A stretch of DNA of 64,000 bases from Thermococcus eurythermalis (GTDB taxonomy: Archaea > Methanobacteriota_B > Thermococci > Thermococcales > Thermococcaceae): assembly GCF_000769655.1 (NCBI RefSeq), contig NZ_CP008887.1, positions 62,001 through 126,000 on the forward strand. Reading direction: 5' to 3'. Every line of letters starts with the position of its first letter. Position 1 is the first letter of the stretch. The translations under genes and the position numbers were made by a program. Positions 1 to 64,000 of the stretch are shown piece after piece. The notes below the pieces were generated by a model that saw nothing but the letters and a program-made list of their open reading frames with translations, had not been told where the DNA came from and did not search any database.

Positions 1-277
<277 letters not shown>

Positions 278-317
278 GCCCTCAATTCTTTTCCCCTTCC
301 CCCTTAATATGCTCTTG

Positions 318-1415
318 TTACTTAAACACTGCCTCAAGCACCGGGTCTGGGATTTTATAATGAACGTTTCGGCCGTCCTTAACCTTCTGAAGGAAGGAGG
401 AATCAACAAGCGCCTTCAAGAGCCTTGCCAGCACGCTGTCGACCACACTTTTACCCTCCTTCCGTTCGAGGTGCTCCTTTATCTCCTCCCAAGTGTTCTT
501 TCCGCTCGCGACGGCACGCATTATTTCAAGGTAGCGTTTCCTCGCCAAAGGCCTCTTTGAGAGGAAGTTCTCAAACTCCTCCAGCGCGAGTCTCCTGGCC
601 TCTTCAAAGACCTCCTCGACGACTTCTTCAGAGGGGCCCTTCTCAAGAACCCTCCTGCCAAAGAGAACGAGCCAACCTACGATGCCGTCGAGCCTCTCCA
701 CCGCGGTCTCGATTAGCTCTTCTGGAGGGGAAAGTTCAACCTGCTCGAACCCCTTAATCAGAAAGTCCCTGCTCTGCTCCCGCGTGAACCTTGGGAGTGT
801 AACCTCGTGGAAGTACCTGCCGTAGAGGGGCGCCCGGGGGTCGTCAACGCCGAGGTAGTCGTGGAGCAGGCCAACTTCAGAGCCTGTCATGACTATTCTC
901 AGGTTCGAGTAGTCGTAGAGGTGAGCGATTAGGCCCGCGAACTCGCTCCCGACGGGGCCCCTCAGATACTGCACCTCATCGAAGGCCAGAACAACACCGT
1001 ATCTCTCAAGTTCCCGGAACAGCGCTATTAAGTCGGTTTTCTCCTCGCGCCAGGAGAGGTTGACGCCGAAGCTCAGAACTCGAAGGCCCGTTATGGCCCT
1101 TAGGTTTTCCTTGAGTTCCTCCCAGAGGTTGCGGTTCTCGCGGAAGAAAAGGTTTAGGGAGCTCTCTATCCGCTTGTAAACGTCCATTCTGGAGTTTGGA
1201 TTCACCCCCCTGAAGTCCACGAGGACGTAGGGAAGGCCGAGTTCGTTCAGCCCCACGAGGAGGAGGGAAGTCTTCCCCAACCTTCTGATTCCCGTGATGA
1301 CCGTGAGGGGGTTGTTCGAGCGGAGGGAGTTTTCAAAATCGCTCAGCTCCTTCTCACGGTCGTACAAATCCTCACGCTTTCTCTTTGGTCTCGTGTCAAA
1401 GTACAGAACTACCAC
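318..1415 (-). CDS. Archaeal ATPase, PF01637-type STAND/AAA family (copy 1)
   Basis: A 365-residue P-loop ATPase. Walker A is GIRRLGKTS near residues 42-50, preceded by the family motif REDLYDREKEL; Walker B is VVLAFDEVQYL, followed by sensor-like MTGSEVGLLHDYLG. The C-terminal third is predicted winged-helix (RLLKALVDSSFLQK). The family is expanded in Thermococcales and its roles are mostly unknown. It is a paralogue of the gene at 21795-22919, with the same motif order and length. The GTG start at 1415 lies about 25-30 bp from a TATA element, suggesting a nearly leaderless transcript. A start at CTG 1406 would align better with the paralogue. The start region overlaps paired palindromes. 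Confidence 0.85.
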   Translation of the reverse strand: MVVLYFDTRPKRKREDLYDREKELSDFENSLRSNNPLTVITGIRRLGKTSLLLVGLNELGLPYVLVDFRGVNPNSRMDVYKRIESSLNLFFRENRNLWEELKENLRAITGLRVLSFGVNLSWREEKTDLIALFRELERYGVVLAFDEVQYLRGPVGSEFAGLIAHLYDYSNLRIVMTGSEVGLLHDYLGVDDPRAPLYGRYFHEVTLPRFTREQSRDFLIKGFEQVELSPPEELIETAVERLDGIVGWLVLFGRRVLEKGPSEEVVEEVFEEARRLALEEFENFLSKRPLARKRYLEIMRAVASGKNTWEEIKEHLERKEGKSVVDSVLARLLKALVDSSFLQKVKDGRNVHYKIPDPVLEAVFK

Positions 1416-1452
1416 CCCAGTAGTTAACTACCGGGGCAGGAGTTATAAGGGT
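1409..1452 (-). promoter_or_regulatory. TATA box with paired 15-bp inverted boxes at ATPase copy 1
   Basis: Read toward the gene, the order is CCCTTATAACT (TATA, about 1441-1452), then CTCCTGCCCCGGTAG, TTAA, CTACTGGGGTGGTAG, with the GTG start inside the second box. The two boxes form an imperfect inverted repeat (11 of 15) around a TTAA centre, 19 bp apart centre to centre. The ATPase paralogue at 21.8 kb has the same TATA sequence and the same 19-bp box spacing but different box sequences. The boxes cover the expected transcription start, so autoregulation is a reasonable inference. Confidence 0.6.
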
Positions 1453-1492
1453 TTTGATGTTCTAAAGCTTGGAGAAGGAAGTTGCATGAGGT

Positions 1493-1828
1493 TTAACCCT
1501 TCAGCTTCAGCTCGCCCTCCTTTTCTATGGCCTTCAGCGTGGACTCCAGCCTGCTGAAGAGCGCCCGGAGGGCCTCCCCGGGGGCCTTGGCGTAGTAAAC
1601 GTAACCCAGCCAACCCCTGTTCACGAGGGTTCTCTCGACGAGGCCCAGCTCAAGGAGGTGCTTCAGCTTTTCCCTGACGATTCTCTCGGACAAGCCGAGG
1701 GTTTTCGCAATCTGCCTCGGCGTCAGTGACTCCCGCTGAAGGAGGGAGTAGATTTTTATCTCAGACTCACCGAGTTCAAAGGCCTTCAGGCTTTTCGAGA
1801 GGGCACGGAGCACATCCTCCATCGGCAA
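1493..1828 (-). CDS. Winged-helix transcriptional regulator, TrmB/ArsR-like
   Basis: A 111-residue protein with an HTH at about residues 20-75: LGESEIKIYSLLQRESLTPR followed by QIAKTLGLSERIVREKLKHL, typical of the TrmB/MarR-like winged helix. After the HTH there is only a short basic wing (VNRGWLGYVYYAK) and a C-terminal helix (LFSRLESTLKAIEKEG) that could dimerise. There is no ligand-binding domain of the kind seen in full-length TrmB. It is divergent from the UbiA operon starting at 1914, so it may regulate that operon; the target is not shown by sequence. Confidence 0.75.
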   Translation of the reverse strand: MPMEDVLRALSKSLKAFELGESEIKIYSLLQRESLTPRQIAKTLGLSERIVREKLKHLLELGLVERTLVNRGWLGYVYYAKAPGEALRALFSRLESTLKAIEKEGELKLKG

Positions 1829-1913
1829 CCCCCTGAAGATTTTCCTTCATACCTATCCCCCAGTTAGTGAAAAGGTTTATAACGCTTTCTTCAAAGGGTG
1901 AGCGGTGGTAGTG

Positions 1914-2723
1914 ATGACATCGATTTCAGCCGTTGTTAGAAACCTCCGGCCACTGGAGGGGAGGGCCTACATAGCACTGATTGGGTTCGCCCTTCTGATG
2001 AACTGGGGGAGTGCCGAGGTATATGAGCTCGTTACAGCGTTCCTGGCGGGAGTCCTCTTCGTGTGGTACGCTTTCTCAATAAACAACTGCTTCGACGTTG
2101 ATACGGATTCCAAAAATCCAGTGAAGGTTAAGAAGAACCCCATAGCCTCCGGAGAACTGTCGTTTAGAGAAGGGCTGGCGATATCTGCTCTGCTCGCGGT
2201 GACGGGGCTCGGACTTGCACTGACCACAAATGGAACCGCGTTTGCGGTTTACGTTGCAATGCTAATCCTCGCCACACTCTATTCGGCCCCACCGAGGCTT
2301 AAAGCGAGGCCCATAGTTGACGTGCTGTCTCACGGGCTGTTCTTCGGGGGTCTGCCCTTCATCTACGGGGCGCTCATCGATGGGAGCCTTTCAGAGGCGG
2401 AAATCCTGATAGCCACAGGGATAACCCTCTACTCCTTCGCCCTCGAGCTGAGGAATCACCTCTCGGACTACGAGAGCGACCTAAGGGCCGGACTCAGGAC
2501 AACCCCGATAGTCATTGGGAAAGGGAGGAGCGAGCTCCTCGTGGAGGTTTTCTCGGTCCTCGCTATCGCGGTAACTCTGTACACCCTCAAGCCCCACCTG
2601 ATAATCGCGTCCTCCCTAATGTTCGCTGGGCGCGGGCTGGGGATCAACCAGAGGACGGTCTACCGCATCTTCGACATGGCTATGGTCGGGGCAGTTTTAG
2701 CGGCTGGAGGGACGGCGTTATGA
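1914..2723 (+). CDS. UbiA-family prenyltransferase
   Basis: An integral membrane protein of 269 residues with about eight hydrophobic segments. The two Asp-rich motifs of the UbiA superfamily are present: NNCFDVDTDSKNP near residue 60 and HLSDYESDLRAG near residue 180; both normally bind Mg-prenyl diphosphate. Family members attach prenyl chains to aromatic, glycerol-phosphate or sugar acceptors; the acceptor here is unknown. ATG 1914 is chosen because GGTGG lies 5 nt upstream; GTG 1905 is an alternative. TATA-like AGGTTTATAAC lies near 1873-1883. It overlaps the next gene by 4 bp (ATGA), so the three genes to 4770 form an operon. Confidence 0.85.
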   Translation: MTSISAVVRNLRPLEGRAYIALIGFALLMNWGSAEVYELVTAFLAGVLFVWYAFSINNCFDVDTDSKNPVKVKKNPIASGELSFREGLAISALLAVTGLGLALTTNGTAFAVYVAMLILATLYSAPPRLKARPIVDVLSHGLFFGGLPFIYGALIDGSLSEAEILIATGITLYSFALELRNHLSDYESDLRAGLRTTPIVIGKGRSELLVEVFSVLAIAVTLYTLKPHLIIASSLMFAGRGLGINQRTVYRIFDMAMVGAVLAAGGTAL

Positions 2724-3616
2724 AGAAAAGAACCCTCCTTTCAGTCCTCGCCCTCCTGTTTTCCTTAGGCTACATTGCCCATACAATCGACGTTAAGGAG
2801 CTAAAGGAGGCCATCTCAACGGCAGACCCGAGGTTTCTCCTCCTGGCCTTGGGAATGGCGTTTTTGGCTATACTTGTCTCAACTCTGAGATGGTACATCG
2901 TCCTCAGGAAGCTCCAAGAGACGAGCTTCAGGCGAACCTTTACCGCGATTCTGAGCGGTTTCTACATGATGGCCTTCCTCCCCCCGAGTGTGGGGCACGT
3001 TGCCAAGGTGAAGCTCGTCGGAGGGGACTACTTCAAAGCATTGTCCGCCCTCGCCTTCGGGATTTCCCTGGAGGTTCTAATCATCGCCGGTATCTCCCTC
3101 CTCGTATTCGGCGCCACCAAGTGGGGTATTTTTCTGCTTGGGGTTCTCTTCCTAATCCTGTTCTACGATAGAGGGGCTTATACGCTCCTCAACAGGGGGA
3201 TTGCCGTAATCCGACCTCTCAGCCCCAAGCTCGCCGAACGGCTTGGAAACTACCTTGAGAGGACGTATTCGGGGTGGAGGCGCTCCAGAAGGGACCCAAC
3301 AACCTTCACGCTGTCGCTTCTCCTCTCTGTGCTCGCGGTGCTCCTGCAGGTTGCTGGAATAATCGCCGTTGGAAGGGCCTTCGGACTTCCTGTTGGCCTG
3401 CTGGATGCATTCAAGGCTTTCATACTCAGCACCCTTTTCGCGAGCCTGAGCGGTATCCCCTCGGGAATCGGGGCAAACGAGCTCGGTATAACCCTCGCCC
3501 TCGGTTCGTCAACGAAGAGCTCCCTCGTTGCCTTCACGTACAAGTTCATCTATCAGTACCTCTGGTCGCTTGTCGGAGCGGTCGAGTTCTACAGGGCGGT
3601 GGGGGGTAGGTCATGA
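2720..3616 (+). CDS. Flippase-like membrane protein, UPF0104 / LPG-synthase TM domain (copy 1)
   Basis: A 298-residue multi-pass protein matching the UPF0104 / lysylphosphatidylglycerol-synthase transmembrane domain family. Some archaeal members (AglD, AglR) act in dolichol-linked sugar assembly. Visible family motifs are LRWYIVLRKL, FYMMAFLPPSVGHVAKVKL and, near the C-terminus, SGIPSGIGANELGITLAL followed by YKFIYQYLWSLVGAVEF. It is coupled to the UbiA gene upstream (ATGA overlap) and to a glycosyltransferase downstream (4-bp overlap). The context suggests moving or modifying a prenyl-linked glycan; this is inference. A second copy lies at 7926-8801. Confidence 0.85.
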   Translation: MKKRTLLSVLALLFSLGYIAHTIDVKELKEAISTADPRFLLLALGMAFLAILVSTLRWYIVLRKLQETSFRRTFTAILSGFYMMAFLPPSVGHVAKVKLVGGDYFKALSALAFGISLEVLIIAGISLLVFGATKWGIFLLGVLFLILFYDRGAYTLLNRGIAVIRPLSPKLAERLGNYLERTYSGWRRSRRDPTTFTLSLLLSVLAVLLQVAGIIAVGRAFGLPVGLLDAFKAFILSTLFASLSGIPSGIGANELGITLALGSSTKSSLVAFTYKFIYQYLWSLVGAVEFYRAVGGRS

Positions 3617-4770
3617 GGATAGCGCTCGTGAGCGACTGGTACTACCCGAAGGTCGGAGGAGTTGCGAGCCACATGCACCATCTTGCAATACATCTGAAAA
3701 GGAGGGGCCATGATGTCGCAATCGTGACCAACGACCTCGAAACCGGGAAGGAGAAAGAACTCGAAGAGAGAGGAATCGAGCTGAGAAAGATTCCCGGGAC
3801 TATGAGCCCAATTCTGGGTATAAACCTTACCTACAGCTTGAAATCCAACAGGGAGCTCGGCGAGTACCTGAAAGATTTTGACGTGATTCATTCCCACCAC
3901 GCGTTCACGCCACTGTCTCTCAAAGCCGCAAAAGCCGGCAGAAACCTCGGAAAGGCCACGCTCCTGACGACGCACAGCATATCGCTCTCCCACGAGTCCT
4001 CCCTCTGGAAGGCCCTCGGGCTGACGTTCCCCCTCTTCAGCCACTACCTGGGCTTTCCCCACAGGATAATAGCCGTCAGCAAGGCGGCAAAAGCGTTCAT
4101 AGAGCACTTCACGGACTCCCCTGTCGAGATAATCCCGAACGGCGTTGACGACGAGGTCTTCAGACCCATTAGCGAGGGGGAGAAGGAAAAAGTCAAGGAG
4201 GAGCTCAGCATCGAGGGGCGCGTTGTCCTCTACGTCAGCAGGATGTCGCCGAGAAAAGGGGCTCACGTCCTCCTAAACGCCTTTCAGAGGATTGCGAGGG
4301 AGTTCGATGACGTCGTTCTCGTGATGGTGGGCTCGGGTGAGATGCTCCCCCTGCTCAAGGCCCAGGCGAAGTTCCTTGGAATAAGTGAGAGGGTTCGTTT
4401 CATGGGCTACGTCCCCAACGAGCTCCTGCCTAAGCTGTACGCGTCGGCTGATGTTTTCGTGCTCCCCTCCATAACGGCTGAAGCCTTTGGAATAGTGGTT
4501 CTTGAGGCGATGGCCTCGGGCGTTCCAGTGGTGGCGACGACTGTTGGTGGGATTCCCGAGGTGGTTGAGAGGAGCGGAAGCGGTCTTTTAGTGCCCCCAG
4601 GGGATGAACTCGCACTCGGGCAGGCCGTAAGCAGAATTTTGGCGGACGAGGATTTTGCAAGGGAGCTCGGGGAAGCGGGGAGAAGGGCTGTCGAGGCAGA
4701 ATACTCCTGGAAGGTCGTGGCTGGCAAGATTGAGAAGGCTTACGAGGAAGTCCTACTCCCCCTCGGCTGA
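3613..4770 (+). CDS. Glycosyltransferase family 4 (GT-B fold)
   Basis: A 385-residue GT-B enzyme. The N-terminal acceptor domain starts MRIALVSDWYYPKVGGVASH with the glycine-rich GGV loop, followed by DVIHSHHAFTP. The C-terminal nucleotide-sugar domain has VLYVSRMSPRKGAHVLLNAF, the E-x7-E motif in EAFGIVVLEAMASGVPVV, and GIPEVV. This is the pattern of PIG-A/PimA-like retaining transferases. The sugar and acceptor cannot be inferred. It is the last gene of the operon with UbiA and the flippase-like protein, which suggests a lipid-linked sugar product. Confidence 0.9.
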   Translation: MRIALVSDWYYPKVGGVASHMHHLAIHLKRRGHDVAIVTNDLETGKEKELEERGIELRKIPGTMSPILGINLTYSLKSNRELGEYLKDFDVIHSHHAFTPLSLKAAKAGRNLGKATLLTTHSISLSHESSLWKALGLTFPLFSHYLGFPHRIIAVSKAAKAFIEHFTDSPVEIIPNGVDDEVFRPISEGEKEKVKEELSIEGRVVLYVSRMSPRKGAHVLLNAFQRIAREFDDVVLVMVGSGEMLPLLKAQAKFLGISERVRFMGYVPNELLPKLYASADVFVLPSITAEAFGIVVLEAMASGVPVVATTVGGIPEVVERSGSGLLVPPGDELALGQAVSRILADEDFARELGEAGRRAVEAEYSWKVVAGKIEKAYEEVLLPLG

Positions 4771-4803
4771 GCTACCTTTTTTAAGGGACGTTTCCAGGGA
4801 GAG

Positions 4804-4863
4804 ACGGCGATGACGAGCCTCACGGTAGCTGAAACGTGATGAGGGGTATACTGACTGAGCCGT
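4804..4863 (+). ncRNA. C/D box sRNA candidate 1 (2'-O-methylation guide)
   Basis: Full archaeal C/D architecture: stem ACGGC 4804-4808, C box ATGACGA 4810-4816, 12-nt guide GCCTCACGGTAG, D' CTGA 4829-4832, 3-nt spacer, C' GTGATGA 4836-4842, 12-nt guide GGGGTATACTGA, D CTGA 4855-4858, and closing stem GCCGT 4859-4863, exactly complementary to the 5' stem. The first guide complements TACCGTGAGG, a stretch I recall as conserved in domain I of 23S rRNA; the D'+5 rule would place the methyl on the second C. The second target is not recognised. The only deviation from consensus is C-box position 5. The fibrillarin and Nop5 genes for this machinery lie at 32.9-34.8 kb. Confidence 0.85.
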
Positions 4864-4896
4864 TAGGCTTTTATCTTCCCTTTCTTGAAGAGAAGC

Positions 4897-4971
4897 GAGC
4901 GATGACGATCTCTAGGGTATCTGAGTCCGTGGCTTACACGGCAAAAATGATGAAAGCCAAAGGCCGAGCTC
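4897..4971 (+). ncRNA. C/D box sRNA candidate 2, tandem with the first
   Basis: Stem GAGC 4897-4900, C box ATGACGA 4902-4908, 12-nt guide TCTCTAGGGTAT, D' CTGA 4921-4924, a 22-nt linker containing hairpin CCGTG/CACGG (4927-4931 with 4937-4941), C' ATGATGA 4947-4953, 10-nt guide AAGCCAAAGG, D-like CCGA 4964-4967, and closing stem GCTC 4968-4971. The D box differs from CTGA at position 2. The stem-G-C-box arrangement is the same as in candidate 1, 34 bp upstream. The 3' end touches the stop codon of the convergent gene at 4970. I could not assign rRNA targets. Confidence 0.65.
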
Positions 4972-5311
4972 ACTCCTCTTCAAGCTCCTCAATTTCCTCA
5001 AGGATTTCCTCGAACTTCTTGAAGTCCTCTGTCTGTGCGAGCAGGGTTATGAACTCGTCTATCTCCTTCTTCTCAAGGAACGCACCCGCGAGGAGCTTTC
5101 CTGTGTAGCGGTTGTTCTTTATCTCCCAGAACATGTAGAACTCGGGGAAGTGCTCCTTTATCTTCCTGTAGGCGACGCCGTACTTCGAGTCTTTCAGCGG
5201 GTTCTGTTCGAGATAGAAGTGTCCGGGCTCGAGCTCAATTATGTGGAGAAGGGCACCGCGTTTTGTCTTAACAAGCTTAACCTTAACATCCCACTCCTTC
5301 AGAACTTTCAT
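4970..5311 (-). CDS. Conserved hypothetical protein, acidic C-terminus
   Basis: A 113-residue protein starting MKVLKEWDVKVKLVKTKRG; ATG 5311 is preceded by GGTGG at good spacing, and upstream in-frame starts lack an RBS. The body has mixed beta-strand and Trp/Tyr-rich segments (EFYMFWEIKNNRYTGKLL) suggesting a small compact domain. The tail is a very acidic helix (KKFEEILEEIEELEEE). I recognise no domain or catalytic motif. It is 69 bp downstream of gcvH on the same strand and may be cotranscribed with it. Confidence 0.7.
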   Translation of the reverse strand: MKVLKEWDVKVKLVKTKRGALLHIIELEPGHFYLEQNPLKDSKYGVAYRKIKEHFPEFYMFWEIKNNRYTGKLLAGAFLEKKEIDEFITLLAQTEDFKKFEEILEEIEELEEE

Positions 5312-5379
5312 GGGGACCACCGAAGAGAATAGGGCTGTAAAATACTTAAAGCTTCCTGAGGAAGAGAAAAGGAGGGCGC

Positions 5380-5784
5380 TCAAAGGCTCTCCAGATACTT
5401 TGCGTAGGCCTGGGCGTCCATGAGCTCCTTGAGCTCCTCTTCAAGGTTAGTCGGCTTGAGCTTGGCAATCCAGTGCTCGTAGGGGTCTTCGTTGAGGAGC
5501 TCCGGTGAGTCCTCGAGCTCCTCGTTGACCTCAACGACCTCCCCGCTGACCGGGGCGTAGACCTCGCTGACGGCCTTGACGCTCTCCAGCTCGCAGAGGA
5601 CGTCGCCCTTGTTTACCTCCTTCCCGACCTCAGGGAGCTCGACGTAAGCAAGGTCGCCGAGCTCCTTCTGGGCGTAGTCGCTGATTCCGACGAGGACGGT
5701 TCCGTCCTCAAGGATCTGGACCCACTCGTGATCCTTCGTGTAGTAGAGCCCCTCCTTAACCTTGTATTCCCCGACTTCAATCAT
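5380..5784 (-). CDS. gcvH: Glycine cleavage system H protein
   Basis: A 134-residue lipoyl-carrier protein of the glycine cleavage complex. It shows the family N-terminus YYTKDHEWVQILEDG, the ISDYAQKELGDLAYVELPEVG block and the lipoylation site in CELESVKAVSEVYAPVSGEV, where the Lys carries lipoate. Length is normal for archaeal H proteins. ATG 5784 is preceded by GGTGAT with suitable spacing; ATG 5790 is an alternative. The promoter AGGTTTAAATGCC lies at about 5813-5826. No P, T or L protein gene is in the window. Confidence 0.95.
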   Translation of the reverse strand: MIEVGEYKVKEGLYYTKDHEWVQILEDGTVLVGISDYAQKELGDLAYVELPEVGKEVNKGDVLCELESVKAVSEVYAPVSGEVVEVNEELEDSPELLNEDPYEHWIAKLKPTNLEEELKELMDAQAYAKYLESL

Positions 5785-5869
5785 GAACATCACCGTCCAC
5801 AGTAGCAAGTTTGGGCATTTAAACCTTTCTTGAACGTTAAGGTGTAAAACTGAGGATTAGGTCCCCAAA

Positions 5870-5920
5870 AGTCTGGCAGCTTTTCGTTTTGGGCCACTGG
5901 GCTCGATTGGGCACCAGACT
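5870..5920. other. Possible long hairpin in the gcvH-pdaD intergenic region
   Basis: The divergent spacer 5785-6021 holds two promoters and, between them, AGTCTGG (5870-5876) and its exact complement CCAGACT (5914-5920) with a 37-base loop. A 7-bp stem with this loop could occur by chance. I see no C/D boxes, ORF or tRNA features in it. Confidence 0.25.
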
Positions 5921-5943
5921 GCTCTCCGTCGCCGTACAAAACT

Positions 5944-5974
5944 CCCAAAATTTTTTGGGCAAGGTTTATAAGCC
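5944..5974 (+). promoter_or_regulatory. pdaD promoter with upstream palindrome
   Basis: TATA element AGGTTTATAAGCC lies at about 5962-5974, roughly 50 bp before the pdaD ATG. Immediately upstream is a perfect inverted repeat CCCAAAA-TT-TTTTGGG (5944-5959) abutting the BRE position, where a bound repressor or activator could affect TFB/TBP loading. Confidence 0.6.
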
Positions 5975-6021
5975 AATTGCAAAGCGTGTGGAGTGAGCGA
6001 CAGAATTTGAGGGTGGTGAGA

Positions 6022-6495
6022 ATGAGCTGGACTACTCCAAAGAGGGCTTTCATAGGAGCGGCCGCCGCTGAGGGCGGGACAAAGCTTAACGCCTTTGACA
6101 ACGCACTCCTCAAGCTCGGTATAGGCAACGTGAACCTCGTCAAGCTCAGCAGTGTCATCCCGGCACACATCGAGTGGATAGACAAGGTGCACGACGTCCC
6201 AATTGGAATGCTCCTGCCGACGGTCTACGCGCACATCGAGAGCGACGAGCCGGGAATGACCATCAGCGCGGCCCTCGGAGTCGGGATAAGCAAGAACAAC
6301 GAAGGTGGCTTAATCTACGAGTACGCCGGCTACTGCACGAAGGAAGAGGCCGAGAGAATCGTCAGGAAGATGGTTGAGGAAGGCTTCGCCAAGAGGGGCT
6401 GGGAGCTGGCCGAGTTTAAGGCCGCCAGTGCCGAGATAACCGTCAAGGACAAGCCGGCCGCGGCGGTGGCCGTTGTGGTCATGTTCCCCTACTGA
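6022..6495 (+). CDS. pdaD: Pyruvoyl-dependent arginine decarboxylase
   Basis: A 157-residue proenzyme that converts arginine to agmatine, the first step of polyamine synthesis in Thermococcales. Self-cleavage between the two serines of KLSSVIPAHIE yields the beta chain and the pyruvoyl-bearing alpha chain. Other family blocks are present: GGTKLNAFDNALL, IPAHIEWID, MTISAALGVG and YEYAG. ATG 6022 has GGTGGTGAG just upstream. The spermidine synthase gene lies 560 bp downstream, supporting the agmatine / aminopropylagmatine route. The 3' end overlaps the convergent gene by 7 bp. Confidence 0.95.
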   Translation: MSWTTPKRAFIGAAAAEGGTKLNAFDNALLKLGIGNVNLVKLSSVIPAHIEWIDKVHDVPIGMLLPTVYAHIESDEPGMTISAALGVGISKNNEGGLIYEYAGYCTKEEAERIVRKMVEEGFAKRGWELAEFKAASAEITVKDKPAAAVAVVVMFPY

Positions 6496-6962
6496 ACCCT
6501 TTTCCTTTCAACCAGCGTGAACTCGTTGTCGCCAGCTCTCTGGAACCTCATCTCATAACGAACGTGTCCTTTGGTTGCCCACACATCAACAACCGAATCC
6601 CCCGTCATCCAGAGAACATCAAAACCAAGTTTCTCCAAGGTATTCCTCAGCGGGCCTTCAAGCCTAGCTCCGGGAAGGAGAAGCTTTGGAGTTCCCTTGC
6701 CCTGGAGAAAGCGCCAGAGTGAAATAAAAAGGGCCCTGGGACTTTTTTCATCGGCAGGCAGTATGAAGAAAAGAGTACCATCGTCAATGAAGCGCTCAAG
6801 GTGATAGTCTTCAAATAAAACAACGTCTACGTCAACTCTAATCTCATTACCACCACTAATCTCTCCAACGAGATGAGGGATGCCGGGCGCACTTTCCCCG
6901 CTGATTTCAGTCCAGAGCTCAGAAATCTTCCGCGCCAAAAGCTTCCTCAGTTCCGCCTCCAT
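6489..6962 (-). CDS. Hypothetical protein between pdaD and speE
   Basis: A 157-residue protein starting MEAELRKLLARKISELWTEI, with alternating strands (IRVDVDVVLFEDYHLERF, GTLFFILPADEK) and a C-terminal YEMRFQRAGDNEFTLVERKR segment. There is no signal peptide or membrane segment, and I recognise no catalytic motif. It lies between the two polyamine genes on the opposite strand, back to back with speE, so the link to polyamines may be positional only. Confidence 0.65.
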   Translation of the reverse strand: MEAELRKLLARKISELWTEISGESAPGIPHLVGEISGGNEIRVDVDVVLFEDYHLERFIDDGTLFFILPADEKSPRALFISLWRFLQGKGTPKLLLPGARLEGPLRNTLEKLGFDVLWMTGDSVVDVWATKGHVRYEMRFQRAGDNEFTLVERKRVQ

Positions 6963-7056
6963 AATGTCCTAGACTCTTCCGAGGACTTAATAACTTTATC
7001 GTGAAGGAACCCATAGGTTTAAAACTCAAAAAGCGAGCTAAGCTCTGGTGAGGTTC

Positions 7057-7920
7057 ATGCCGTACAGTGAAGAGGAGAGAGCCTTTATTGAGTGGTATCC
7101 GAGAGGCTATGGTGTCGGCTTCAAAGTTACGAGGAGACTCTTCGAGACTCAGACGAAATACCAAAGGCTTGAGCTCTACGAGACCGAAGGGTTCGGCAAA
7201 CTCCTTGTTCTCGATGGGACAGTCCAGCTCGTGGAGGTCGGTGAGGAGAGCTACCACGAGGTGCTCGTCCACCCGGTAATGCTCGCACACCCCAACCCGA
7301 GGAGGGTTTTAGTGATTGGAGGTGGCGATGGGGGAACCTTAAGAGAGGTCCTGAAGCACAAAACCGTCGAAAAAGCCATAATGGTTGAGATTGATGAGGG
7401 AGTCGTCGAGGCATCGTACCTGTATCTCGACGTTGCAAAAGACCTCCTCGACCGACTAATCAAGGGAGAGGAAGAGAGGGCGAAGCTGATAATCGGAGAC
7501 GGAGTTGAGTACCTGAAAAACACGGAAGAGCGCTTCGACGTCATAATCGTTGATTCAACAGACCCCGTTGGCCCGGCAAAGCTCCTGTTCAGTGAGGAGT
7601 TCTACAGAACGGCCTACGAGAAGCTCAACGAGAAGGGCCTCTACATCACCCAGGCCGGGAGCGTCTACCTCTTCACCAACGAGCTCCTCGACGCCTATAA
7701 GGCCATGAAGAAGGTCTTCGACAAGGTCTACTACTTCAGCTTCCCGGTGATAGGCTACGCCTCACCGTGGAGCTTCCTCGTGGGTGTCAAAGGAGACATA
7801 GACTTCACCCGCGTCGACGTGAGCAGGGCCCCGGAGAAGCTCTACTACTACGACCCCGAGAGGCACGAGACGCTCTTCCAGATGCCCAAATACGTCAGGG
7901 AACTCCTTGAAAAGGAGTGA
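7057..7920 (+). CDS. speE: Spermidine synthase family aminopropyltransferase
   Basis: A 287-residue enzyme of the polyamine aminopropyltransferase family. The decarboxy-SAM site is visible in [19 protein letters not shown] and [15 protein letters not shown]; the catalytic Asp is in [19 protein letters not shown] is the family signature near the N-terminus. Thermococcus homologues act on agmatine to form N1-aminopropylagmatine (known for the family; agrees with pdaD nearby). ATG 7057 has GGTGAGG 3 nt upstream; GTG 7048 is an alternative. TATA-like GGTTTAAAAC lies at about 7015-7025. The next gene starts 5 bp downstream, so the two are probably cotranscribed. Confidence 0.93.
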
Positions 7921-7925
7921 AGGGC

Positions 7926-8801
7926 GTGAAGTGGAGAAAGCCCGCAACGCTCCTCCTGACAGCGGGCATAACGGCGTACCTGCTCCACAAGGTCTACAGG
8001 GAAGCCTCGGCAGTAGACCTGAGCGCCTCTCTGTTTTTCTCCCCATACTTCCTTCTGGCAGTCGTCACGGGACTGATAGGGTACCTGTTCTACACTGCCC
8101 TCTGGTACGTCTACGTCCACCACTCCACCGGTGTCTCGTTCAGGAAGACCCTCCTGGCGACGCTCGCCGGGACTTACCTGGGGTTCTCGCTCAACAGCGC
8201 CGTCGGCGTCCTGGTCAAAGTCTGGCTCCTCGGAACGGACTACTGGTACACGATGGGCGTTGGCCTGCTCGCAATAGCCACGGAGTTTCTATCGGGCCTA
8301 ATTCTAATCGCGCTCATCGGAAAGAACGCCGTGGCCCTGCTCCTCGCGGGTGCACTGGGCGTAGCAATAGTCTTTGACAAAACCGCGTACCACTTCCTCT
8401 ACCCGCTGTTCCGCGCCATTAAAAAGCGTCACACCCTCGATGAGATGTACTCCGGCTGGCACAGGGCAAGAGGCAACATTAAAACCGTCCTTCTGGGAAT
8501 AGTGGTTGGAATTCTCCTGATAGCCACGAACTCGATTACACTATACATGACCGCGAAGGCCGTGGGGGCTGAGGGGGACTACCCCAAATTCCTTGAGGCT
8601 ATACTTTACTCCAACTTCCTCGGCGGAGTCCTCGGAACCCCCGGAGGGATAGGGGCGAACGAGCTCGGGATTACCATAGCAATCGGGGACAGCCCGGCGG
8701 CCATCGTCACGGCGTTTCTCTACAAGTTCATAACCCAGTACGCCTACGCGATAGCCGGGGCCCTCGCCTTCTACCACCTAACCGCTGGAGGTGAAAGCTA
8801 A
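7926..8801 (+). CDS. Flippase-like membrane protein, UPF0104 (copy 2)
   Basis: A 291-residue polytopic protein, paralogous to 2720-3616. It shares the C-terminal signature GTPGGIGANELGITIAIG and YKFITQYAYAIAGALAF, and the internal YSGWHRARGNIKTVLLG (copy 1 has YSGWRRSRRDPTTFTLS). The family moves or modifies lipids and lipid-linked sugars; the substrate here is unknown. GTG 7926 is chosen because the N-terminus then matches copy 1 (MKWRKPATLLL versus MKKRTLLSVLA); GTG 7917 is possible. It follows speE at 5 bp, an operon arrangement without an obvious pathway link. Confidence 0.8.
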   Translation: MKWRKPATLLLTAGITAYLLHKVYREASAVDLSASLFFSPYFLLAVVTGLIGYLFYTALWYVYVHHSTGVSFRKTLLATLAGTYLGFSLNSAVGVLVKVWLLGTDYWYTMGVGLLAIATEFLSGLILIALIGKNAVALLLAGALGVAIVFDKTAYHFLYPLFRAIKKRHTLDEMYSGWHRARGNIKTVLLGIVVGILLIATNSITLYMTAKAVGAEGDYPKFLEAILYSNFLGGVLGTPGGIGANELGITIAIGDSPAAIVTAFLYKFITQYAYAIAGALAFYHLTAGGES

Positions 8802-8857
8802 TTAAGCCCTTATGCCAACATACTTTATGGTCACATTCACATCACCCGGTGGAGGAC

Positions 8858-9541
8858 ATGGGGAAGGACGCAATCCTCAACGAGATTGACAGGCGGATAC
8901 GCCGCCTCCAGGCCGAGATAGAGATAGCGGAAGAGGGTCTGAAGAGGTTAGAGGAGCTCGGCGCAAGGGCAAAGGGCCCGAAGGTAAGGGACTACTCACC
9001 CTACTACCTCGCAGGAATGCTCCTGTGGTTCGTCATCGGCTTCGTTGCCCTGGCGATAATCTCAAAGAGGGCACCCTCCGGGGTAAAGATACCTACAGGC
9101 CTCTACGCGCTGATAATCATAGCGTTCGGCGTGCCCCTCGCCTACTATGTCCTGACGAAAGGCCAGGAGGAAGAGCCCGGCAAAGACCTGGCGGAGAGGG
9201 GGAGAATGGCAAGGCTGGCCCTCAAGACCTTCTACGAACCCCTAAGGGAGGCCGTGGCAGACGGCGACAAAAGGGCCATCGAGGCCATCGCCGAGGAACT
9301 CCTGGAAAACCCTGCACTCGCCGGTGCTATCGAGAGGCTCGGCGAGGGAGACCCGAAGCTCATAGCGTACTCCCTGCTCCTCTACGCGAGGTTTGATGAG
9401 GGGCTCGAAAGCGAGGTCTCCGAAACACTGGAGAGGGTGCACAACAAACCCGTGAGGGCCATGCTGGAGTCCCTGCTCGAAGAGGGGAAAGGTTATAATA
9501 ATGGAATGGCGCTCATTGGAGGGGAAGTCCATGAGGTTTGA
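8858..9541 (+). CDS. Membrane-anchored helical protein
   Basis: A 227-residue protein with an N-terminal coiled coil (IDRRIRRLQAEIEIAEEGLK), two adjacent transmembrane helices (LAGMLLWFVIGFVALAIIS and YALIIIAFGVPLAYYVL) forming a hairpin, and a C-terminal cytoplasmic helical domain of about 130 residues rich in Ala, Leu and Glu. No known domain is recognised. ATG 8858 is preceded by GGTGGAGG. The last 11 bp overlap the start of the next gene, so both are probably translated from one message. Confidence 0.7.
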   Translation: MGKDAILNEIDRRIRRLQAEIEIAEEGLKRLEELGARAKGPKVRDYSPYYLAGMLLWFVIGFVALAIISKRAPSGVKIPTGLYALIIIAFGVPLAYYVLTKGQEEEPGKDLAERGRMARLALKTFYEPLREAVADGDKRAIEAIAEELLENPALAGAIERLGEGDPKLIAYSLLLYARFDEGLESEVSETLERVHNKPVRAMLESLLEEGKGYNNGMALIGGEVHEV

Positions 9542-10343
9542 GGTCTTAACAAAGGAGGACATGAACGCCCTCTCGCGCGAACTGAGCAGGGCGGGAATAA
9601 TGAACAGACCAAAAGAAGAGACCACCGCGGAAATCGAGCACTATTTTGTCGTTAGGGGCACATACGCTGAACTCGTCAGCGTGGCTTCAGAAGTCCCGGC
9701 AATAGGGGAGAAGATTGAAGCCGTCAAGCTGGCCTACGACGAGCTTATTGGGGACTGGGAGCCCGGAGAAGTCCGAGAGCTGAACACTCTCTTTGAGGAG
9801 CCCGATTTGGCAAAGCTCTCAGTTATAAGTGCCCTGGTTGAAGCCGGGGCCGTTGAGGAAACCGACGACGGGTTCTTGCTGAAGGAGAAGGTGCCTCTCG
9901 ATGCACTGAATATTGAACTGCGCTTCCCGGCGGAGGAGATAGGCGACGAGGTCGAGGAGCTTGAAAAAGGGCTCAACGCCACCCTCGTAACGGAGTACAC
10001 GCTCGAAAAGCGCTACTACGTCGAAGTCCTTGAGGTCGAGAGGGAGCTCATAGAGGCCGCCCTCGATATCGCGGAGGACTACGCCACGGAGGAGAGCTAC
10101 GTTGATGCTATGTTCGACGGAATAGCCCGCTCGGTGCTGGCAGGAAGGATTCTGGAGCTGGCGGAAAAGTACAAACGAAAGAACGAGCTCATAGAGGCCG
10201 TGATGGAGCTTGAGCCGATAACCATCGAGGGCAAGAACGAAAGGGTGAACATATACTACGACGAGGACGCTATAGAGGACTTCCTGAAGGTTCTCCAGAC
10301 GCTCGGCTACCTCAAGGTCAAGGGCAACCGGATATGGGTTTAG
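9531..10343 (+). CDS. Hypothetical helical protein
   Basis: A 270-residue soluble, acidic protein starting MRFEVLTKEDMNALSRELSR; ATG 9531 has GGAGGGG upstream. It is mainly helical, with a C-terminal segment (DAIEDFLKVLQTLGYLKVKGNRIWV) resembling a winged-helix end. No enzyme motif is seen. Overlap with the membrane protein at 8858-9541 suggests a functional pair, for example a membrane anchor and a soluble partner; this is inference from gene order only. Confidence 0.65.
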   Translation: MRFEVLTKEDMNALSRELSRAGIMNRPKEETTAEIEHYFVVRGTYAELVSVASEVPAIGEKIEAVKLAYDELIGDWEPGEVRELNTLFEEPDLAKLSVISALVEAGAVEETDDGFLLKEKVPLDALNIELRFPAEEIGDEVEELEKGLNATLVTEYTLEKRYYVEVLEVERELIEAALDIAEDYATEESYVDAMFDGIARSVLAGRILELAEKYKRKNELIEAVMELEPITIEGKNERVNIYYDEDAIEDFLKVLQTLGYLKVKGNRIWV

Positions 10344-10389
10344 CAAAGTTTAAAAGCCAGAGCTGGAACTCCGCTTGGGGGTGGAGGAG

Positions 10390-10533
10390 ATGGCGGTGTT
10401 GAAGGCCATCAAGATTAAGGACAGGGACGGAGAAATACTCTTCCGCTGTCCGAGGTGCGGAATGGTCTTCAAGGATGCAAAGGCCTTCACGAGGCACGTG
10501 AACAGGGCACACGGCCATCTCTTCCGCAAGTGA
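10390..10533 (+). CDS. Small C2H2 zinc-finger protein (47 aa)
   Basis: ATG 10390 follows GTGGAGGAG, and the frame runs 47 codons to TGA at 10533: [18 protein letters not shown], then a classical C2H2 finger CPRCGMVF...FTRHVNRAH with spacing C-x2-C-x12-H-x4-H. One finger makes up nearly the whole protein. Single-finger small proteins of this type are known in archaea, and some are likely DNA- or RNA-binding. A TATA-like AAGTTTAAAAGCC lies at about 10347-10359, giving it its own promoter. The real gene is on the plus strand; the longer open frame on the minus strand here is a shadow. Confidence 0.85.
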
Positions 10534-10551
10534 TTTCTCTTCCCTTTTCTT

Positions 10552-10614
10552 GCGGGATGAAGAAACAGCCAGGACCCTGAAAAATGGTGATGAGCGGAGG
10601 GCTTAGCCGACCGC
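10552..10614 (+). ncRNA. C/D box sRNA candidate 3
   Basis: Stem GCGG 10552-10555, C-like ATGAAGA 10557-10563, 13-nt guide AACAGCCAGGACC, D' CTGA 10577-10580, 6-nt spacer, perfect C' GTGATGA 10587-10593, 13-nt guide GCGGAGGGCTTAG, D-like CCGA 10607-10610, and closing stem CCGC 10611-10614. The layout matches candidates 1 and 2, including the single G between stem and C box. C-box position 5 and D-box position 2 deviate. It fills the gap between the zinc-finger gene and the convergent CWB2-HTH gene. Targets are not assigned. Confidence 0.65.
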
Positions 10615-11627
10615 TACTCGCGCATTATGATTTCCTTCGTGAGCCTCACAATGAACGTCTTGCCAATCTTCTCCCTCTCGACGAGCTGTTTCTTCTCCAG
10701 CTCCTGGATTATCCTGCTTATCGTCGGCCTCGAGTAGCCAGTAAGCTCCGGTAAGTCCTCCTGCTTCACGCTTCCGCCCTGGTCGAGGATTGCCTTGACA
10801 ACTATGCGCTCTTTCTCCGTTAAGACCTCAATGGGGACTTTGTTGGCTGACCACTTCTTCTTGGCGTAGTAGAGAGAGGCGGGAATCGCCACGGCCAGGG
10901 TCAGAGCTACCGCACCAACAACAACTGCCCAGTTTGTCTTGGCAGGAGGAGTGGTTGAGGAAACCGTTATCTTAATGTGTTCCTTGACCCAGTACGTTTC
11001 ATAGCCGAGGTTTTGGAGTTCAAGCTCGATGTTCTTGTTCATACCAGCACCTATGAGGACAATCAAATCCGGATTAAGCTTTTTGAGGGCATCGACAACG
11101 GAGGGGGATAGGTTTTCAGGGTTCGTAAGGAGTAGGGGATCTTTGTAGTTCATAGACCACCTCGCGGCCGCCAGGGCCGAGCCGTAATCGCTGGCGCTGG
11201 CGAGTAACACTGTGTTAGCACCCTCAGGATAGAACTCCTCTGCGAGCTTGACCGATGTATCTACCCTCGTTGCACCGCCTATCCTTGTGACTTGAAACCC
11301 GATACTGATTAGCTGCTCCTGAACCTTCTGGCTAATCGCCTGGTAATCCCCTATGACGAGCACTTTGTACCAGCCGAACTGGTAGTAGCTCTGGAGCTGG
11401 GCAATAGTCGCGGCGTCAAGCTCGTTAGGATCAACGGGAAGGATTGGTACCCCCAGAAGGGTTGAATAGGGGAGCGCGATTATGTAATCAATCAGGTTGT
11501 CATTTCTCACGATTATCAGGTCGTAAGGCGGACTTTCTCCGGAAGTCTGGGCAAAGACAGGCTGAACCTGAGGTGTCAGGAGCACTAGAGCCACTGCAAG
11601 GATAAAAAACCCTGCCCTTCTGTCCAT
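10614..11627 (-). CDS. Transmembrane regulator: CWB2-like extracellular domain, TM helix, cytoplasmic wHTH
   Basis: A 337-residue protein. Residues 1-27 are a signal peptide (MDRRAGFFILAVALVLLTP). Residues about 35-205 resemble the cell-wall-binding repeat 2 fold (VRNDNLIDYIIALPYSTLLG, IGGATRVDTSVKLAEEFYP, VLLASASDYGSALAAARW, VLIGAGMNKN). A Thr/Pro linker leads to one transmembrane helix (WAVVVGAVALTLAVAIPASL), then a winged helix (IVVKAILDQGGSVKQEDLPE, GYSRPTISRIIQELEKKQLV). This suggests a one-component sensor joining the cell surface to DNA. ATG 11627 has GGTGGTG 4 nt upstream. No partner operon is obvious. Confidence 0.8.
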   Translation of the reverse strand: MDRRAGFFILAVALVLLTPQVQPVFAQTSGESPPYDLIIVRNDNLIDYIIALPYSTLLGVPILPVDPNELDAATIAQLQSYYQFGWYKVLVIGDYQAISQKVQEQLISIGFQVTRIGGATRVDTSVKLAEEFYPEGANTVLLASASDYGSALAAARWSMNYKDPLLLTNPENLSPSVVDALKKLNPDLIVLIGAGMNKNIELELQNLGYETYWVKEHIKITVSSTTPPAKTNWAVVVGAVALTLAVAIPASLYYAKKKWSANKVPIEVLTEKERIVVKAILDQGGSVKQEDLPELTGYSRPTISRIIQELEKKQLVEREKIGKTFIVRLTKEIIMRE

Positions 11628-11671
11628 TTCACCACCGGGAAGAAGATAAAAGGAGGCTCTTAAAAGGTTTT

Positions 11672-12346
11672 TCAAAGCTCAAGCTCCTCGCCCGGCTGGA
11701 GGACAACGACCTCCGCCCTGTCCCCAACGAGCTTCTTAAACTCCTCAGGGTCGGTCGCAATCGGGGGCCAGGTGTTGTAGTGCATCGGGACGACCTTCTT
11801 CGGTTTAAGGAGCTCGACGGCCTTGGCAGCCTCCTTAACGCCCATTGTGAAGTGGCCCCCTATCGGGAGCAGGGCAACGTCAATTGGGCCGTAGAGCTCG
11901 GCGAAGAGGCCCATGTCGAGGAACACGAACGTGTCTCCGGCGTGGTATATTGTCTTTCCGTCGAGCTTAACGATGTAGCCGCAGGGGTTTCCAATGCTGT
12001 ACTTCCCGTCGCTGCTGGAGTGCCAGGCCGGAACCTGGACGATGCCGACTCCGTCAACCTCAGTCGGGCCGTAGTTCATGCCGACGACTTCAACACCGGG
12101 CGCCTTTTCGCTTATGTAGTTAGCTATGTCGTACATCGCAACTATCTTCGCGCCGGTCCTCTTGGCGATTTCAATCGCATCTCCTATGTGGTCACCGTGA
12201 GCGTGGGTTACGAGTATGAGATCTGCTTCAAGCTCCTCCGGCTTGGCCGCCGCCTTCGGGTTTCCGGTCAGGAACGGGTCTATCAGGATTTTCTTGCTTC
12301 CCTCAATCAGAAAGGCAGCATGTCCGAGGAACTTCACCTTCACCAT
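11672..12346 (-). CDS. UPF0173-type metal-dependent hydrolase (metallo-beta-lactamase fold)
   Basis: A 224-residue MBL-fold protein. The metal-binding motif is THAHGDHIGD near residues 47-56; later ligands are seen in PAWHSSSDG, YHAGDTFVF and VVPMHYNTWP. Family length is about 225, so it is complete. Substrate is unknown; relatives hydrolyse acyl or phosphodiester bonds. ATG 12346 has GGAGGTGATGG upstream. It is divergent from the symporter at 12522, with a 175-bp AT-rich promoter region between. Confidence 0.88.
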   Translation of the reverse strand: MVKVKFLGHAAFLIEGSKKILIDPFLTGNPKAAAKPEELEADLILVTHAHGDHIGDAIEIAKRTGAKIVAMYDIANYISEKAPGVEVVGMNYGPTEVDGVGIVQVPAWHSSSDGKYSIGNPCGYIVKLDGKTIYHAGDTFVFLDMGLFAELYGPIDVALLPIGGHFTMGVKEAAKAVELLKPKKVVPMHYNTWPPIATDPEEFKKLVGDRAEVVVLQPGEELEL

Positions 12347-12399
12347 TGGCCATCACCTCCGAAGATAAAATAACCAGAGCTTACTTAAACCTTTCGGGG

Positions 12400-12521
12400 G
12401 TGTCCAAGAGAGCGTGTTTCTGCTGAACTTATAAGTACGTCATGCCATATATATACATTATTGTACAAAAATAGTTAAGCTTATAAACATGAACATTATT
12501 TAACATATTTTGGTGATAATC
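12400..12521 (+). promoter_or_regulatory. AT-rich promoter region of the symporter gene
   Basis: The 175-bp divergent spacer holds several TATA-like elements on the plus strand: CTTATAAG at about 12428-12435, CATATATATAC at about 12443-12453 and CTTATAAAC at about 12480-12488. A TTGTACAA palindrome lies at about 12459-12466. RBS GGTGAT (12511-12516) precedes GTG 12522. Multiple TATA-like stretches suggest regulated or alternative starts. On the minus strand AGGTTTAAGTAAGC at about 12391-12404 could serve the hydrolase. Confidence 0.5.
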
Positions 12522-13988
12522 GTGGAGGGCCAGACTCAAATACTGACTGTCCTGGTTCTGTACCTTTCGTTTTTGATAGGGCTTGGAGTTTACCAGGGGA
12601 GGAAGGCGAAGAGCGGCAAGGACTTCGCCATCGCGGGCAGACAGCTTCCTGGCTGGGTGGCGGCCCTCTCAGAGCGTGCCACCGGCGAGTCAGCGTGGGC
12701 TCTTCTGGGTCTTCCAGGCTTTGCCTATGCCGCGGGCCTCTCGGCGATTTGGGTCGCGGTTGGGTGTGTGGCAGGTATCATCGTTGCCTGGGTGGTCTTT
12801 GCAGGAAAACTCAGGAGAGAGGCCGAGAAGTACGACGCGACGACCTTCATTGACTACATTGCCAAGCGCCACTCCGATGCGGGGAAGTGGATAAGAATTC
12901 TCGGCAGTATTACGGTGGTGTTCTTCTTTTTCTTCTACGTGGGTGCCCAGTTCCTCGGCGGAGGAAAGACCCTGAACGCACTCTTTGGCATAGACCCAAA
13001 GGTCGGAATGCTGATAACTGCGGCGATAATCCTGCCCTACACTGTTCTTGGGGGCCTTAAGAGCGTCGCCTACACCGACACGGTTCAGGCGATAGTCATG
13101 ATACTCACCCTGACGATAGCGCCGATCGTCGGTCTCATCTACATAGCCAACAACCCGGACGTCTTTGCCCACTCGGTATCCAGCGCCCTAAAGATGGCGG
13201 GGCCGGAGTACTCAACGATTCTCGGCGGTCTTGCAGGCAGTGCGGCGATCGTCTTTGTCATAGCCGAGTTCTCCTGGTTCTTTGGGTATCTCGGCGGAAT
13301 GCCCCAGCTCAGCATTAGGTTCATGGCCATCAAGGACGAAGAGAACGCCAAACTCGCTAGGAACGTCGGAGTCACCTGGACCATACTCGCCTACATCGGC
13401 GCCCTTCTAATCGGGTGGATTGGAATAGCAATCTTCGGCCCCACCGGCCTTGCAGACCAGGAATCTGTCATGCCAGAAGTCATGCTGAGGCTGTTCCCGC
13501 CCTTCCTCGCGGCGGTGTTCATAACCGGCGCCATAGCGGCCATGCTCTCGACCGCGGATTCACTGCTTATACTCTCCGCCACCGAGCTTTCCGAGAACTT
13601 GCTCAAGCCCTTCGTTTACAAGGAGGGCTTTGACCCGAAGAGGGGCCTCATGCTCTCAAGAATTACCACGATTGTCCTGGGCATTATAGCACTGATTACC
13701 GCGTACCTGGTGCCGTCGAACCTTATCTACACCATTGTGGGCTACACATGGGCGGGTATAGGTGACACTTTCTCCGTGATAGTCATACTGACGCTGTTCT
13801 GGAAGAGATTCCACGGGAGGGCCGTCCCGCCGACTATCGTCGCTGGTCTGCTGTTCACAATCTTCTGGATAAGCTCGGGACTTGAAGAGGTTGTCTCAGC
13901 GAGGCTGATGACGTTCATAGTGACCGCTGTGGTCGCAGTGATAGCGACTTACGCCCTGAAGCCCAAAGAAACCGTCTCCACCGCCTGA
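12522..13988 (+). CDS. Sodium/solute symporter, SSS (PutP-like) family
   Basis: A 488-residue carrier with about 13 transmembrane helices. SSS features: GRQLPGWVAALSERATGESA, the Na+-binding region GLPGFAYAAGLSAIW, YVGAQFLGGGKTLNALFGID, LGGLKSVAYTDTVQAIVMI and the MLSTADSLLILSATELSENL block, closest to proline permeases (PutP). Proline is therefore a plausible but unproven substrate. GTG 12522 is preferred: GGTGAT lies 5 nt upstream and in-frame TTG 12510 lacks an RBS. A T-rich tract follows the stop. Confidence 0.85.
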   Translation: MEGQTQILTVLVLYLSFLIGLGVYQGRKAKSGKDFAIAGRQLPGWVAALSERATGESAWALLGLPGFAYAAGLSAIWVAVGCVAGIIVAWVVFAGKLRREAEKYDATTFIDYIAKRHSDAGKWIRILGSITVVFFFFFYVGAQFLGGGKTLNALFGIDPKVGMLITAAIILPYTVLGGLKSVAYTDTVQAIVMILTLTIAPIVGLIYIANNPDVFAHSVSSALKMAGPEYSTILGGLAGSAAIVFVIAEFSWFFGYLGGMPQLSIRFMAIKDEENAKLARNVGVTWTILAYIGALLIGWIGIAIFGPTGLADQESVMPEVMLRLFPPFLAAVFITGAIAAMLSTADSLLILSATELSENLLKPFVYKEGFDPKRGLMLSRITTIVLGIIALITAYLVPSNLIYTIVGYTWAGIGDTFSVIVILTLFWKRFHGRAVPPTIVAGLLFTIFWISSGLEEVVSARLMTFIVTAVVAVIATYALKPKETVSTA

Positions 13989-14002
13989 GTTTTATTTTTT
14001 AT
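13989..14002 (+). terminator. T-rich terminator after the symporter gene
   Basis: GTTTTATTTTTTAT follows the stop codon directly without a hairpin, the usual archaeal oligo-T termination signal. Confidence 0.5.
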
Positions 14003-14079
14003 CCATTAATGCTCTCTTTGGCCCATTGAGGCCCTGTTTTTTCACTTTAGTGCCCATATTCATCACGCTGTCCTTTTTG

Positions 14080-14096
14080 GGAAAGCTTATATACGA
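14080..14096 (+). promoter_or_regulatory. Promoter of the acyl-CoA synthetase / IOR operon
   Basis: GGAAAGCTTATATACG (BRE plus TATA at about 14086-14093) lies about 35 bp before ATG 14124, whose RBS is GGTGAG. The downstream genes are tightly packed to 18229, so this probably drives all four. Confidence 0.6.
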
Positions 14097-14123
14097 TTCA
14101 CCGGAGATTTTAACGGTGAGACC

Positions 14124-15500
14124 ATGAACCTGGACTACTTCTTCAAACCGAAGGCTATAGCCGTCATTGGAGCATCCAACGACCCCATGAAGCTCGGCTA
14201 TGAAGTCTTTAAGAACCTCAAGAAGTACAAGGACGGCAGGGTTTACCCCGTCAACGTCAAGGACGAGACCGTTCAGGGCGTCAAAGCATACAAGAACGTC
14301 AGGGACATCCCGGACGAAGTTGACCTCGCCATAATCGTCGTCCCGAAGAGGTTCGTGAAGCAGGCGATAATCGACTGCGGCGAAAAGGGCGTCAAAGGGG
14401 CCGTCATTATAACTGCCGGCTTCGGTGAGACCGGTGAAGAGGGCAAGAAGGAAGAGCGCGAGCTTGTCGAGATAGCGCACAGCTACGGCATGAGGCTCAT
14501 CGGGCCCAACTGTGTCGGCGTAATGAACACACACAACGACATGAACGCGACATTCATAATGGACGCCAAGAAGGGGAGCATAGCCTTCGTGAGCCAGAGC
14601 GGTGCTTTGGGAGCCGGAATCGTCTACAAGACCGTCAAGGAAGGAATAGGCTTCTCCAAGTTCATCAGCGTCGGAAACATGGCCGACCTCGACTTCGCTG
14701 AGCTGATGGAGTATCTAGCCGACACCGAGGAGGACAAGGCCATCGCCCTCTACATCGAGGGAGTAAGGGACGGAAGGAAGTTCATAGAAATAGCCAAGCG
14801 CGTTACTAAGAGGAAGCCCGTCATAGCCCTCAAGGCAGGAAAAAGCGAGAGCGGTGCGAGGGCCGCTTCGAGCCACACGGGTTCTTTAGCCGGAAGCTGG
14901 AAGATTTATGAAGCTGCCTTCAAGCAGAGCGGCGTCCTCGTGGCCGAGACAATAGACGACATGCTCAGCATGGCGAGGGCCTTTACCCAGCCATTGCCAA
15001 AAGGAAAGCGCGTCGCGATAATGACCAACGCCGGTGGGCCGGGAGTTCTGACCGCGGACGAGATAGACAAGCGCGGACTGAAGCTGGCGAACCTTGAGGA
15101 GAAGACGATGGAGGAGCTCCGCTCGTTCCTTCCGCCGATGGCAGCCGTGAAGAACCCGGTTGACATGATAGCGAGCGCCCGCGGTGAGGACTACTACAGG
15201 ACCGCGAAGGCCCTCCTCGAAGACCCGAACGTGGACATGCTCATCGCAATATGTGTCGTTCCGACCTTCGCGGGCATGACGCCAACCGAGCACGCGGAGG
15301 GCATCATCAGGGCAGTTAAGGAAGTCAACAACGGAAAGCCGGTTCTCGGCCTCTTCATGGCCGGCTACGTGAGTGAGAAGGCTAAGGAGCTCCTTGAGGC
15401 AAACGGGATTCCGAGCTACGAGAGGCCGGAAGATGTCGCCGCTGGCGCTTATGCCCTCGTCCAGCAGGCGAGGAACACCGGAGTACTGGAGGACGAGTGA
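14124..15500 (+). CDS. ADP-forming acyl-CoA synthetase alpha subunit (ACD-II type)
   Basis: A 458-residue alpha subunit of an NDP-forming acyl-CoA synthetase, which makes ATP from acyl-CoA. Domains: CoA-binding (FFKPKAIAVIGASNDPMKLG), first ligase domain (IGPNCVGVMNTHNDMNATF, AFVSQSGALGAGI), and the loop with the phosphorylated His in SSHTGSLAGSWKIYEAAF. The beta subunit (ATP-grasp) is not in the window. Placement upstream of iorAB matches the Pyrococcus ACD-II alpha, which handles aryl-acetyl-CoAs from aromatic amino acids. That specificity is inferred from context. Confidence 0.88.
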   Translation: MNLDYFFKPKAIAVIGASNDPMKLGYEVFKNLKKYKDGRVYPVNVKDETVQGVKAYKNVRDIPDEVDLAIIVVPKRFVKQAIIDCGEKGVKGAVIITAGFGETGEEGKKEERELVEIAHSYGMRLIGPNCVGVMNTHNDMNATFIMDAKKGSIAFVSQSGALGAGIVYKTVKEGIGFSKFISVGNMADLDFAELMEYLADTEEDKAIALYIEGVRDGRKFIEIAKRVTKRKPVIALKAGKSESGARAASSHTGSLAGSWKIYEAAFKQSGVLVAETIDDMLSMARAFTQPLPKGKRVAIMTNAGGPGVLTADEIDKRGLKLANLEEKTMEELRSFLPPMAAVKNPVDMIASARGEDYYRTAKALLEDPNVDMLIAICVVPTFAGMTPTEHAEGIIRAVKEVNNGKPVLGLFMAGYVSEKAKELLEANGIPSYERPEDVAAGAYALVQQARNTGVLEDE

Positions 15501-15501
15501 G

Positions 15502-15678
15502 ATGGGGACAACCCCGAGGCAGAAAGCTGAATTTCCCTCTACTTCTCCCATTACCGTTAGGGAAGTCTATGAGCGTATGAAGGATATGCTGGGCACGGCT
15601 GAGAATGACCCGCACGACATCTTGAGGGAGATAAGGGAGTTTCGATTTATTACGACTAGCGATGGAGGTGTTGTTTGA
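15502..15678 (+). CDS. Small ORF (58 aa) in the acyl-CoA synthetase / IOR operon
   Basis: ATG 15502 begins 2 bp after the synthetase stop, and the frame ends TGA 15678, overlapping the iorA ATG (TGATG). The product begins MGTTPRQKAEFPSTSPITVR, then EVYERMKDMLGTAENDPHDI and LREIREFRFITTSDGGVV: a charged amphipathic helix with no membrane segment or cysteines. The 178-bp spacer is fully used by this frame and contains the iorA RBS GGAGGTG. A role in assembling the complex or coupling translation is possible but speculative. Confidence 0.6.
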   Translation: MGTTPRQKAEFPSTSPITVREVYERMKDMLGTAENDPHDILREIREFRFITTSDGGVV

Positions 15679-17624
15679 TGGCGAAGGTTACAGACATGGT
15701 GTTGTGGGACAAGCCGGGGGAGAAGGTTCTCCTCCTCGGCAACCAGGCCATAGCACGCGGTGCTCTGGAGGCGAACATAGCGGTTTACGCCGCCTACCCC
15801 GGAACCCCGAGCTCGGAGCTCACTGACACGATGGCCATCGTGGCAAAGAAGGCGGGCGTTTACATGGAGTACTCCACCAACGAGAAGGTCGCCTTTGAGA
15901 CTGCCCTTGCCGCGGCCTGGAGCGGCCTCAGGGCCATGACGGCAATGAAGCACGTCGGACTGAACGTCGCGGCAGATACCTTCATGAGCGCCGTCGGAAT
16001 GGGCGTCGAGGGCGGCTTTGTCATAATGGTCGCCGACGACCCGAGCATGTGGAGCAGCCAGAACGAGCAGGATACGCGTGTTTACGCGAAGTTCGCCAAC
16101 GTCCCGGTTCTTGAGCCCTCCGACCCGCACGAGGCCAAGGAGATGACGAAGTACGCCTTCGAGCTCAGCGAGAAGTTCAAGCACTTTGTCATCCTTAGGA
16201 CAACGACAAGGACTTCCCACGCCCGCGGTGACGTCATCCTTGGGGAACTCCCGGAGGAAATAAAGACCGGCAAGAGGAAGTTCGGCAACTTCAAGAAGGA
16301 CCCGAGCAGGTTCGTGGACGTCCCGGCCAACGCCAGGAAGTTCCACCCGATAATACTCGAGAAGATAGAGAAGATACGCGAGGAGCTCAACGACTGCCCG
16401 TTCAACTGGATAGAGGGCAAGGAAGATGCCAAGGTCGGTATAATCGCCCCCGGCCTCAGCTACGCCTACGTCAAGGAAGCCCTCCACTGGCTCGGTGTTG
16501 AGGACGTCAAGGTTCTCAAGCTCGGAACGCCGTTCCCCGTCCCGTACGGGCTCCTTGAGAAGTTCTTCGACGGCATTGAGAAGGTTCTCATCGTCGAGGA
16601 ACTTGAGCCGGTCGTCGAGGAGCAGGTCAAGACCTGGGCCTACGACAGGGGCATCAGAATTCCAATCCACGGAAAGGACCTCGTGCCGAGGGTCTACGAG
16701 ATGACCACGAGGAGGGCCGTCGAGGCCATAGCCAAGTTCCTCGGTATCCCCACACCGGTCAACTACGAGGAGCTTGACGCAAAGTACAAGAAGGCGCTTG
16801 AGATAGTCCCGCCGAGGCCACCGAGCCTCTGTCCGGCCTGTCCTCACAGGAACAGCTTCTTCGCCATAAAGAAGGCCACCCACTCAAAGGGCATCTACCC
16901 CAGCGACATAGGCTGTTACACCCTCGGTCTCCTGCCGCCGCTCAACGCCGTTGACACCACCGTCGCAATGGGTGCTTCAATAGGCATCGCCCACGGCCTC
17001 AGCGTTGCCCTCAACGGAAGCCTCGCCGAGGAAGAGAGGAAGACCGGCAAGGAGAAGAAGGTCATCGTTGCTACCATCGGTGACTCGACCTTCTACCACA
17101 CCGGACTTCCTGCCCTGGCCAACGCCATCTACAACCGCTCCAACGTGCTCGTCGTCGTCCTCGACAACCTCGTGACGGCAATGACCGGCGACCAGCCCAA
17201 CCCGAGCACCGGCCAGACTCCGCACGGTGAGGGTAGGAGGATACCAATAGAGGACGTCGCCAAGGCGATGGGTGCCGACTTCGTTGCCGTCGTCGACCCA
17301 TACGACATAAAGGCCACCTACGAGACCATAAAGAAGGCCCTTGAGGTTGATGGCGTCAGCGTCGTCGTCACGAGGCAGATCTGTGCCCTCTACAGGATAG
17401 GCCAGATGAGAAGGAAGGGAGAGAAGTGGCCAATCTACTACGTGGACGAGGAGAAGTGTACCGGCTGTAAGATATGTATCAACGCCTACGGCTGTCCGGC
17501 AATCTACTGGGACGAGGAGAAGAAGCAGGCGAGAATAGAGCCGAGCATGTGCTGGGGCTGTGGAGGCTGTGCTCAGATCTGTCCGTTTGGAGCCTTTAAG
17601 CCCGTAGAGGGGGGAGAAGAATGA
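15678..17624 (+). CDS. iorA: Indolepyruvate:ferredoxin oxidoreductase, alpha subunit
   Basis: A 648-residue subunit that oxidatively decarboxylates aryl pyruvates from aromatic amino acids to aryl-acetyl-CoA, reducing ferredoxin. Domains: N-terminal pyrimidine-binding ([31 protein letters not shown]), C-terminal TPP-binding ([39 protein letters not shown]), and two [4Fe-4S] motifs ([14 protein letters not shown] and [12 protein letters not shown]). ATG 15678 has GGAGGTG 7 nt upstream. It overlaps iorB by 4 bp. Confidence 0.95.
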
Positions 17625-18229
17625 AGGAGTATAACATTGTCATCACCGGTGTCGGCGGCCAGGGTGTCCTTACGGCCGCAAACATCCTCGGTTGGGCCGC
17701 CCTTCACGCCGGCCACAAGGTCAGGATGGGTGAAGTTCACGGCATGAGCCAGCGCTTTGGTAGCGTCGTCTCTTACGTCCGCTTCGGTGAGGAAGTCTAC
17801 GGCTCGATGGTTCCTGAAGGAAAGGGCGACGTTATCCTCGCTTTTGAGCCTGTCGAGGCGCTCCGCTACATCAACTACCTCAAGGAGGGCGGAATGGTCG
17901 TCGTGAACACCAAGCCCATCGTCCCGGTCCAGGTCTCGATGGGCAAGGCCCGCTACCCCGAGCTCGAAGAAATCAGGAAGATAGTCGAGGAGGACTTCAA
18001 GGCCAAGTGGATAGGCTTCAACGCCGAGGAGCTCGCCATAAAGGCCGGCCACGTCGTAACTACTAACACCGTCCTCATCGGTGCCCTGACCCAGATTCCG
18101 GAGTTCCCGCTTGACGCGGAGCACGTTAGAGATGTCATAAGGCTCAGCGTCCCGCCAAAGGCCGTCGAGATGAACATGAAGGCCTTCGACCTCGGTGTCC
18201 AGGCCGCTAAGGAGATTCTGGGGCTTTAA
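17621..18229 (+). CDS. iorB: Indolepyruvate:ferredoxin oxidoreductase, beta subunit
   Basis: A 202-residue gamma-type 2-oxoacid oxidoreductase domain that completes the enzyme with IorA. Motifs: [20 protein letters not shown] at the N-terminus, [19 protein letters not shown], and [20 protein letters not shown]. Length is typical. It overlaps iorA (ATGA), which supports equimolar expression. A hairpin plus T-run spans its stop codon. Confidence 0.95.
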
Positions 18230-18250
18230 GGCCCCACAATTTTTATTAAT
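18220..18250 (+). terminator. Hairpin/T-run terminator of the IOR operon
   Basis: GGGGC (18220-18224) pairs with GCCCC (18231-18235) across a TTTAAG loop, with the iorB stop inside, followed by ACAATTTTTATTAAT. This resembles an intrinsic terminator and marks the operon end, just before the McrBC-like block. Confidence 0.65.
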
Positions 18251-18283
18251 TCTCATTCTGTTAGTAACTTTGGTGTTCCCCCA

Positions 18284-19906
18284 GTGGAGTGCATAGAGGG
18301 GAAGGAGATAACATCAACCAAAAGCGGATGCTGGACGTTTTCAGACGGCGAGCGGTGGTATCTCTTTGAGTGGGTTGATTACCTGCTTAAACCTGAAATT
18401 GACACAGATGAAGTTCTCGTTGGCAAAATACCGGCGACAAAATTGAGAAATGGGCAGTTCTTGATTTCATTCAAAAACTTCATCGGGGAGACCGAGATAA
18501 CGGGTGTTAAAAACGGGGAAATCGTCTTTAAACGTCCTGTGAAGGTTCTTTCGCTCAAATTTTCGAAAATATATCCTAACGTCTTTGCTTCTATGAATGG
18601 ACACGGAATAACACGCTTCTCAAAAGTCCAAGATTTGTTTGTGGGGCGACTCATTGAGGATGTAATAAAGCACTCCCTCTCAATGCCCTTCCAGCTGGAA
18701 TCGCCAACGGGCTTTGCAGTGGAAGAAAGCGATGAGCCCGTAAACGAGCTCTTTGCTTACCATTACCTCCGCTCAAACAAAACTCGAATCATCGAGGCCT
18801 TTGAGATAGTCGTGCACAGAATGAAACGAGAACTTAGAGTGGAGGAAGAGTGGCTAAGGCCAGATGAGGTCGACGAAGTAACCCCAGAAACGCTGATTTC
18901 AATCACCGAACACCCGGAATATCTGGCACCGGCTGGAGAGGGTGTTCTTGTGGCGAGATACCTGAACGGCTACGTGCCCACCAAAGTTCTCGGAAGTAGA
19001 AAGTACAAGAGCTTTGACACCCCAGAGAACAGGTTTGCAAAGCATTTTCTTGGTATTCTTATCGAGTGGAGTGAGAGGGTAATAAACGCCTTCGAGAACG
19101 GAAAAAAGGCTGACCTGAAGCTCATTAGGGAGCTCCTTGAAGAGCTTGAGTTCGTTAGAAGCGATGACATCTGGGAAGAAATAGGGGACATGACGCTATT
19201 CCCATATACTTCACAAACTCTACTGAAGGGCGACGGCTACCGTGACCTGCTTGAGCTGTATAGGGAGTTCACGGCGTACTCGCCTTTCTTCGAGGGGCTT
19301 CAAAAGGCAATAGACAACAGGGACATAGCGAAGCTCTACGAGTACTGGGCTTTCTTCAGGCTCGTGGAGGAACTTGGCAGAGTCCTTGGGAAGAAGGACA
19401 TCCGCATCGTTGTCACACCCGCGGGGGAGTTATCAGAAAGCGGAGACGTTTACGCACAATTTGACAATGGCCGGAGGCTCTACTACAACAAAAGGCTAAT
19501 CCCAAGGAAGTGGAGCTACTCCGTGACTCTGAGGCCAGACTTCTCGCTGTTTACTGGTGATCCTGACGAAACTGGAACAGAGCTCGTTGGGGTCTTCGAC
19601 GCGAAGTTCAAGCTTGATGTAGTTGATGAACCCAAGGAAATCGAGGGCTTTGACAAAGAAGACGAGGAAGCAGAGAGGAGTAGAAACTACACGACGTGGG
19701 CAAAGCTTGAGGACATTTACAAGATGCACACCTACAGGGACGCTTTAAGGTGTAATTTCGCGGTGGTGCTGTATCCGGGAAGGAGGAGTGTGTTTTTTGA
19801 TATTGACAAAGGTAGATTAAGTGGGAGTTTTGATTTTAGCAGTCTTTTGTCCAGAGATTTGAAGGGTGTTGGATATATTAGGGTGGCACCGGAGGTGAAA
19901 CTGTGA
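18284..19906 (+). CDS. McrC-like DUF2357 / PD-(D/E)XK nuclease protein
   Basis: A 540-residue protein. The long N-terminal part resembles DUF2357: IPATKLRNGQFLISFKNFIG, then a helical part including FDTPENRFAKHFLGILIEW. The C-terminal domain carries a PD-(D/E)XK nuclease core: RPDF (Asp about 419), then GVFDAKFKL (Asp about 439, Lys about 441), then YKMHTYRDAL. This is the layout of McrC-family nucleases that pair with McrB-like motors to cut modified DNA. GTG 18284 is the only good start. It overlaps the McrB-like gene (GTGA). Order nuclease-then-motor is the reverse of E. coli mcrBC. Its codon use is more AT-rich than the IOR genes next to it. Confidence 0.75.
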   Translation: MECIEGKEITSTKSGCWTFSDGERWYLFEWVDYLLKPEIDTDEVLVGKIPATKLRNGQFLISFKNFIGETEITGVKNGEIVFKRPVKVLSLKFSKIYPNVFASMNGHGITRFSKVQDLFVGRLIEDVIKHSLSMPFQLESPTGFAVEESDEPVNELFAYHYLRSNKTRIIEAFEIVVHRMKRELRVEEEWLRPDEVDEVTPETLISITEHPEYLAPAGEGVLVARYLNGYVPTKVLGSRKYKSFDTPENRFAKHFLGILIEWSERVINAFENGKKADLKLIRELLEELEFVRSDDIWEEIGDMTLFPYTSQTLLKGDGYRDLLELYREFTAYSPFFEGLQKAIDNRDIAKLYEYWAFFRLVEELGRVLGKKDIRIVVTPAGELSESGDVYAQFDNGRRLYYNKRLIPRKWSYSVTLRPDFSLFTGDPDETGTELVGVFDAKFKLDVVDEPKEIEGFDKEDEEAERSRNYTTWAKLEDIYKMHTYRDALRCNFAVVLYPGRRSVFFDIDKGRLSGSFDFSSLLSRDLKGVGYIRVAPEVKL

Positions 19907-21732
19907 ACGAAGAAGTTTTAGAAGCAATCCTAAGGAAAGAACGAGAAAAATACCATGAAGAATGGAAAGAAAAACGAAACAGTATTCTTCAAAACGTAGA
20001 GAGATTGAGAGACTTTGCCAAAAAAGACCACATTACAGGAGAAGACGTGAAGCATATTCATAGTAGTATTACAAAAGAGTTAAAGCTTCTGACTGGGGTT
20101 GAAATTATATGGACTTGGGGCGGGAAAGGTGCGAAAGTTGAAGAGTTCTTTAGCAGACCGGGCTTCAGAAACCTTCTTTTAAAAGCAGAGAAAATTGAAA
20201 ACGTAGACGACGCTGAGGAACTTCAAGAACTTTTAATCAAAGTAATCAAAGGGAGACACACTAAGCTATCAACCGTTAGCTCTTGGCTTTGTGTAATGAA
20301 CCCCAAAGTGTTTTATCCTATGCACAAACAAACTCTACCAAAACAAGTCAGAGAAAAGATTGGAATAAGGAAAATCTGGGGTGGAAACACGAATGAAAGG
20401 AGCATACAGGAATATATGACTTTTCTAAAAACTATCAACAAGATTAACAAGAAGCTTGGAATCGAAACTATGATTGAGAGTGCGTTTTACTTGAGCAGAT
20501 TTAGGGGTTCAGATAATAACAGGGGACCTCAAAAAAGAACTATAGGAAGGTATCTCTCATACAGAGGTTACTTTTATTCCCAACACCTCGTCTCCCAGTT
20601 CTATACGGCACTCAAAACCAAGGGCTTTGTAATCCTCTCGGGCCTGACGGGAACCGGAAAGACAAAGATAGCGCAGGAGCTCGCGGAACTCCTCGATGAC
20701 TCTAAGAAAAACCTCCTGTTCCTCCCCGTCCGCCCGGACTGGAGAGACTCAAAAGCATTGCTCGGATATTACAATCCGCTGACTGGAGAATATCAAAGAA
20801 CACAACTGCTCGACTTTATCTTAAAAGCTATCGAGGACTACGATAAAAACCGTGAGAACGCCATGCCCTACTTCGTTATTCTCGACGAAATGAACCTTGC
20901 CCACGTCGAGTACTACTTCGCTGACTTCCTCAGCGTCCTTGAGAGTGGGAGAGACGATGATGGATTCACAAGGGAACCCATACCGCTCCACGAGGTTGGG
21001 AAGGTTGAAAAAGAACAGGAGATTCCAAGGGAACTCAAACTCCCACCAAACCTTTACATCATCGGAACCGTGAACATGGACGAGACCACTTACTCATTCA
21101 GCCCGAAGGTTCTGGACAGAGCTTTCGTTGTAGAGTTCCATGACGTTGACCTCGAAAACTACCCATCACAGGATTCGGAGTCTGAGTTATCCCCAGAAAC
21201 TATTAACGCCTTGAAAGGCCTCATACTGGACGACCTTCGCGGCGAAAAGGGCAAATTCCTCGCCCGTTCAAAGGAAGAGGCAAACAAAGCAGTCAGAGAG
21301 CTAAAAGGTACAGAGTACTGGAGAGTTCTCGCTGAACTTAACGGGGTCCTTGAACCCTACGATATGCACTTCGGCTATCGCGTCGTTGATGAGATTGCGC
21401 TGTTTTTCCAGAGCGCCAAGGAGAGCCAGGACAAAGGCATCGTGGAATTCAGGGATGATGACGAAATCTTCGACCTCGCACTCCTGATGAAAGTTCTCCC
21501 GAAGTTCCACGGGAACAGGAAGAAGCTCGAAGAGCCTTTGAAAGCCATCTTAAAGCTGTGCCTCTCAGAGAACGCGAAAACCAGAGTTCAAGACCTTGGA
21601 AGGAAAGCTGTTCTAAGCATGCTCAAAAACTGGGAAAAGGAAAAAGAAAACTTCCGCTTCAAACACACGGCCAGGAAAGTCCTCCGCATGCTCCGCCAGC
21701 TATACGAGATAGGCTTCGCGAGCTTCAGCTGA
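19903..21732 (+). CDS. McrB-like AAA+ NTPase with an unrecognised N-terminal domain
   Basis: A 609-residue protein. The AAA+ domain (from about residue 225) has Walker A GLTGTGKT (247-254), Walker B YFVILDEMNLAHVEYYFADF, and the McrB-type block IIGTVNMDETTYSFSPKVLD followed by RAFVVEF, typical of GTP-using McrB motors. The first about 215 residues contain IIWTWGGKGAK, SWLCVMNPKVFYPMHKQT and IRKIWGGNTNE, presumably the specificity domain; I do not recognise the fold. DNA up to about 20,580 is clearly AT-rich (AAA, AGA, ATA codons), while the AAA part has ordinary composition, suggesting domain exchange. GTG 19903 has GGAGGTG upstream and overlaps the McrC-like stop. Confidence 0.8.
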   Translation: MNEEVLEAILRKEREKYHEEWKEKRNSILQNVERLRDFAKKDHITGEDVKHIHSSITKELKLLTGVEIIWTWGGKGAKVEEFFSRPGFRNLLLKAEKIENVDDAEELQELLIKVIKGRHTKLSTVSSWLCVMNPKVFYPMHKQTLPKQVREKIGIRKIWGGNTNERSIQEYMTFLKTINKINKKLGIETMIESAFYLSRFRGSDNNRGPQKRTIGRYLSYRGYFYSQHLVSQFYTALKTKGFVILSGLTGTGKTKIAQELAELLDDSKKNLLFLPVRPDWRDSKALLGYYNPLTGEYQRTQLLDFILKAIEDYDKNRENAMPYFVILDEMNLAHVEYYFADFLSVLESGRDDDGFTREPIPLHEVGKVEKEQEIPRELKLPPNLYIIGTVNMDETTYSFSPKVLDRAFVVEFHDVDLENYPSQDSESELSPETINALKGLILDDLRGEKGKFLARSKEEANKAVRELKGTEYWRVLAELNGVLEPYDMHFGYRVVDEIALFFQSAKESQDKGIVEFRDDDEIFDLALLMKVLPKFHGNRKKLEEPLKAILKLCLSENAKTRVQDLGRKAVLSMLKNWEKEKENFRFKHTARKVLRMLRQLYEIGFASFS

Positions 21733-21750
21733 CATTTATTTTTTCCAAAA
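21733..21750 (+). terminator. T-rich terminator after the McrB-like gene
   Basis: CATTTATTTTTTCC follows the stop codon without a clear stem, ending the two-gene unit before the separate ATPase promoter (CCCTTATAAC, 21751-21760). Confidence 0.5.
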
Positions 21751-21759
21751 CCCTTATAA

Positions 21760-21794
21760 CTTACCCCGGGGTAAGTAACTTACGGTGGGATAAG
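21760..21794. repeat. Paired 16-bp palindromes bordering the start of ATPase copy 2
   Basis: Box A CTTACCCCGGGGTAAG (21760-21775) is a perfect palindrome. After TAA comes box B CTTACGGTGGGATAAG (21779-21794), an imperfect palindrome ending one base before the TTG start. The TATA box CCCTTATAAC abuts box A. Box A recurs at 22886-22901 in the same orientation (15 of 16 identical). Box B recurs inverted at 22905-22920 (15 of 16). Centre spacing is 19 bp at both ends. Confidence 0.8.
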
Positions 21795-22919
21795 TTGCTG
21801 TTCGACCTCCAGCCAAAGAGGAGAAGGGAAGACCTCTACGATAGGGAGGAAGAGCTCAAGGAGTTTTCCGAAGCCATTGAGCTTGGGGAAACGCTAATCC
21901 TTCTGCTCGGCATCAGGAGACTCGGCAAAAGCTCCCTCCTCAATGTTGCTCTCTCTGAGTCCGGAAAGCCGTTCTCCAAGATTGACGTTCGCTCGCTCTA
22001 CTTCACCCATGGCTCGATTCCCCAGGAGCTGCTCGCGAGAAAACTCCTCGAAGGCCTTCTCAAGTCTCTGAAGGGAAGAGACAAAGTGAGGATGGAACTT
22101 GTGAAGGCTCTCTCAAGGATTAAGGGGGTTAAAGTTTCGGGTCTTCAGGTGGAGTTTGATGAAAAGCCCGACCTTGCAGGACTTCTTGAGAGGCTTGACG
22201 CATGGGCCGAGAAAACCGGGAGGAGAGTTATAATCGCCTTCGACGAGGCCCAGTACCTGAGGCTTTCGGGGATACGGTACGATGGGCTCATAGCGTACGC
22301 CGTGGACAACCTGCCGAACCTGACGTTTGTACTGACTGGCTCCGAAGTTGGAATGCTCCACGATTTCATCGGACTCGACGACCCCAAAAAGCCCTTATTT
22401 GGTAGGTACGCGAGGGAAATAACACTGAAGAGGTTTTCGAAGGAGCAGAGCAGGGATTTCCTGAGAAGGGGGTTCGACGAGCTTGGGGTAAAAGTTCAAG
22501 AAGAGGAAATCAAGAAAGCCGTAGAAAAGCTCGACGGCATAGTCGGATGGCTGACCCTTTACGGCTACATAAGAGGAGTTAGAAAGCTCCCCGAAAAAGA
22601 TGCCCTCGATGAGCTCTTTGAACGGGCCAAAGCGCTGGTTCTTGACGAAATCTCGGCCCTCACGAGGTACAGCGCGAGGTACCGGTTCATTCTCAAAGCC
22701 GTTGCCCTTGGAAACAGCTCATGGAGCTCCATAAAGGAGTACGTGGAGTTCAAGGCGGGAAAGATAAACGATGCGAAGTTCTCTGCTCTGTTGAAGAACC
22801 TCGTTAAGTACGGCTACCTTGAAAAGGGTGAAGATGGCTATTCCATTCCTGACCCAGTAGTCAAGGAAGTCATAAAGAGGACCAACTTACCCCAGGGTAA
22901 GCCACTTATCCCCCCGTAA
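21795..22919 (+). CDS. Archaeal ATPase, PF01637-type STAND/AAA family (copy 2)
   Basis: A 374-residue P-loop ATPase paralogous to 318-1415. Shared blocks: FDLQPKRRREDLYDREEEL, Walker A LGIRRLGKSSLL, Walker B VIIAFDEAQYLRLSG, TGSEVGMLHDFIGLDDPKKP, and a C-terminal winged-helix region. Start TTG 21795 is inferred: GGTGG lies 6 nt upstream and the protein then aligns with copy 1 at its second to third residues. Frame-open sequence upstream to 21558 overlaps the McrB-like gene and is not family-like. The last codons (LPQGKPLIPP) lie inside the downstream palindrome pair. Function is unknown. Confidence 0.83.
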   Translation: MLFDLQPKRRREDLYDREEELKEFSEAIELGETLILLLGIRRLGKSSLLNVALSESGKPFSKIDVRSLYFTHGSIPQELLARKLLEGLLKSLKGRDKVRMELVKALSRIKGVKVSGLQVEFDEKPDLAGLLERLDAWAEKTGRRVIIAFDEAQYLRLSGIRYDGLIAYAVDNLPNLTFVLTGSEVGMLHDFIGLDDPKKPLFGRYAREITLKRFSKEQSRDFLRRGFDELGVKVQEEEIKKAVEKLDGIVGWLTLYGYIRGVRKLPEKDALDELFERAKALVLDEISALTRYSARYRFILKAVALGNSSWSSIKEYVEFKAGKINDAKFSALLKNLVKYGYLEKGEDGYSIPDPVVKEVIKRTNLPQGKPLIPP

Positions 22920-22920
22920 G
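22886..22920. repeat. Paired 16-bp palindromes bordering the end of ATPase copy 2
   Basis: CTTACCCCAGGGTAAG (22886-22901), CCA, then CTTATCCCCCCGTAAG (22905-22920). The first matches box A of the upstream site directly; the second is box B inverted. The stop codon TAA (22917-22919) is inside the second box, so the coding frame is bounded by the repeats almost to the base. The convergent HDAC-like gene ends at 22921. Confidence 0.8.
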
Positions 22921-23922
22921 TTAGAACTCCCACCACTCGGAATGTATCTCTTTCACCCTCGCAACGGTTCTGAGCGCCTCGTACGATGGACTGACCGGAA
23001 CCTCGCGGATTTCCCCGCTCAGGTAGCCCCTGATGAACGCGGGAAGACCTTTGTCAAGACCAACCGAGTAGCCACCCTCAAAAACCACCGCCAGCGGATA
23101 GCGCGAAAGAGTTGAACCAGCATAGGCGAAGAAGAGCTCACTCAGTCTTAGCGTTGTTAGATTCTCGCCGAGGAAGCCGTCGAAGCCGGCTGAAATGACA
23201 ACAAGCTTTGGTTTGAACTGGGCCAGTATCGGAAGAACTATTTCGTTCCATGCATAGATGTAGTCATCGTCTCTCGCATAGTGGGGCATCGGCAGGTTTA
23301 TTTTCGTCCCCTCAGCTCCATTACCGCCGACCTCGTATTCATAACCGCTCCACGGATAGATGTCGCGCTCGTGCAGGTCTACGTGGACTACTTTGTTGTC
23401 GTTCCAGAATATCTCCTGCGTCCCGTTGCCGTGGTGGGCGTCGAAGTCTATGACGAGAACCTTCCCGGTGAGCTCCTCGGCGACCTTTGCCGCGTATGCA
23501 GCGTTGTTGAAGATGCAGAAGCCCAGAGTCGGGGCATTAAAGGCCCTGCCCGACCTGCCGGCGTGATGGCCGGGAGGCCTGACGAGGGCAAGGTAGAGGC
23601 CCTTTCTCTTTAAAGCCATCTCGACAGCCGTCCGCGAGGCCCCAAATGCGAGGAGAGAAGCCTCCCATGTGCCCGGGGAGACGTAGGTGTCCGGGTCAAG
23701 GTAGGAGAATTTTATGCTTCTCTCCCTGACAAGCTCAACGTAGTCCTCTGTGTGGACGGTCAGAAGCTCTTCCTCAGGTACGGGGCTGGGCTCAATTGGC
23801 TTCCACAGGCCCAAACGCTGGAGAGCCTTTATGGCCCGCAGCAGCCTGCCGGGGTTCTCGGGGTGGTAGTTTTCAGGCCTATGTTCAAGAAAAACCGGGG
23901 AATAAATTACTGAAAAGGCCAA
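22921..23922 (-). CDS. Histone deacetylase-fold (HDAC / AcuC / APAH) amidohydrolase
   Basis: A 333-residue Zn-dependent amidohydrolase of the HDAC superfamily. Catalytic motifs: LVRPPGHHAGRSG (His pair), VLVIDFDAHHGNGTQEIFW (Asp-His ligands), VVISAGFDGFLGENLTTLRL (Asp ligand), and a late VFEGGYSV. Archaeal members deacetylate polyamines or other small amines, or possibly proteins; sequence alone does not decide. TTG 23922 has GGTGAGG 5 nt upstream. The gene follows tbp at 6 bp, so they share a transcript. Confidence 0.88.
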   Translation of the reverse strand: MAFSVIYSPVFLEHRPENYHPENPGRLLRAIKALQRLGLWKPIEPSPVPEEELLTVHTEDYVELVRERSIKFSYLDPDTYVSPGTWEASLLAFGASRTAVEMALKRKGLYLALVRPPGHHAGRSGRAFNAPTLGFCIFNNAAYAAKVAEELTGKVLVIDFDAHHGNGTQEIFWNDNKVVHVDLHERDIYPWSGYEYEVGGNGAEGTKINLPMPHYARDDDYIYAWNEIVLPILAQFKPKLVVISAGFDGFLGENLTTLRLSELFFAYAGSTLSRYPLAVVFEGGYSVGLDKGLPAFIRGYLSGEIREVPVSPSYEALRTVARVKEIHSEWWEF

Positions 23923-23928
23923 ACGGCC

Positions 23929-24504
23929 TCACCATTCTTCGTCCTCTTCCTCTATAAGGCCGTACTTCTCCAGCTCGCGGAGGAGCTTTCTGACGGCTTC
24001 CCAGGCGTCGTCCTCGCTCTTGGCACCGGAACAGACTATTTTACCGGAAGAGAAGAGCAGTATGACGGCCCTCGGCTCCTTTACGCGGTAGATAACACCC
24101 GGGAACTGCTCGGGCTCGTACTCACAGTTGGGAAGACTGAGCGCAACGGCATCGAGGTTAAACTCCATACCAATGTCACCGCTGAAAACCATGTTCTGGA
24201 TGTCAATCTGGGGCTCGCGGTGGAACTTTGCCCCGATCTTCTTGAGCATCATAATAAGCTTGTTAACGGCCCTCTTTATGTCGTCGACGCTCTTTGCCCC
24301 GGTGACAACGAGCTTTCCTGAGCTAAATATAAGCAGGGCGACCTTGGGTTCATCAAAACGGCATATGATTCCCGGGAACTCCTCCGGATTGTACTTTGAG
24401 TTGGGGCATATTTCAATAACCTTTTCAAGGTTCAGCTCCGTAAAGAGGTCAACAGAAGCCACGATGTTTTCAATCCTGAGCTTTACATTGCTCATGTCCA
24501 CCAA
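23929..24504 (-). CDS. tbp: TATA-box-binding protein
   Basis: A 191-residue general transcription factor made of two direct repeats: [20 protein letters not shown] / [10 protein letters not shown] and [20 protein letters not shown] / [10 protein letters not shown]. It ends in the acidic tail EEEDEEW seen in Thermococcales TBPs. TTG 24504 is chosen because GGAGGTG lies 6 nt upstream and the resulting [20 protein letters not shown] matches the Pyrococcus N-terminus as I recall it; ATG 24495 is the alternative. Confidence 0.97.
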
Positions 24505-24524
24505 GGTTTACACCTCCGAATGGT

Positions 24525-24548
24525 GGGTTTAAAAACCCTTTATAAATG
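24525..24548 (-). promoter_or_regulatory. tbp promoter region
   Basis: Two overlapping TATA candidates on the minus strand: TTTATAAAG (about 24538-24546) and GTTTTTAAAC, inside palindrome GGGTTTAAAAACCC (24525-24538). Either could be used. A palindromic TATA in front of the gene for TBP itself would allow autoregulation. Confidence 0.45.
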
Positions 24549-24639
24549 GGGCACTCGCTTTTTAAAGCTTTATGCTCAGAGAAGGGCATCGAAATTAAGA
24601 AACGGTAGACGGTTAAAGAAAAGAAGGACTACATCACAA

Positions 24640-26343
24640 TCACATGTAGGCCTCAACGAGGGTCTTGCCTGCTTCGGTCAGGCTCTTGGTTCCGAGGAAG
24701 CCGAGCTGGCGGAGCATCGTCAGGGCCTTCTTTATCTCGTCGTCGCTGAGACTGAGGTGCTTCCTGATGACGTCAACTTCCTCAATCTTGTAGTCCCTTG
24801 CCTCTCCCTTCTCCTTCCATATCCTGTTGAAGGTCTCGATGTTGTCGTAGATGACCCTTAGCACGTTGTAGAGCGTCGGCGTGACGCTGAACTTGACCTT
24901 GACTATCTCCTGGAGCTTGGCGTTTTCGAGGGCTGTCTTGACCCTGTCTCCGAGCTCGGTTAGCTTGACCATACCGTTCTGGAGCTCCACGATGAAGCCC
25001 TTGGCCTCTGCCTCGCCGATTGCTCTGGTTATCTCCTTCTCTTCTCCGCCGACGTAGTCCTTCACGAGCTCAACGAGCTCGTCCCTGTGAATGTACTTCT
25101 TCCTCGGGGTCTTGGCGAGTATCGCGGCGTCGTACCTGGTGATGAACGGCTTCCTCTTGATGCTCCTGCTGAGCCTGAGGTAGAACCTGCCCTTGTCGGT
25201 TATTCCGGCCTTTACAACACCTTCCTCCTGAGCCTTTATGACCCACTCAGCGATTGGCACGTCTCCGCTCTCTGCGTAGGTTACGGCCTTCATCGCATCA
25301 GGACTAACGGTTCCGAAGTTTATGGCTTCCTTACCCCACTCGGTGAGCCAGTAGGTGTCCTTGCCCTTGACGAGTTTCCTCTCAATGAGCTCTTTGCTCT
25401 CAAGGAGGTGCAGGACGGCTCCGATGTCCTCAACCTCAACGTGCCTGGCGATTTCCTTCCCGGTCGGCAGTATGTCTGGATTTGTCCTGTACTTTTCTTC
25501 TATCTCCTTGATAGCCTTGAGGACTGCAAGCTCATCGTCGAGCAGGTAAATCGGGAGAACCTTCTTCTCAACCCTGCCCATCGCCTCATAGGTCTCCATC
25601 ATGGCCTTTCCGAACTCGGTTACGCCCTTCTCGTCGCTGAGACCCATGCTCTCAAGCTCGGCGTTGCTCTTTCCGGCCCTGAGGGCCTCAAAGTCCTCCT
25701 TCCTGAGGACTATGGCCCTCGCGAAGACCGGAATCATGTTAACAGCCTTAAGGGCGAGCCTCGCAGCGGGAGTTGTTGCAAAGGCCCTCCCCTTCTCGGT
25801 CGGCGGCGAGATGAGGAGCAACCTCATGGCTTGGAGGGCGTTGATGATGTTGTTGCCGTAAAGCCTGGAGTTCTTGAAGGTGACAAGCTCGTCGAGGGTG
25901 CCTATCTTGGGCATTCCCCTGAGGAACGAGACTATCTCCGGGGTCAGGTACACGACGGGGTGAGTCTCGCGGTAGAGCTCAAGGAGCGCCTTTCCGAACT
26001 CGGTGAGGCCGTTCTCATCGGCGAGCTTCCTCTCCTTGAGCTTTTCAAGCCAGCTCTCCGGAACCTTTCCGGTCTCCTCAAGGAGCTCAAGCATCTTCAT
26101 TATCTCGGTGTCGGCGATTAGCTCAGGGAGCTCATCGAGGTTGAGAGAATCGCTAATCTCAAGGAGCTTTCTTCCGGCATCGGTAAGCTTGATCTTCCCG
26201 CCCTCAAGCTCCGCAAAGCCGAGTATGTAGAGTTCGATCGCCCTTATCTGGAACTCCTCCGGGAGCTTGGCCTCAATCTCGGCCTGGCTTTCGGTCTTCT
26301 TCATCTCCCTGAGTATCTCAATGTGCCTCCTCTTCAGGTACAT
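24640..26343 (-). CDS. DUF505-type protein with repeated winged-helix modules
   Basis: A 567-residue protein composed of repeating helical units, each closing with a winged-helix end signature: LTDAGRKLLEI, LTEFGKALLEL, VTEFGKAMMET, LTEWGKEAINF, ITDKGRFYLRL, LTELGDRVKTA and LTEAGKTLVEA. About seven copies are visible. This matches my recollection of archaeal DUF505, of unknown function, probably nucleic-acid or protein binding. ATG 26343 has GGAGGGGATAGG upstream; a strong promoter GAAAGTTTTAAAAAC lies near 26403-26420. It precedes tbp on the same strand by 135 bp, with a separate tbp promoter between. Confidence 0.75.
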   Translation of the reverse strand: MYLKRRHIEILREMKKTESQAEIEAKLPEEFQIRAIELYILGFAELEGGKIKLTDAGRKLLEISDSLNLDELPELIADTEIMKMLELLEETGKVPESWLEKLKERKLADENGLTEFGKALLELYRETHPVVYLTPEIVSFLRGMPKIGTLDELVTFKNSRLYGNNIINALQAMRLLLISPPTEKGRAFATTPAARLALKAVNMIPVFARAIVLRKEDFEALRAGKSNAELESMGLSDEKGVTEFGKAMMETYEAMGRVEKKVLPIYLLDDELAVLKAIKEIEEKYRTNPDILPTGKEIARHVEVEDIGAVLHLLESKELIERKLVKGKDTYWLTEWGKEAINFGTVSPDAMKAVTYAESGDVPIAEWVIKAQEEGVVKAGITDKGRFYLRLSRSIKRKPFITRYDAAILAKTPRKKYIHRDELVELVKDYVGGEEKEITRAIGEAEAKGFIVELQNGMVKLTELGDRVKTALENAKLQEIVKVKFSVTPTLYNVLRVIYDNIETFNRIWKEKGEARDYKIEEVDVIRKHLSLSDDEIKKALTMLRQLGFLGTKSLTEAGKTLVEAYM

Positions 26344-26449
26344 CCTATCCCCTCCTTATCAGTTTTTAATGCTTGAAAGACCGGCCCATTTTAGAAACAT
26401 GAAGTTTTTAAAACTTTCGGTAACTAAAAAGATTCAAAAAATAAAGGGC

Positions 26450-27295
26450 TCACTTGCCACTGCCCTCCTGCTTAACGGGGTAGGGCATGAACTCTACCGT
26501 CCCTCTCTGCCTGATGGGCTGTTTGTAGAGCTCCATCAGCGCGTAGACTTCTTCAGGCACGTCCGTCTCCACGTGAAGTCCGAGCTCCTTAGCCTGCTCG
26601 TAGGTTATTGGATAGTCGTGCGTCCACCTACCCTCGGTGAGTATCTGGGCGAGTTCCCTCGCCTTCTCCTCTCCATACCTGTCCTTGAGCAGGTAGAACA
26701 CGAAGTCCCGCACCTGTTTTATGGCCTTCTCGGCAACGTCTGCAAGGATAAGTGTCTGATCGTCTACCTTGTCTGCACCTTTCTTCTCAACGGCTCTGAT
26801 GATGCTCGGGGCCGGATATTGTCCCAGCTGGGGGTCAACCGGCCCAAGAACGGCGTGTGGATCCATTATTATCTTGTCGGCGGCGAGTGCTATCAGCGTG
26901 CCACCGCTCATGGCGTAGTGGGGGATTATAACGCGCGTCTCGGCAGGGTGGTCTTTCAATGCCCTTGCTATCTGGGTGGCGGCAAGAACGAGACCGCCGG
27001 GCGTGTGGATTATAAGGTCTATTGGCTTGTCCTTCGGTGCCGCCCTTATCGCCCTGAGGACTTCCTCACTGTCCTCGACACTGATGAACTTATAAACGGG
27101 GATTCCAAAGAGCCCTATACTCTCCTGCCTGTGTATCATGGTTATGACCGTCGAACCGCGTTTTCTGGAAAGCTGCTGGAGCATTTTGGCCCTCGCTACC
27201 TGCAGCCCCCTGTACTGCATCTGCGGCCACAACAGCAGATACATGAAGAACAGCCACCACAGGAGCGAGCCGAAAAATCCGCTCAGCGGATCCAT
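26450..27295 (-). CDS. Membrane-anchored ClpP/SppA-class serine protease, SDH family
   Basis: A 281-residue protein with one N-terminal transmembrane helix (GSLLWWLFFMYLLLWP), then a crotonase/ClpP-fold domain. Motifs: DLIIHTPGGLVLAATQIA, and the nucleophile Ser in HYAMSGGTLIALAADKIIM with DPHAVLGPVDPQLG. This is the serine dehydrogenase proteinase / SppA-like family (PF01972), active on membrane proteins. ATG 27295 has GAGGTGA 6 nt upstream; the open frame upstream lacks an RBS. A T-rich tract follows the stop. It is divergent from 27418. Confidence 0.85.
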   Translation of the reverse strand: MDPLSGFFGSLLWWLFFMYLLLWPQMQYRGLQVARAKMLQQLSRKRGSTVITMIHRQESIGLFGIPVYKFISVEDSEEVLRAIRAAPKDKPIDLIIHTPGGLVLAATQIARALKDHPAETRVIIPHYAMSGGTLIALAADKIIMDPHAVLGPVDPQLGQYPAPSIIRAVEKKGADKVDDQTLILADVAEKAIKQVRDFVFYLLKDRYGEEKARELAQILTEGRWTHDYPITYEQAKELGLHVETDVPEEVYALMELYKQPIRQRGTVEFMPYPVKQEGSGK

Positions 27296-27417
27296 AGCCT
27301 TCACCTCACTGGTTTTGACACTGTCTTTACGCTTTTCCAATATTTAAAGACTTTGTAACTTTGTACGCAACAGGGCAGGTTTATAAGCAGTTCGTGCAAC
27401 CCTCTCCAGGTGAGACT

Positions 27418-27846
27418 ATGAGAAACACGATAGTGTTAGTTAGAACGGACAACTTCCAGAAGGCGAGTATTGCGCTGGCCGACCTCGTGAGATACGGTGG
27501 CATGAAGATTCGCGGTGACCCGAGAATCATACCCCCCGCGCTCTCTGACTGGGCCTTTGAGAAGATAAGCGGCGAGAAGCCGAGGAAGCGCTTTAAGGCC
27601 CACGTCGTTGCCCAGATTGACCTCCCCCCAAGGAAGGCCATCGGCAGGCTGATGGACATCCACCCGCCTGCCCATGTGTTGGTAATACCACCGGACACAG
27701 AGGTCTGGGAAGAGCTCATGCGCCTGTGGGGCACCTTCGAGAAGCTCAGGGGCTTCCACCCGCCGAAGAAGACTAAAGCCGAGGAAGTCAAGAGAAAGGC
27801 CGAGAAGCGGAAGGAAAAGGAAGAGTGGGAGTTCGAGGAGCTTTAG
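27418..27846 (+). CDS. Conserved archaeal hypothetical, DUF356-like
   Basis: A 142-residue basic protein starting MRNTIVLVRTDNFQKASIAL; ATG 27418 has AGGTGAG upstream and TATA AGGTTTATAAGC at about 27379-27390. The blocks GRLMDIHPPAHVLVIPPDTE and VWEELMRLWG resemble DUF356 as I remember it from methanogens. The C-terminus is a Lys/Glu-rich helix, probably flexible or RNA-binding. Function unknown. It ends 3 bp from the convergent aMBF1 gene. Confidence 0.65.
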   Translation: MRNTIVLVRTDNFQKASIALADLVRYGGMKIRGDPRIIPPALSDWAFEKISGEKPRKRFKAHVVAQIDLPPRKAIGRLMDIHPPAHVLVIPPDTEVWEELMRLWGTFEKLRGFHPPKKTKAEEVKRKAEKRKEKEEWEFEEL

Positions 27847-27849
27847 TTT

Positions 27850-28383
27850 TCACTTCTTCCTCTTCCTTATCCTGATATTGGCGATGTCCCCGAGGGTCGG
27901 TTCGTAGTCCTTGGGGATAACCTTCTTCTCAGTTATCTCTTCTCCGCTGGTCTCGATGAGCGTTATTTTGAAGTACTTCTCAAGCTTCCGGGCCTCCTTA
28001 ATGGTTGGCTCACGGTAGCCGTGCGCTATGGCTCTCAAATCGTTCACCGAAAGTCCAATCTCGTGGGACAGCTCCTCGTAGCTCTTGCCGGAGCGCTGTA
28101 TTGCCTTGTAGACCCTCTCGGCGAAGTCCTCGACTATTTCCTCGGTGTAGAGCGGTCTCTCGCGGTAGGGTTTCGGCTCCCTCTTCGGCCTTGGGGCTGG
28201 GGCTACCCTCCTCCTCGGCTCCCTTCCCGTGGGCATTATGCTGAAGCCGGACTTCTTTCGGCCGTACTTCTCGTAACAGCGGTCGCAGACAAGAACCTCG
28301 GCACCTTCGAGCCTTATCCTGTGGCCAGGACCCTTTATTGGGGCCCCACAGATCTCGCAGTAGCGGGGCTTGGCCTTGCTCAT
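27850..28383 (-). CDS. Multiprotein bridging factor aMBF1
   Basis: A 177-residue archaeal MBF1. The N-terminal zinc ribbon has YCEICGAPIKG and VLVCDRCYEKYG; a Pro/Arg-rich linker follows; then the Cro-type HTH: EDFAERVYKAIQRSGKSYEE, LSHEIGLSVNDLRAIAHGYR. In archaea aMBF1 binds ribosomes and may act in translation rather than transcription (known from Sulfolobus work). ATG 28383 has GGTGG at 5 nt; the in-frame upstream GTG lacks one. Confidence 0.92.
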   Translation of the reverse strand: MSKAKPRYCEICGAPIKGPGHRIRLEGAEVLVCDRCYEKYGRKKSGFSIMPTGREPRRRVAPAPRPKREPKPYRERPLYTEEIVEDFAERVYKAIQRSGKSYEELSHEIGLSVNDLRAIAHGYREPTIKEARKLEKYFKITLIETSGEEITEKKVIPKDYEPTLGDIANIRIRKRKK

Positions 28384-28454
28384 AGCTACCACCTTCTTGC
28401 TCCACTAAAGGCTTGGGGGTCAGGCTTTTTAAATCCCACCCCCAATTTAAACTG

Positions 28455-28934
28455 ATGACAGAGAGGGAAGAAGTAAAGATAGAGAAGCTTCAGAAGCTCG
28501 ACCAGAGCACTCTGGAACGGCTCGTTGAGATATACATGCGGGGCTATGAGGGAATGCGCGAGTACGGCGGTGAAGGGGAGAGCTACGCGAAGCGCTACCT
28601 CCACTGGTGCTGGGGCAAGGCCAGGGATGGCTTTTTTGTTGCAAAGGTCGGCGACGAAATAGCGGGCTTCATAGTCTGCGACAACGACTGGTATAGCAAG
28701 TACGAGGGCAGAACCGTCGGGGCAATCCACGAGTTCGTCGTTGATAAAAAGTTCCAGGGGAAGGGGATAGGTCACAAGCTGATGAAAAAGTGCCTCGAAT
28801 ATCTCAGCGGAAAAGATATTGAGCTCTGGGTCGGCGAGAAGAACGAGCGGGCAAAGAGGTTTTACGAGGAGTACGGTTTCAGAGAGGTCGGAAAGCACGG
28901 CATCTGGGTGAGGATGGTTAGAAGGAAAAGGTGA
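28455..28934 (+). CDS. GNAT-family N-acetyltransferase
   Basis: A 159-residue GNAT enzyme. The acetyl-CoA loop is in VVDKKFQGKGIGHKLMKKCL (Q/R-x-x-G-x-G/A), with a preceding beta strand pair GFFVAKVGDEIAGFIVCDND and the C-terminal NERAKRFYEEYGFREVGK. The substrate is unknown. ATG 28455 has no Shine-Dalgarno, but a TATA (TTTTTAAATCC) lies about 26 bp upstream, so the mRNA is probably leaderless. Confidence 0.88.
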   Translation: MTEREEVKIEKLQKLDQSTLERLVEIYMRGYEGMREYGGEGESYAKRYLHWCWGKARDGFFVAKVGDEIAGFIVCDNDWYSKYEGRTVGAIHEFVVDKKFQGKGIGHKLMKKCLEYLSGKDIELWVGEKNERAKRFYEEYGFREVGKHGIWVRMVRRKR

Positions 28935-29014
28935 TAAGTGAGTAAGGAAAAGTGGTTTTATCGGTGGTTGCAATGCCGTGCATTCATCCGCCAAGTCCCG
29001 ACAAGGTGAGGAAC

Positions 29015-29263
29015 ATGAAAGAGGAGAGCTTCATTAGAGATGGGAAAGGAAAGCTCAGGGTCACGATAGAAGGAAGTGAAACCCTCGAAACGACGATGAG
29101 CGGAAGGCTGAAGAGCGTTGAAGAAGTCGCGGAGATGCTCGGCGTCGAGGTCAAGGACGGGAAGATAGACGCGGTAGTTGACGGCGTGAAGGTCAGGATG
29201 GAGAAAGGAAAGCTTGAGCTTGAGTTCGAGAACGGGGACAAGATGAAGATTGAAAAGGCATGA
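29015..29263 (+). CDS. Small hypothetical protein (82 aa)
   Basis: Starts MKEESFIRDGKGKLRVTIEG at ATG 29015 with GGTGAGG 4 nt upstream. It continues as alternating strand and turn (VKDGKIDAVVDGVKVRMEKG, KLELEFENGDKMKIEKA) with one helix (LKSVEEVAEMLGVEV), looking like a small beta-rich domain. No motif is recognised. It follows the GNAT gene by 80 bp. Confidence 0.6.
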   Translation: MKEESFIRDGKGKLRVTIEGSETLETTMSGRLKSVEEVAEMLGVEVKDGKIDAVVDGVKVRMEKGKLELEFENGDKMKIEKA

Positions 29264-29368
29264 CGGCCTCTGCTTCTTTTTGATTTGCTTGGCCGACGGC
29301 ACACTGGGATACAACAATCCTTCTAAAACCCGAGAACAGGAAAACAAAAGAGGAGTAGAGTATTAAAA

Positions 29369-29383
29369 GGGCGAAAAGCGCCC
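29369..29383 (-). terminator. Hairpin terminator of the mevalonate cluster
   Basis: On the minus strand GGGCG-CTTTT-CGCCC is followed by TTTTAATAC, just past the stop codon at 29385. The rest of the spacer 29264-29368 shows no ORF or RNA gene. Confidence 0.6.
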
Positions 29384-29384
29384 C

Positions 29385-29789
29385 TCACTTCACTGGAGGC
29401 CTGAACTTGTAGCCGTAGAGGATAATTCCGTCCTCCTCGAACTCCCGTATCTTCTTGGTGACGACCTCGACCTCCATGCCGAAGTCTATCTCCTCCGGGT
29501 CAACGTCGGTCAGCTGGGCGAGGACTATCGGGCCATCCTCAAGCTGGACGAGGGCAAGCGGGTAGGGCTTGTAGTACTCGAACCCGCTCGGTGGGTTCCT
29601 CACTATCGTCCAGCTGATGACCTTGCCCTTTCCGCTGAACTCGTATTCCTCAACGTTTCTTGAGCCACATACGGGGCAAACCTGCCTGTGCGGGAAGAAG
29701 ACGTGGCCGTTCTCACACTTTCCACCTATGAGGCGGTACTTCTCGCGGAAGTGCCTCCAGTAGCGGGAAACCTGCATCGGGCGGCTCAT
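29385..29789 (-). CDS. DUF35 OB-fold zinc-ribbon protein of the HMG-CoA synthase complex
   Basis: A 134-residue protein with an N-terminal rubredoxin-like zinc ribbon (GGKCENGHVFFPHRQVCPVC) and a C-terminal OB fold (GKGKVISWTIVRNPPSGFEY). In archaea it bridges acetoacetyl-CoA thiolase and HMG-CoA synthase in a channelling complex. Order HMGS, thiolase, DUF35 fits this. ATG 29789 has AGGAGGGTG upstream, formed by the end of the thiolase gene; GTG 29795 is an alternative. Confidence 0.9.
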   Translation of the reverse strand: MSRPMQVSRYWRHFREKYRLIGGKCENGHVFFPHRQVCPVCGSRNVEEYEFSGKGKVISWTIVRNPPSGFEYYKPYPLALVQLEDGPIVLAQLTDVDPEEIDFGMEVEVVTKKIREFEEDGIILYGYKFRPPVK

Positions 29790-29791
29790 TT

Positions 29792-30952
29792 TCACACCCT
29801 CCTGAATATGCTAACGGTTATGTTCGAGCCGGTTCCACCGATGTTCTGGGTGAGGCCAACCTCAGCGTCGGGAACCTGGCTTGGCGCCTCACCGCGCAGC
29901 TGGAGCACTGCTTCGACCGTCTGATAAACGCCGGTGGCTCCAACCGGGTGGCCCCTCGCTTTTAGTCCGCCCATCGTCTGTATCGGGTAGTCCGCGTCAA
30001 TCGCTATCTGGCCCTCCTTGGCGAGCTTTGCCCCCTCACCCTTCTTCGCGACGCCGAGGGCTTCCAAGCTGAGCGCGGCCATGATTGTGAAGGCGTCGTG
30101 AACCTCAAAGAAGTCGATGTTCTTCGGCTCGACGCCGGCCATCTTGTAGGCCCTCTCGGCGGCAATCTTTGCGGCCTTGAGGGTGAGCAGGTCTTCCCTG
30201 TTGGCGAGGTTAATGGTGTCTATCGCCCTTCCCATTCCAGCAACTTCGACCCACTTCTCCTTCGGGACGCCGAGCTCCTCCGCCTTCTCGGGCGTGGTGA
30301 TTATGACGGCGGCGGCACCGTCGCAGACTGGCGAAGCGTCGAAGAGCTTGAGCGGGTCGGCTATGTAGGGGCTCTTGAGAACAGTCTCGACCTTAATGGG
30401 CCTCTTGAACATCGCATAGGGGTTCTTGGCTCCGTTGGCGTGAGCGTTGACCGCGAAGAGCGCAAGGTCTTCCTCGGTGTAGCCGTAGGTCTTCATGTAG
30501 TAGCGCATCACGAGCGCGTTCAAAGCCACGAAGCTCGCCCCGTGGAAGAGCTCCCACTCGGCGTCGGCCGCGTATCCGAGGTACCGGGTGGTGTCGCTCG
30601 GCCAGGCGTCGGTCATCTTTTCAATGCCAACGACAGCGACAACATCCTCCAGCCCGCTGAGGACGGCCTTAACACCTTCCTGAACAGCGGCACCGCCAGA
30701 TGCACAGGCAGCCTCGATTTTAACTGCCGGAATGTTGCCGAGGCCGGCCCAGTCGGCTATTAGCGCACCGAGGTTCTCCTGCTCCACAAGGGGGCCGGAT
30801 ATCATGTTTCCGACGTAGAGGGAGTCAACCTTGTCAATCCCGGCGTCGTCCATCGCGTTGAGGAGCGCCTCGACTGCGAGGTCCCTAAGCCCGAGCTTCC
30901 AGTGCTCACCAACCGGGGTCATACCGGCACCGATTATGACTGCCTTCCTCAT
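29792..30952 (-). CDS. Acetoacetyl-CoA thiolase (acetyl-CoA C-acetyltransferase)
   Basis: A 386-residue archaeal thiolase that condenses two acetyl-CoA, the first step of the mevalonate pathway. The active-site Cys is in IEAACASGGAAVQEGVKAVL near residue 80; the catalytic His is in FFEVHDAFTIMAALSLEALG; the C-terminal motif is GGLKARGHPVGATGVYQ. The usual second Cys near the C-terminus is replaced, as in SCP2-like archaeal thiolases. ATG 30952 has GAGGTGG upstream; GTG 30961 is possible. It sits 10 bp after HMG-CoA synthase. Confidence 0.93.
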   Translation of the reverse strand: MRKAVIIGAGMTPVGEHWKLGLRDLAVEALLNAMDDAGIDKVDSLYVGNMISGPLVEQENLGALIADWAGLGNIPAVKIEAACASGGAAVQEGVKAVLSGLEDVVAVVGIEKMTDAWPSDTTRYLGYAADAEWELFHGASFVALNALVMRYYMKTYGYTEEDLALFAVNAHANGAKNPYAMFKRPIKVETVLKSPYIADPLKLFDASPVCDGAAAVIITTPEKAEELGVPKEKWVEVAGMGRAIDTINLANREDLLTLKAAKIAAERAYKMAGVEPKNIDFFEVHDAFTIMAALSLEALGVAKKGEGAKLAKEGQIAIDADYPIQTMGGLKARGHPVGATGVYQTVEAVLQLRGEAPSQVPDAEVGLTQNIGGTGSNITVSIFRRV

Positions 30953-30962
30953 CTCGACCACC

Positions 30963-32015
30963 TCACACTATGTACTTCCTCCTCGCCTTCGCGTAGAGGG
31001 CGTAGTCGATGTACTTCTTCCTGTTCACGTAGTCCATGGTCTTTGGAGCTAGGTCGCGCTTCTCCTCAATGGCGTCCTGGACGACAACGCTGAAGGCGTC
31101 GCTTCCAGCGCCAGAACCGAAGGAGACCCACAGAATCCTGTCGCCGGGCTTGGCTATGTCGAGAACCGCTGAAACGCCGACCATAGTGGCACCACTGTAG
31201 GTGTTTCCAATCTTGCCGGTGAGCAGGCCGGGGAGAACCTTCTCCTTTGGGATTCCAAGGATTTTCGCGACGGTGAGCGGGAACTTGACGTTCGGCTGGT
31301 GGAAGACGGCGTAGTCGAAGTCGTTGACTGTAAGGCCAAGCTCCTCCATGAGGGTCTTGGCCGCGTTGATTATGTGGTGGAAGTAAGCAGGCTCACCGGT
31401 GAAGCGGTTTCCGTGCCTCGGGTAGTGCTCGTGCTGGCGCCTCCAGAAGTCTGGTGTGTCCGTAACGTAGGAGTAGCTTCCCTCGAAGTAGGCAACCGTC
31501 TCGGAGCTCTTGGGACCAACTATGAAGGCGGCACCTCCGGCTCCGGCAGTGAACTCAAGGTGGTCTCCCGGCCTTCCCTGGGCGGTGTCGGCACCGATGG
31601 CCATCGCGTAGTCGGCCATCTCTGAACCTACGAAGCTGATGGCAGTCTGCAAAGCCTCGGTTCCGGCCTTACAGGCGAACTCGAAGTCGGCCGTGCTGAC
31701 GTCTGGCGTTGCTCCGATTGCCTCGGCTATAACCGTTCCGGTCGGCTTTACCGCGTAGGGCTTGCTCTCCGAGCCGAACCAGACCGCCCTTATGAGCTTG
31801 GGGTCAATGCCTGCCCTCTTGAGAGCGTTTCTGGCGGCTTCGAGCCCTATGGTGAGCGCGTCCTCGTCGAGGCCGGGAACGGCCTTCTCCTCGATTGGAA
31901 AGCTCGAAACACCCCAGACCCTTCCTATCTCCTCGGCCTTGATTCTATACACCGGAACGTAGGCACCGTAGCCGACGATGCCCACTTCCCTCTTCGGCTT
32001 CAGAAGTTTCCTCAT
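30963..32015 (-). CDS. Hydroxymethylglutaryl-CoA synthase
   Basis: A 350-residue enzyme making HMG-CoA from acetoacetyl-CoA and acetyl-CoA for isoprenoid lipids. Archaeal HMGS motifs: [20 protein letters not shown] at the N-terminus, the nucleophile Cys in [40 protein letters not shown] (catalytic His), and [22 protein letters not shown] 32015 has GGTGATG upstream. The promoter GGCTTTTATAAGGCC lies at about 32065-32080. It is the first gene of the three-gene cluster. Confidence 0.94.
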
Positions 32016-32163
32016 GGGCATCACCTACAAACGCTTGAACGTGACTTCGCCAAAGGTTAAATAGGGCCTTATAAAAGCCTTTCGGTGAAAGTAAAAGGAG
32101 TTTTCGGCAATCAGCGATAGAAACCGCTATATACCACTGGACAAAATTAAAACTGGTGATTGC

Positions 32164-32832
32164 ATGAAGTACGAAATTAAACACCGGCCGAGCTTCTCGG
32201 TGCTTGAGGTTGAGCTCAACACTGGAGAGAGCATTCAGGCCGAGAGCGGGGCCATGGTCTATATGAGCCCCACGATAAAGCTCGAGACGAAAGCAAAAGG
32301 TGGCATCTTTGGGGCGCTGAAGCGCTCAATGCTCGGCGGCGAGAGCTTCTTCATAAACACGTTCCGTGCCGAAGGAGGGCCCGGAACCGTGGGGCTTGCC
32401 CCACCGTATCCTGGAGACATTGAGGCCTTTGAGCTCGATGGAACGCTCTACGCACAGAGCGGTGCCTTTCTAGCCAGCAGTGAGGGAATAAGTATAGACA
32501 CGAAATGGGGAGGGGCGAAAACGTTCTTCGGCAGGGAAGGACTGTTCCTCCTCAAAATGAGCGGAAGGGGACTGGTATTCCTCTCAAGCTTTGGGGCCAT
32601 AGTCAGAAAGGAGCTCCACAACGAGCGCTTTATCATAGACACAGGACACCTCGTGGCCTTCAGCGAGGGCCTGGACTTCACGGTGAAGCGGGTCGGCGGA
32701 CTGAAGAGCACTCTCCTCAGCGGAGAAGGGCTTGTTGCCGAGTTCTACGGCACCGGGACTCTGTACATACAGACGAGGAGTATGGACGGTTTCCTGAGCT
32801 GGATAATCCCGAACCTGCCAAAAAGGGATTGA
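32164..32832 (+). CDS. AIM24 / TIGR00266 family protein
   Basis: A 222-residue all-beta protein: MKYEIKHRPSFSVLEVELNT, GESIQAESGAMVYMSPTIKL, LKRSMLGGESFFINTFRAEG, and a C-terminal LYIQTRSMDGFLSWI. This is the AIM24/TIGR00266 pattern, proteins of unknown molecular role. Copies with GESFF occur in all domains of life. ATG 32164 has GGTGATT upstream, and TATA GCTATATACC lies at about 32132-32141. It is divergent from the mevalonate cluster. Confidence 0.85.
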   Translation: MKYEIKHRPSFSVLEVELNTGESIQAESGAMVYMSPTIKLETKAKGGIFGALKRSMLGGESFFINTFRAEGGPGTVGLAPPYPGDIEAFELDGTLYAQSGAFLASSEGISIDTKWGGAKTFFGREGLFLLKMSGRGLVFLSSFGAIVRKELHNERFIIDTGHLVAFSEGLDFTVKRVGGLKSTLLSGEGLVAEFYGTGTLYIQTRSMDGFLSWIIPNLPKRD

Positions 32833-32887
32833 TGCTCCGATTTTCTTTTCAAAATTTAAAGGGCCTAAAAGTTCAAAAAGGAAAGCC

Positions 32888-33568
32888 TCAAGGCTTCCTC
32901 ACTACGAACAGCGCGTGGTCTTTCTCGTAGGGCTCAAGGGAAAGCCTCTCGACGACCTCAAAGTAGCTCGCGAGCTCCCTCTCAACCTCCTTGAAGACCT
33001 GCTCCGGCTCCTTGGTGACGTCAATGCTCCTGCTCTTGACCGAAATCATGCCGTAGCCGCCGCTCTTGAGGAACACCTTGGCGTTGTCGATGAGGATTTT
33101 CGCCTGAGTCGGCTGGGCAACGTCCTCGAAGATGACGTCAACTTTTGGAACGAGTGCGCGGTAGCCTTCGGGCTTGGTAGCATCGCCGAGTATCGGGACG
33201 ATGTTCCTCCTATCCTCGACTATCGGGACGAGCTCCCTGAGAACCCTCGGCGAGAACTCGACGCCGAATATCTTGCCCTCCCAGCCAACGATGTCGCTGA
33301 CGTGGGAAGCGGTGGTTCCGCTCGCTATTCCGAGGTAGAGCACCGTTGAGCCGGGCTTAATCGGAAAGTTCTTGAGGCCGTTGAGTATTGCCGCACCGAG
33401 CTTTGAACGGCTCGGGTTCCAAATCCTGTACTCCCCGCCCTCGAACTTGATAACCCTCTCCCCGTAAACCCTCTGGCCGGGGACGAGGTTCTTGGTGGCT
33501 ATCTTCTCACTCCCGTCGTCGTCAATGACTATGTAAACGCCCGGGAACCTGTGCTTCTTAACCTTCAT
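32888..33568 (-). CDS. flpA: Fibrillarin-like rRNA/tRNA 2'-O-methyltransferase
   Basis: A 226-residue SAM-dependent methyltransferase, the catalytic subunit of C/D sRNPs. Motifs: [20 protein letters not shown] (SAM loop), [31 protein letters not shown], and [20 protein letters not shown]. It ends with the fibrillarin sequence [13 protein letters not shown]. It is 5 bp downstream of Nop5, its partner, in one operon. C/D sRNA candidates occur elsewhere in this window. Confidence 0.96.
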
Positions 33569-33573
33569 CTACC

Positions 33574-34824
33574 TCACCTCTTGCCCTTCTTTTTCTTCTT
33601 ACCCTTCTTATCGGGCTTGCCCTTACCCTTCTTCTCCTTCCTGCCCTTCTTGTCCTTGCCCTTGAACTTCTTCTTTTTCTTCTTTTCCGGCTTGGCCTTC
33701 CTCTTGGGCGGGTTCGGGTACTTCTCCTTGATTTCCTTGATTCTCTGCTCAAGCTCCTTCTTGAGCTCCTCACCGATGTATTCGCCGGAGAAGTAGTCAA
33801 CACGCGCCGCTATGGCCAGCTTTCCAGCCAATGCCCTCGCAATCTTACCCCTCTGCCACCACGGTGAGCGGTTTATGGCCGGATACTGGAAGATGACGCC
33901 GTGCTTGGGCGGCTTGGCACCAGTTCTCAGGTGCCTGAAGAGGGCCTTCTCGGCTCCAAGAACCTGTATCGTCGAGGCGGGCATCATGGCGAGCTCCTTA
34001 AGGCCTCCAGCGAGGCTCATCAAGCGAGCGGCAAGCTTTGCACCGACGAGGGCCTTCAGGTTTGGAGCCACCTCGTCCATCGCTGTCTCAAGGTAGTCCT
34101 CAATCTGCTCCCTCAGCTTGTAGAGGTCGGAAATCTCGCTGGCGAGCTTCCTTATGATTTCGCTGTCGAACTTGCCGAGCGGTGCTCCCATGGACTTCTC
34201 GGCCGCTTTGAGAATTTTCTCAACCTTGCCCTCCGAGAAGCCGAGCTTTTCAAGCTTCTCCCTGCTCACGTTCTCTCTCGGACCAATTTCCTTGACGAAG
34301 GCAACGTACTGCGGGTGCTTGGGCAATATCTCGTCGAGCTCTGGGAAGTGAAGTCCGTACCACTCCCTCAGCCTCGAAACGAGCAGGTTAATGACCTTGT
34401 CAATGTCATCGAGCGCCTCGATGGCCTGTATAATCATCTTATCGCGCGCACCGCTCTGCTCCTGTATGCGGAGCCTCGTTAATGCAACGCCAACGGTGTA
34501 GTACTCGTCAAACCAGTTATCGCCGAGGAACTCTTCCGGGCTTGAGCGGAGCTTTTCTCCCGCAAGGTTCGGGAACTCAGCTGTTGCGTTGTAGCCGAGC
34601 TCCTTGAGCTTTCTGCTCAGCTCGGTGTCCTCCACGATGAACTCTTCGTAGCCCTCTCCCTTCAGCTCGTCGAGGAGGGCAATCAGCTCGTCGCTCGGTT
34701 CTCCCTTCAAAAGCCTGTCGAGGCTTGTCTCTGGCTTTCCGTTGAAGAGTTTGCTCGCGATGAGCTTCCCGCTCTCGTCGAAGGCGTAAATGCCCCTGAC
34801 GTTCTCGGCAATGTAAACTTTCAT
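33574..34824 (-). CDS. Nop5/Nop56-58 C/D sRNP scaffold protein
   Basis: A 416-residue scaffold linking fibrillarin and L7Ae on C/D sRNAs. The N-terminal domain binds fibrillarin; a central coiled coil includes DKMIIQAIEALDDIDKVINL; the NOP domain has AKLAARLMSLAGGLKELAMM and VLGAEKALFRHLRTGAKPPK, with HGVIFQYPAINRSPWWQRGK. The C-terminus is an almost pure Lys/Arg tail of about 50 residues, long for the family and probably disordered and RNA-binding. ATG 34824 is chosen from a run of four in-frame ATG codons following GGTG. Confidence 0.95.
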   Translation of the reverse strand: MKVYIAENVRGIYAFDESGKLIASKLFNGKPETSLDRLLKGEPSDELIALLDELKGEGYEEFIVEDTELSRKLKELGYNATAEFPNLAGEKLRSSPEEFLGDNWFDEYYTVGVALTRLRIQEQSGARDKMIIQAIEALDDIDKVINLLVSRLREWYGLHFPELDEILPKHPQYVAFVKEIGPRENVSREKLEKLGFSEGKVEKILKAAEKSMGAPLGKFDSEIIRKLASEISDLYKLREQIEDYLETAMDEVAPNLKALVGAKLAARLMSLAGGLKELAMMPASTIQVLGAEKALFRHLRTGAKPPKHGVIFQYPAINRSPWWQRGKIARALAGKLAIAARVDYFSGEYIGEELKKELEQRIKEIKEKYPNPPKRKAKPEKKKKKKFKGKDKKGRKEKKGKGKPDKKGKKKKKGKR

Positions 34825-34940
34825 CATCATCACCTTCCAAGTTTTTGTTTCTGGGGTATAAAAAGGGTTGCTCGTTTTAAATCCTTGCGGACAAATTCTT
34901 AAATAACTTTGGGCCCATATAAAAGCGCGGGGGAAAGATT

Positions 34941-35984
34941 ATGCTCACTAAGCTCACCATTGAGAACTACAAATCAATAGAACGAGCCGAGCTCGACTTC
35001 TCGAAAATAAACCTGCTTATCGGGCCGAATGGGAGCGGTAAAAGCTCTGTGCTTGAGAGTGCGGAAATCATGGGGTTTACAAAGAAGTACGTGTCTTCAA
35101 TAGCCACTCACGTATCCAACAACAGGATTATCGAAAAACTTGAAAGCATGGCATTTTTTGGCAATCTTGTTTATAATCATGAAACCAACAGAGAGATCCT
35201 GATATCAGGAGAATTCGAAAATTCCATCATTTCCACTATCGAGGTCAGACTATCTCTAGAACAGGGAGAAAGAAAGATTATTACACAGGCGTCTTTAAAA
35301 TCCTCTGTCGACGTTGAGATTTCACGTATCCTCCACATACTGAAGGCGAATCGGAAAATTGAACGACGCTTACATGGTGTTACCGGCAATACATACAATA
35401 TTGATACGACCAATGCACACCAACTCTTTTACTACGCCTGCTACCGCACCGAGTTTAAGGAGAACATCAAAATGATACGGGAGTTCTACTCCCGCTACGG
35501 TCTTCATGATGTTAGATGGGTCCCCACTGAAAGACAGAACGAATACGAAATCATAGCAACAACATCGGAAGGGGTTGATGTAAATCTCGCCGATGCGGGA
35601 GCCGGTTTGGCGGCTCTGTTCCCAATAGTCGTTGCCCTCTCGTTTTATCCGAAAGGAAGCACGGTCTTTATAGAACACCCAGAGATGCATCTCCACCCCA
35701 AACTCCAGTACGAGCTCGCCGAGTTTCTCTTAATGGTATCCGAGAAAAGAAACCACCAGCTGATAATCGAGACCCACTCGGAGCACCTCCTCTACGGCCT
35801 GCTGAACGCTGTTTCTGGAAAGCGCCTGAAGCCAGACGAACTCACCATATATTCCACGAGGAAGGAGAACGGAAAGTCAGTATTTGAAAAAATGAGAGTC
35901 CACAAAGACGGAAGCCTCGAAGGGAACCTTTCTGACTTCCTTGAAGCAGACATTGATGCATTCCTTGACTGGCTCAAGGCGTGA
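34941..35984 (+). CDS. AAA ATPase, OLD/RecF-like (AAA_21)
   Basis: A 347-residue ABC-type ATPase. Walker A is NLLIGPNGSGKSSVLES near residues 29-45; the signature-like region is DAGAGLAALFPIVVALSFYP; Walker B is VFIEHPEMHLHPKLQYELAE; the H-loop is LIIETHSEHLLYGLLNA. The middle (about 90-190) is variable and AT-rich. Such ATPases pair with small effectors in defence systems (OLD, PARIS, retron/Abi-type). ATG 34941 has GGGGGAAAG upstream and TATA CATATAAAAGC at about 34916-34926. It overlaps or abuts the PIN-like gene. Confidence 0.85.
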   Translation: MLTKLTIENYKSIERAELDFSKINLLIGPNGSGKSSVLESAEIMGFTKKYVSSIATHVSNNRIIEKLESMAFFGNLVYNHETNREILISGEFENSIISTIEVRLSLEQGERKIITQASLKSSVDVEISRILHILKANRKIERRLHGVTGNTYNIDTTNAHQLFYYACYRTEFKENIKMIREFYSRYGLHDVRWVPTERQNEYEIIATTSEGVDVNLADAGAGLAALFPIVVALSFYPKGSTVFIEHPEMHLHPKLQYELAEFLLMVSEKRNHQLIIETHSEHLLYGLLNAVSGKRLKPDELTIYSTRKENGKSVFEKMRVHKDGSLEGNLSDFLEADIDAFLDWLKA

Positions 35985-35989
35985 TTAAA

Positions 35990-37733
<1,744 letters not shown>

Positions 37734-38990
37734 ATGAGTGGAAAACCCGAAGGAAACCCCGCCCCTGGAACCCTTAACTTTGAGTTATTCTTCTCGGAGA
37801 AAGCCCTCCAGATGAAGGCTTCAGAGGTTAGGGAGCTCCTCAAGCTCGTCGAGACGAGCGACGTCATAAGCCTTGCCGGGGGCCTGCCGGCCCCGGAGAC
37901 GTTCCCGGTTGAGATCATTAAGAAGATAACCCAGGAAGTCCTCACCCACCACGCTGATAAGGCTCTCCAGTACGGCACCACCCTCGGCTTCACACCGCTC
38001 CGCCTCACGCTCGCGGAGTGGATGGAGAAGCGCTACGGAATCCCCGCCAGCGACATCGAGGTTATGATCGTCTCCGGTAGCCAGCAGGCCCTTGACCTCA
38101 TCGGAAGGGTCTTCATAAACCCGGGAGACATAGTCGTCGTCGAGGGGCCGACCTACCTCGCGGCCCTCAACGCCTTCAAGTACTATGACCCAGAGTTCCT
38201 CAGCATTCCCATGGACCACAACGGAATGAGGGTTGATATCCTTGAGGAGAAGCTGAAGGAGCTCAAGGCCGAGGGCAAGAGGGTCAAGTTCGTTTACACC
38301 GTCTCCACGTTCCAGAACCCCGCAGGAGTCACAATGAGCCTGGAGAGGAGGAAGCACCTCGTAGAGCTGGCTAAGGAGTACGACTTCCTCATCGTAGAAG
38401 ACAACCCGTACAGCGAGCTCCGCTACTCAGGCGAGCCCATTCCGCCGATAAAGCACTTCGACGACGAGGGCAGGGTCTTCTACCTCGGTACGTTCTCAAA
38501 GATATTCGCCCCCGGCTTCAGGGTTGGCTGGATAGCCGCTCACCCGCACTTCATCAGGAAGCTTGAGATAGCCAAGCAGGCCGTTGACCTCTGTACCAAC
38601 CCGTTCGGACAGGTCATCGCCTGGAAGTACGTCGCCGACGGCTACCTCGACGAGCACATCCCGAAGGTCATCGAGTTCTACAAGCCAAGACGCGATGCGA
38701 TGCTCGAGGCCCTCGAAGAGTACATGCCCGAGGGCGTCGAGTGGACCAGGCCGGACGGAGGAATGTTCATCTGGGTTACCCTCCCAGAGGGCATAGACAC
38801 CAAGCTCATGATGGAGAAGGCCGTCGCAAAGGGCGTCGCCTACGTCCCCGGCGAGGCGTTCTTCGCCCACCGCGACGTCAAGAACACGATGCGCCTGAAC
38901 TTCACCTACGTGCCCGAAGAGAAGATACGCGAAGGCGTCAGGAGGCTCGCCGAGGTCATAGAAGAGGAAATCAAGGCCCTCGGGAAGTGA
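37734..38990 (+). CDS. PLP-dependent aminotransferase, class I/II (2-aminoadipate / aromatic type)
   Basis: A 418-residue fold-type I aminotransferase. The PLP lysine is in GTFSKIFAPGFRVGW; other motifs are SLAGGLPAPETFP, VSGSQQALDLIGRVFINPGD, FQNPAGVTMSLERRKHL and DNPYSELRYSG. This subgroup (AAT-I, LysN/kynurenine-aminotransferase II-like) has broad specificity in Thermococcales and may supply aryl pyruvates for IorAB. ATG 37734 has GAGGTGG 5 nt upstream. Confidence 0.92.
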   Translation: MSGKPEGNPAPGTLNFELFFSEKALQMKASEVRELLKLVETSDVISLAGGLPAPETFPVEIIKKITQEVLTHHADKALQYGTTLGFTPLRLTLAEWMEKRYGIPASDIEVMIVSGSQQALDLIGRVFINPGDIVVVEGPTYLAALNAFKYYDPEFLSIPMDHNGMRVDILEEKLKELKAEGKRVKFVYTVSTFQNPAGVTMSLERRKHLVELAKEYDFLIVEDNPYSELRYSGEPIPPIKHFDDEGRVFYLGTFSKIFAPGFRVGWIAAHPHFIRKLEIAKQAVDLCTNPFGQVIAWKYVADGYLDEHIPKVIEFYKPRRDAMLEALEEYMPEGVEWTRPDGGMFIWVTLPEGIDTKLMMEKAVAKGVAYVPGEAFFAHRDVKNTMRLNFTYVPEEKIREGVRRLAEVIEEEIKALGK

Positions 38991-39045
38991 GGGGATAGGG
39001 AAAGCTTTTTACCCTCTTTTCTTTTCACACTTACTTGGTGGTGAC

Positions 39046-39885
39046 ATGAAGCCGCTGATAGCAATCATAGGTTCTCCTTGGAGCGAGTCAGTTTCCGCTG
39101 GAAGGGCCCATTTGAAACGCATCATCCAGGCGGGGGGCCTTCCCGCAGTGTTCAGCCCCGAAACAGACCCTGAAGACGTCATAGAAGTCGCAGATGGAAT
39201 ACTTCTCATTGAGGGCCCAGACGTCCACCCCAGGTTCTATGGGGAAGACCCCTCACCGAGCATCAGGGAAGTCGACGTTCTGCGGGACGAGTTTGAGATT
39301 GAGCTGGTGAAGCTCGCAACCCGGGCAAACATCCCCACACTCGGCGTTGGGAGGGGAATGCACGTTATAAACGTCGCCCTCGGCGGGACGCTTTACCAGG
39401 ACATCTACGAAATTCCCAAGGCCATAAAGCACGACTGGAGGTTCGAATCAGTGGCCCCTGACCAGAGGCTCCACACAGTCAGGGTGAAGGCAGATTCCCT
39501 CCTGTACGCCATTCTCCGCGGGGCCCTCAACATCGAGGGCACAAACGATGGGTGGACGTGGGTCAACAGCTTCCACCACCAGGCTGTCAAGAGGGTAGGC
39601 GAGGGCCTCAGGCAGGTCGCCTTTGCTGTTGATGGACTCATTGAGGCCATAGAGGCAACCGATGGCTTTGTTATTGGCGTCCAGTGGCAGCCCGAGCACC
39701 TCCCAGAGATGCTGGCCCTTTACAAGGCCCTCGTTGAAGCGTCCCTCAGGAAGCACGAGGAGAACAACGAGGTTATGAGGAGGGCCATTGAGGCGGAAAT
39801 CCGTGAAGAGCTGGCTAAGGAACAAGATGAGAGCCGTCACAGCTCGGAAGCGAGCGGTAGCCTTCTCGACACGAACCAAACGTGA
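39046..39885 (+). CDS. Peptidase C26 / PuuD-like class I glutaminase homologue lacking its nucleophile
   Basis: A 279-residue protein of the gamma-glutamyl-GABA hydrolase family: AIIGSPWSESVSAGRAHLKR, GILLIEGPDVHPRFYGED, HDWRFESVAPDQRLHTVRV, NSFHHQAVKRVGEGL and GVQWQPEHLPE. The nucleophile elbow, normally G-[IV]-C-R-G, reads LGVGRGMHVINVALGG, with Gly for Cys; the later His and Glu remain. A hydrolase through the usual Cys is therefore unlikely. An extra charged tail of about 40 residues follows the domain. The last 71 bp overlap the opposite-strand radical SAM gene. Confidence 0.82.
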   Translation: MKPLIAIIGSPWSESVSAGRAHLKRIIQAGGLPAVFSPETDPEDVIEVADGILLIEGPDVHPRFYGEDPSPSIREVDVLRDEFEIELVKLATRANIPTLGVGRGMHVINVALGGTLYQDIYEIPKAIKHDWRFESVAPDQRLHTVRVKADSLLYAILRGALNIEGTNDGWTWVNSFHHQAVKRVGEGLRQVAFAVDGLIEAIEATDGFVIGVQWQPEHLPEMLALYKALVEASLRKHEENNEVMRRAIEAEIREELAKEQDESRHSSEASGSLLDTNQT

Positions 39886-40654
39886 TGCCCCTTTCGGTTA
39901 TTTTCCTTTCTGCCTCCCTGAGAATTCTGAAGCGGAGCTCCTTTGGGAGGTAATAGTAGCCACCTATTCTCTCTCCTTTCTCATAGAGGGGCCACAGCTT
40001 TTCCATCAGCTCGGAGAACTTGGCGAACATTCTCTTCTTTGAGTCCGGCCTGAGCTTAAGCGTCGAGACCGTTATGTGGCCCACAAAGCTCAGGGCATCG
40101 AGGGTCTCGTCGAAGTCCTCCCACGTGTAGAAAGGAATTATTGGGTCTATCCTCGCGTAAACTGGTATCCCGGCCTTCCTGGCTTTCCTAAGGGCCCGTA
40201 TTCTGGCCTTCGGAGAGGGAGCGTTCGGTTCAAGGAGCCTGGCCTTACGCTCGTCAACGGTCGTCACCGTAACTCCGACCGCACAGCGGAGCTCGCTCAG
40301 TACGTCTATGTCGCGCTCAAAGATGTCTGACTTCGTCAGGAGGAGACAGCGGACGTCGTGGCGCCTGAACAGCTCAAGAACTTTCCGCGTTATCCCGAGC
40401 TCGCGCTCCACCGTCGGATACGGGTCGGAGGAGTAGGACAGGGCTATGATATAACGTCTGTCGAACTTCCTCAGCTCCTTCTCCAGCCTGGGCAGAAGGT
40501 TCTCCTTCGTCCTGACGCGGAAGGCCCTTGGGATGTAGCTGGTTATGTAGCAGTAGACGCAGGCGTGGTCACAGCCGGTGTAGACGTTGAGGGTGTACTT
40601 AAAGGGGCACGTGCAGAGCTCTGACTTCCAGGGGTCGAAGGGACGGATGTACAT
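39815..40654 (-). CDS. Radical SAM protein, SPL-like
   Basis: A 279-residue radical SAM enzyme with the cluster motif CDHACVYCY near residue 29, preceded by CTCPFKYTLNVYTG. Downstream blocks: ALSYSSDPYPTVERELGITR, CLLLTKSDIFERDIDVLSEL, and KAGIPVYARIDPIIPFYTWE. This is the spore-photoproduct-lyase-like subgroup common in archaea; the reaction is unknown. The C-terminal 23 codons overlap the convergent C26-type gene. Confidence 0.85.
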   Translation of the reverse strand: MYIRPFDPWKSELCTCPFKYTLNVYTGCDHACVYCYITSYIPRAFRVRTKENLLPRLEKELRKFDRRYIIALSYSSDPYPTVERELGITRKVLELFRRHDVRCLLLTKSDIFERDIDVLSELRCAVGVTVTTVDERKARLLEPNAPSPKARIRALRKARKAGIPVYARIDPIIPFYTWEDFDETLDALSFVGHITVSTLKLRPDSKKRMFAKFSELMEKLWPLYEKGERIGGYYYLPKELRFRILREAERKITERGITFGSCREGYRSLPSCDGSHLVP

Positions 40655-40710
40655 GGGAGAAAGTTGGGGAAGGGCTTTAAAAATCCAGACGTAATGGTTA
40701 CGGTGATGGC

Positions 40711-41121
40711 ATGAGCGTGAAAGGCCGTGTGAAGTGGGTCGAAGGGATGCAGTTCATCGGCTCAATAGAAGACGGAGGGTGCTCCATAGTCCTTGGAGAG
40801 GGCGGAATCAGCCCCATGAAGCTCCTGCTCCTCAGCGTCGCTGGCTGTACGGCCTACGACGTCATGATGATTCTCAAGAAGATGCGCGAGCCGATTGAAG
40901 GCCTGGAAGTCGAAATCTCGGGAGAGAGAAGGGAAGAACACCCAAGGGTCTACACAAAGGTTAACATCCACTACAGGATTTATGGTGACGTCAAGGAAGA
41001 AAAGGCGAGGCGTGCAATAGAGCTCAGCCAGGACAAGTACTGCTCCGCCTCGGCCCACATCAAGATGAGCGGTGCCGAGGTCACGTACTCCCTTGAGATA
41101 GTGCGGGGCGATGATGAGTAA
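40711..41121 (+). CDS. OsmC family peroxiredoxin-like protein
   Basis: A 136-residue OsmC-fold protein that likely reduces organic hydroperoxides. Catalytic cysteines are in LLLSVAGCTAYDVMMILKKM near residue 46 and in SQDKYCSASAHIKMSGAEV near residue 111; GISPMKLLL is the family lead. ATG 40711 has GGTGATGGC upstream. It is divergent from the radical SAM gene, with a 56-bp spacer. The stop region overlaps C/D sRNA candidate 4. Confidence 0.88.
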   Translation: MSVKGRVKWVEGMQFIGSIEDGGCSIVLGEGGISPMKLLLLSVAGCTAYDVMMILKKMREPIEGLEVEISGERREEHPRVYTKVNIHYRIYGDVKEEKARRAIELSQDKYCSASAHIKMSGAEVTYSLEIVRGDDE

Positions 41122-41162
41122 ATCCGTTGCGGAAAGATGAAGAGAGGACCGACTAGCTGAGC
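41109..41162 (+). ncRNA. C/D box sRNA candidate 4
   Basis: C box ATGATGA 41111-41117, 12-nt guide GTAAATCCGTTG, D'-like CGGA 41130-41133, 3-nt spacer, C'-like ATGAAGA 41137-41143, 13-nt guide GAGGACCGACTAG, D CTGA 41157-41160. The layout is nearly identical to candidate 1, but the terminal stem is weak (GGC/GCT). From memory, the second guide complements AGTCGGTCCT, a segment like one in archaeal/eukaryal large-subunit rRNA, and the first matches CAACGGAT of 23S. It fills the 40-bp gap between convergent genes and overlaps the OsmC end. Confidence 0.55.
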
Positions 41163-41728
41163 TAGAGCTCCCCGCAGAGCCTCGCGAAGTTCCTGTAGAC
41201 CTCTGCCCCACGCTCCGTGTGGGAGACCTCGGGATGGAACTGGACGCCGTAAATCGGAAGGCTCTCGTGCTTCATAGCCTCAACTGGACAGGTCTCGCTC
41301 CTCGCGAGGAGCTTGAAGCCTTTGGGAAGCTCCTTGACCTCGTCCATGTGGCTCTCCCACACCTTTAACCTCTTTGGAAAGCCCCTGAAAAGGTCGTCCT
41401 CTTCGAGGATTTCAATCTCAACGAGGCTGTACTCGGCCTTCTCACCCCTACCGACCTTCCCGCCGAAGTGCCTCGCTATGAGCTGGTGGCCAAGGCAGAT
41501 ACCGAGGATAGGGACGTTGAACTCGTCGTAGTGCTCAAGTATCGCCTCGCAGTTGCCGGTCTTGTTTATATCGGGCCCGCCGGAGAAGATTATGCCCTTC
41601 GGCTCCATCGCCTTTATCTCCTCAAGCGGGGTCGTGTTGGGGACTATCTTGGCCTCTACACCGAGATAGCGGAGAGTCCTCCAAATCCTGTGGACGTACT
41701 GGCCCCCGTTGTCCATTATGACTATCAT
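41162..41728 (-). CDS. guaAA: GMP synthase, glutaminase subunit
   Basis: A 188-residue class I glutamine amidotransferase. The nucleophile elbow is [19 protein letters not shown]; the His-Glu pair is in [15 protein letters not shown]; the oxyanion strand is [14 protein letters not shown]. It supplies ammonia to the ATP pyrophosphatase subunit at 42419-43342; in archaea these are separate proteins. A toxin-antitoxin-like pair lies between the two subunit genes, and guaAA overlaps the PIN gene by 4 bp. Confidence 0.95.
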
Positions 41729-42171
41729 GAGCTCACCCCCAAAAGGTTGAAGAACTCCTCATGTTCCTCAACAAGATAGAAAGCCTTTAACCCAAGAGAC
41801 CTGGCCAGCTCGGCCATTTTTATGTCGTTAGTAACGAGGACTGCATCGAGGTAGCGGGCGGTTGCGATAAAATAGATATCAGACGCTCGGTGGTGGGTCT
41901 GAAAAGCTACCTCTCGAAGCTCCTCGATGAGCAGTTCCTCTGGAACCCACGCGACTATTTCGCTGTAATAGGCGAGGGCTCTCTCAACCTGCTCTCGGTC
42001 AAAGTATCGTGAAAGAACCGCGACGAACTCAACTTCCCCCAGCCTCGGGGCGTAGAGCTCTACAAAGCCGAGCTGTGCATGCTCTATGAGTCTTTCGGCG
42101 ACTTTAGTCCTTTCCGGATAAAAGCCGGAGAACAGATGAAACACGACTGATGTATCAATGACTACTCTCAT
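41725..42171 (-). CDS. VapC-like PIN-domain ribonuclease (toxin)
   Basis: A 148-residue PIN protein. Acidic residues: [11 protein letters not shown] (Asp 5), [10 protein letters not shown] (Glu), [18 protein letters not shown] (Asp) and [18 protein letters not shown] (Asp), so the catalytic set looks complete. It follows and overlaps the DUF104-type gene (ATGA), as in VapBC modules. It overlaps guaAA at its 3' end, so toxin and purine gene may share a transcript. Confidence 0.85.
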
Positions 42172-42377
42172 GTCCCCTCCTCCCTGAGCTTCAGGAGGTA
42201 GTCCGTTGGGCCCTCTTTAAATCTCTCAGGCGTCACTTTCTTCCGCATTTCTCTCGTAAGCTCAAGGAAATCCCCGCTGTAAATCCTCACTCTGAGTTTC
42301 TGGCCCTCCTTCAGCTTGAGGGGTTTGAGGGGCTTCAGCACCCCATTTTCGTATATGACCTCGATGATTTCGCCCAT
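42168..42377 (-). CDS. AF2212-like / DUF104 antitoxin
   Basis: A 69-residue protein [20 protein letters not shown] followed by [12 protein letters not shown], the UPF0165/DUF104 (PF01954) beta-hairpin, often the antitoxin of PIN toxins. ATG 42377 has GGTGAG upstream; the longer open frame start has no RBS. A TATA (AAGGTTTATTTATC) at about 42405-42418 gives the pair its own promoter, overlapping the end of guaAB. Confidence 0.85.
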
Positions 42378-42418
42378 ACTCTCACCGGTTAAAGTTAGAA
42401 ATGGAGATAAATAAACCT

Positions 42419-43342
42419 TCACTCGAACTCAATGGTTGCAGGGGGCTTGTTGGTGATGTCGTAGAGCACCCTTCCGACCTCTGGAATCTCGCTGGTTATC
42501 CTGAAGGCTATCCTCTGAAGGACGTCAAAAGGTACATTCATCGCGCTGGCGGTCATGCCGTCGAGGCTCTCAACGACGCGGACCGCTACCGTCTCCTTGT
42601 AGGCCCTGATGTCGCCCTGAACGCCGACGGTCTTGATGCCGAGCAGGACTGCGAAGGCCTGCCAGGGCTTAAGCCCCGCCTTCTCGATTTCCTCCTCGAC
42701 TATGGCGTTTGCCTCTCTTACGATGGCCACCTTCTCCGGTGTGACCTCCCCAAGGACACGAACTGCCAATCCCGGCCCCGGAAAGGGCATGCGGTTGTAT
42801 ATTTTCTCAGGGAGGCCAAGCTCCTTTGCCAGCTCTCTCACTTCGTCCTTGTAGAGGTCGCGGAGCGGTTCTATGAGCTTGAGGTTGAGCCTCTCGGGCA
42901 GGCCGCCGACGTTGTGGTGGCTTTTAATCTTGCCTTTGCTCTCTATCCAGTCAGGGGCTATCGTGCCCTGGATAAGGAAGTCAGCGTTGATTTCCTTCGC
43001 GATCTCCTCGAAGACCTCGATGAAGACCCTGCCGATTATCTTCCTCTTCTCCTCCGGGTCGGTAACGCCCTTAAGCGCCTCAAAAAACCTCTCCTGGGCG
43101 TCAACGTAGTGGAGGTTTAACCCGAACTCGTCCCTGAACGTCTTTATGACGAACTCCGGTTCACCCTTCCTGAGGAAGCCCGTGTTCACGAAGACCGCGT
43201 GGAGCCTGTCCCCTATCGCCCTGTGTGCTAGAATCGCCGCAGTAGAGCTGTCAACGCCACCGCTGAGCGCTATAATCGCCTTTCCATCTCCAACCGTTTC
43301 CCTAATCTCCTCAACCTTCTCCTCGATGAACTTCTCCCACAT
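42419..43342 (-). CDS. guaAB: GMP synthase, ATP pyrophosphatase subunit
   Basis: A 307-residue subunit that adenylates XMP and aminates it to GMP. The PP-loop is [40 protein letters not shown] and [20 protein letters not shown] are the family signatures; the C-terminus ends [17 protein letters not shown], as in GuaA. ATG 43342 has GGTGG 4-5 nt upstream; the frame-open start at 43366 is less likely. TATA AAGTTTATAAATT lies at about 43376-43389. Confidence 0.95.
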
Positions 43343-43411
43343 GGGCACCACCTTTTTGCCAACCATCAGGAAGTCAATTTATAAACTTATCCGGGGAGAG
43401 ATTAGACAGTT

Positions 43412-46545
<3,134 letters not shown>

Positions 46546-46585
46546 CGTGAACCCTCCATTAATTGACGAATTAGTGTAAAAAAGT

Positions 46586-46618
46586 TTTGTTTTTAAGGTT
46601 TATTTTGACGGAAAAATG
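46586..46618 (-). promoter_or_regulatory. purL promoter with putative purine operator
   Basis: Read toward purL: ATTTTTCCGTCAAAAT, then BRE/TATA AAACCTTAAAAAC. The arrangement nearly matches purD (ATTTTTATGTCAAAAC then AAAGCTTAAAAAC) and purC (TTTTTATGTTAAAAT then AAGCCTTAAATAT). Confidence 0.6.
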
Positions 46619-46642
46619 TTAAACAAGGAAATTATAGGAAAG

Positions 46643-47260
46643 CTAAACTCCAAACAGCATGGAGGGTATATCTTTGACCCGTTCGTCTGTATAGTTTATG
46701 AACCGTTTGAGGACGTTATATATCTCGAACAGCCATTTCTCTGTTTCGTCTCTCGGTCTCTCGCTCCTGTCGGCACGTGCAAAGACTTCAACTATGTTGA
46801 ACTTCCCGGCAAGAATCTTCGGCGTTTCTTCTTCCATCAGCGTGTTGATGAAGTGGTAGACGTTAAAGGCCTTCTCTTTATCAACCGGGTAGAGCTTTCT
46901 GACATACTCAAAGGCCTTGAGTATCGTCCTTTCGAGTTTTTCGGCGTCCAGTTCCTGAAGTGCCTTCAGGTACTCTTCTCTGAGGTCTTTAATGAGTTCA
47001 TCTTCCTCCCAGCTCGCCTCCCAGAGATTGAGTCTCTTAAACCTTCTCCTCGGGTTTCTGACGTAAACGACCCCCGCATCGCCGTCCACAATGACCTCGT
47101 CACCCTCTCGAATCGCCTCAACGTCCACTCCCGCCACGCATGGAATTCCAAGCTCCCTCGCTATTATAGCCGGATGGGAGAGCAGGCTCTCAATCTTCGT
47201 CACTATACCAGAGGCCTTCATGAAGAGGCTGTAATATTCAGCGTGGAGTACATATGTCAC
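46643..47260 (-). CDS. PEP-utilising swivelling domain with helical extension (second part of a split enzyme)
   Basis: A 205-residue product beginning MTYVLHAEYYSLFMKASGIV; the mobile-domain motif is SHPAIIARELGIPCVAG, where His would be phosphorylated. A helical extension of about 130 residues follows, not the PEP/pyruvate barrel of PpsA. The reading frame is open upstream and reads EKLFPKGGILVTYVLH, a natural continuation of the upstream ORF in another frame. Either a 1-nt frameshift split one gene, or the parts are translated separately: GGGAGG lies 7 nt before the GTG. Confidence 0.7.
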   Translation of the reverse strand: MTYVLHAEYYSLFMKASGIVTKIESLLSHPAIIARELGIPCVAGVDVEAIREGDEVIVDGDAGVVYVRNPRRRFKRLNLWEASWEEDELIKDLREEYLKALQELDAEKLERTILKAFEYVRKLYPVDKEKAFNVYHFINTLMEEETPKILAGKFNIVEVFARADRSERPRDETEKWLFEIYNVLKRFINYTDERVKDIPSMLFGV

Positions 47261-48147
47261 GAGTATTCCTCCCTTCGGGAAGAGCTTTTCGGCTTCTCAG
47301 GTGGCTGGTCGTCGAGGACGAAGTAAGCTTTTCCTCTTGCTCTTCCTAGACTCGCTGGAACTCCTGTGAGCTTGTACCATCCCTGCGAGGCCTTTGGGCT
47401 CTCTTTTGCTCCCTCTGACTTCTGGGTCAATACTGTTATATCCCTTGACTGGAGAAGCCAGAGAGTTCCGTCATAGGCCCACTCGATGTCCTGAGGACGG
47501 CCGAACAGGTCTTCCACTTCGAGGCCAGTCTCGATAAGCTCCCTCATTAAATGGCCTTTGACTTTGGAGGGGTCACGCGGAAGAAGGAGGTGCTGGCCGC
47601 TTGCTTCTCCGCTCACGAGTTTCTCGGGAGAACCTTTGACGAACTCCACGAGCGCCATATCGGGTTCGTTTGGAGAGCGCGTGAAGAGCACCCCAGAGAG
47701 TTTCGGGTTTATCTGCCTCTGGACTACGACTGCCATCTTCACATCTCCCTCGATTCCGAGGCGCTTCATGTACCCTTTCACGCACTCCGATTCGGTGCTT
47801 CTGAAAACCCGCTCGATGGCTTTTATCAGTTCGTCGAAAGAACTCACGTTGGGTACGCTCTCAAAAACACCGGCAAAACTCGCCCTTGAACTGTCCTCTA
47901 CGGTTGCGGAGCTCCTGACTACGACGGCGAACCTGCCCTCAAAAACGTAGGGAGATTGAAAGTATTCCCTGATTTCCTCGATAACCCTCTCCGGCAGGCT
48001 TCCGGTTTCTCTCCAGAGCTCGTAGGCCTTTGTGGTGACCACGAAGCCCTCGGGAACGTTGAAGTACCTCGTCAGGAGCGAGAGGCGGTGTGCTTTGCCA
48101 CCGATTTCTTCGATTGAGCCCCCTGCAGAGAGCGTACGGACGAACAT
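47257..48147 (-). CDS. PEP/pyruvate-binding ATP-grasp domain (first part of a split enzyme)
   Basis: A 296-residue PPDK_N-type domain: GGKAHRLSLLTRYFNVPEGF, VRSSATVEDSSRASFAGVFE, VQRQINPKLSGVLFTRSPNE, and DIEWAYDGTLWLLQSRDITV. It ends abnormally after GKAYFVLDDQPPEKP with KSSSRREEYS, out of frame with the following ORF. The change of frame lies near an AAAA run about 30 bp before the stop. Together with 46643-47260 it resembles a two-domain PEP-utilising or rifampin-phosphotransferase-like enzyme without a barrel. ATG 48147 has GGTGAGGTG upstream. Confidence 0.75.
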   Translation of the reverse strand: MFVRTLSAGGSIEEIGGKAHRLSLLTRYFNVPEGFVVTTKAYELWRETGSLPERVIEEIREYFQSPYVFEGRFAVVVRSSATVEDSSRASFAGVFESVPNVSSFDELIKAIERVFRSTESECVKGYMKRLGIEGDVKMAVVVQRQINPKLSGVLFTRSPNEPDMALVEFVKGSPEKLVSGEASGQHLLLPRDPSKVKGHLMRELIETGLEVEDLFGRPQDIEWAYDGTLWLLQSRDITVLTQKSEGAKESPKASQGWYKLTGVPASLGRARGKAYFVLDDQPPEKPKSSSRREEYS

Positions 48148-48176
48148 TTTCTAGCACCTCACCTTAGAGAGTGGCC

Positions 48177-49712
48177 TCATCCGAACGCGACGGCCCTCCT
48201 CAGGTTAGTTAAGTACACAAAGTAGTGGGAGTTCATCAGGTTCTCGTCGCTGTTTCCTGAGGGCTTTCTGTTGAAAACATCGGGCGTTCCCGCCATTAAA
48301 AGGACAAACCCTCCTCCCTTTGGATTCCTCAAGGCCTCAACGAGGAAGACCCCCTTGGAATATTCGACACCATCGAGAACGACGGAGTTATTCCTTATCA
48401 TCACGTATCTGTTGAGTTTGTGAGCAGTCGGCGAATTTAACGGCACGATGGCGATAATGTTGCCGCTTTCGAGCCCCTTCGTGAACGTCACTTTAAACCC
48501 TGCATTTTCAAGCATCTCAACGTAGCTTTTCACATACGTGCTCTCCAAGAGGTTTTGGGCAACGTAAAGCTTAACGCCCCTCGTTTTAAACGCCATGAAA
48601 GCCATTTCAATAGACGGTTCTGATGAGACGTTCCTCCAGAAGCCTTCCTTATACCAGCTCCCCATAAGCTTCGCGAGCTCGGGCATGAAGCTCTCGAAGG
48701 TGGGGTATTTTTCTTTATTGGGCATGTAGTCCGCTAAGTACGCCCGGTAAACCCTCCCAACGAGGTAGAACCCGAGGGCTTCCTGGCCCTTTATGAACCT
48801 CTCAGCGCTCTGGTTTCCCTCCGTTTTGAGGATGTAGTAAGCTTCAAACGCCCGGACAAAGGTCTCATCAAGGTAGGTCTTCCAATTAGAGTATCCCATA
48901 GAAGTCATGACGTCTTTCACCGGCGAGAACATTCCCTCATACTCCTTAAACTCCCGGTAGTGTCTCCCCACCGCGGGATTGACGAAGCTGTGGGCAAGCT
49001 CGTGGGCGGAAGCACTGCAGTAGGAATAAGTTCCGTTGGAGAACGAGCAGACGCCAAGAAAGGCGTAAACGGTATCGTTCGTCCAGCCGCCGTAGCTGTA
49101 GTATACCCCAAGGGGCTGGAGGATGAAAATCCAGCGGCCCTTTTTCTTCCCAAAGAAGTCCTCCTCGAAGCGGGGGAGGCTGAAAACGTCCGGATTCTCC
49201 TTAAGGAACAGCCCTATCTGCTCCCTGTAGAATCCCCTGTGGCTCTCGTAGAAGGCCGAAAAGTTCGATTCCCTGGCGAAATCTTTTATGGCTTTGGCGA
49301 GTTCGTTGAGGAGCTTTTTATCCCCGTGAACCCTCTCCACGAGATTGATACTCCACTCCGTGGAGTTCAGCTCCATTGCAAACCTGGGAATGGCATCGTA
49401 TCCCAAGCCCTCTCTCAGGGCTTTTCTGGCGAGGAATACTGCCCTGTGGTTCCTGTAGGGAGCGAAGTGCGAATTAACTTCCTGAGGGTAAGGGGTAAGG
49501 TTGTTGGAATTCCAGCCTGCGAGGTGGAAAACAACGTTCGTCAGCTCGGTGTAGGGGTTCACCTCGACACAGACGTTGCCTGAGCACTCGGAAACCGGGG
49601 AGACGTTGAGCTGGAAGTCCGGCTTCGGTGGAACGTGCGACTGGGAGAGGTAAAATGCAAAGAGTAGCACGAGCAAGGACAAAGGCACCAGCAGGAGTTT
49701 GGCTCTGGACAT
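48177..49712 (-). CDS. Secreted DUF4932-like protein with HExxH metalloprotease motif
   Basis: A 511-residue protein with an N-terminal signal/anchor (LLLVPLSLLVLLFAFYLS). The central domain has SASAHELAHSFVNPAVGRHY, an HExxH zinc motif, and downstream YLDETFVRAFEAYYIL (a candidate third ligand Glu). Many N-x-S/T sites fit an extracellular, glycosylated protein. The C-terminal part (ARGVKLYVAQ-like strand, GGGFVLLMAGTPDVFN) may be a separate domain. DUF4932 is my recollection. ATG 49712 has GGAGATTGG; TATA TTGATATAAAAACG lies upstream. Confidence 0.75.
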   Translation of the reverse strand: MSRAKLLLVPLSLLVLLFAFYLSQSHVPPKPDFQLNVSPVSECSGNVCVEVNPYTELTNVVFHLAGWNSNNLTPYPQEVNSHFAPYRNHRAVFLARKALREGLGYDAIPRFAMELNSTEWSINLVERVHGDKKLLNELAKAIKDFARESNFSAFYESHRGFYREQIGLFLKENPDVFSLPRFEEDFFGKKKGRWIFILQPLGVYYSYGGWTNDTVYAFLGVCSFSNGTYSYCSASAHELAHSFVNPAVGRHYREFKEYEGMFSPVKDVMTSMGYSNWKTYLDETFVRAFEAYYILKTEGNQSAERFIKGQEALGFYLVGRVYRAYLADYMPNKEKYPTFESFMPELAKLMGSWYKEGFWRNVSSEPSIEMAFMAFKTRGVKLYVAQNLLESTYVKSYVEMLENAGFKVTFTKGLESGNIIAIVPLNSPTAHKLNRYVMIRNNSVVLDGVEYSKGVFLVEALRNPKGGGFVLLMAGTPDVFNRKPSGNSDENLMNSHYFVYLTNLRRAVAFG

Positions 49713-49782
49713 CCAATCTCCTCTCGACGTTTTTATATCAACCGGTGTCTGTTGTATTTCCTAATTTAACAATTACCCACGA

Positions 49783-50238
49783 TTAGCCCCCTCCAAGCGC
49801 CGCTATGCCCCCACGCTTAAAGTACCTGCAGCTGAATATGAACGCGGCCAGTACAAGAGGCCAGAGAATGTACCTGCTCGGCAAAAGGGGATATACGAAT
49901 ATCATCGGAATGAGGAGCTTCTTTTCTTCAATCTCCGACATAAGTGCCACCATCGGGATTACGTCCGACCTCGAAACGAGGGCGTAGGGGACGACCGTTA
50001 AGATTTTGAAGAGCGCCCTTCCCAGGGCAACATCGCACGGGGTTACCGGAAGGGGAAGGAACCGTCGGAGCGGGTTCCTTATCTCCTCCTCAACACTCAC
50101 CACCCCAATCCAGACAAGGCCGAAGACGTAGGGCAGAATGTCGTGGAGGAGGAAAGAGGGAAGGGTTAAGAGGAGGTACGGGACGTAGTACCTCCAGTAC
50201 TTGAGGCCCATGAACTTGCAGAATGTGAGGGGAATCAT
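49783..50238 (-). CDS. ABC-type membrane protein, permease component B
   Basis: A 151-residue hydrophobic protein, MIPLTFCKFMGLKYWRYYVP, with four to five transmembrane helices and an inner loop EEEIRNPLRRFLPLPVTPCD resembling ABC-2 exporter permeases. It overlaps the next upstream permease gene (ATGA) and shares its operon with the ABC ATPase at 50846. It is short for a complete permease, so the two membrane proteins may form the pore together. Confidence 0.65.
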   Translation of the reverse strand: MIPLTFCKFMGLKYWRYYVPYLLLTLPSFLLHDILPYVFGLVWIGVVSVEEEIRNPLRRFLPLPVTPCDVALGRALFKILTVVPYALVSRSDVIPMVALMSEIEEKKLLIPMIFVYPLLPSRYILWPLVLAAFIFSCRYFKRGGIAALGGG

Positions 50239-50846
50239 CCAATCCCCTCCTTTTTCAGGTTGATGCTACACAGAGCACCCGCCCCAAGCAGGATGGCACT
50301 TATGGCCCACGCGAGGAGGGTAGCGTCAAGGAGCGAGATGAAAAGAAAGCTTCCAATTAGAGCCACTATCATTGCAAAGGCGGAGACCATCTTAACCCCA
50401 ACGTTCTTTATCCAGACAGAGGGAGAGATTAAGGCCGAACCCACCCCTCCTGCGAGGGCCGCGGCAACTATCGCGGGCGTAATGGAGACGCCACCATTCC
50501 CCACCGCTCTCCCCACGTACCAGAGAACGAAAGCGTTGAGCGCTCCAACAGCAAGGGAAATTGTGAGTGAGAGAAGCGCCCTGGCGCGGACTATGTCCCA
50601 GGGCTCAATGGGGAGTGCAAAGATTCCGGGGATAAGGCCGTTCTTAACGTCCTGTTTGTACCTCCCCAGGCTGGATGGGCCAAGTACAGCCACCAAGAAA
50701 AGCGGAAGTGCGGCTTCCCAGCTCTTGGTGGCAAGGCCGCGGAGGAGGGGGACTCCAAGCGGGATTGCCACAATGATGTAAAGGATGCCCCAAGAACGAA
50801 CGCTGGATTTTATGCGTTTCAGTTCGTGCTTCAGAACCGCGTCCAT
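50235..50846 (-). CDS. ABC-type membrane protein, permease component A
   Basis: A 203-residue polytopic protein, MDAVLKHELKRIKSSVRSWG, with about six helices. The segment YKQDVKNGLIPGIFALPIEP with WDIVRARALLS is like the first cytoplasmic loop of ABC-2 permeases. It overlaps the ATPase stop by 1 bp and the following permease by 4 bp. Confidence 0.65.
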   Translation of the reverse strand: MDAVLKHELKRIKSSVRSWGILYIIVAIPLGVPLLRGLATKSWEAALPLFLVAVLGPSSLGRYKQDVKNGLIPGIFALPIEPWDIVRARALLSLTISLAVGALNAFVLWYVGRAVGNGGVSITPAIVAAALAGGVGSALISPSVWIKNVGVKMVSAFAMIVALIGSFLFISLLDATLLAWAISAILLGAGALCSINLKKEGIG

Positions 50847-51679
50847 CAGCCCTCCCTCCGGATTGCCTTCATCAGGGGCATCACTTCCTCCAGAGCCACC
50901 CCCTTCTCTCTGCAGGCACTGACTATCTCATCAACACCTGCCCTTGAAACGATGATGACACTCTTTGGCCCAAGCTTGATACCATCGAGATTTTCAGTGC
51001 CTTCTCCTGAGACCACGTATGCGTTCGAAAACTCCTCAGGGCTAAAGTGAGCCAGCGTCCGACCACCCACCATCAGAACGACCCTGTCAGCCAAGCCCAG
51101 CGCAAACTCCGTTTCATGGGAAACCATGACAACTGCCGCACCGTTGTTTTTCAGCTCCCTGACGACATCAACGAGGAGCTCTTTTCCGCCGCTGTCAAGC
51201 CCGGAGAAGGGTTCATCGAGAAGAACCGCTTTGGGATGATATAGAAGCAGCCTCCCAATTTCCAGGCGCTTTCTCATACCCTTCGAGTACTGTCCGGCCT
51301 TTTTTCCAGCTTCCTCAGACAAGCCAACCCTCTCCAAGACAGAGTTTATGAAACCTGGGTCTGGTCTGCTACCGTTGTATAGCTCATAGAAAAATTCGAG
51401 ATTCTCTTTCCCGGTCAGGAGAACGTCCAGGACGTCAGAGTCCATGATAAACCCTATTTTTCTTCTCGTCTCCTTTGAAGAGTAAGGGTTCCCACCGCAC
51501 ACCCTTACCGTACCGGACGTAGGTTTGAGGAGACCGAGGCCGAGTTTTAGCAGTGTGCTCTTCCCGCTTCCGTTCGGTCCGACGAGAAGGACGCATTCTC
51601 CCGGCTCGGCTTTTAGGGTGACTTCTCTAAGAATCTCCTGGCCGTTGGCAGTGTATGAAACATGCTCATATTCAATCAT
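50846..51679 (-). CDS. ABC transporter ATP-binding protein (exporter type)
   Basis: A 277-residue ATPase. Walker A is LLVGPNGSGKSTLLKLGLG; the Q-loop region is IGFIMDSDVLDVLLTGKENL; the signature is QYSKGMRKRLEIGRLLLYHP; Walker B is AVLLDEPFSGLDSGGKELLV; the switch His is MVSHETEF. The last about 80 residues are an accessory domain (TENLDGIKLGPKSVIIVSRA). The substrate is unknown, but the CcmA/DrrA-like layout suggests export. ATG 51679 has GGGGGG upstream. Confidence 0.88.
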   Translation of the reverse strand: MIEYEHVSYTANGQEILREVTLKAEPGECVLLVGPNGSGKSTLLKLGLGLLKPTSGTVRVCGGNPYSSKETRRKIGFIMDSDVLDVLLTGKENLEFFYELYNGSRPDPGFINSVLERVGLSEEAGKKAGQYSKGMRKRLEIGRLLLYHPKAVLLDEPFSGLDSGGKELLVDVVRELKNNGAAVVMVSHETEFALGLADRVVLMVGGRTLAHFSPEEFSNAYVVSGEGTENLDGIKLGPKSVIIVSRAGVDEIVSACREKGVALEEVMPLMKAIRREG

Positions 51680-51877
51680 GAGAGTCCCCCCAGTGAACCC
51701 CACCATAGTAAGTGACGTGTATTCACTGATACAGTCACAGCGTTATTAATATTTCGTTGCGAGAACTTTTGACGTGCGTTAGTACTGACTCCTCGACAAT
51801 GCTCAAAAAGTCCGGAACATGGCACTAATAACACCCTATGGATTGAGGATTAAAAATTTAAAAACGGCAGGAGGAGC
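51680..51877. promoter_or_regulatory. Intergenic region between purQ and the ABC operon
   Basis: It holds the ABC promoter on the minus strand (AAATATTAATAACG, about 51740-51755). Downstream of that is an inverted repeat, AGTGA-CGTGTAT-TCACT (about 51711-51727), that could be an operator. A T-rich tract (TTTTTAAATTTTTAA on the minus strand, about 51850-51864) follows purQ and may terminate the purine operon. No ORF or RNA gene is seen. Confidence 0.4.
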
Positions 51878-52549
51878 TTATCTCCTCGCCCACTCCACCA
51901 TGCTCCTAAAGAGCCTCAGACCGTCCTCACTCCCTAAGAAGCGGTCGCTCGCACGCTCTGGGTGAGGCATCGTTCCGAGAACGTTCCCCCTCTCGTTCGC
52001 CACCGCCGCTATGTTAAGGACGGAGCCGTTGGGGTTTGCCTCTTCCGTCACGTTCCCGTTCTCGTCGCTGTACTGGAAGGTTATCCTGACCTTCGAGGGG
52101 TCGTCAACGTAGTAGTTCCCTTCAGCGTGGGCTATCGGCATCCGTATGACCTCGCCGGGCTCGTAGAGGGAAGTGAACGGCGTTTCAGTGTCGCCGACGC
52201 GGAGGTAAACCCACCTGCAGAGGAATCTTGGGATTCTGTTCGGCCTCAGTGCTCCGGGAAGGAGACCCGCCTCCGTGAGAACCTGGAACCCGTTGCATAT
52301 CCCGAGGACGGGCCTCCCCTCACGGGCGAACTCCTTAACCTCCTCCATTATCTTCTGACGGGCGGCTATCGCCCCGGCGCGCAGGTAGTCGGCGTAGCTG
52401 AAGCCCCCTGGGAGAACAACGCCGTCGAAGTCCTTGAGGCTCGTCTTATACCAGACGCGCTCTGCTTCTCCTCCAGCCTTCCTTATGGCCCTCTCCGTCT
52501 CAAAGTCGCAGTTCGTCCCAGGAAAGACGACAACGGCAAACTTGGGCAT
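51878..52549 (-). CDS. purQ: Phosphoribosylformylglycinamidine synthase, glutaminase subunit
   Basis: A 223-residue class I glutaminase of the FGAM synthase complex. N-terminus: [40 protein letters not shown]; nucleophile elbow [20 protein letters not shown]; His-Glu pair [20 protein letters not shown]. It is the last gene of the purD-purP-purS-purQ operon, with 1-bp spacing to purS. Confidence 0.96.
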
Positions 52550-52550
52550 T

Positions 52551-52793
52551 TCAGCTCACCGGCTCGATGCTGTACTCCCAGCTGTGGATTAGCGGGTTGG
52601 CGAGAAGCTTCCTGCACATCTCTTCAACTTCTTCCTCCGGCCTCTCGCTCTCAAGCTCGAACTCGAAGTACTTGGGGACGCGGAGGTTCTCCACCGCGTA
52701 GCCGAGGTTCCTGAGGGCGTTTCCTATGACCCTTCCCTCAGGGTCGTTAAGGCCTTCCTTAAGGCGGACGATGACGGTGACCTTCCATCTCAT
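52551..52793 (-). CDS. purS: Phosphoribosylformylglycinamidine synthase subunit PurS
   Basis: An 80-residue Pur[61 protein letters not shown]. It structurally links PurL and PurQ. ATG 52793 has GAGGTGG 5 nt upstream; GTG 52802 is less likely. It lies between purP paralogue 2 and purQ. Confidence 0.95.
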
Positions 52794-52803
52794 TCCAACC
52801 ACC

Positions 52804-53946
52804 TCAAGTTACCACCTTCTCAAGCTCGTCCAGCTCGATTGCGCGCTTGATTTCGAGGGCTACCCTCCGCCCGGTGCTCATCGGCTTCCTCCAGAGGGCG
52901 TTTCCGTAGGGGTGGCCCATCGCCATGTGAATGTTAGTCCCGCCGCCAGTCCTCGGCGCAACGTCGTAAATGTAGAAGTTGAGGTCTTTATCAACCGCCG
53001 TCTGGAGAGTAAAGGGCCCGATTATGCCGGGGGAGTAGTACTTCTTTGTCGCTTCAACGTACTTCTCGGCCATGTCGAAGACCTTCTCAAGGAGGGACTC
53101 ACGGAGCGTCGAGGAGGCGTGGCCGCAGACGGTGTATTCGGGCTCGAACTGGTGCTCCGGGAGGGTCAGCTGCTGGGAAGCCGGGAGGCGGACGTGGCCG
53201 TCGAGGCTCGTCTCAAAGCGCCAGTCTATTCCCAAAAGCTCAATCTCCCCGTCAATCGGCGAGTAGAAGAAGTCGAAGTTGAAGACCGGCCCGATTATGT
53301 AGCGCTCGATTCTCGCTTTGGCGAGGTCTTCCTCGGTAATCACACCGAGCCTGATGAGCCTCTCCGCTTTCTCGCGGAACTCCTTGTAGCTCGCCGCGGT
53401 GAAGAAGCCGCGCTCAAGCCTCTTCTTCGCGTGCGGGAGCTTGACGATGACGAGGCCAACTTCATCAATCTCCTCCGGCTTCACTGGTTCCGGGTAGGGG
53501 AGTCCAGCCTTCTCAAGCAACCAGTAGTAGCTCTTCTCCTCGCTCCGCTCCTCACTCCTGAGGAGGTTACGGCTCCCGAAGAGCGGGACGCGGAAGTCGT
53601 TCTCAACCCTGTCAATGCCGGTGTAGACCACGAACGAGCGGTTCGGCACGAAGATGACGTTCCTCTTCACGAGCTCGTCCTGAACCTCCACGACCTGGGC
53701 GAACTTCTCAAGCACCAGCACCTCGTCAATGAAGCCCTTCGTAAGGCCGTCCTTCGTCTTCCTCAGCCTGAAATACTCGGCGTAAGTCCTGTGCCTGCCC
53801 CTCTGGGCGATGACAAGAACCGGGAGGCCTTCCTCCTTGGCCCCGTCCGCTATGTCCAGGGCAGAGTGGCTCCCTATGACGCCGACGGTTATCTTTTCAG
53901 GGTCGTATTTTTCGAGGATGCTCAAAATCTCGTCGCGGCTTATCAT
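52804..53946 (-). CDS. PurP-like ATP-grasp protein, divergent paralogue
   Basis: A 380-residue PurP homologue: MISRDEILSILEKYDPEKIT, IGSHSALDIADGAKEEGLPV, VPLFGSRNLLRSEERSEEKS, PVFNFDFFYSPIDGEIELLG, YDVAPRTGGGTNIHMAMGHP. The Gly-rich ATP loop of canonical PurP is replaced by LPHAKKRLERGFFTAAS, and the substrate region reads FETSLDGHVRLPASQQ rather than [13 protein letters not shown]. It sits inside the purD-purS-purQ operon. It may catalyse a different late step such as IMP cyclisation, or have diverged in formyl chemistry; that is inference. ATG 53946 has GAGGTGG at 5 nt. Confidence 0.85.
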   Translation of the reverse strand: MISRDEILSILEKYDPEKITVGVIGSHSALDIADGAKEEGLPVLVIAQRGRHRTYAEYFRLRKTKDGLTKGFIDEVLVLEKFAQVVEVQDELVKRNVIFVPNRSFVVYTGIDRVENDFRVPLFGSRNLLRSEERSEEKSYYWLLEKAGLPYPEPVKPEEIDEVGLVIVKLPHAKKRLERGFFTAASYKEFREKAERLIRLGVITEEDLAKARIERYIIGPVFNFDFFYSPIDGEIELLGIDWRFETSLDGHVRLPASQQLTLPEHQFEPEYTVCGHASSTLRESLLEKVFDMAEKYVEATKKYYSPGIIGPFTLQTAVDKDLNFYIYDVAPRTGGGTNIHMAMGHPYGNALWRKPMSTGRRVALEIKRAIELDELEKVVT

Positions 53947-53956
53947 CTCAACCACC

Positions 53957-55273
53957 TCAGCATGGGTTCGACTTAAACTCCCTTCTGAGCTCTTGCATCA
54001 GCCTAATCCGCTTCTCAACGCTCTCCCTCGTCCCGATGTCCCTGCGGTAGAACAGCTCACCCTTGATGTGCGGGACCGCGCTCTCGGCAATCCTCTCGGC
54101 CTCTTCGAGGGTATCGGCAATTCCAACGACCGCTATGGCGCGGGAGCCGAGGAGCGTGAGGTTCTCGTCAATCGAGGCGTAGTAGAGCTTTGCCCCGGCG
54201 TCTTCAACGGCCTTCTCGTCAATTTCAACCTTTACACCCTTGACGGGGTTCACGGGGTAGCCCTTCGGTGCGAGGTACTTGACCACCGTTGCCCTTCCCT
54301 CAAACTCGGCCCTTCCAAGGTTGCCGTCCACTATTCCCTCCGCAATCTCAAGGAGGTTCGTCTTCAGAAGCGGGAGGACGTTCATCGCCTCGGGGTCGCC
54401 GAAGCGGGCGTTGTACTCGATTATCACCGGGCCCTCCCTGGAGAGCATGAACTGGCCGTAGAGGATTCCCTTGTAGGGCGTCCCGTTCTTCCTCATTGCC
54501 CCGACCGTCGCCTTCAGGGTCTCCAGGGCCCTCTCGTAGTCCTCCCTGGGGACGAAGGGGAGCAGGTGATTCGGACAGGAGTAGCTGCCCATTCCGCCGG
54601 TTATGGGGCCCTGGTCACCCTCGTAGGCGTGGGGGTAGTCCTGGGCTAGGGGCATGGGGATTACCCTCTTCCCGTCCGTGAAGACCTGGAGGGTGAACTC
54701 AACGCCGTCGGTACGCTCCTCTATGAGCACCCTCCCGTCCTTCCTGATGAGCTCCTCCGCGTATGCCTTGGCCTCCTCGTTGTCCTTCAGCTGGTAGCCG
54801 ACTACCTTGACGCCCTTTCCACCTGTGAGCCCGAGGGGCTTTACAACGACGGGCCTGCCAAAGTCGTCTACCCACGAGTGCATCTCGGAGACGTCCTCAA
54901 AGACGCGGAAGAGCTTCCTGCCCGGGATTTCGTACTCTTCCATAAGCGAGCGGGCGAAGGCCTTGTCCGTCTCAAGCCTCGCCGCTTCTCTGCTCGGCCC
55001 GACGGTGGGGATTCCATTCTCTTCGAGGGCGTTTACGATGCCCTTCTCAAGGGGTGCCTCCGGGCCGATGAAAGCCAGATCAACCCCCCAGTTCAGGGCG
55101 GACTCAAGGACTTTTCCGACATCAGTCTCTTTTGCCAGGCCATAACCTGAAGCAAGCCTTGCGAGGCCTGGGTTCCTGTGCTTCGAGACCACGTAGAGCT
55201 CGGCGCCGCTCCTCACGAGCGCCTCGCCGATGGCGTTCTCCCTGCCGCCACCTCCAACGAGCAGAACCTTCAT
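53957..55273 (-). CDS. purD: Phosphoribosylamine-glycine ligase
   Basis: A 438-residue ATP-grasp enzyme making GAR. N-terminus MKVLLVGGGGRENAIGEALV; FIGPEAPLEKGIVNALEENG; VVKPLGLTGGKGVKVVGYQL; YPHAYEGDQGPITGGMGSYS; IIEYNARFGDPEAMNVLPLL. ATG 55273 has GGTGAA 5 nt upstream. It is the first gene of a four-gene purine operon, with a purine-type element upstream of its TATA. Confidence 0.96.
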   Translation of the reverse strand: MKVLLVGGGGRENAIGEALVRSGAELYVVSKHRNPGLARLASGYGLAKETDVGKVLESALNWGVDLAFIGPEAPLEKGIVNALEENGIPTVGPSREAARLETDKAFARSLMEEYEIPGRKLFRVFEDVSEMHSWVDDFGRPVVVKPLGLTGGKGVKVVGYQLKDNEEAKAYAEELIRKDGRVLIEERTDGVEFTLQVFTDGKRVIPMPLAQDYPHAYEGDQGPITGGMGSYSCPNHLLPFVPREDYERALETLKATVGAMRKNGTPYKGILYGQFMLSREGPVIIEYNARFGDPEAMNVLPLLKTNLLEIAEGIVDGNLGRAEFEGRATVVKYLAPKGYPVNPVKGVKVEIDEKAVEDAGAKLYYASIDENLTLLGSRAIAVVGIADTLEEAERIAESAVPHIKGELFYRRDIGTRESVEKRIRLMQELRREFKSNPC

Positions 55274-55304
55274 GAGCTTCACCATTTATTTGTTAAAAAT
55301 TCCA

Positions 55305-55335
55305 GTTTTTAAGCTTTGTTTTGACATAAAAATTT
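55305..55335 (-). promoter_or_regulatory. purD promoter with putative purine operator
   Basis: Toward the gene: ATTTTTATGTCAAAAC, then AAAGCTTAAAAAC (BRE/TATA), then GGAATTTTTAACAAATAAAT. The upstream block matches those at purL and purC; a TTTTTAACA-like block downstream also recurs at purL and purT. Confidence 0.6.
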
Positions 55336-55412
55336 GTAATCAAGAACTGCCGTTCTGAGTAACCACCTACACCAATAATTTATTAGGACTAAGACATACT
55401 TATGAATACGTG

Positions 55413-56045
55413 ATGCCTATGGTGCCGAAGGAGCTTAGCGATCTCCCGCCCTCATCAGTCGGTGCGATTATCTCACGGGGCTGCGAAGCAAATGGAGACC
55501 TTATCGGGCTGGAGCTTATGGCAAGGGTACTCAAAGACGGCAAAAAGGTGTTCTTGGCGCTCTACGAGCCGTTCCTGACGTTCAAGTCCAACATCGAAAA
55601 GTTTGGAATCTCCCTGGACGACGTTCTCGGCAGGAACCTCTTCATACTCGACATATTCGGCAGTTTCAAGAGGATAGAGCGGGATATTGAGGGAGTAATC
55701 CAAATCAAGGGATACCTCGATGACGGCGTCTTTGCAGAGCGTTTTGAGGAGATAGGAAAGAAAATGCTTGAAACCGTCAGTCCAGATGAAGACGTCTGGT
55801 TTTTCACATACTTGAGTTCGGGGGCGTGTAAGGTATTCTCCAACCCGCTCAGGACTGTCAGGCTGGTCTGGTCAGAAGTTCATGACGTAATGGAAACAAC
55901 CAAGAATATACGCATTGTTTTACTGTACAACAGCAAAGAGTGTCCAGAGCTTGAGGAAATCTTCTACCTCTACGCCGATGTTGTTGTGGAGGTCTTTTTA
56001 GAGAACGGAAAGCGGAGAGTTCTCGTGACCAAGGGGGGTGCTTGA
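55413..56045 (+). CDS. DUF257-type protein (degenerate RecA-like fold)
   Basis: A 210-residue protein like the Thermococcales family DUF257 (PF03192): LPPSSVGAIISRGCEANGDL, GLELMARVLKDGKKVFLALY, GRNLFILDIFGSFKR. The position of a P-loop is occupied by ISRGCEANGD, so nucleotide binding is unlikely. ATG 55413 has no Shine-Dalgarno; TATA (ATAATTTATTAGG) lies about 38 bp upstream, so the leader is very short. It overlaps or abuts the related gene 56047. Confidence 0.75.
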   Translation: MPMVPKELSDLPPSSVGAIISRGCEANGDLIGLELMARVLKDGKKVFLALYEPFLTFKSNIEKFGISLDDVLGRNLFILDIFGSFKRIERDIEGVIQIKGYLDDGVFAERFEEIGKKMLETVSPDEDVWFFTYLSSGACKVFSNPLRTVRLVWSEVHDVMETTKNIRIVLLYNSKECPELEEIFYLYADVVVEVFLENGKRRVLVTKGGA

Positions 56046-56046
56046 G

Positions 56047-56802
56047 TTGCTCTCCCTCGGCATTGAAGCCGTTGATAATGCACTGGGAGGCGTCCGGGAG
56101 GGTTCTTCAATACTCATTCACGAGCAGGACCCCAGGTCAATGGGCAGAGAGCTCGCGTTCATGTTCCTGAAGAAGAAGCTCCAAGAGGACAACCTAATCG
56201 GCATGTTCAACCTGAGCTATCCCCTGCCAACGCTTTTCCACCTCCTCATGAAGCGCGGCGTCGATGCTGAAAGCTACCTGCGCTCCAAAAACCTCGTAAT
56301 AATTGATACCTTCGGAAGCCTGTATGGTCACAGGGTAGAAATGGAAGGAGTTCAGTACCTTAAGGGTTCACTCTCTCCAGAGGTGCTTTCCAAGAAATAT
56401 GCAGACGTTGTCGGCGCCCACAAGGAGGAGTGGGCACGGCTGGGCATGTTTGAGGGCAGGGAGCTCTGGGGAATCTCAATGAACATCAACGAGTACACCA
56501 AGATTTTCAACGAAAGCACGGTTCTCAGCTACTTCGAGGTCTCTGCCGAAACAAGAAGAAGGCACAGGGCATACAGGGAATACCCTACAGGCACCAACAT
56601 TTGGGTGTACGTGGGAGGCCCCGACAGGGTGTTTGCTTCCCTCTACCGCCGCATGGACTATGTCATAAGGACACAGAGTGAACGGGTCGGGGACGCGATA
56701 AAGCGCTACCTCTGCATCTTAAAGGCACCCGGCCTGTGGCAGCCCATAACGTTCGAGTACTCCTTCGGCCCGGACGGTGTTGAGTTCAGGAGAATTGATT
56801 AA
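56047..56802 (+). CDS. KaiC/RadA-like protein without Walker A (DUF257-related)
   Basis: A 251-residue protein beginning MLSLGIEAVDNALGGVREGS, then SILIHEQDPRSMGRELAFMF: the KaiC/RecA lead-in (G-I-x-x-[LV]-D-x-x-L-G-G) but with HEQDPRSMG where GxxxxGK[ST] should be. Later LRSKNLVIIDTFGSLYG is the Walker B strand without a usual acidic partner. TTG 56047 is chosen because GGGGGGTG ends 6 nt upstream; GTG 56038 is an alternative. It probably works with 55413-56045, possibly as an inactive sensor pair. Confidence 0.72.
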   Translation: MLSLGIEAVDNALGGVREGSSILIHEQDPRSMGRELAFMFLKKKLQEDNLIGMFNLSYPLPTLFHLLMKRGVDAESYLRSKNLVIIDTFGSLYGHRVEMEGVQYLKGSLSPEVLSKKYADVVGAHKEEWARLGMFEGRELWGISMNINEYTKIFNESTVLSYFEVSAETRRRHRAYREYPTGTNIWVYVGGPDRVFASLYRRMDYVIRTQSERVGDAIKRYLCILKAPGLWQPITFEYSFGPDGVEFRRID

Positions 56803-56828
56803 CAGTCTTACGGCAACTTTTCTCAAAA

Positions 56829-56856
56829 CATTTTTAAATTTTGACAAATTTTTATC
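56829..56856 (+). promoter_or_regulatory. purE promoter and nearby purine-like element
   Basis: TATA CATTTTTAAATT (56829-56840) is followed by TTTTGACAAATTTTTATC (56839-56856), which contains the TTTTGACA core of the purD element (on its opposite strand). Here it lies downstream of the TATA, where it could block initiation. Confidence 0.45.
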
Positions 56857-56868
56857 ACAGGTGATAGC

Positions 56869-57300
56869 ATGAAAGTGCTCGTGGTTATGGGTAGCAAAAG
56901 CGACAGCCACATAGCGGAGAAGGTAACTTCCGTTTTAGACGAGTTCGGCGTTGAGTACGATGTGGAAGTTGCCTCGGCCCACAGGAACCCGAAGAAAGTT
57001 GAAGAGCTTGCAAAGAAGGACTACGATGTCTTCATAGCCATCGCAGGGCTGAGCGCCGCCCTACCGGGTGTTATAGCCGCCCACACTGTCAAGCCCGTCA
57101 TAGGCGTCCCTGTCTCGGCCAAGCTCGGCGGATTCGACGCGCTCCTCAGTATAGCCCAGCTTCCCCCCGGCGTGCCAGTCGCCACGGTGGGGATAGACAA
57201 CGGGAAGAACGCGGCGTTGCTGGCCATAGAGATACTCGCCCTAAAGGACGAGAACCTCAGAGAGAAACTCGAAGAATATAGGAAGAAAATCAGAGGCTGA
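56869..57300 (+). CDS. purE: Phosphoribosylaminoimidazole carboxylase / N5-CAIR mutase PurE
   Basis: A 143-residue Pur[39 protein letters not shown] (catalytic His), [20 protein letters not shown], and [20 protein letters not shown]. No purK is seen, so it may act directly on AIR and CO2 (class II) or on N5-CAIR; the window does not decide. ATG 56869 has AGGTGAT 5 nt upstream. Confidence 0.95.
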
Positions 57301-57609
57301 TTTCTACGACTCAAACCCTTATTTCCAGCATTCTCTTATTTTAGCATTCAAGGACGTCTGATTCAAACGGGGGATAATCAGGAGGCCCCCGATTCTTAAT
57401 TCCAGCCCTTCTTTATTCGAGCCCGTTCCTCGATTGCAACTTCTTATTTTCAATCCACCCGACTGATTTTACCCGATTGCCTACGGCATATTGGTGGCCA
57501 TAATATTTTTTAAATTTTTCGGATATCTTCCAAAAGATTAGAACAAGTCCGTACATATGTGTAATGTACAGAAATTAGCATGGAAAGCAAACAGAAAACC
57601 AGTGAAAAG
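57301..57609. other. Intergenic region without a gene (purE-purT)
   Basis: About 310 bp, AT-rich, convergent between purE and purT. It holds a hairpin CGGGGG (57368-57373) / CCCCCG (57386-57391) with a 12-nt loop that could terminate purE, and an inverted repeat GTACAT-ATGTGTA-ATGTAC (57551-57569). An AT-rich stretch AATATTTTTTAAATTTTTCGG lies at about 57502-57522 in three overlapping parts. I see no ORF, tRNA or C/D boxes. Confidence 0.4.
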
Positions 57610-58899
57610 TCAAAGCAGATGCTTCCTCTTCTCGTAATCCTGTCCGTGCCACTCCGATGAGCGGGTTCTGAGCTCTATCGAGTGGGCGACCATCTCGGCC
57701 TTTCTCTTTGCCTCCTCGACGCTCCTGCCCCAGGCTATTGCGACGCCCAGCCTCCTGCCTGGATAAGCCTCAGGCTTACCGAAGAGCCTCACCGTCGAGT
57801 TGGGGACACTCATTGCCTTGGCCAGCCCCTTGAAGCGCGGAGAGTGGCCGGAGACGTTGGTCTTGATGACGTGCGTCGCGGCCGGCGTCAGTATCGGGAA
57901 CAGGCGGTAGCCGTCAACCCACTCGCCCGGAATCGGGAGGCCCAAAACCGCCCTCAGGTGAAGCCCGAACTCTGAAAAGCCGGTCGGGTGGGAAGCCAAC
58001 GTTACCATTCCCGTGTCGTGGGGCCTCGGCGAGACCTCGTTTGCCCACACCCTATCGCCCTTCACGAACATCTCGACCCCGAAGAGCCCTAGGCCGCCGA
58101 GGACGTCGGTGATGCGCTTCGCTATGCGATAAACCTCGCGCTCGGCCTTCTCGCTGATTTCAGCCGGCTGCCAGCTGGAGTGATAGTCTCCGTCAATCTG
58201 GTAGTGGCCGACGGGCTTCGGGAAGGTAGTAACTACCTCGCCGTTCTCGTCGTAGTGTCTCACGGCCAGCTCGGTAATCTCCACCTCGAAGTCGATATGC
58301 TCCTCAACGATTATCTTGTCCGCACTGCCGCGGGCCTTCTTCTTCGCCTCTTCCCACGCCTTCGGGACGTCCTCGGGCCCTCTAACGAAGTACGAACCCT
58401 TACCCGAGGAGCTCATTATCGCCTTGGTGTGGCAGGGGTAGCCTATCTTCTCGCAGGCTTCATAGAGCTCGTCCAGGGTTGTGGCATAGGCGTAGCGGGA
58501 AGTGGGGACTTTGGCTTCCTTTGCAAGCGTCTCCCTCGTCCTCTCGCGGTGCATTGCTATCCAGGTGGCCTTTGCGTTCGGCACGACGAAGTAGCCGTCC
58601 TTCTCAAGCTCGAAGAGGGCATCGAGGTTTATTGCCTCTATCTCGGGGATTATCGCGTCCGGCTTTTCCCTCTCGACGACGGAGAAGAGGAAGTCCGCGT
58701 TCCTCATGTCTCCCACGTAGAAGCGGTGGGCGACCTGCATCGCCGGTGCGTTCGCGTAGCGGTCAACGGCTATGACCTCAACTCCGAGTCTTTGGGCCTC
58801 AATCGCTATCTCCTTCCCGAGCTCGCCGCTCCCGAGGAGGAGCACCTTCTGGGCGGAGTCGGTCATAGCGGTTCCGAGTTCATCGCGGGGCTTAATCAT
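57610..58899 (-). CDS. purT: Formate-dependent GAR transformylase
   Basis: A 429-residue ATP-grasp enzyme that formylates GAR with formate. KVLLLGSGELGKEIAIEAQR, IPEIEAINLDALFELEKDGY, HTKAIMSSSGKGSYFVRGPE, GLFGVEMFVKGDRVWANEVS and PRPHDTGMVTLASHPTGFSE. It replaces folate-dependent PurN, as expected with PurP. ATG 58899 has GAGGTGG 6 nt upstream; a longer frame-open start at 58944 is inside the promoter. Confidence 0.95.
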   Translation of the reverse strand: MIKPRDELGTAMTDSAQKVLLLGSGELGKEIAIEAQRLGVEVIAVDRYANAPAMQVAHRFYVGDMRNADFLFSVVEREKPDAIIPEIEAINLDALFELEKDGYFVVPNAKATWIAMHRERTRETLAKEAKVPTSRYAYATTLDELYEACEKIGYPCHTKAIMSSSGKGSYFVRGPEDVPKAWEEAKKKARGSADKIIVEEHIDFEVEITELAVRHYDENGEVVTTFPKPVGHYQIDGDYHSSWQPAEISEKAEREVYRIAKRITDVLGGLGLFGVEMFVKGDRVWANEVSPRPHDTGMVTLASHPTGFSEFGLHLRAVLGLPIPGEWVDGYRLFPILTPAATHVIKTNVSGHSPRFKGLAKAMSVPNSTVRLFGKPEAYPGRRLGVAIAWGRSVEEAKRKAEMVAHSIELRTRSSEWHGQDYEKRKHLL

Positions 58900-58913
58900 G
58901 ACGACCACCTCAA

Positions 58914-58980
58914 TGTTTGACGTTGATATGTTAAAAATCAACAATATTTAAGCCTTTTTAAGCATAAATATGGCAAAAAT
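58914..58980 (-). promoter_or_regulatory. purT promoter with purine-type elements
   Basis: Toward purT: ATTTTTGCCATAT, TTATGCTTAAAAAGG, CTTAAATAT (TATA), then GATTTTTAACATATC and AACGTCAAACA. TTTTGCCATAT is shared with purM, and TTTATGCTTAAAA resembles the purC element. The same 150-bp spacer also serves the CGP-CTERM gene on the other strand. Confidence 0.55.
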
Positions 58981-59048
58981 TCCCGTTACTCCACCAAAAG
59001 TGCTTTATGCCTCAGCGACAGAGTACTGCATGTTCCGGGTGATTGGAC

Positions 59049-60014
59049 ATGTACAGACGTAAGCTCCTCCTAATCCCGTTCATTCTGTCGCTGGTAGTCC
59101 TTCTCCCCACCGTGACTGCAGACTGCAACCCTTCAGAAACATACACCGTGCTGTCGGTTTTTCCTGCAGGAGACTGGCTCTTGATAGCCGTCGGCCACGT
59201 GAGCTGGACGTGCGAGATGGTGGCGGGGGAATGGGTTAGCAAACCCAATTTGCCCGACTCAAACGTGGACTACTACATCCTGACCGATGGAAAGGAGGCC
59301 TTCCTGCTCGGAAGCGTTAACCCCCTCCTGACCAACGCCACTCCCGTAAGCTTCATCAACGGGACGCTCTACGTGCTCAGAACGAAAGAGACAGAGGAGC
59401 CCTTCCAGAACGTTACGGTCTCCGTAAACGGCGAACCCCACAACTTCACGCTCTTTAAGCACGTCACGACGGAGGAGACATACCACTTCAATGGTTGGTG
59501 CTTTAATGTTGTTTCGAGGTGCACAATCACTGCATACCCGAATGGAAACATTACCAGGGAATGCAGAGGGGAACCTGTAAACGCCTCAGCTTTTGAACTC
59601 CCCCGCACCCCTCTTCAGGGGGAGCCGGTGATATTCGAAGAGGGAAAGTTAAGGTTCACCCTCGACGGCAAGGACTACACTCTTTTGCCCCCTGCGGGGT
59701 TTAATGCCTCCAGTGCGAATTTCACGGCGTTTAAAGCCGCCCAAGGGCCAGTTATAGTGAACATGGAGCAGGTGGTTCTGCCGGCAGGTGTAGGAATTGA
59801 AGAGACACACCTCATCTTCGTGCCCGAAGGGGGTAAGGCTTCTCCCATCAGAATTTCGCGGGACTTCAGCAGACTCCTCTGCAAAAGCCCGCAGACAGGG
59901 GACGCCAACTCCTCAACTCCCCAGGTTACCCCGGAAGAAAAAAGCATCTGCGGGCCCGGTCTGATTGTGCTGGTGAGCACGTTGTTCCTCCTTTTGGGAC
60001 GCCAACGTGATTAA
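59049..60014 (+). CDS. Secreted CGP-CTERM domain protein
   Basis: A 321-residue protein: signal peptide MYRRKLLLIPFILSLVVLLP, an extracellular part with many N-x-S/T sites and paired cysteines, a low-complexity SSTPQVTPEEKS linker, and the C-terminal sorting signal CGPGLIVLVSTLFLLLGRQR (Cys-Gly-Pro, hydrophobic helix, basic end) specific to Thermococcales. Cysteine is probably processed and lipid-anchored. Function of the outer domain is unknown. ATG 59049 has GGGTGATT 5 nt upstream. Confidence 0.85.
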   Translation: MYRRKLLLIPFILSLVVLLPTVTADCNPSETYTVLSVFPAGDWLLIAVGHVSWTCEMVAGEWVSKPNLPDSNVDYYILTDGKEAFLLGSVNPLLTNATPVSFINGTLYVLRTKETEEPFQNVTVSVNGEPHNFTLFKHVTTEETYHFNGWCFNVVSRCTITAYPNGNITRECRGEPVNASAFELPRTPLQGEPVIFEEGKLRFTLDGKDYTLLPPAGFNASSANFTAFKAAQGPVIVNMEQVVLPAGVGIEETHLIFVPEGGKASPIRISRDFSRLLCKSPQTGDANSSTPQVTPEEKSICGPGLIVLVSTLFLLLGRQRD

Positions 60015-60051
60015 CATTAATTTGCTTAATTTATCCCTCATCTCTTAATCT

Positions 60052-60081
60052 TTTGCCATATAAATGGCAAAGTTTTTAAGC
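60052..60081 (+). promoter_or_regulatory. purM promoter with a perfect inverted repeat
   Basis: TTTGCCAT-ATAA-ATGGCAAA (60052-60071) is a perfect inverted repeat touching the TATA GTTTTTAAGC (60072-60081). Its left half is shared with the purT promoter, and its right half resembles the purF promoter (ATGGGCAAAGC before TTTTAAAC). Confidence 0.65.
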
Positions 60082-60110
60082 CCTCGGTGGAACTCTCCCC
60101 GGTGGTTCTC

Positions 60111-61115
60111 ATGCTGACCTACGCTCAGGCTGGAGTCGATGACGAAAAGACCGTAAGGGCCCTGAGGGGAATAATAGGACTCGCAAAGGAGACCTTTGAG
60201 TTCAGAAAAGGTAAAACTGGAGAACCGGCCGAAAACCTCGGCCACTACTCCGCCCTTCTCGACTTTGGCAGCTTTTACCTCGCAATGACGACCGACGGCG
60301 TTGGGACAAAAGTCCTCGTGGCCGAGGCAGTAGGCAAGTTCGACACGATAGGGATAGACATGGTAGCGATGAACGTGAACGACCTGCTCTGCGTTGGGGC
60401 GGAGCCGGTGGCGCTCGTTGACTACCTCGCCGTAAAGGAGCCAGACGAGAGGGTGTTTGAAGAGATAGCGAAGGGCCTCTACGCTGGAGCGGAGCAGGCG
60501 GGGATGGCGATAGTCGGCGGGGAAACGGCGGTGATGCCAGACCTCATAAACGGCTTCGATCTGGCCGGAACGGCAATTGGAGTCGTGGAGAAGGGGAAGG
60601 TCATTACCGGGGAGAAGATAAGGCCCGGCGACGCCGTGATAGGGATTTCAAGCTCAGGAATCCACTCCAACGGGCTAACCCTCGCGAGGAAGCTCCTCAT
60701 ACCCAAATACGGCCTCGACTATGAATATGAAGGCAGAAAGCTCTGGGAGTGGCTTTTAGAACCGACGAGGATTTACGTGAGGGCGGTTCTTGAACTGCTC
60801 GAAAGGGTAGACGTTCACGGTCTGGCCCACATAACCGGCGGCGGGCTTACGAACCTCAAGCGCCTAACTGAGTATGGCTTCTCCCTTGAGATGCCTCCAA
60901 TAGAGGGAATATTCAAGCTCATCTATGAGAACGGCGTTCCGCTGGAGGAGATGTTCAGAGTTTTCAACATGAGCGTCGGCTTCGTGGCAATAGTCCCCAA
61001 AGAAGAAAAGGAAGAAGCCCTTGACCTCCTCAACAAGCACTACGAGAGCTTCGAGCTCGGAACCGTCATTGAGGAACCTGGAATAAGGGTCGAGAACTAC
61101 GGAGTAATGCTTTAA
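60111..61115 (+). CDS. purM: Phosphoribosylformylglycinamidine cyclo-ligase
   Basis: A 334-residue AIR synthetase. [80 protein letters not shown] and [23 protein letters not shown] 60111 has GGTGG 6 nt upstream; the frame-open start at 60087 lacks one. Confidence 0.96.
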
Positions 61116-61145
61116 GCCCCCTTTCAAACTTTTCTCGGTGGTCGT

Positions 61146-61310
61146 ATGGAGCTGATGATTAAGCGAAAAGCCTTCCTCGAGGAGCTCTCAAAGGTCGTTG
61201 ACGAGGCCGTAACGACCTACGGAACCCGACTGAGGAGAATAGAAATAACGGAAGACCCGAAGGGCTGTTATACGGTTTTAATCACCTACGAGTCGGAGCC
61301 TGGCCGGTGA
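61146..61310 (+). CDS. Small ORF downstream of purM (54 aa)
   Basis: ATG 61146 has GGTGG 4 nt upstream; the frame runs 54 codons: MELMIKRKAFLEELSKVVDE, AVTTYGTRLRRIEITEDPKG, CYTVLITYESEPGR. It starts 31 bp after purM and its last 29 bp overlap the convergent purC gene. The helix-strand-strand pattern looks like a real small domain. I do not recognise it; a purine role is only suggested by location. Confidence 0.65.
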   Translation: MELMIKRKAFLEELSKVVDEAVTTYGTRLRRIEITEDPKGCYTVLITYESEPGR

Positions 61311-61989
61311 GCCTCTCGTAAAGCTCCTCGTAGGCGTTTATAAGGTCGCCTTTATCAAACCTGAAGACGTCCTTGTCGAGGCTCTTTCCGGTTTCTGCGT
61401 CCCAGAAGCGGCAGGTGTCGGGGCTTATCTCGTCGCCGAGGACTATCTCTCCCCTCTCGTTCCTTCCGAACTCCAGCTTGAAGTCGACAAGGGTTATACC
61501 GCGCTCGGCAAAGTACTTCCTAAGGATTTCGTTCACCTTGAGGGCTATACTCTCCATCTCTTTAATTTCTTCCTCGCTTATGCCGAGGACTTTCGCGTGG
61601 TGGTGGTTTATCATCGGGTCACCGAGGCTGTCGTCCTTGTAGTAGAGCTCGATTATCGGCTCCGGAAGTTCGGTGCCCTCTTCGAGCGGGAGGCGCTTCT
61701 TCAAACTCCCGGCGACGACATTCCTGACGACGACTTCAACCGGATACATCTTGAGCCTCTCAACGATGAGCCTGTTGTCTCCAGCAATTCCGATGAAGTG
61801 AGTCTTGATTCCGTTCTCCTCGAGGACTTTGAAAAGAAACGCGCTAATCTGGGCGTTGAGCCAGCCCTTACCTCTGAACTGGGCCTTCTTCTCTCCGTTG
61901 AAGGCAGTGGCATCGTCTTTAAACTCCATAATGGCCTTTCCATCGTCGAGGGGGATAACTTTCTTCGCCTTGCCTTCGTAGACCTGCAT
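61282..61989 (-). CDS. purC: Phosphoribosylaminoimidazole-succinocarboxamide synthase
   Basis: A 235-residue SAICAR synthetase. QVYEGKAKKVIPLDDGKAIM, DDATAFNGEKKAQFRGKGWL, VEVVVRNVVAGSLKKRLPLE, DFKLEFGRNERGEIVLGDEI and SPDTCRFWDAETGKSLDKDV. ATG 61989 has GGTGAAA 4 nt upstream. Divergent from purF with a shared control region. The 3' end overlaps the small ORF after purM by 29 bp. Confidence 0.96.
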   Translation of the reverse strand: MQVYEGKAKKVIPLDDGKAIMEFKDDATAFNGEKKAQFRGKGWLNAQISAFLFKVLEENGIKTHFIGIAGDNRLIVERLKMYPVEVVVRNVVAGSLKKRLPLEEGTELPEPIIELYYKDDSLGDPMINHHHAKVLGISEEEIKEMESIALKVNEILRKYFAERGITLVDFKLEFGRNERGEIVLGDEISPDTCRFWDAETGKSLDKDVFRFDKGDLINAYEELYERLTGQAPTRR

Positions 61990-62020
61990 GGGTTTCACCA
62001 TGTTAATGTAAAATCTACCC

Positions 62021-62080
62021 ATATTTAAGGCTTATTTTAACATAAAAACGTCAATCAATGGGCAAAGCTTTTAAACACTG
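62021..62080. promoter_or_regulatory. Divergent purC/purF control region
   Basis: For purC (minus): TTTTTATGTTAAAAT (62035-62049), then AAGCCTTAAATAT (62021-62033). For purF (plus): ACGTCAATCAATGGGCAAAG (62048-62067), then CTTTTAAAC (62068-62076). The two TATA boxes are about 45 bp apart back to back, so one bound regulator could affect both. Confidence 0.6.
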
Positions 62081-62089
62081 ACAAGCAAA

Positions 62090-62153
62090 AACCCCGTGAT
62101 AACATCGGCATTTATCAACACTTTCAAGTCAAACCAAGCCGGCGGGGTTCGCC
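62090..62153 (+). other. Possible structured leader of purF
   Basis: AACCCCG (62090-62096) complements CGGGGTT (62143-62149), which contains the only RBS-like GGGG before ATG 62154. TGATAA (62097-62102) complements TTATCA (62112-62117) inside it, and GGCG/CGCC (62141-62144 with 62150-62153) is an alternative hairpin at the start codon. The expected transcription start is around 62096-62100, so the outer pairing may lie partly outside the mRNA. Confidence 0.3.
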
Positions 62154-63488
62154 ATGAGGGAGAAGTGCGGAATCTTTGCAACGCTGTCGGAGAACGCCCC
62201 AAGGAAAGCATACTACGCCCTCATAGCGCTCCAGCACAGGGGGCAGGAGAGCGCGGGGATAAGCGTCTGGAGGCAGAGGATAAAGACGATAGCGGGAAGG
62301 GGGCTCGTCTCGGAAGTCTTCAGGGGAAAAGAGCTCTCAAAGCTCAAATCAAGGCTCGCGATAGCCCACGTCCGCTACTCCACCTCCGGCTCCCTCAACG
62401 AGACCCAGCCTCTGGAGACGGCATGCTGTGGGAAGACCATCGCGGTGGCCCACAACGGGACGCTTACGAATTTTCTCCCCCTCAGAAGGCACTACAAACG
62501 GCTTGGTGTCAAGTTCCAGCACTCCGTTGATTCCGAGCTGTTGGGTATCTCGTTCCTCTGGCACTTCAACGAAACAGGCAACGAGTTTGAGGCGATGAGG
62601 GCAGTTTTCAATGAGGTCAAAGGCGCGTATTCCGTAGCCCTGCTCTTCGATGGAAAAATCCTCGTCGCGAGGGACCCTGTCGGCTTCAGGCCGCTCAGCT
62701 ACGGGAGAGGGGACGGCCACTACTTCGCCTCCGAGGACTCAGCTCTGAGGCTCTTCGCCGAAGATGTAAGGGACGTGAGGCCAGGGGAAGCCTTCCTGCT
62801 CTCCGAAGGCGGGGTGGAAAGCAAAGTCCTGGCGAAGGAAAGCCACCACCACTGCGTTTTTGAGTACATCTATTTTGCAAGACCCGACAGCACGATAGAC
62901 GGCGTGAACGTCTACACAGCAAGGGTTAGAATGGGCGAGGAGCTGGCAAGGGAGAGCCCTGCTGAAGGCGACGTCGTCATAGCGGTTCCCGACTCAGGAA
63001 GGGCCGCGGCGCTCGGCTTCTCGCGGGTGAGTGGGATTCCTTACTCCGAAGGCCTCATAAAGAACCGCTACATAGGGAGGACTTTCATAACCCCCGGACA
63101 GTTCTACAGGGAGCTGAAGGTCAGGCTCAAGCTCTCGCCGGTAAAGGAGGTCGTGGAAGGGAAGAGGGTCGTCCTCATCGATGATTCAATCGTCAGGGGC
63201 ACGACGATGAAGCGCATCGTGGCGATGCTGAGAAAGGCAGGCGCGAGGGAAGTACACGTGAGGATAGCCTCGCCGCCGATAAGGCACCCCTGCTACATGG
63301 GCATAGACATCCCCACGAGGCACGAGCTGATAGCAGCATTTGGAAGCGTTGAGAACGTGAGGAAAGCCATAGGCGCCGACAGTCTAGCCTATCTCAGCGT
63401 CGAAGGGCTGAAGAGGGCCGTTGGAAGGGAAGACCTCTGCCTGGCGTGCCTTACCGGGGAGTACCCTGAGTGGGCCTTCCGCTTCTGA
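62154..63488 (+). CDS. purF: Amidophosphoribosyltransferase
   Basis: A 444-residue enzyme starting the purine pathway (PRPP plus glutamine to PRA). The N-terminal nucleophile Cys follows a 4-residue propeptide ([14 protein letters not shown]) and needs processing. Glutaminase block [19 protein letters not shown] motif [20 protein letters not shown]. Cysteines in [10 protein letters not shown] and the C-terminal [12 protein letters not shown] suggest a [4Fe-4S] form as in Bacillus. Ends overlapping the oxidoreductase gene by 38 bp. Confidence 0.96.
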
Positions 63489-64000
63489 GCTTCCTTATCC
63501 TGCAGGCCGAAAACTTGAGCTCCGGCGTCCCGGCCTTGTTGAGGGCGGGGCTCGTTATCCGGTTTGCCTTGAAGTGGAAGGGAACCACAACAACCCCTTC
63601 AGGAGCTCCCCCAAGCTTTGCGCGCATCCTTATCCTCCCGCGTCTCGTCTCAATCTCGACCCAGTCGCCGTCCCGGATTCCGAGCTTCCGGGCATCGTGC
63701 TCGTTTATCAGGACTCTCGGCTCGCCCATTAGCTTCACAAGCGAGGGGCTTCTCAGCGTCATCTCACCCGTGTTGTAGTGGCTTATCAACCTCACCGTTG
63801 TCAGGACGAACGGGAACTCCTTGTCAGGCTCCTCCCAGGGGCGAACACGCTCCACCGCAAAGAGCCTCGCCCTCCCGTCCGGCGTCGCGAAGTCCCAGGT
63901 GTGGAGCCTCTTCCTCGGCAGGAATATTCCCTCGCCGTTCTTGAGTTCATCAACGCTTCTCTCCTCAAGCTCCGGGAAAAGACGGAAGTACTCTGCTGTT
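63451..64000 (-). CDS. Molybdopterin oxidoreductase, C-terminal part (formate dehydrogenase alpha-like, partial)
   Basis: The frame is open to the right edge: [20 protein letters not shown], then [100 protein letters not shown]. This is the molybdopterin dinucleotide-binding domain and C-terminus of the FdhF/formate dehydrogenase alpha family. The catalytic Cys/Sec and Fe-S domains are beyond the window. The apparent GTG start at 63855 is internal. 3' overlap with purF is 38 bp. Confidence 0.88.

Follow-up and report, generated by a model that had tools for sequence, protein, structure and literature searches.

A STAND-type ATPase gene of Thermococcus eurythermalis is preceded by a palindrome pair that probably serves as its own operator, with a second, optional pair at its stop codon

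The DNA analysed here, called the window throughout, is a stretch of 64,000 nt from Thermococcus eurythermalis (assembly GCF_000769655.1, contig NZ_CP008887.1, positions 62,001-126,000, forward strand). All coordinates count from its first letter as position 1, and the locus under study occupies 21760-22920. The locus and its surroundings carry the following features:

17621-18229, plus strand: indolepyruvate oxidoreductase subunit beta (IOR beta; NCBIfam NF005326, E 7.5e-119)
18284-19906, plus strand: McrC-like protein (DUF2357 and PD-(D/E)XK; Pfam PF09823 and PF04411)
19903-21732, plus strand: McrB-like AAA_5 protein (Pfam PF07728; PADLOC PDC-M26A, 3.2e-54)
21745-21759, plus strand: BRE/TATA element CCAAAACCCTTATAA, a promoter as predicted from its sequence
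21760-21775, plus strand: upstream box A, CTTACCCCGGGGTAAG, a perfect palindrome between the TATA element and the expected transcription start
21779-21794, plus strand: upstream box B, CTTACGGTGGGATAAG, reaching from the expected transcription start to the start codon
21795-22919, plus strand: PF01637 (STAND/AAA+) ATPase of box group A, TTG start, 374 aa (Pfam, structure homologues, fold match)
22677-22844, plus strand: predicted C-terminal winged-helix domain of the ATPase, residues 295-350 (PF21100, AlphaFold2 model, covariation)
22886-22901, plus strand: downstream box 1, CTTACCCCAGGGTAAG (sequence, box scan, comparison of related genes)
22905-22920, plus strand: downstream box 2, CTTATCCCCCCGTAAG, with the stop codon inside (same three sources)
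22921-23922, minus strand: histone-deacetylase-family protein (HDAC), the convergent right neighbour (Pfam PF00850, 2e-72)

Direct reading of the letters confirms, to the base, the four 16-bp palindromes described in an earlier sequence-only reading of the window, including the 19-bp centre spacing at both gene ends and the relation between the two pairs, in which box A is repeated directly (15/16) and box B in inverted orientation (15/16). The upstream pair runs directly into the TTG start at 21795, with 0 bases between, and upstream box B contains GGTGGG, which resembles a ribosome-binding sequence and would act as the Shine-Dalgarno (SD) element close to the predicted transcription start. 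The last box contains the stop codon TAA (22917-22919), so that residues 364-374 (NLPQGKPLIPP) are encoded by box sequence, and the stop of the HDAC gene abuts the same box. A scan for CTTACN6GTAAG with at most one mismatch finds only four sites in the 64 kb, all of them the boxes, where 1.17 are expected; since 5 of 100 shuffles of the window also reach four sites, this count alone is not significant, and the case for the boxes rests on their position and conservation.

The ATPase belongs to PF01637 (ATPase_2), scoring 61.6 bits against a curated cut-off of 33.2 (E 1.2e-16), and contains a Walker A motif (GIRRLGKSS) and a Walker B motif (IIAFDEAQ), with invariant columns in A1. Two proteins of solved structure are homologous over the full length and share the fold with its C-terminal winged helix, PABY2304 of Pyrococcus abyssi (2qen, 3.4e-72) and SSO1545 of Sulfolobus (2fna, 9.9e-52). 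These two also lead the fold search, followed by Cdc6/Orc1 on origin DNA, with MalT and CED-4 lower. The C-terminus matches the winged helix PF21100 (33 bits versus 27), and the AlphaFold2 model places helices at 295-304, 310-321 and 326-338 ahead of a strand pair, the helix-helix-helix-strand-strand order. The third helix, about 326-338, is the predicted recognition helix, and residues 325-328 at its beginning (NDAK in the window ATPase) are specific to the box group.

The McrBC-like pair (18284-21732) between IOR beta and the ATPase is present in some genomes and absent from others at the same locus, so the ATPase is not all that this intergenic site gains and loses. In genomes that lack McrBC, IOR beta is the left neighbour of the locus, and it adjoins the box pair or HDAC in L132, L146, L155, L190, L207, L210 and L211. 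Because McrBC adjoins the ATPase, membership of the latter in a defence system was considered and rejected: its PADLOC matches are weak (2.4e-5), and many ATPase loci lack McrBC.

The genome-wide work consisted of pattern searches. Of the 13 PF01637 matches in the genome of origin, five form one subfamily, and all five of these genes have two tandem palindromes between TATA element and start codon, every one with a different sequence. The survey of gene ends that had been proposed for Thermococcales covered 94 Thermococcaceae genomes and 114 fetched genes, 113 of them intact; the upstream pair stands at the same position before essentially every intact gene, and the downstream pair proves optional. 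The common layout is BRE-TATA, box A, 3 bp, box B and start codon, and the promoter element cgAAACccTTATAA is conserved across groups A, C and E. Box B is less palindromic than box A and always has a G-rich core of the ribosome-binding type, which would account for its departure from symmetry. Within group E, some genes (L060, L062, L064, L067) carry ACG or CTG, rather than a standard start codon, at the conserved site; translation of these genes may actually begin at a GTG within box B.

The boxes fall into five groups, listed here with the residues at positions 325-328, which are nearly fixed within each group:

Group A: CTTACCCC/GGGGTAAG; NDAK
Group B: CTTGCAGGGGTGCAAG; NDSN
Group C: CTTATGCCCCCGTAAG; PEPR
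Group D: GTATCGGTACCGATAC; TNAR
Group E: AACTWCTG...GTAGTT; ADSV

These groups coincide with clades of the protein tree, requiring four changes, the minimum, against a mean of 66.6 when shuffled. The box sequence covaries with the residues that open the predicted recognition helix; this is a correlation only, and the clade specificity is partly a consequence of the linkage between gene and promoter. Genus-wide scans with the exact box cores return almost only ATPase genes or the scars that such genes have left. A conserved palindromic site at a gene's own promoter is what is expected of an autoregulated transcription factor, and an operator was among the functions suggested by the sequence-only reading. 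For the upstream pair, its universality, its place between TATA and start codon, its clade specificity and its covariation with the recognition helix strongly support such a role at the level of sequence comparison.

Paired boxes also occur outside the subfamily. Searching more widely brought up relatives in Pyrodictiaceae, other Desulfurococcales, Sulfolobales, Bathyarchaeota, Heimdallarchaeota, Thermotogae and Caldisericum, and in most of these relatives a pair of boxes with its own sequence stands directly before the start codon. The paired-box statistic lies above all shuffles in 58 of 69 distant relatives, and 0 of the control windows farther upstream reach its median. In the genome of origin, two paralogues of a different subfamily (L002, L003) likewise have paired palindromes of their own sequence before the start codon, with scores reached by 0 and 1 of 200 shuffles, respectively, and four other PF01637 paralogues (L001, L006, L010, L011) show no paired boxes by the same shuffle test. 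Three Pyrococcus genomes have 14-19 PF01637 matches each (L298-L326), with many private upstream boxes and several broken genes. Apparently at least three tandem boxes, rather than two, are found in L225, L227, L228 and, upstream of the gene, L250. Relatives on Thermotogae-labelled contigs (L245, L260, L263, L268, L271, L281), some of them with paired boxes like those of archaea, could reflect transfer from archaea or a binning error.

Two other roles for palindromes in this position are very improbable. As transcript-level elements, the boxes would form RNA hairpins that terminate transcription or mask the SD sequence, and they do overlap the 5' leader and the stop codon. However, box B folds as RNA no better than shuffled sequence (z 0.17 to -1.2), which argues for a site at the level of DNA and led us to drop the hairpin idea; moreover, the expected transcript would begin only after box A, and the orientation of the downstream boxes varies. 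Equally improbable is that the ATPase acts on the boxes as a centromere or origin, a partition-like role that the sequence-only reading had also raised. Initiator genes can adjoin their own boxes, and the fold resembles that of Cdc6/Orc1, next after the protein's own family. Yet the genes are chromosomal and patchily distributed, with several paralogues and different boxes per chromosome; the boxes are tied to the gene's own promoter; and no copies on plasmids were found. Of the ParA/ParB pair and centromere repeats on a replicon that would mark a ParABS-like system, no ParB partner is seen among the flanking genes tested.

The downstream pair has a narrower distribution. Counting a match as at least 9 of 10 outer bases, at least one own-type box is present at the stop codon in 38 of 113 genes, about a third, and two in 22 of 113; own-box matches occupy 60 of 10,128 positions at the gene ends versus 35 of 504,490 control positions. 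Most group A genes, about half of group B and some of group C have such boxes, and none of the group D or E genes among the 113 does. Absence beside close orthologues would have spoken against the gene-end boxes, but the orthologues next to HDAC mostly have one or two. The downstream boxes match the upstream boxes of their own gene, and four genes (L019, L020, L036, L093) repeat their upstream pair as a direct copy at the downstream end, SD-like box B included. Among distant members, L230, L261, L264 (Bathyarchaeota), L266, L269 and L270 have boxes near the stop that resemble their own upstream ones. On the tree, presence of the downstream pair changes about 11 times, which points to an optional element that has been repeatedly gained or lost, the tree being unable to tell gain from loss.

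A regulatory use of the second pair can be imagined, in which it is an auxiliary operator and the ATPase, bound at both ends, closes a loop of about 1.1 kb that would tighten autorepression or block convergent transcription. The shared specificity and 19-bp spacing of the two pairs are consistent with such a loop, as are the retention of outer bases while the centres vary and the recurrence of downstream boxes in separate groups, even in one Bathyarchaeota member. We nevertheless regard looping as rather unlikely: besides groups D and E, many B and C genes do without the downstream pair, as do about 30 Pyrococcus paralogues examined, in which the upstream pairs are present; the pair comes or goes about as often as counted above; and the conservation of the outer bases is partly biased by the way in which boxes were selected.

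The box-core scans also find single pairs that have no ATPase beside them. A look for empty sites, as had been suggested, revealed precise junctions with one copy of the site, as would be expected for a gene cassette, in L130/L136, L152, L183 and L159. In G016 and G022 (L130 and L136), TATA element, box A, spacer, box and right flank follow in order, with left and right flanks 95% and 90% identical to those of the filled locus L046. In G051 (L152), compared with the window and L050, McrB is followed by the TATA element and one pair that run straight into the HDAC gene. The two group B sites, G071 (L183) compared with L031 and G014 (L159) compared with L036, show the same arrangement, but with a left flank that is less similar near the junction. 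At the HDAC locus of 30 genomes, 15 sites are filled, one has an internally deleted ATPase, four have one intact pair and no ATPase, four have decayed boxes, four have a clean IOR-HDAC junction and two lie in another context. The group A ATPase is absent from G018, G043 and G062, which have one pair with intact boxes, so persistence of the boxes does not strictly depend on the gene. In L190, CTTATAAG at the HDAC stop resembles a box with its centre deleted, possibly a late scar. The junctions indicate that gene loss is precise between start and end pairs and leaves one pair, often together with the former promoter; because the promoter is left behind, we infer loss rather than gain.

The gene bodies have a history partly separate from that of their surroundings. 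L046 and L070 have flanks 94 and 92% identical around ATPases of 80% identity, and the ATPases of L088 and L106 are 96% identical within flanks of 79-83%. In group D, approximately unbiased (AU) tests clearly contradict the idea that gene and flanks share one history (p 1.3e-5, 3.6e-6 and 7.6e-11), and in group A the result is moderate (p 0.013; reciprocal flank test p 0.107), all p-values being somewhat generous because the tested clades were chosen after the identities had been seen. These comparisons indicate horizontal exchange of ATPase genes at fixed loci. The orthologous groups mostly stay at one address, with two main loci for group C and several for group B.

The empty sites and the exchange at fixed loci bear out part of the suggestion that the gene is a mobile unit. 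As a movable cassette, the gene and one pair would excise and re-enter single-pair docking sites, the pairs being att-like and the ATPase perhaps taking part. Shifts of identity near the ends of swapped gene bodies fit such movement, as do the four downstream pairs that copy the SD-bearing box B, useless at a gene end. Other observations speak against mobility in the usual sense: a profile search finds no recombinase domain, and the ATPase is the only gene inside the repeats; the copies do not sit at many unrelated sites, nor is there the transposase that a transposon would carry between its repeats; no homologous copy appears on the plasmids, phages or viral contigs searched; and group D genes are swapped without downstream pairs, so exchange needs none. 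Ordinary recombination between the repeats and between the flanks would be enough, and we consider the cassette unlikely. Less likely still is a combined form, in which the operator doubles as an att-like recombination site and recombinase-free cassettes enter, leave and replace one another at docking scars, possibly aided by the ATPase.

Most probably, the upstream pair serves as a tandem operator dedicated to a self-regulating STAND-type winged-helix ATPase, and the downstream pair is an optional addition that enables precise loss of the gene. The ATPase would bind the two palindromes of its own gene through its C-terminal winged helix, at box A between the TATA element and the expected transcription start and at box B over that start and the ribosome-binding site, and would thereby shut its own promoter until a change driven by ATP or a ligand releases it. 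The recognition helix would set the operator specificity, with a half-site private to each paralogue, so that several self-regulated ATPases may share a genome without cross-talk. The downstream pair would be a second copy of the same site, arising or lost repeatedly, perhaps with some regulatory benefit, and its presence would make the gene repeat-bounded. Recombination or slippage between the pairs could then remove the gene precisely and leave as a scar one pair, usually with the promoter, and ATPase alleles would also be swapped in place between species. Polymerases of P. abyssi are reported to slip on hairpin-bearing templates (PMC4134008), and by analogy slippage at hairpins is a plausible aid to gene loss.

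The arrangement had been thought undescribed for PF01637-type ATPases, and a literature search with limited coverage of subscription journals found no account of it. For PABY2304, which carries the group C helix residues PEPR, and for SSO1545, the search, with the SSO1545 structure paper outside its coverage, returned no description of operators or gene-end boxes. The AAA+ domain of mycobacterial IniR is predicted to be similar to SSO1545 (PMC5760070). Like the window ATPase, IniR and MalT (STAND-type) join an ATPase to a DNA-binding domain, and they control a promoter; however, they are multi-domain proteins that regulate other genes, whereas the window ATPase consists of AAA+ and winged helix only and has boxes only at its own gene. 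It would resemble a STAND autoregulated repressor of the MalT and IniR kind, except that it would regulate itself from dedicated operators private to each paralogue. Cdc6/Orc1 on origin DNA (2qby) likewise combines AAA+ with a winged helix, but the similarity to the window ATPase is low (TM-score 0.47, 18% identity) and indicates no origin role. The lac and gal looping repressors use auxiliary operators, one at the promoter and one distant, and so also have two operators for one protein; unlike theirs, the distal pair here lies at the stop codon, is not always present and goes together with precise loss of the gene.

Hyperthermophilic archaea have a strongly expanded set of PF01637 STAND ATPases, which are uncharacterised. 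The boxes give each ATPase a predicted DNA target, and hence each genome several candidate regulator-operator pairs. If confirmed, these pairs would form a natural series from which winged-helix specificity at high temperature could be decoded, and the copies at the gene ends would connect a regulator's operator with the precise loss of its own gene.
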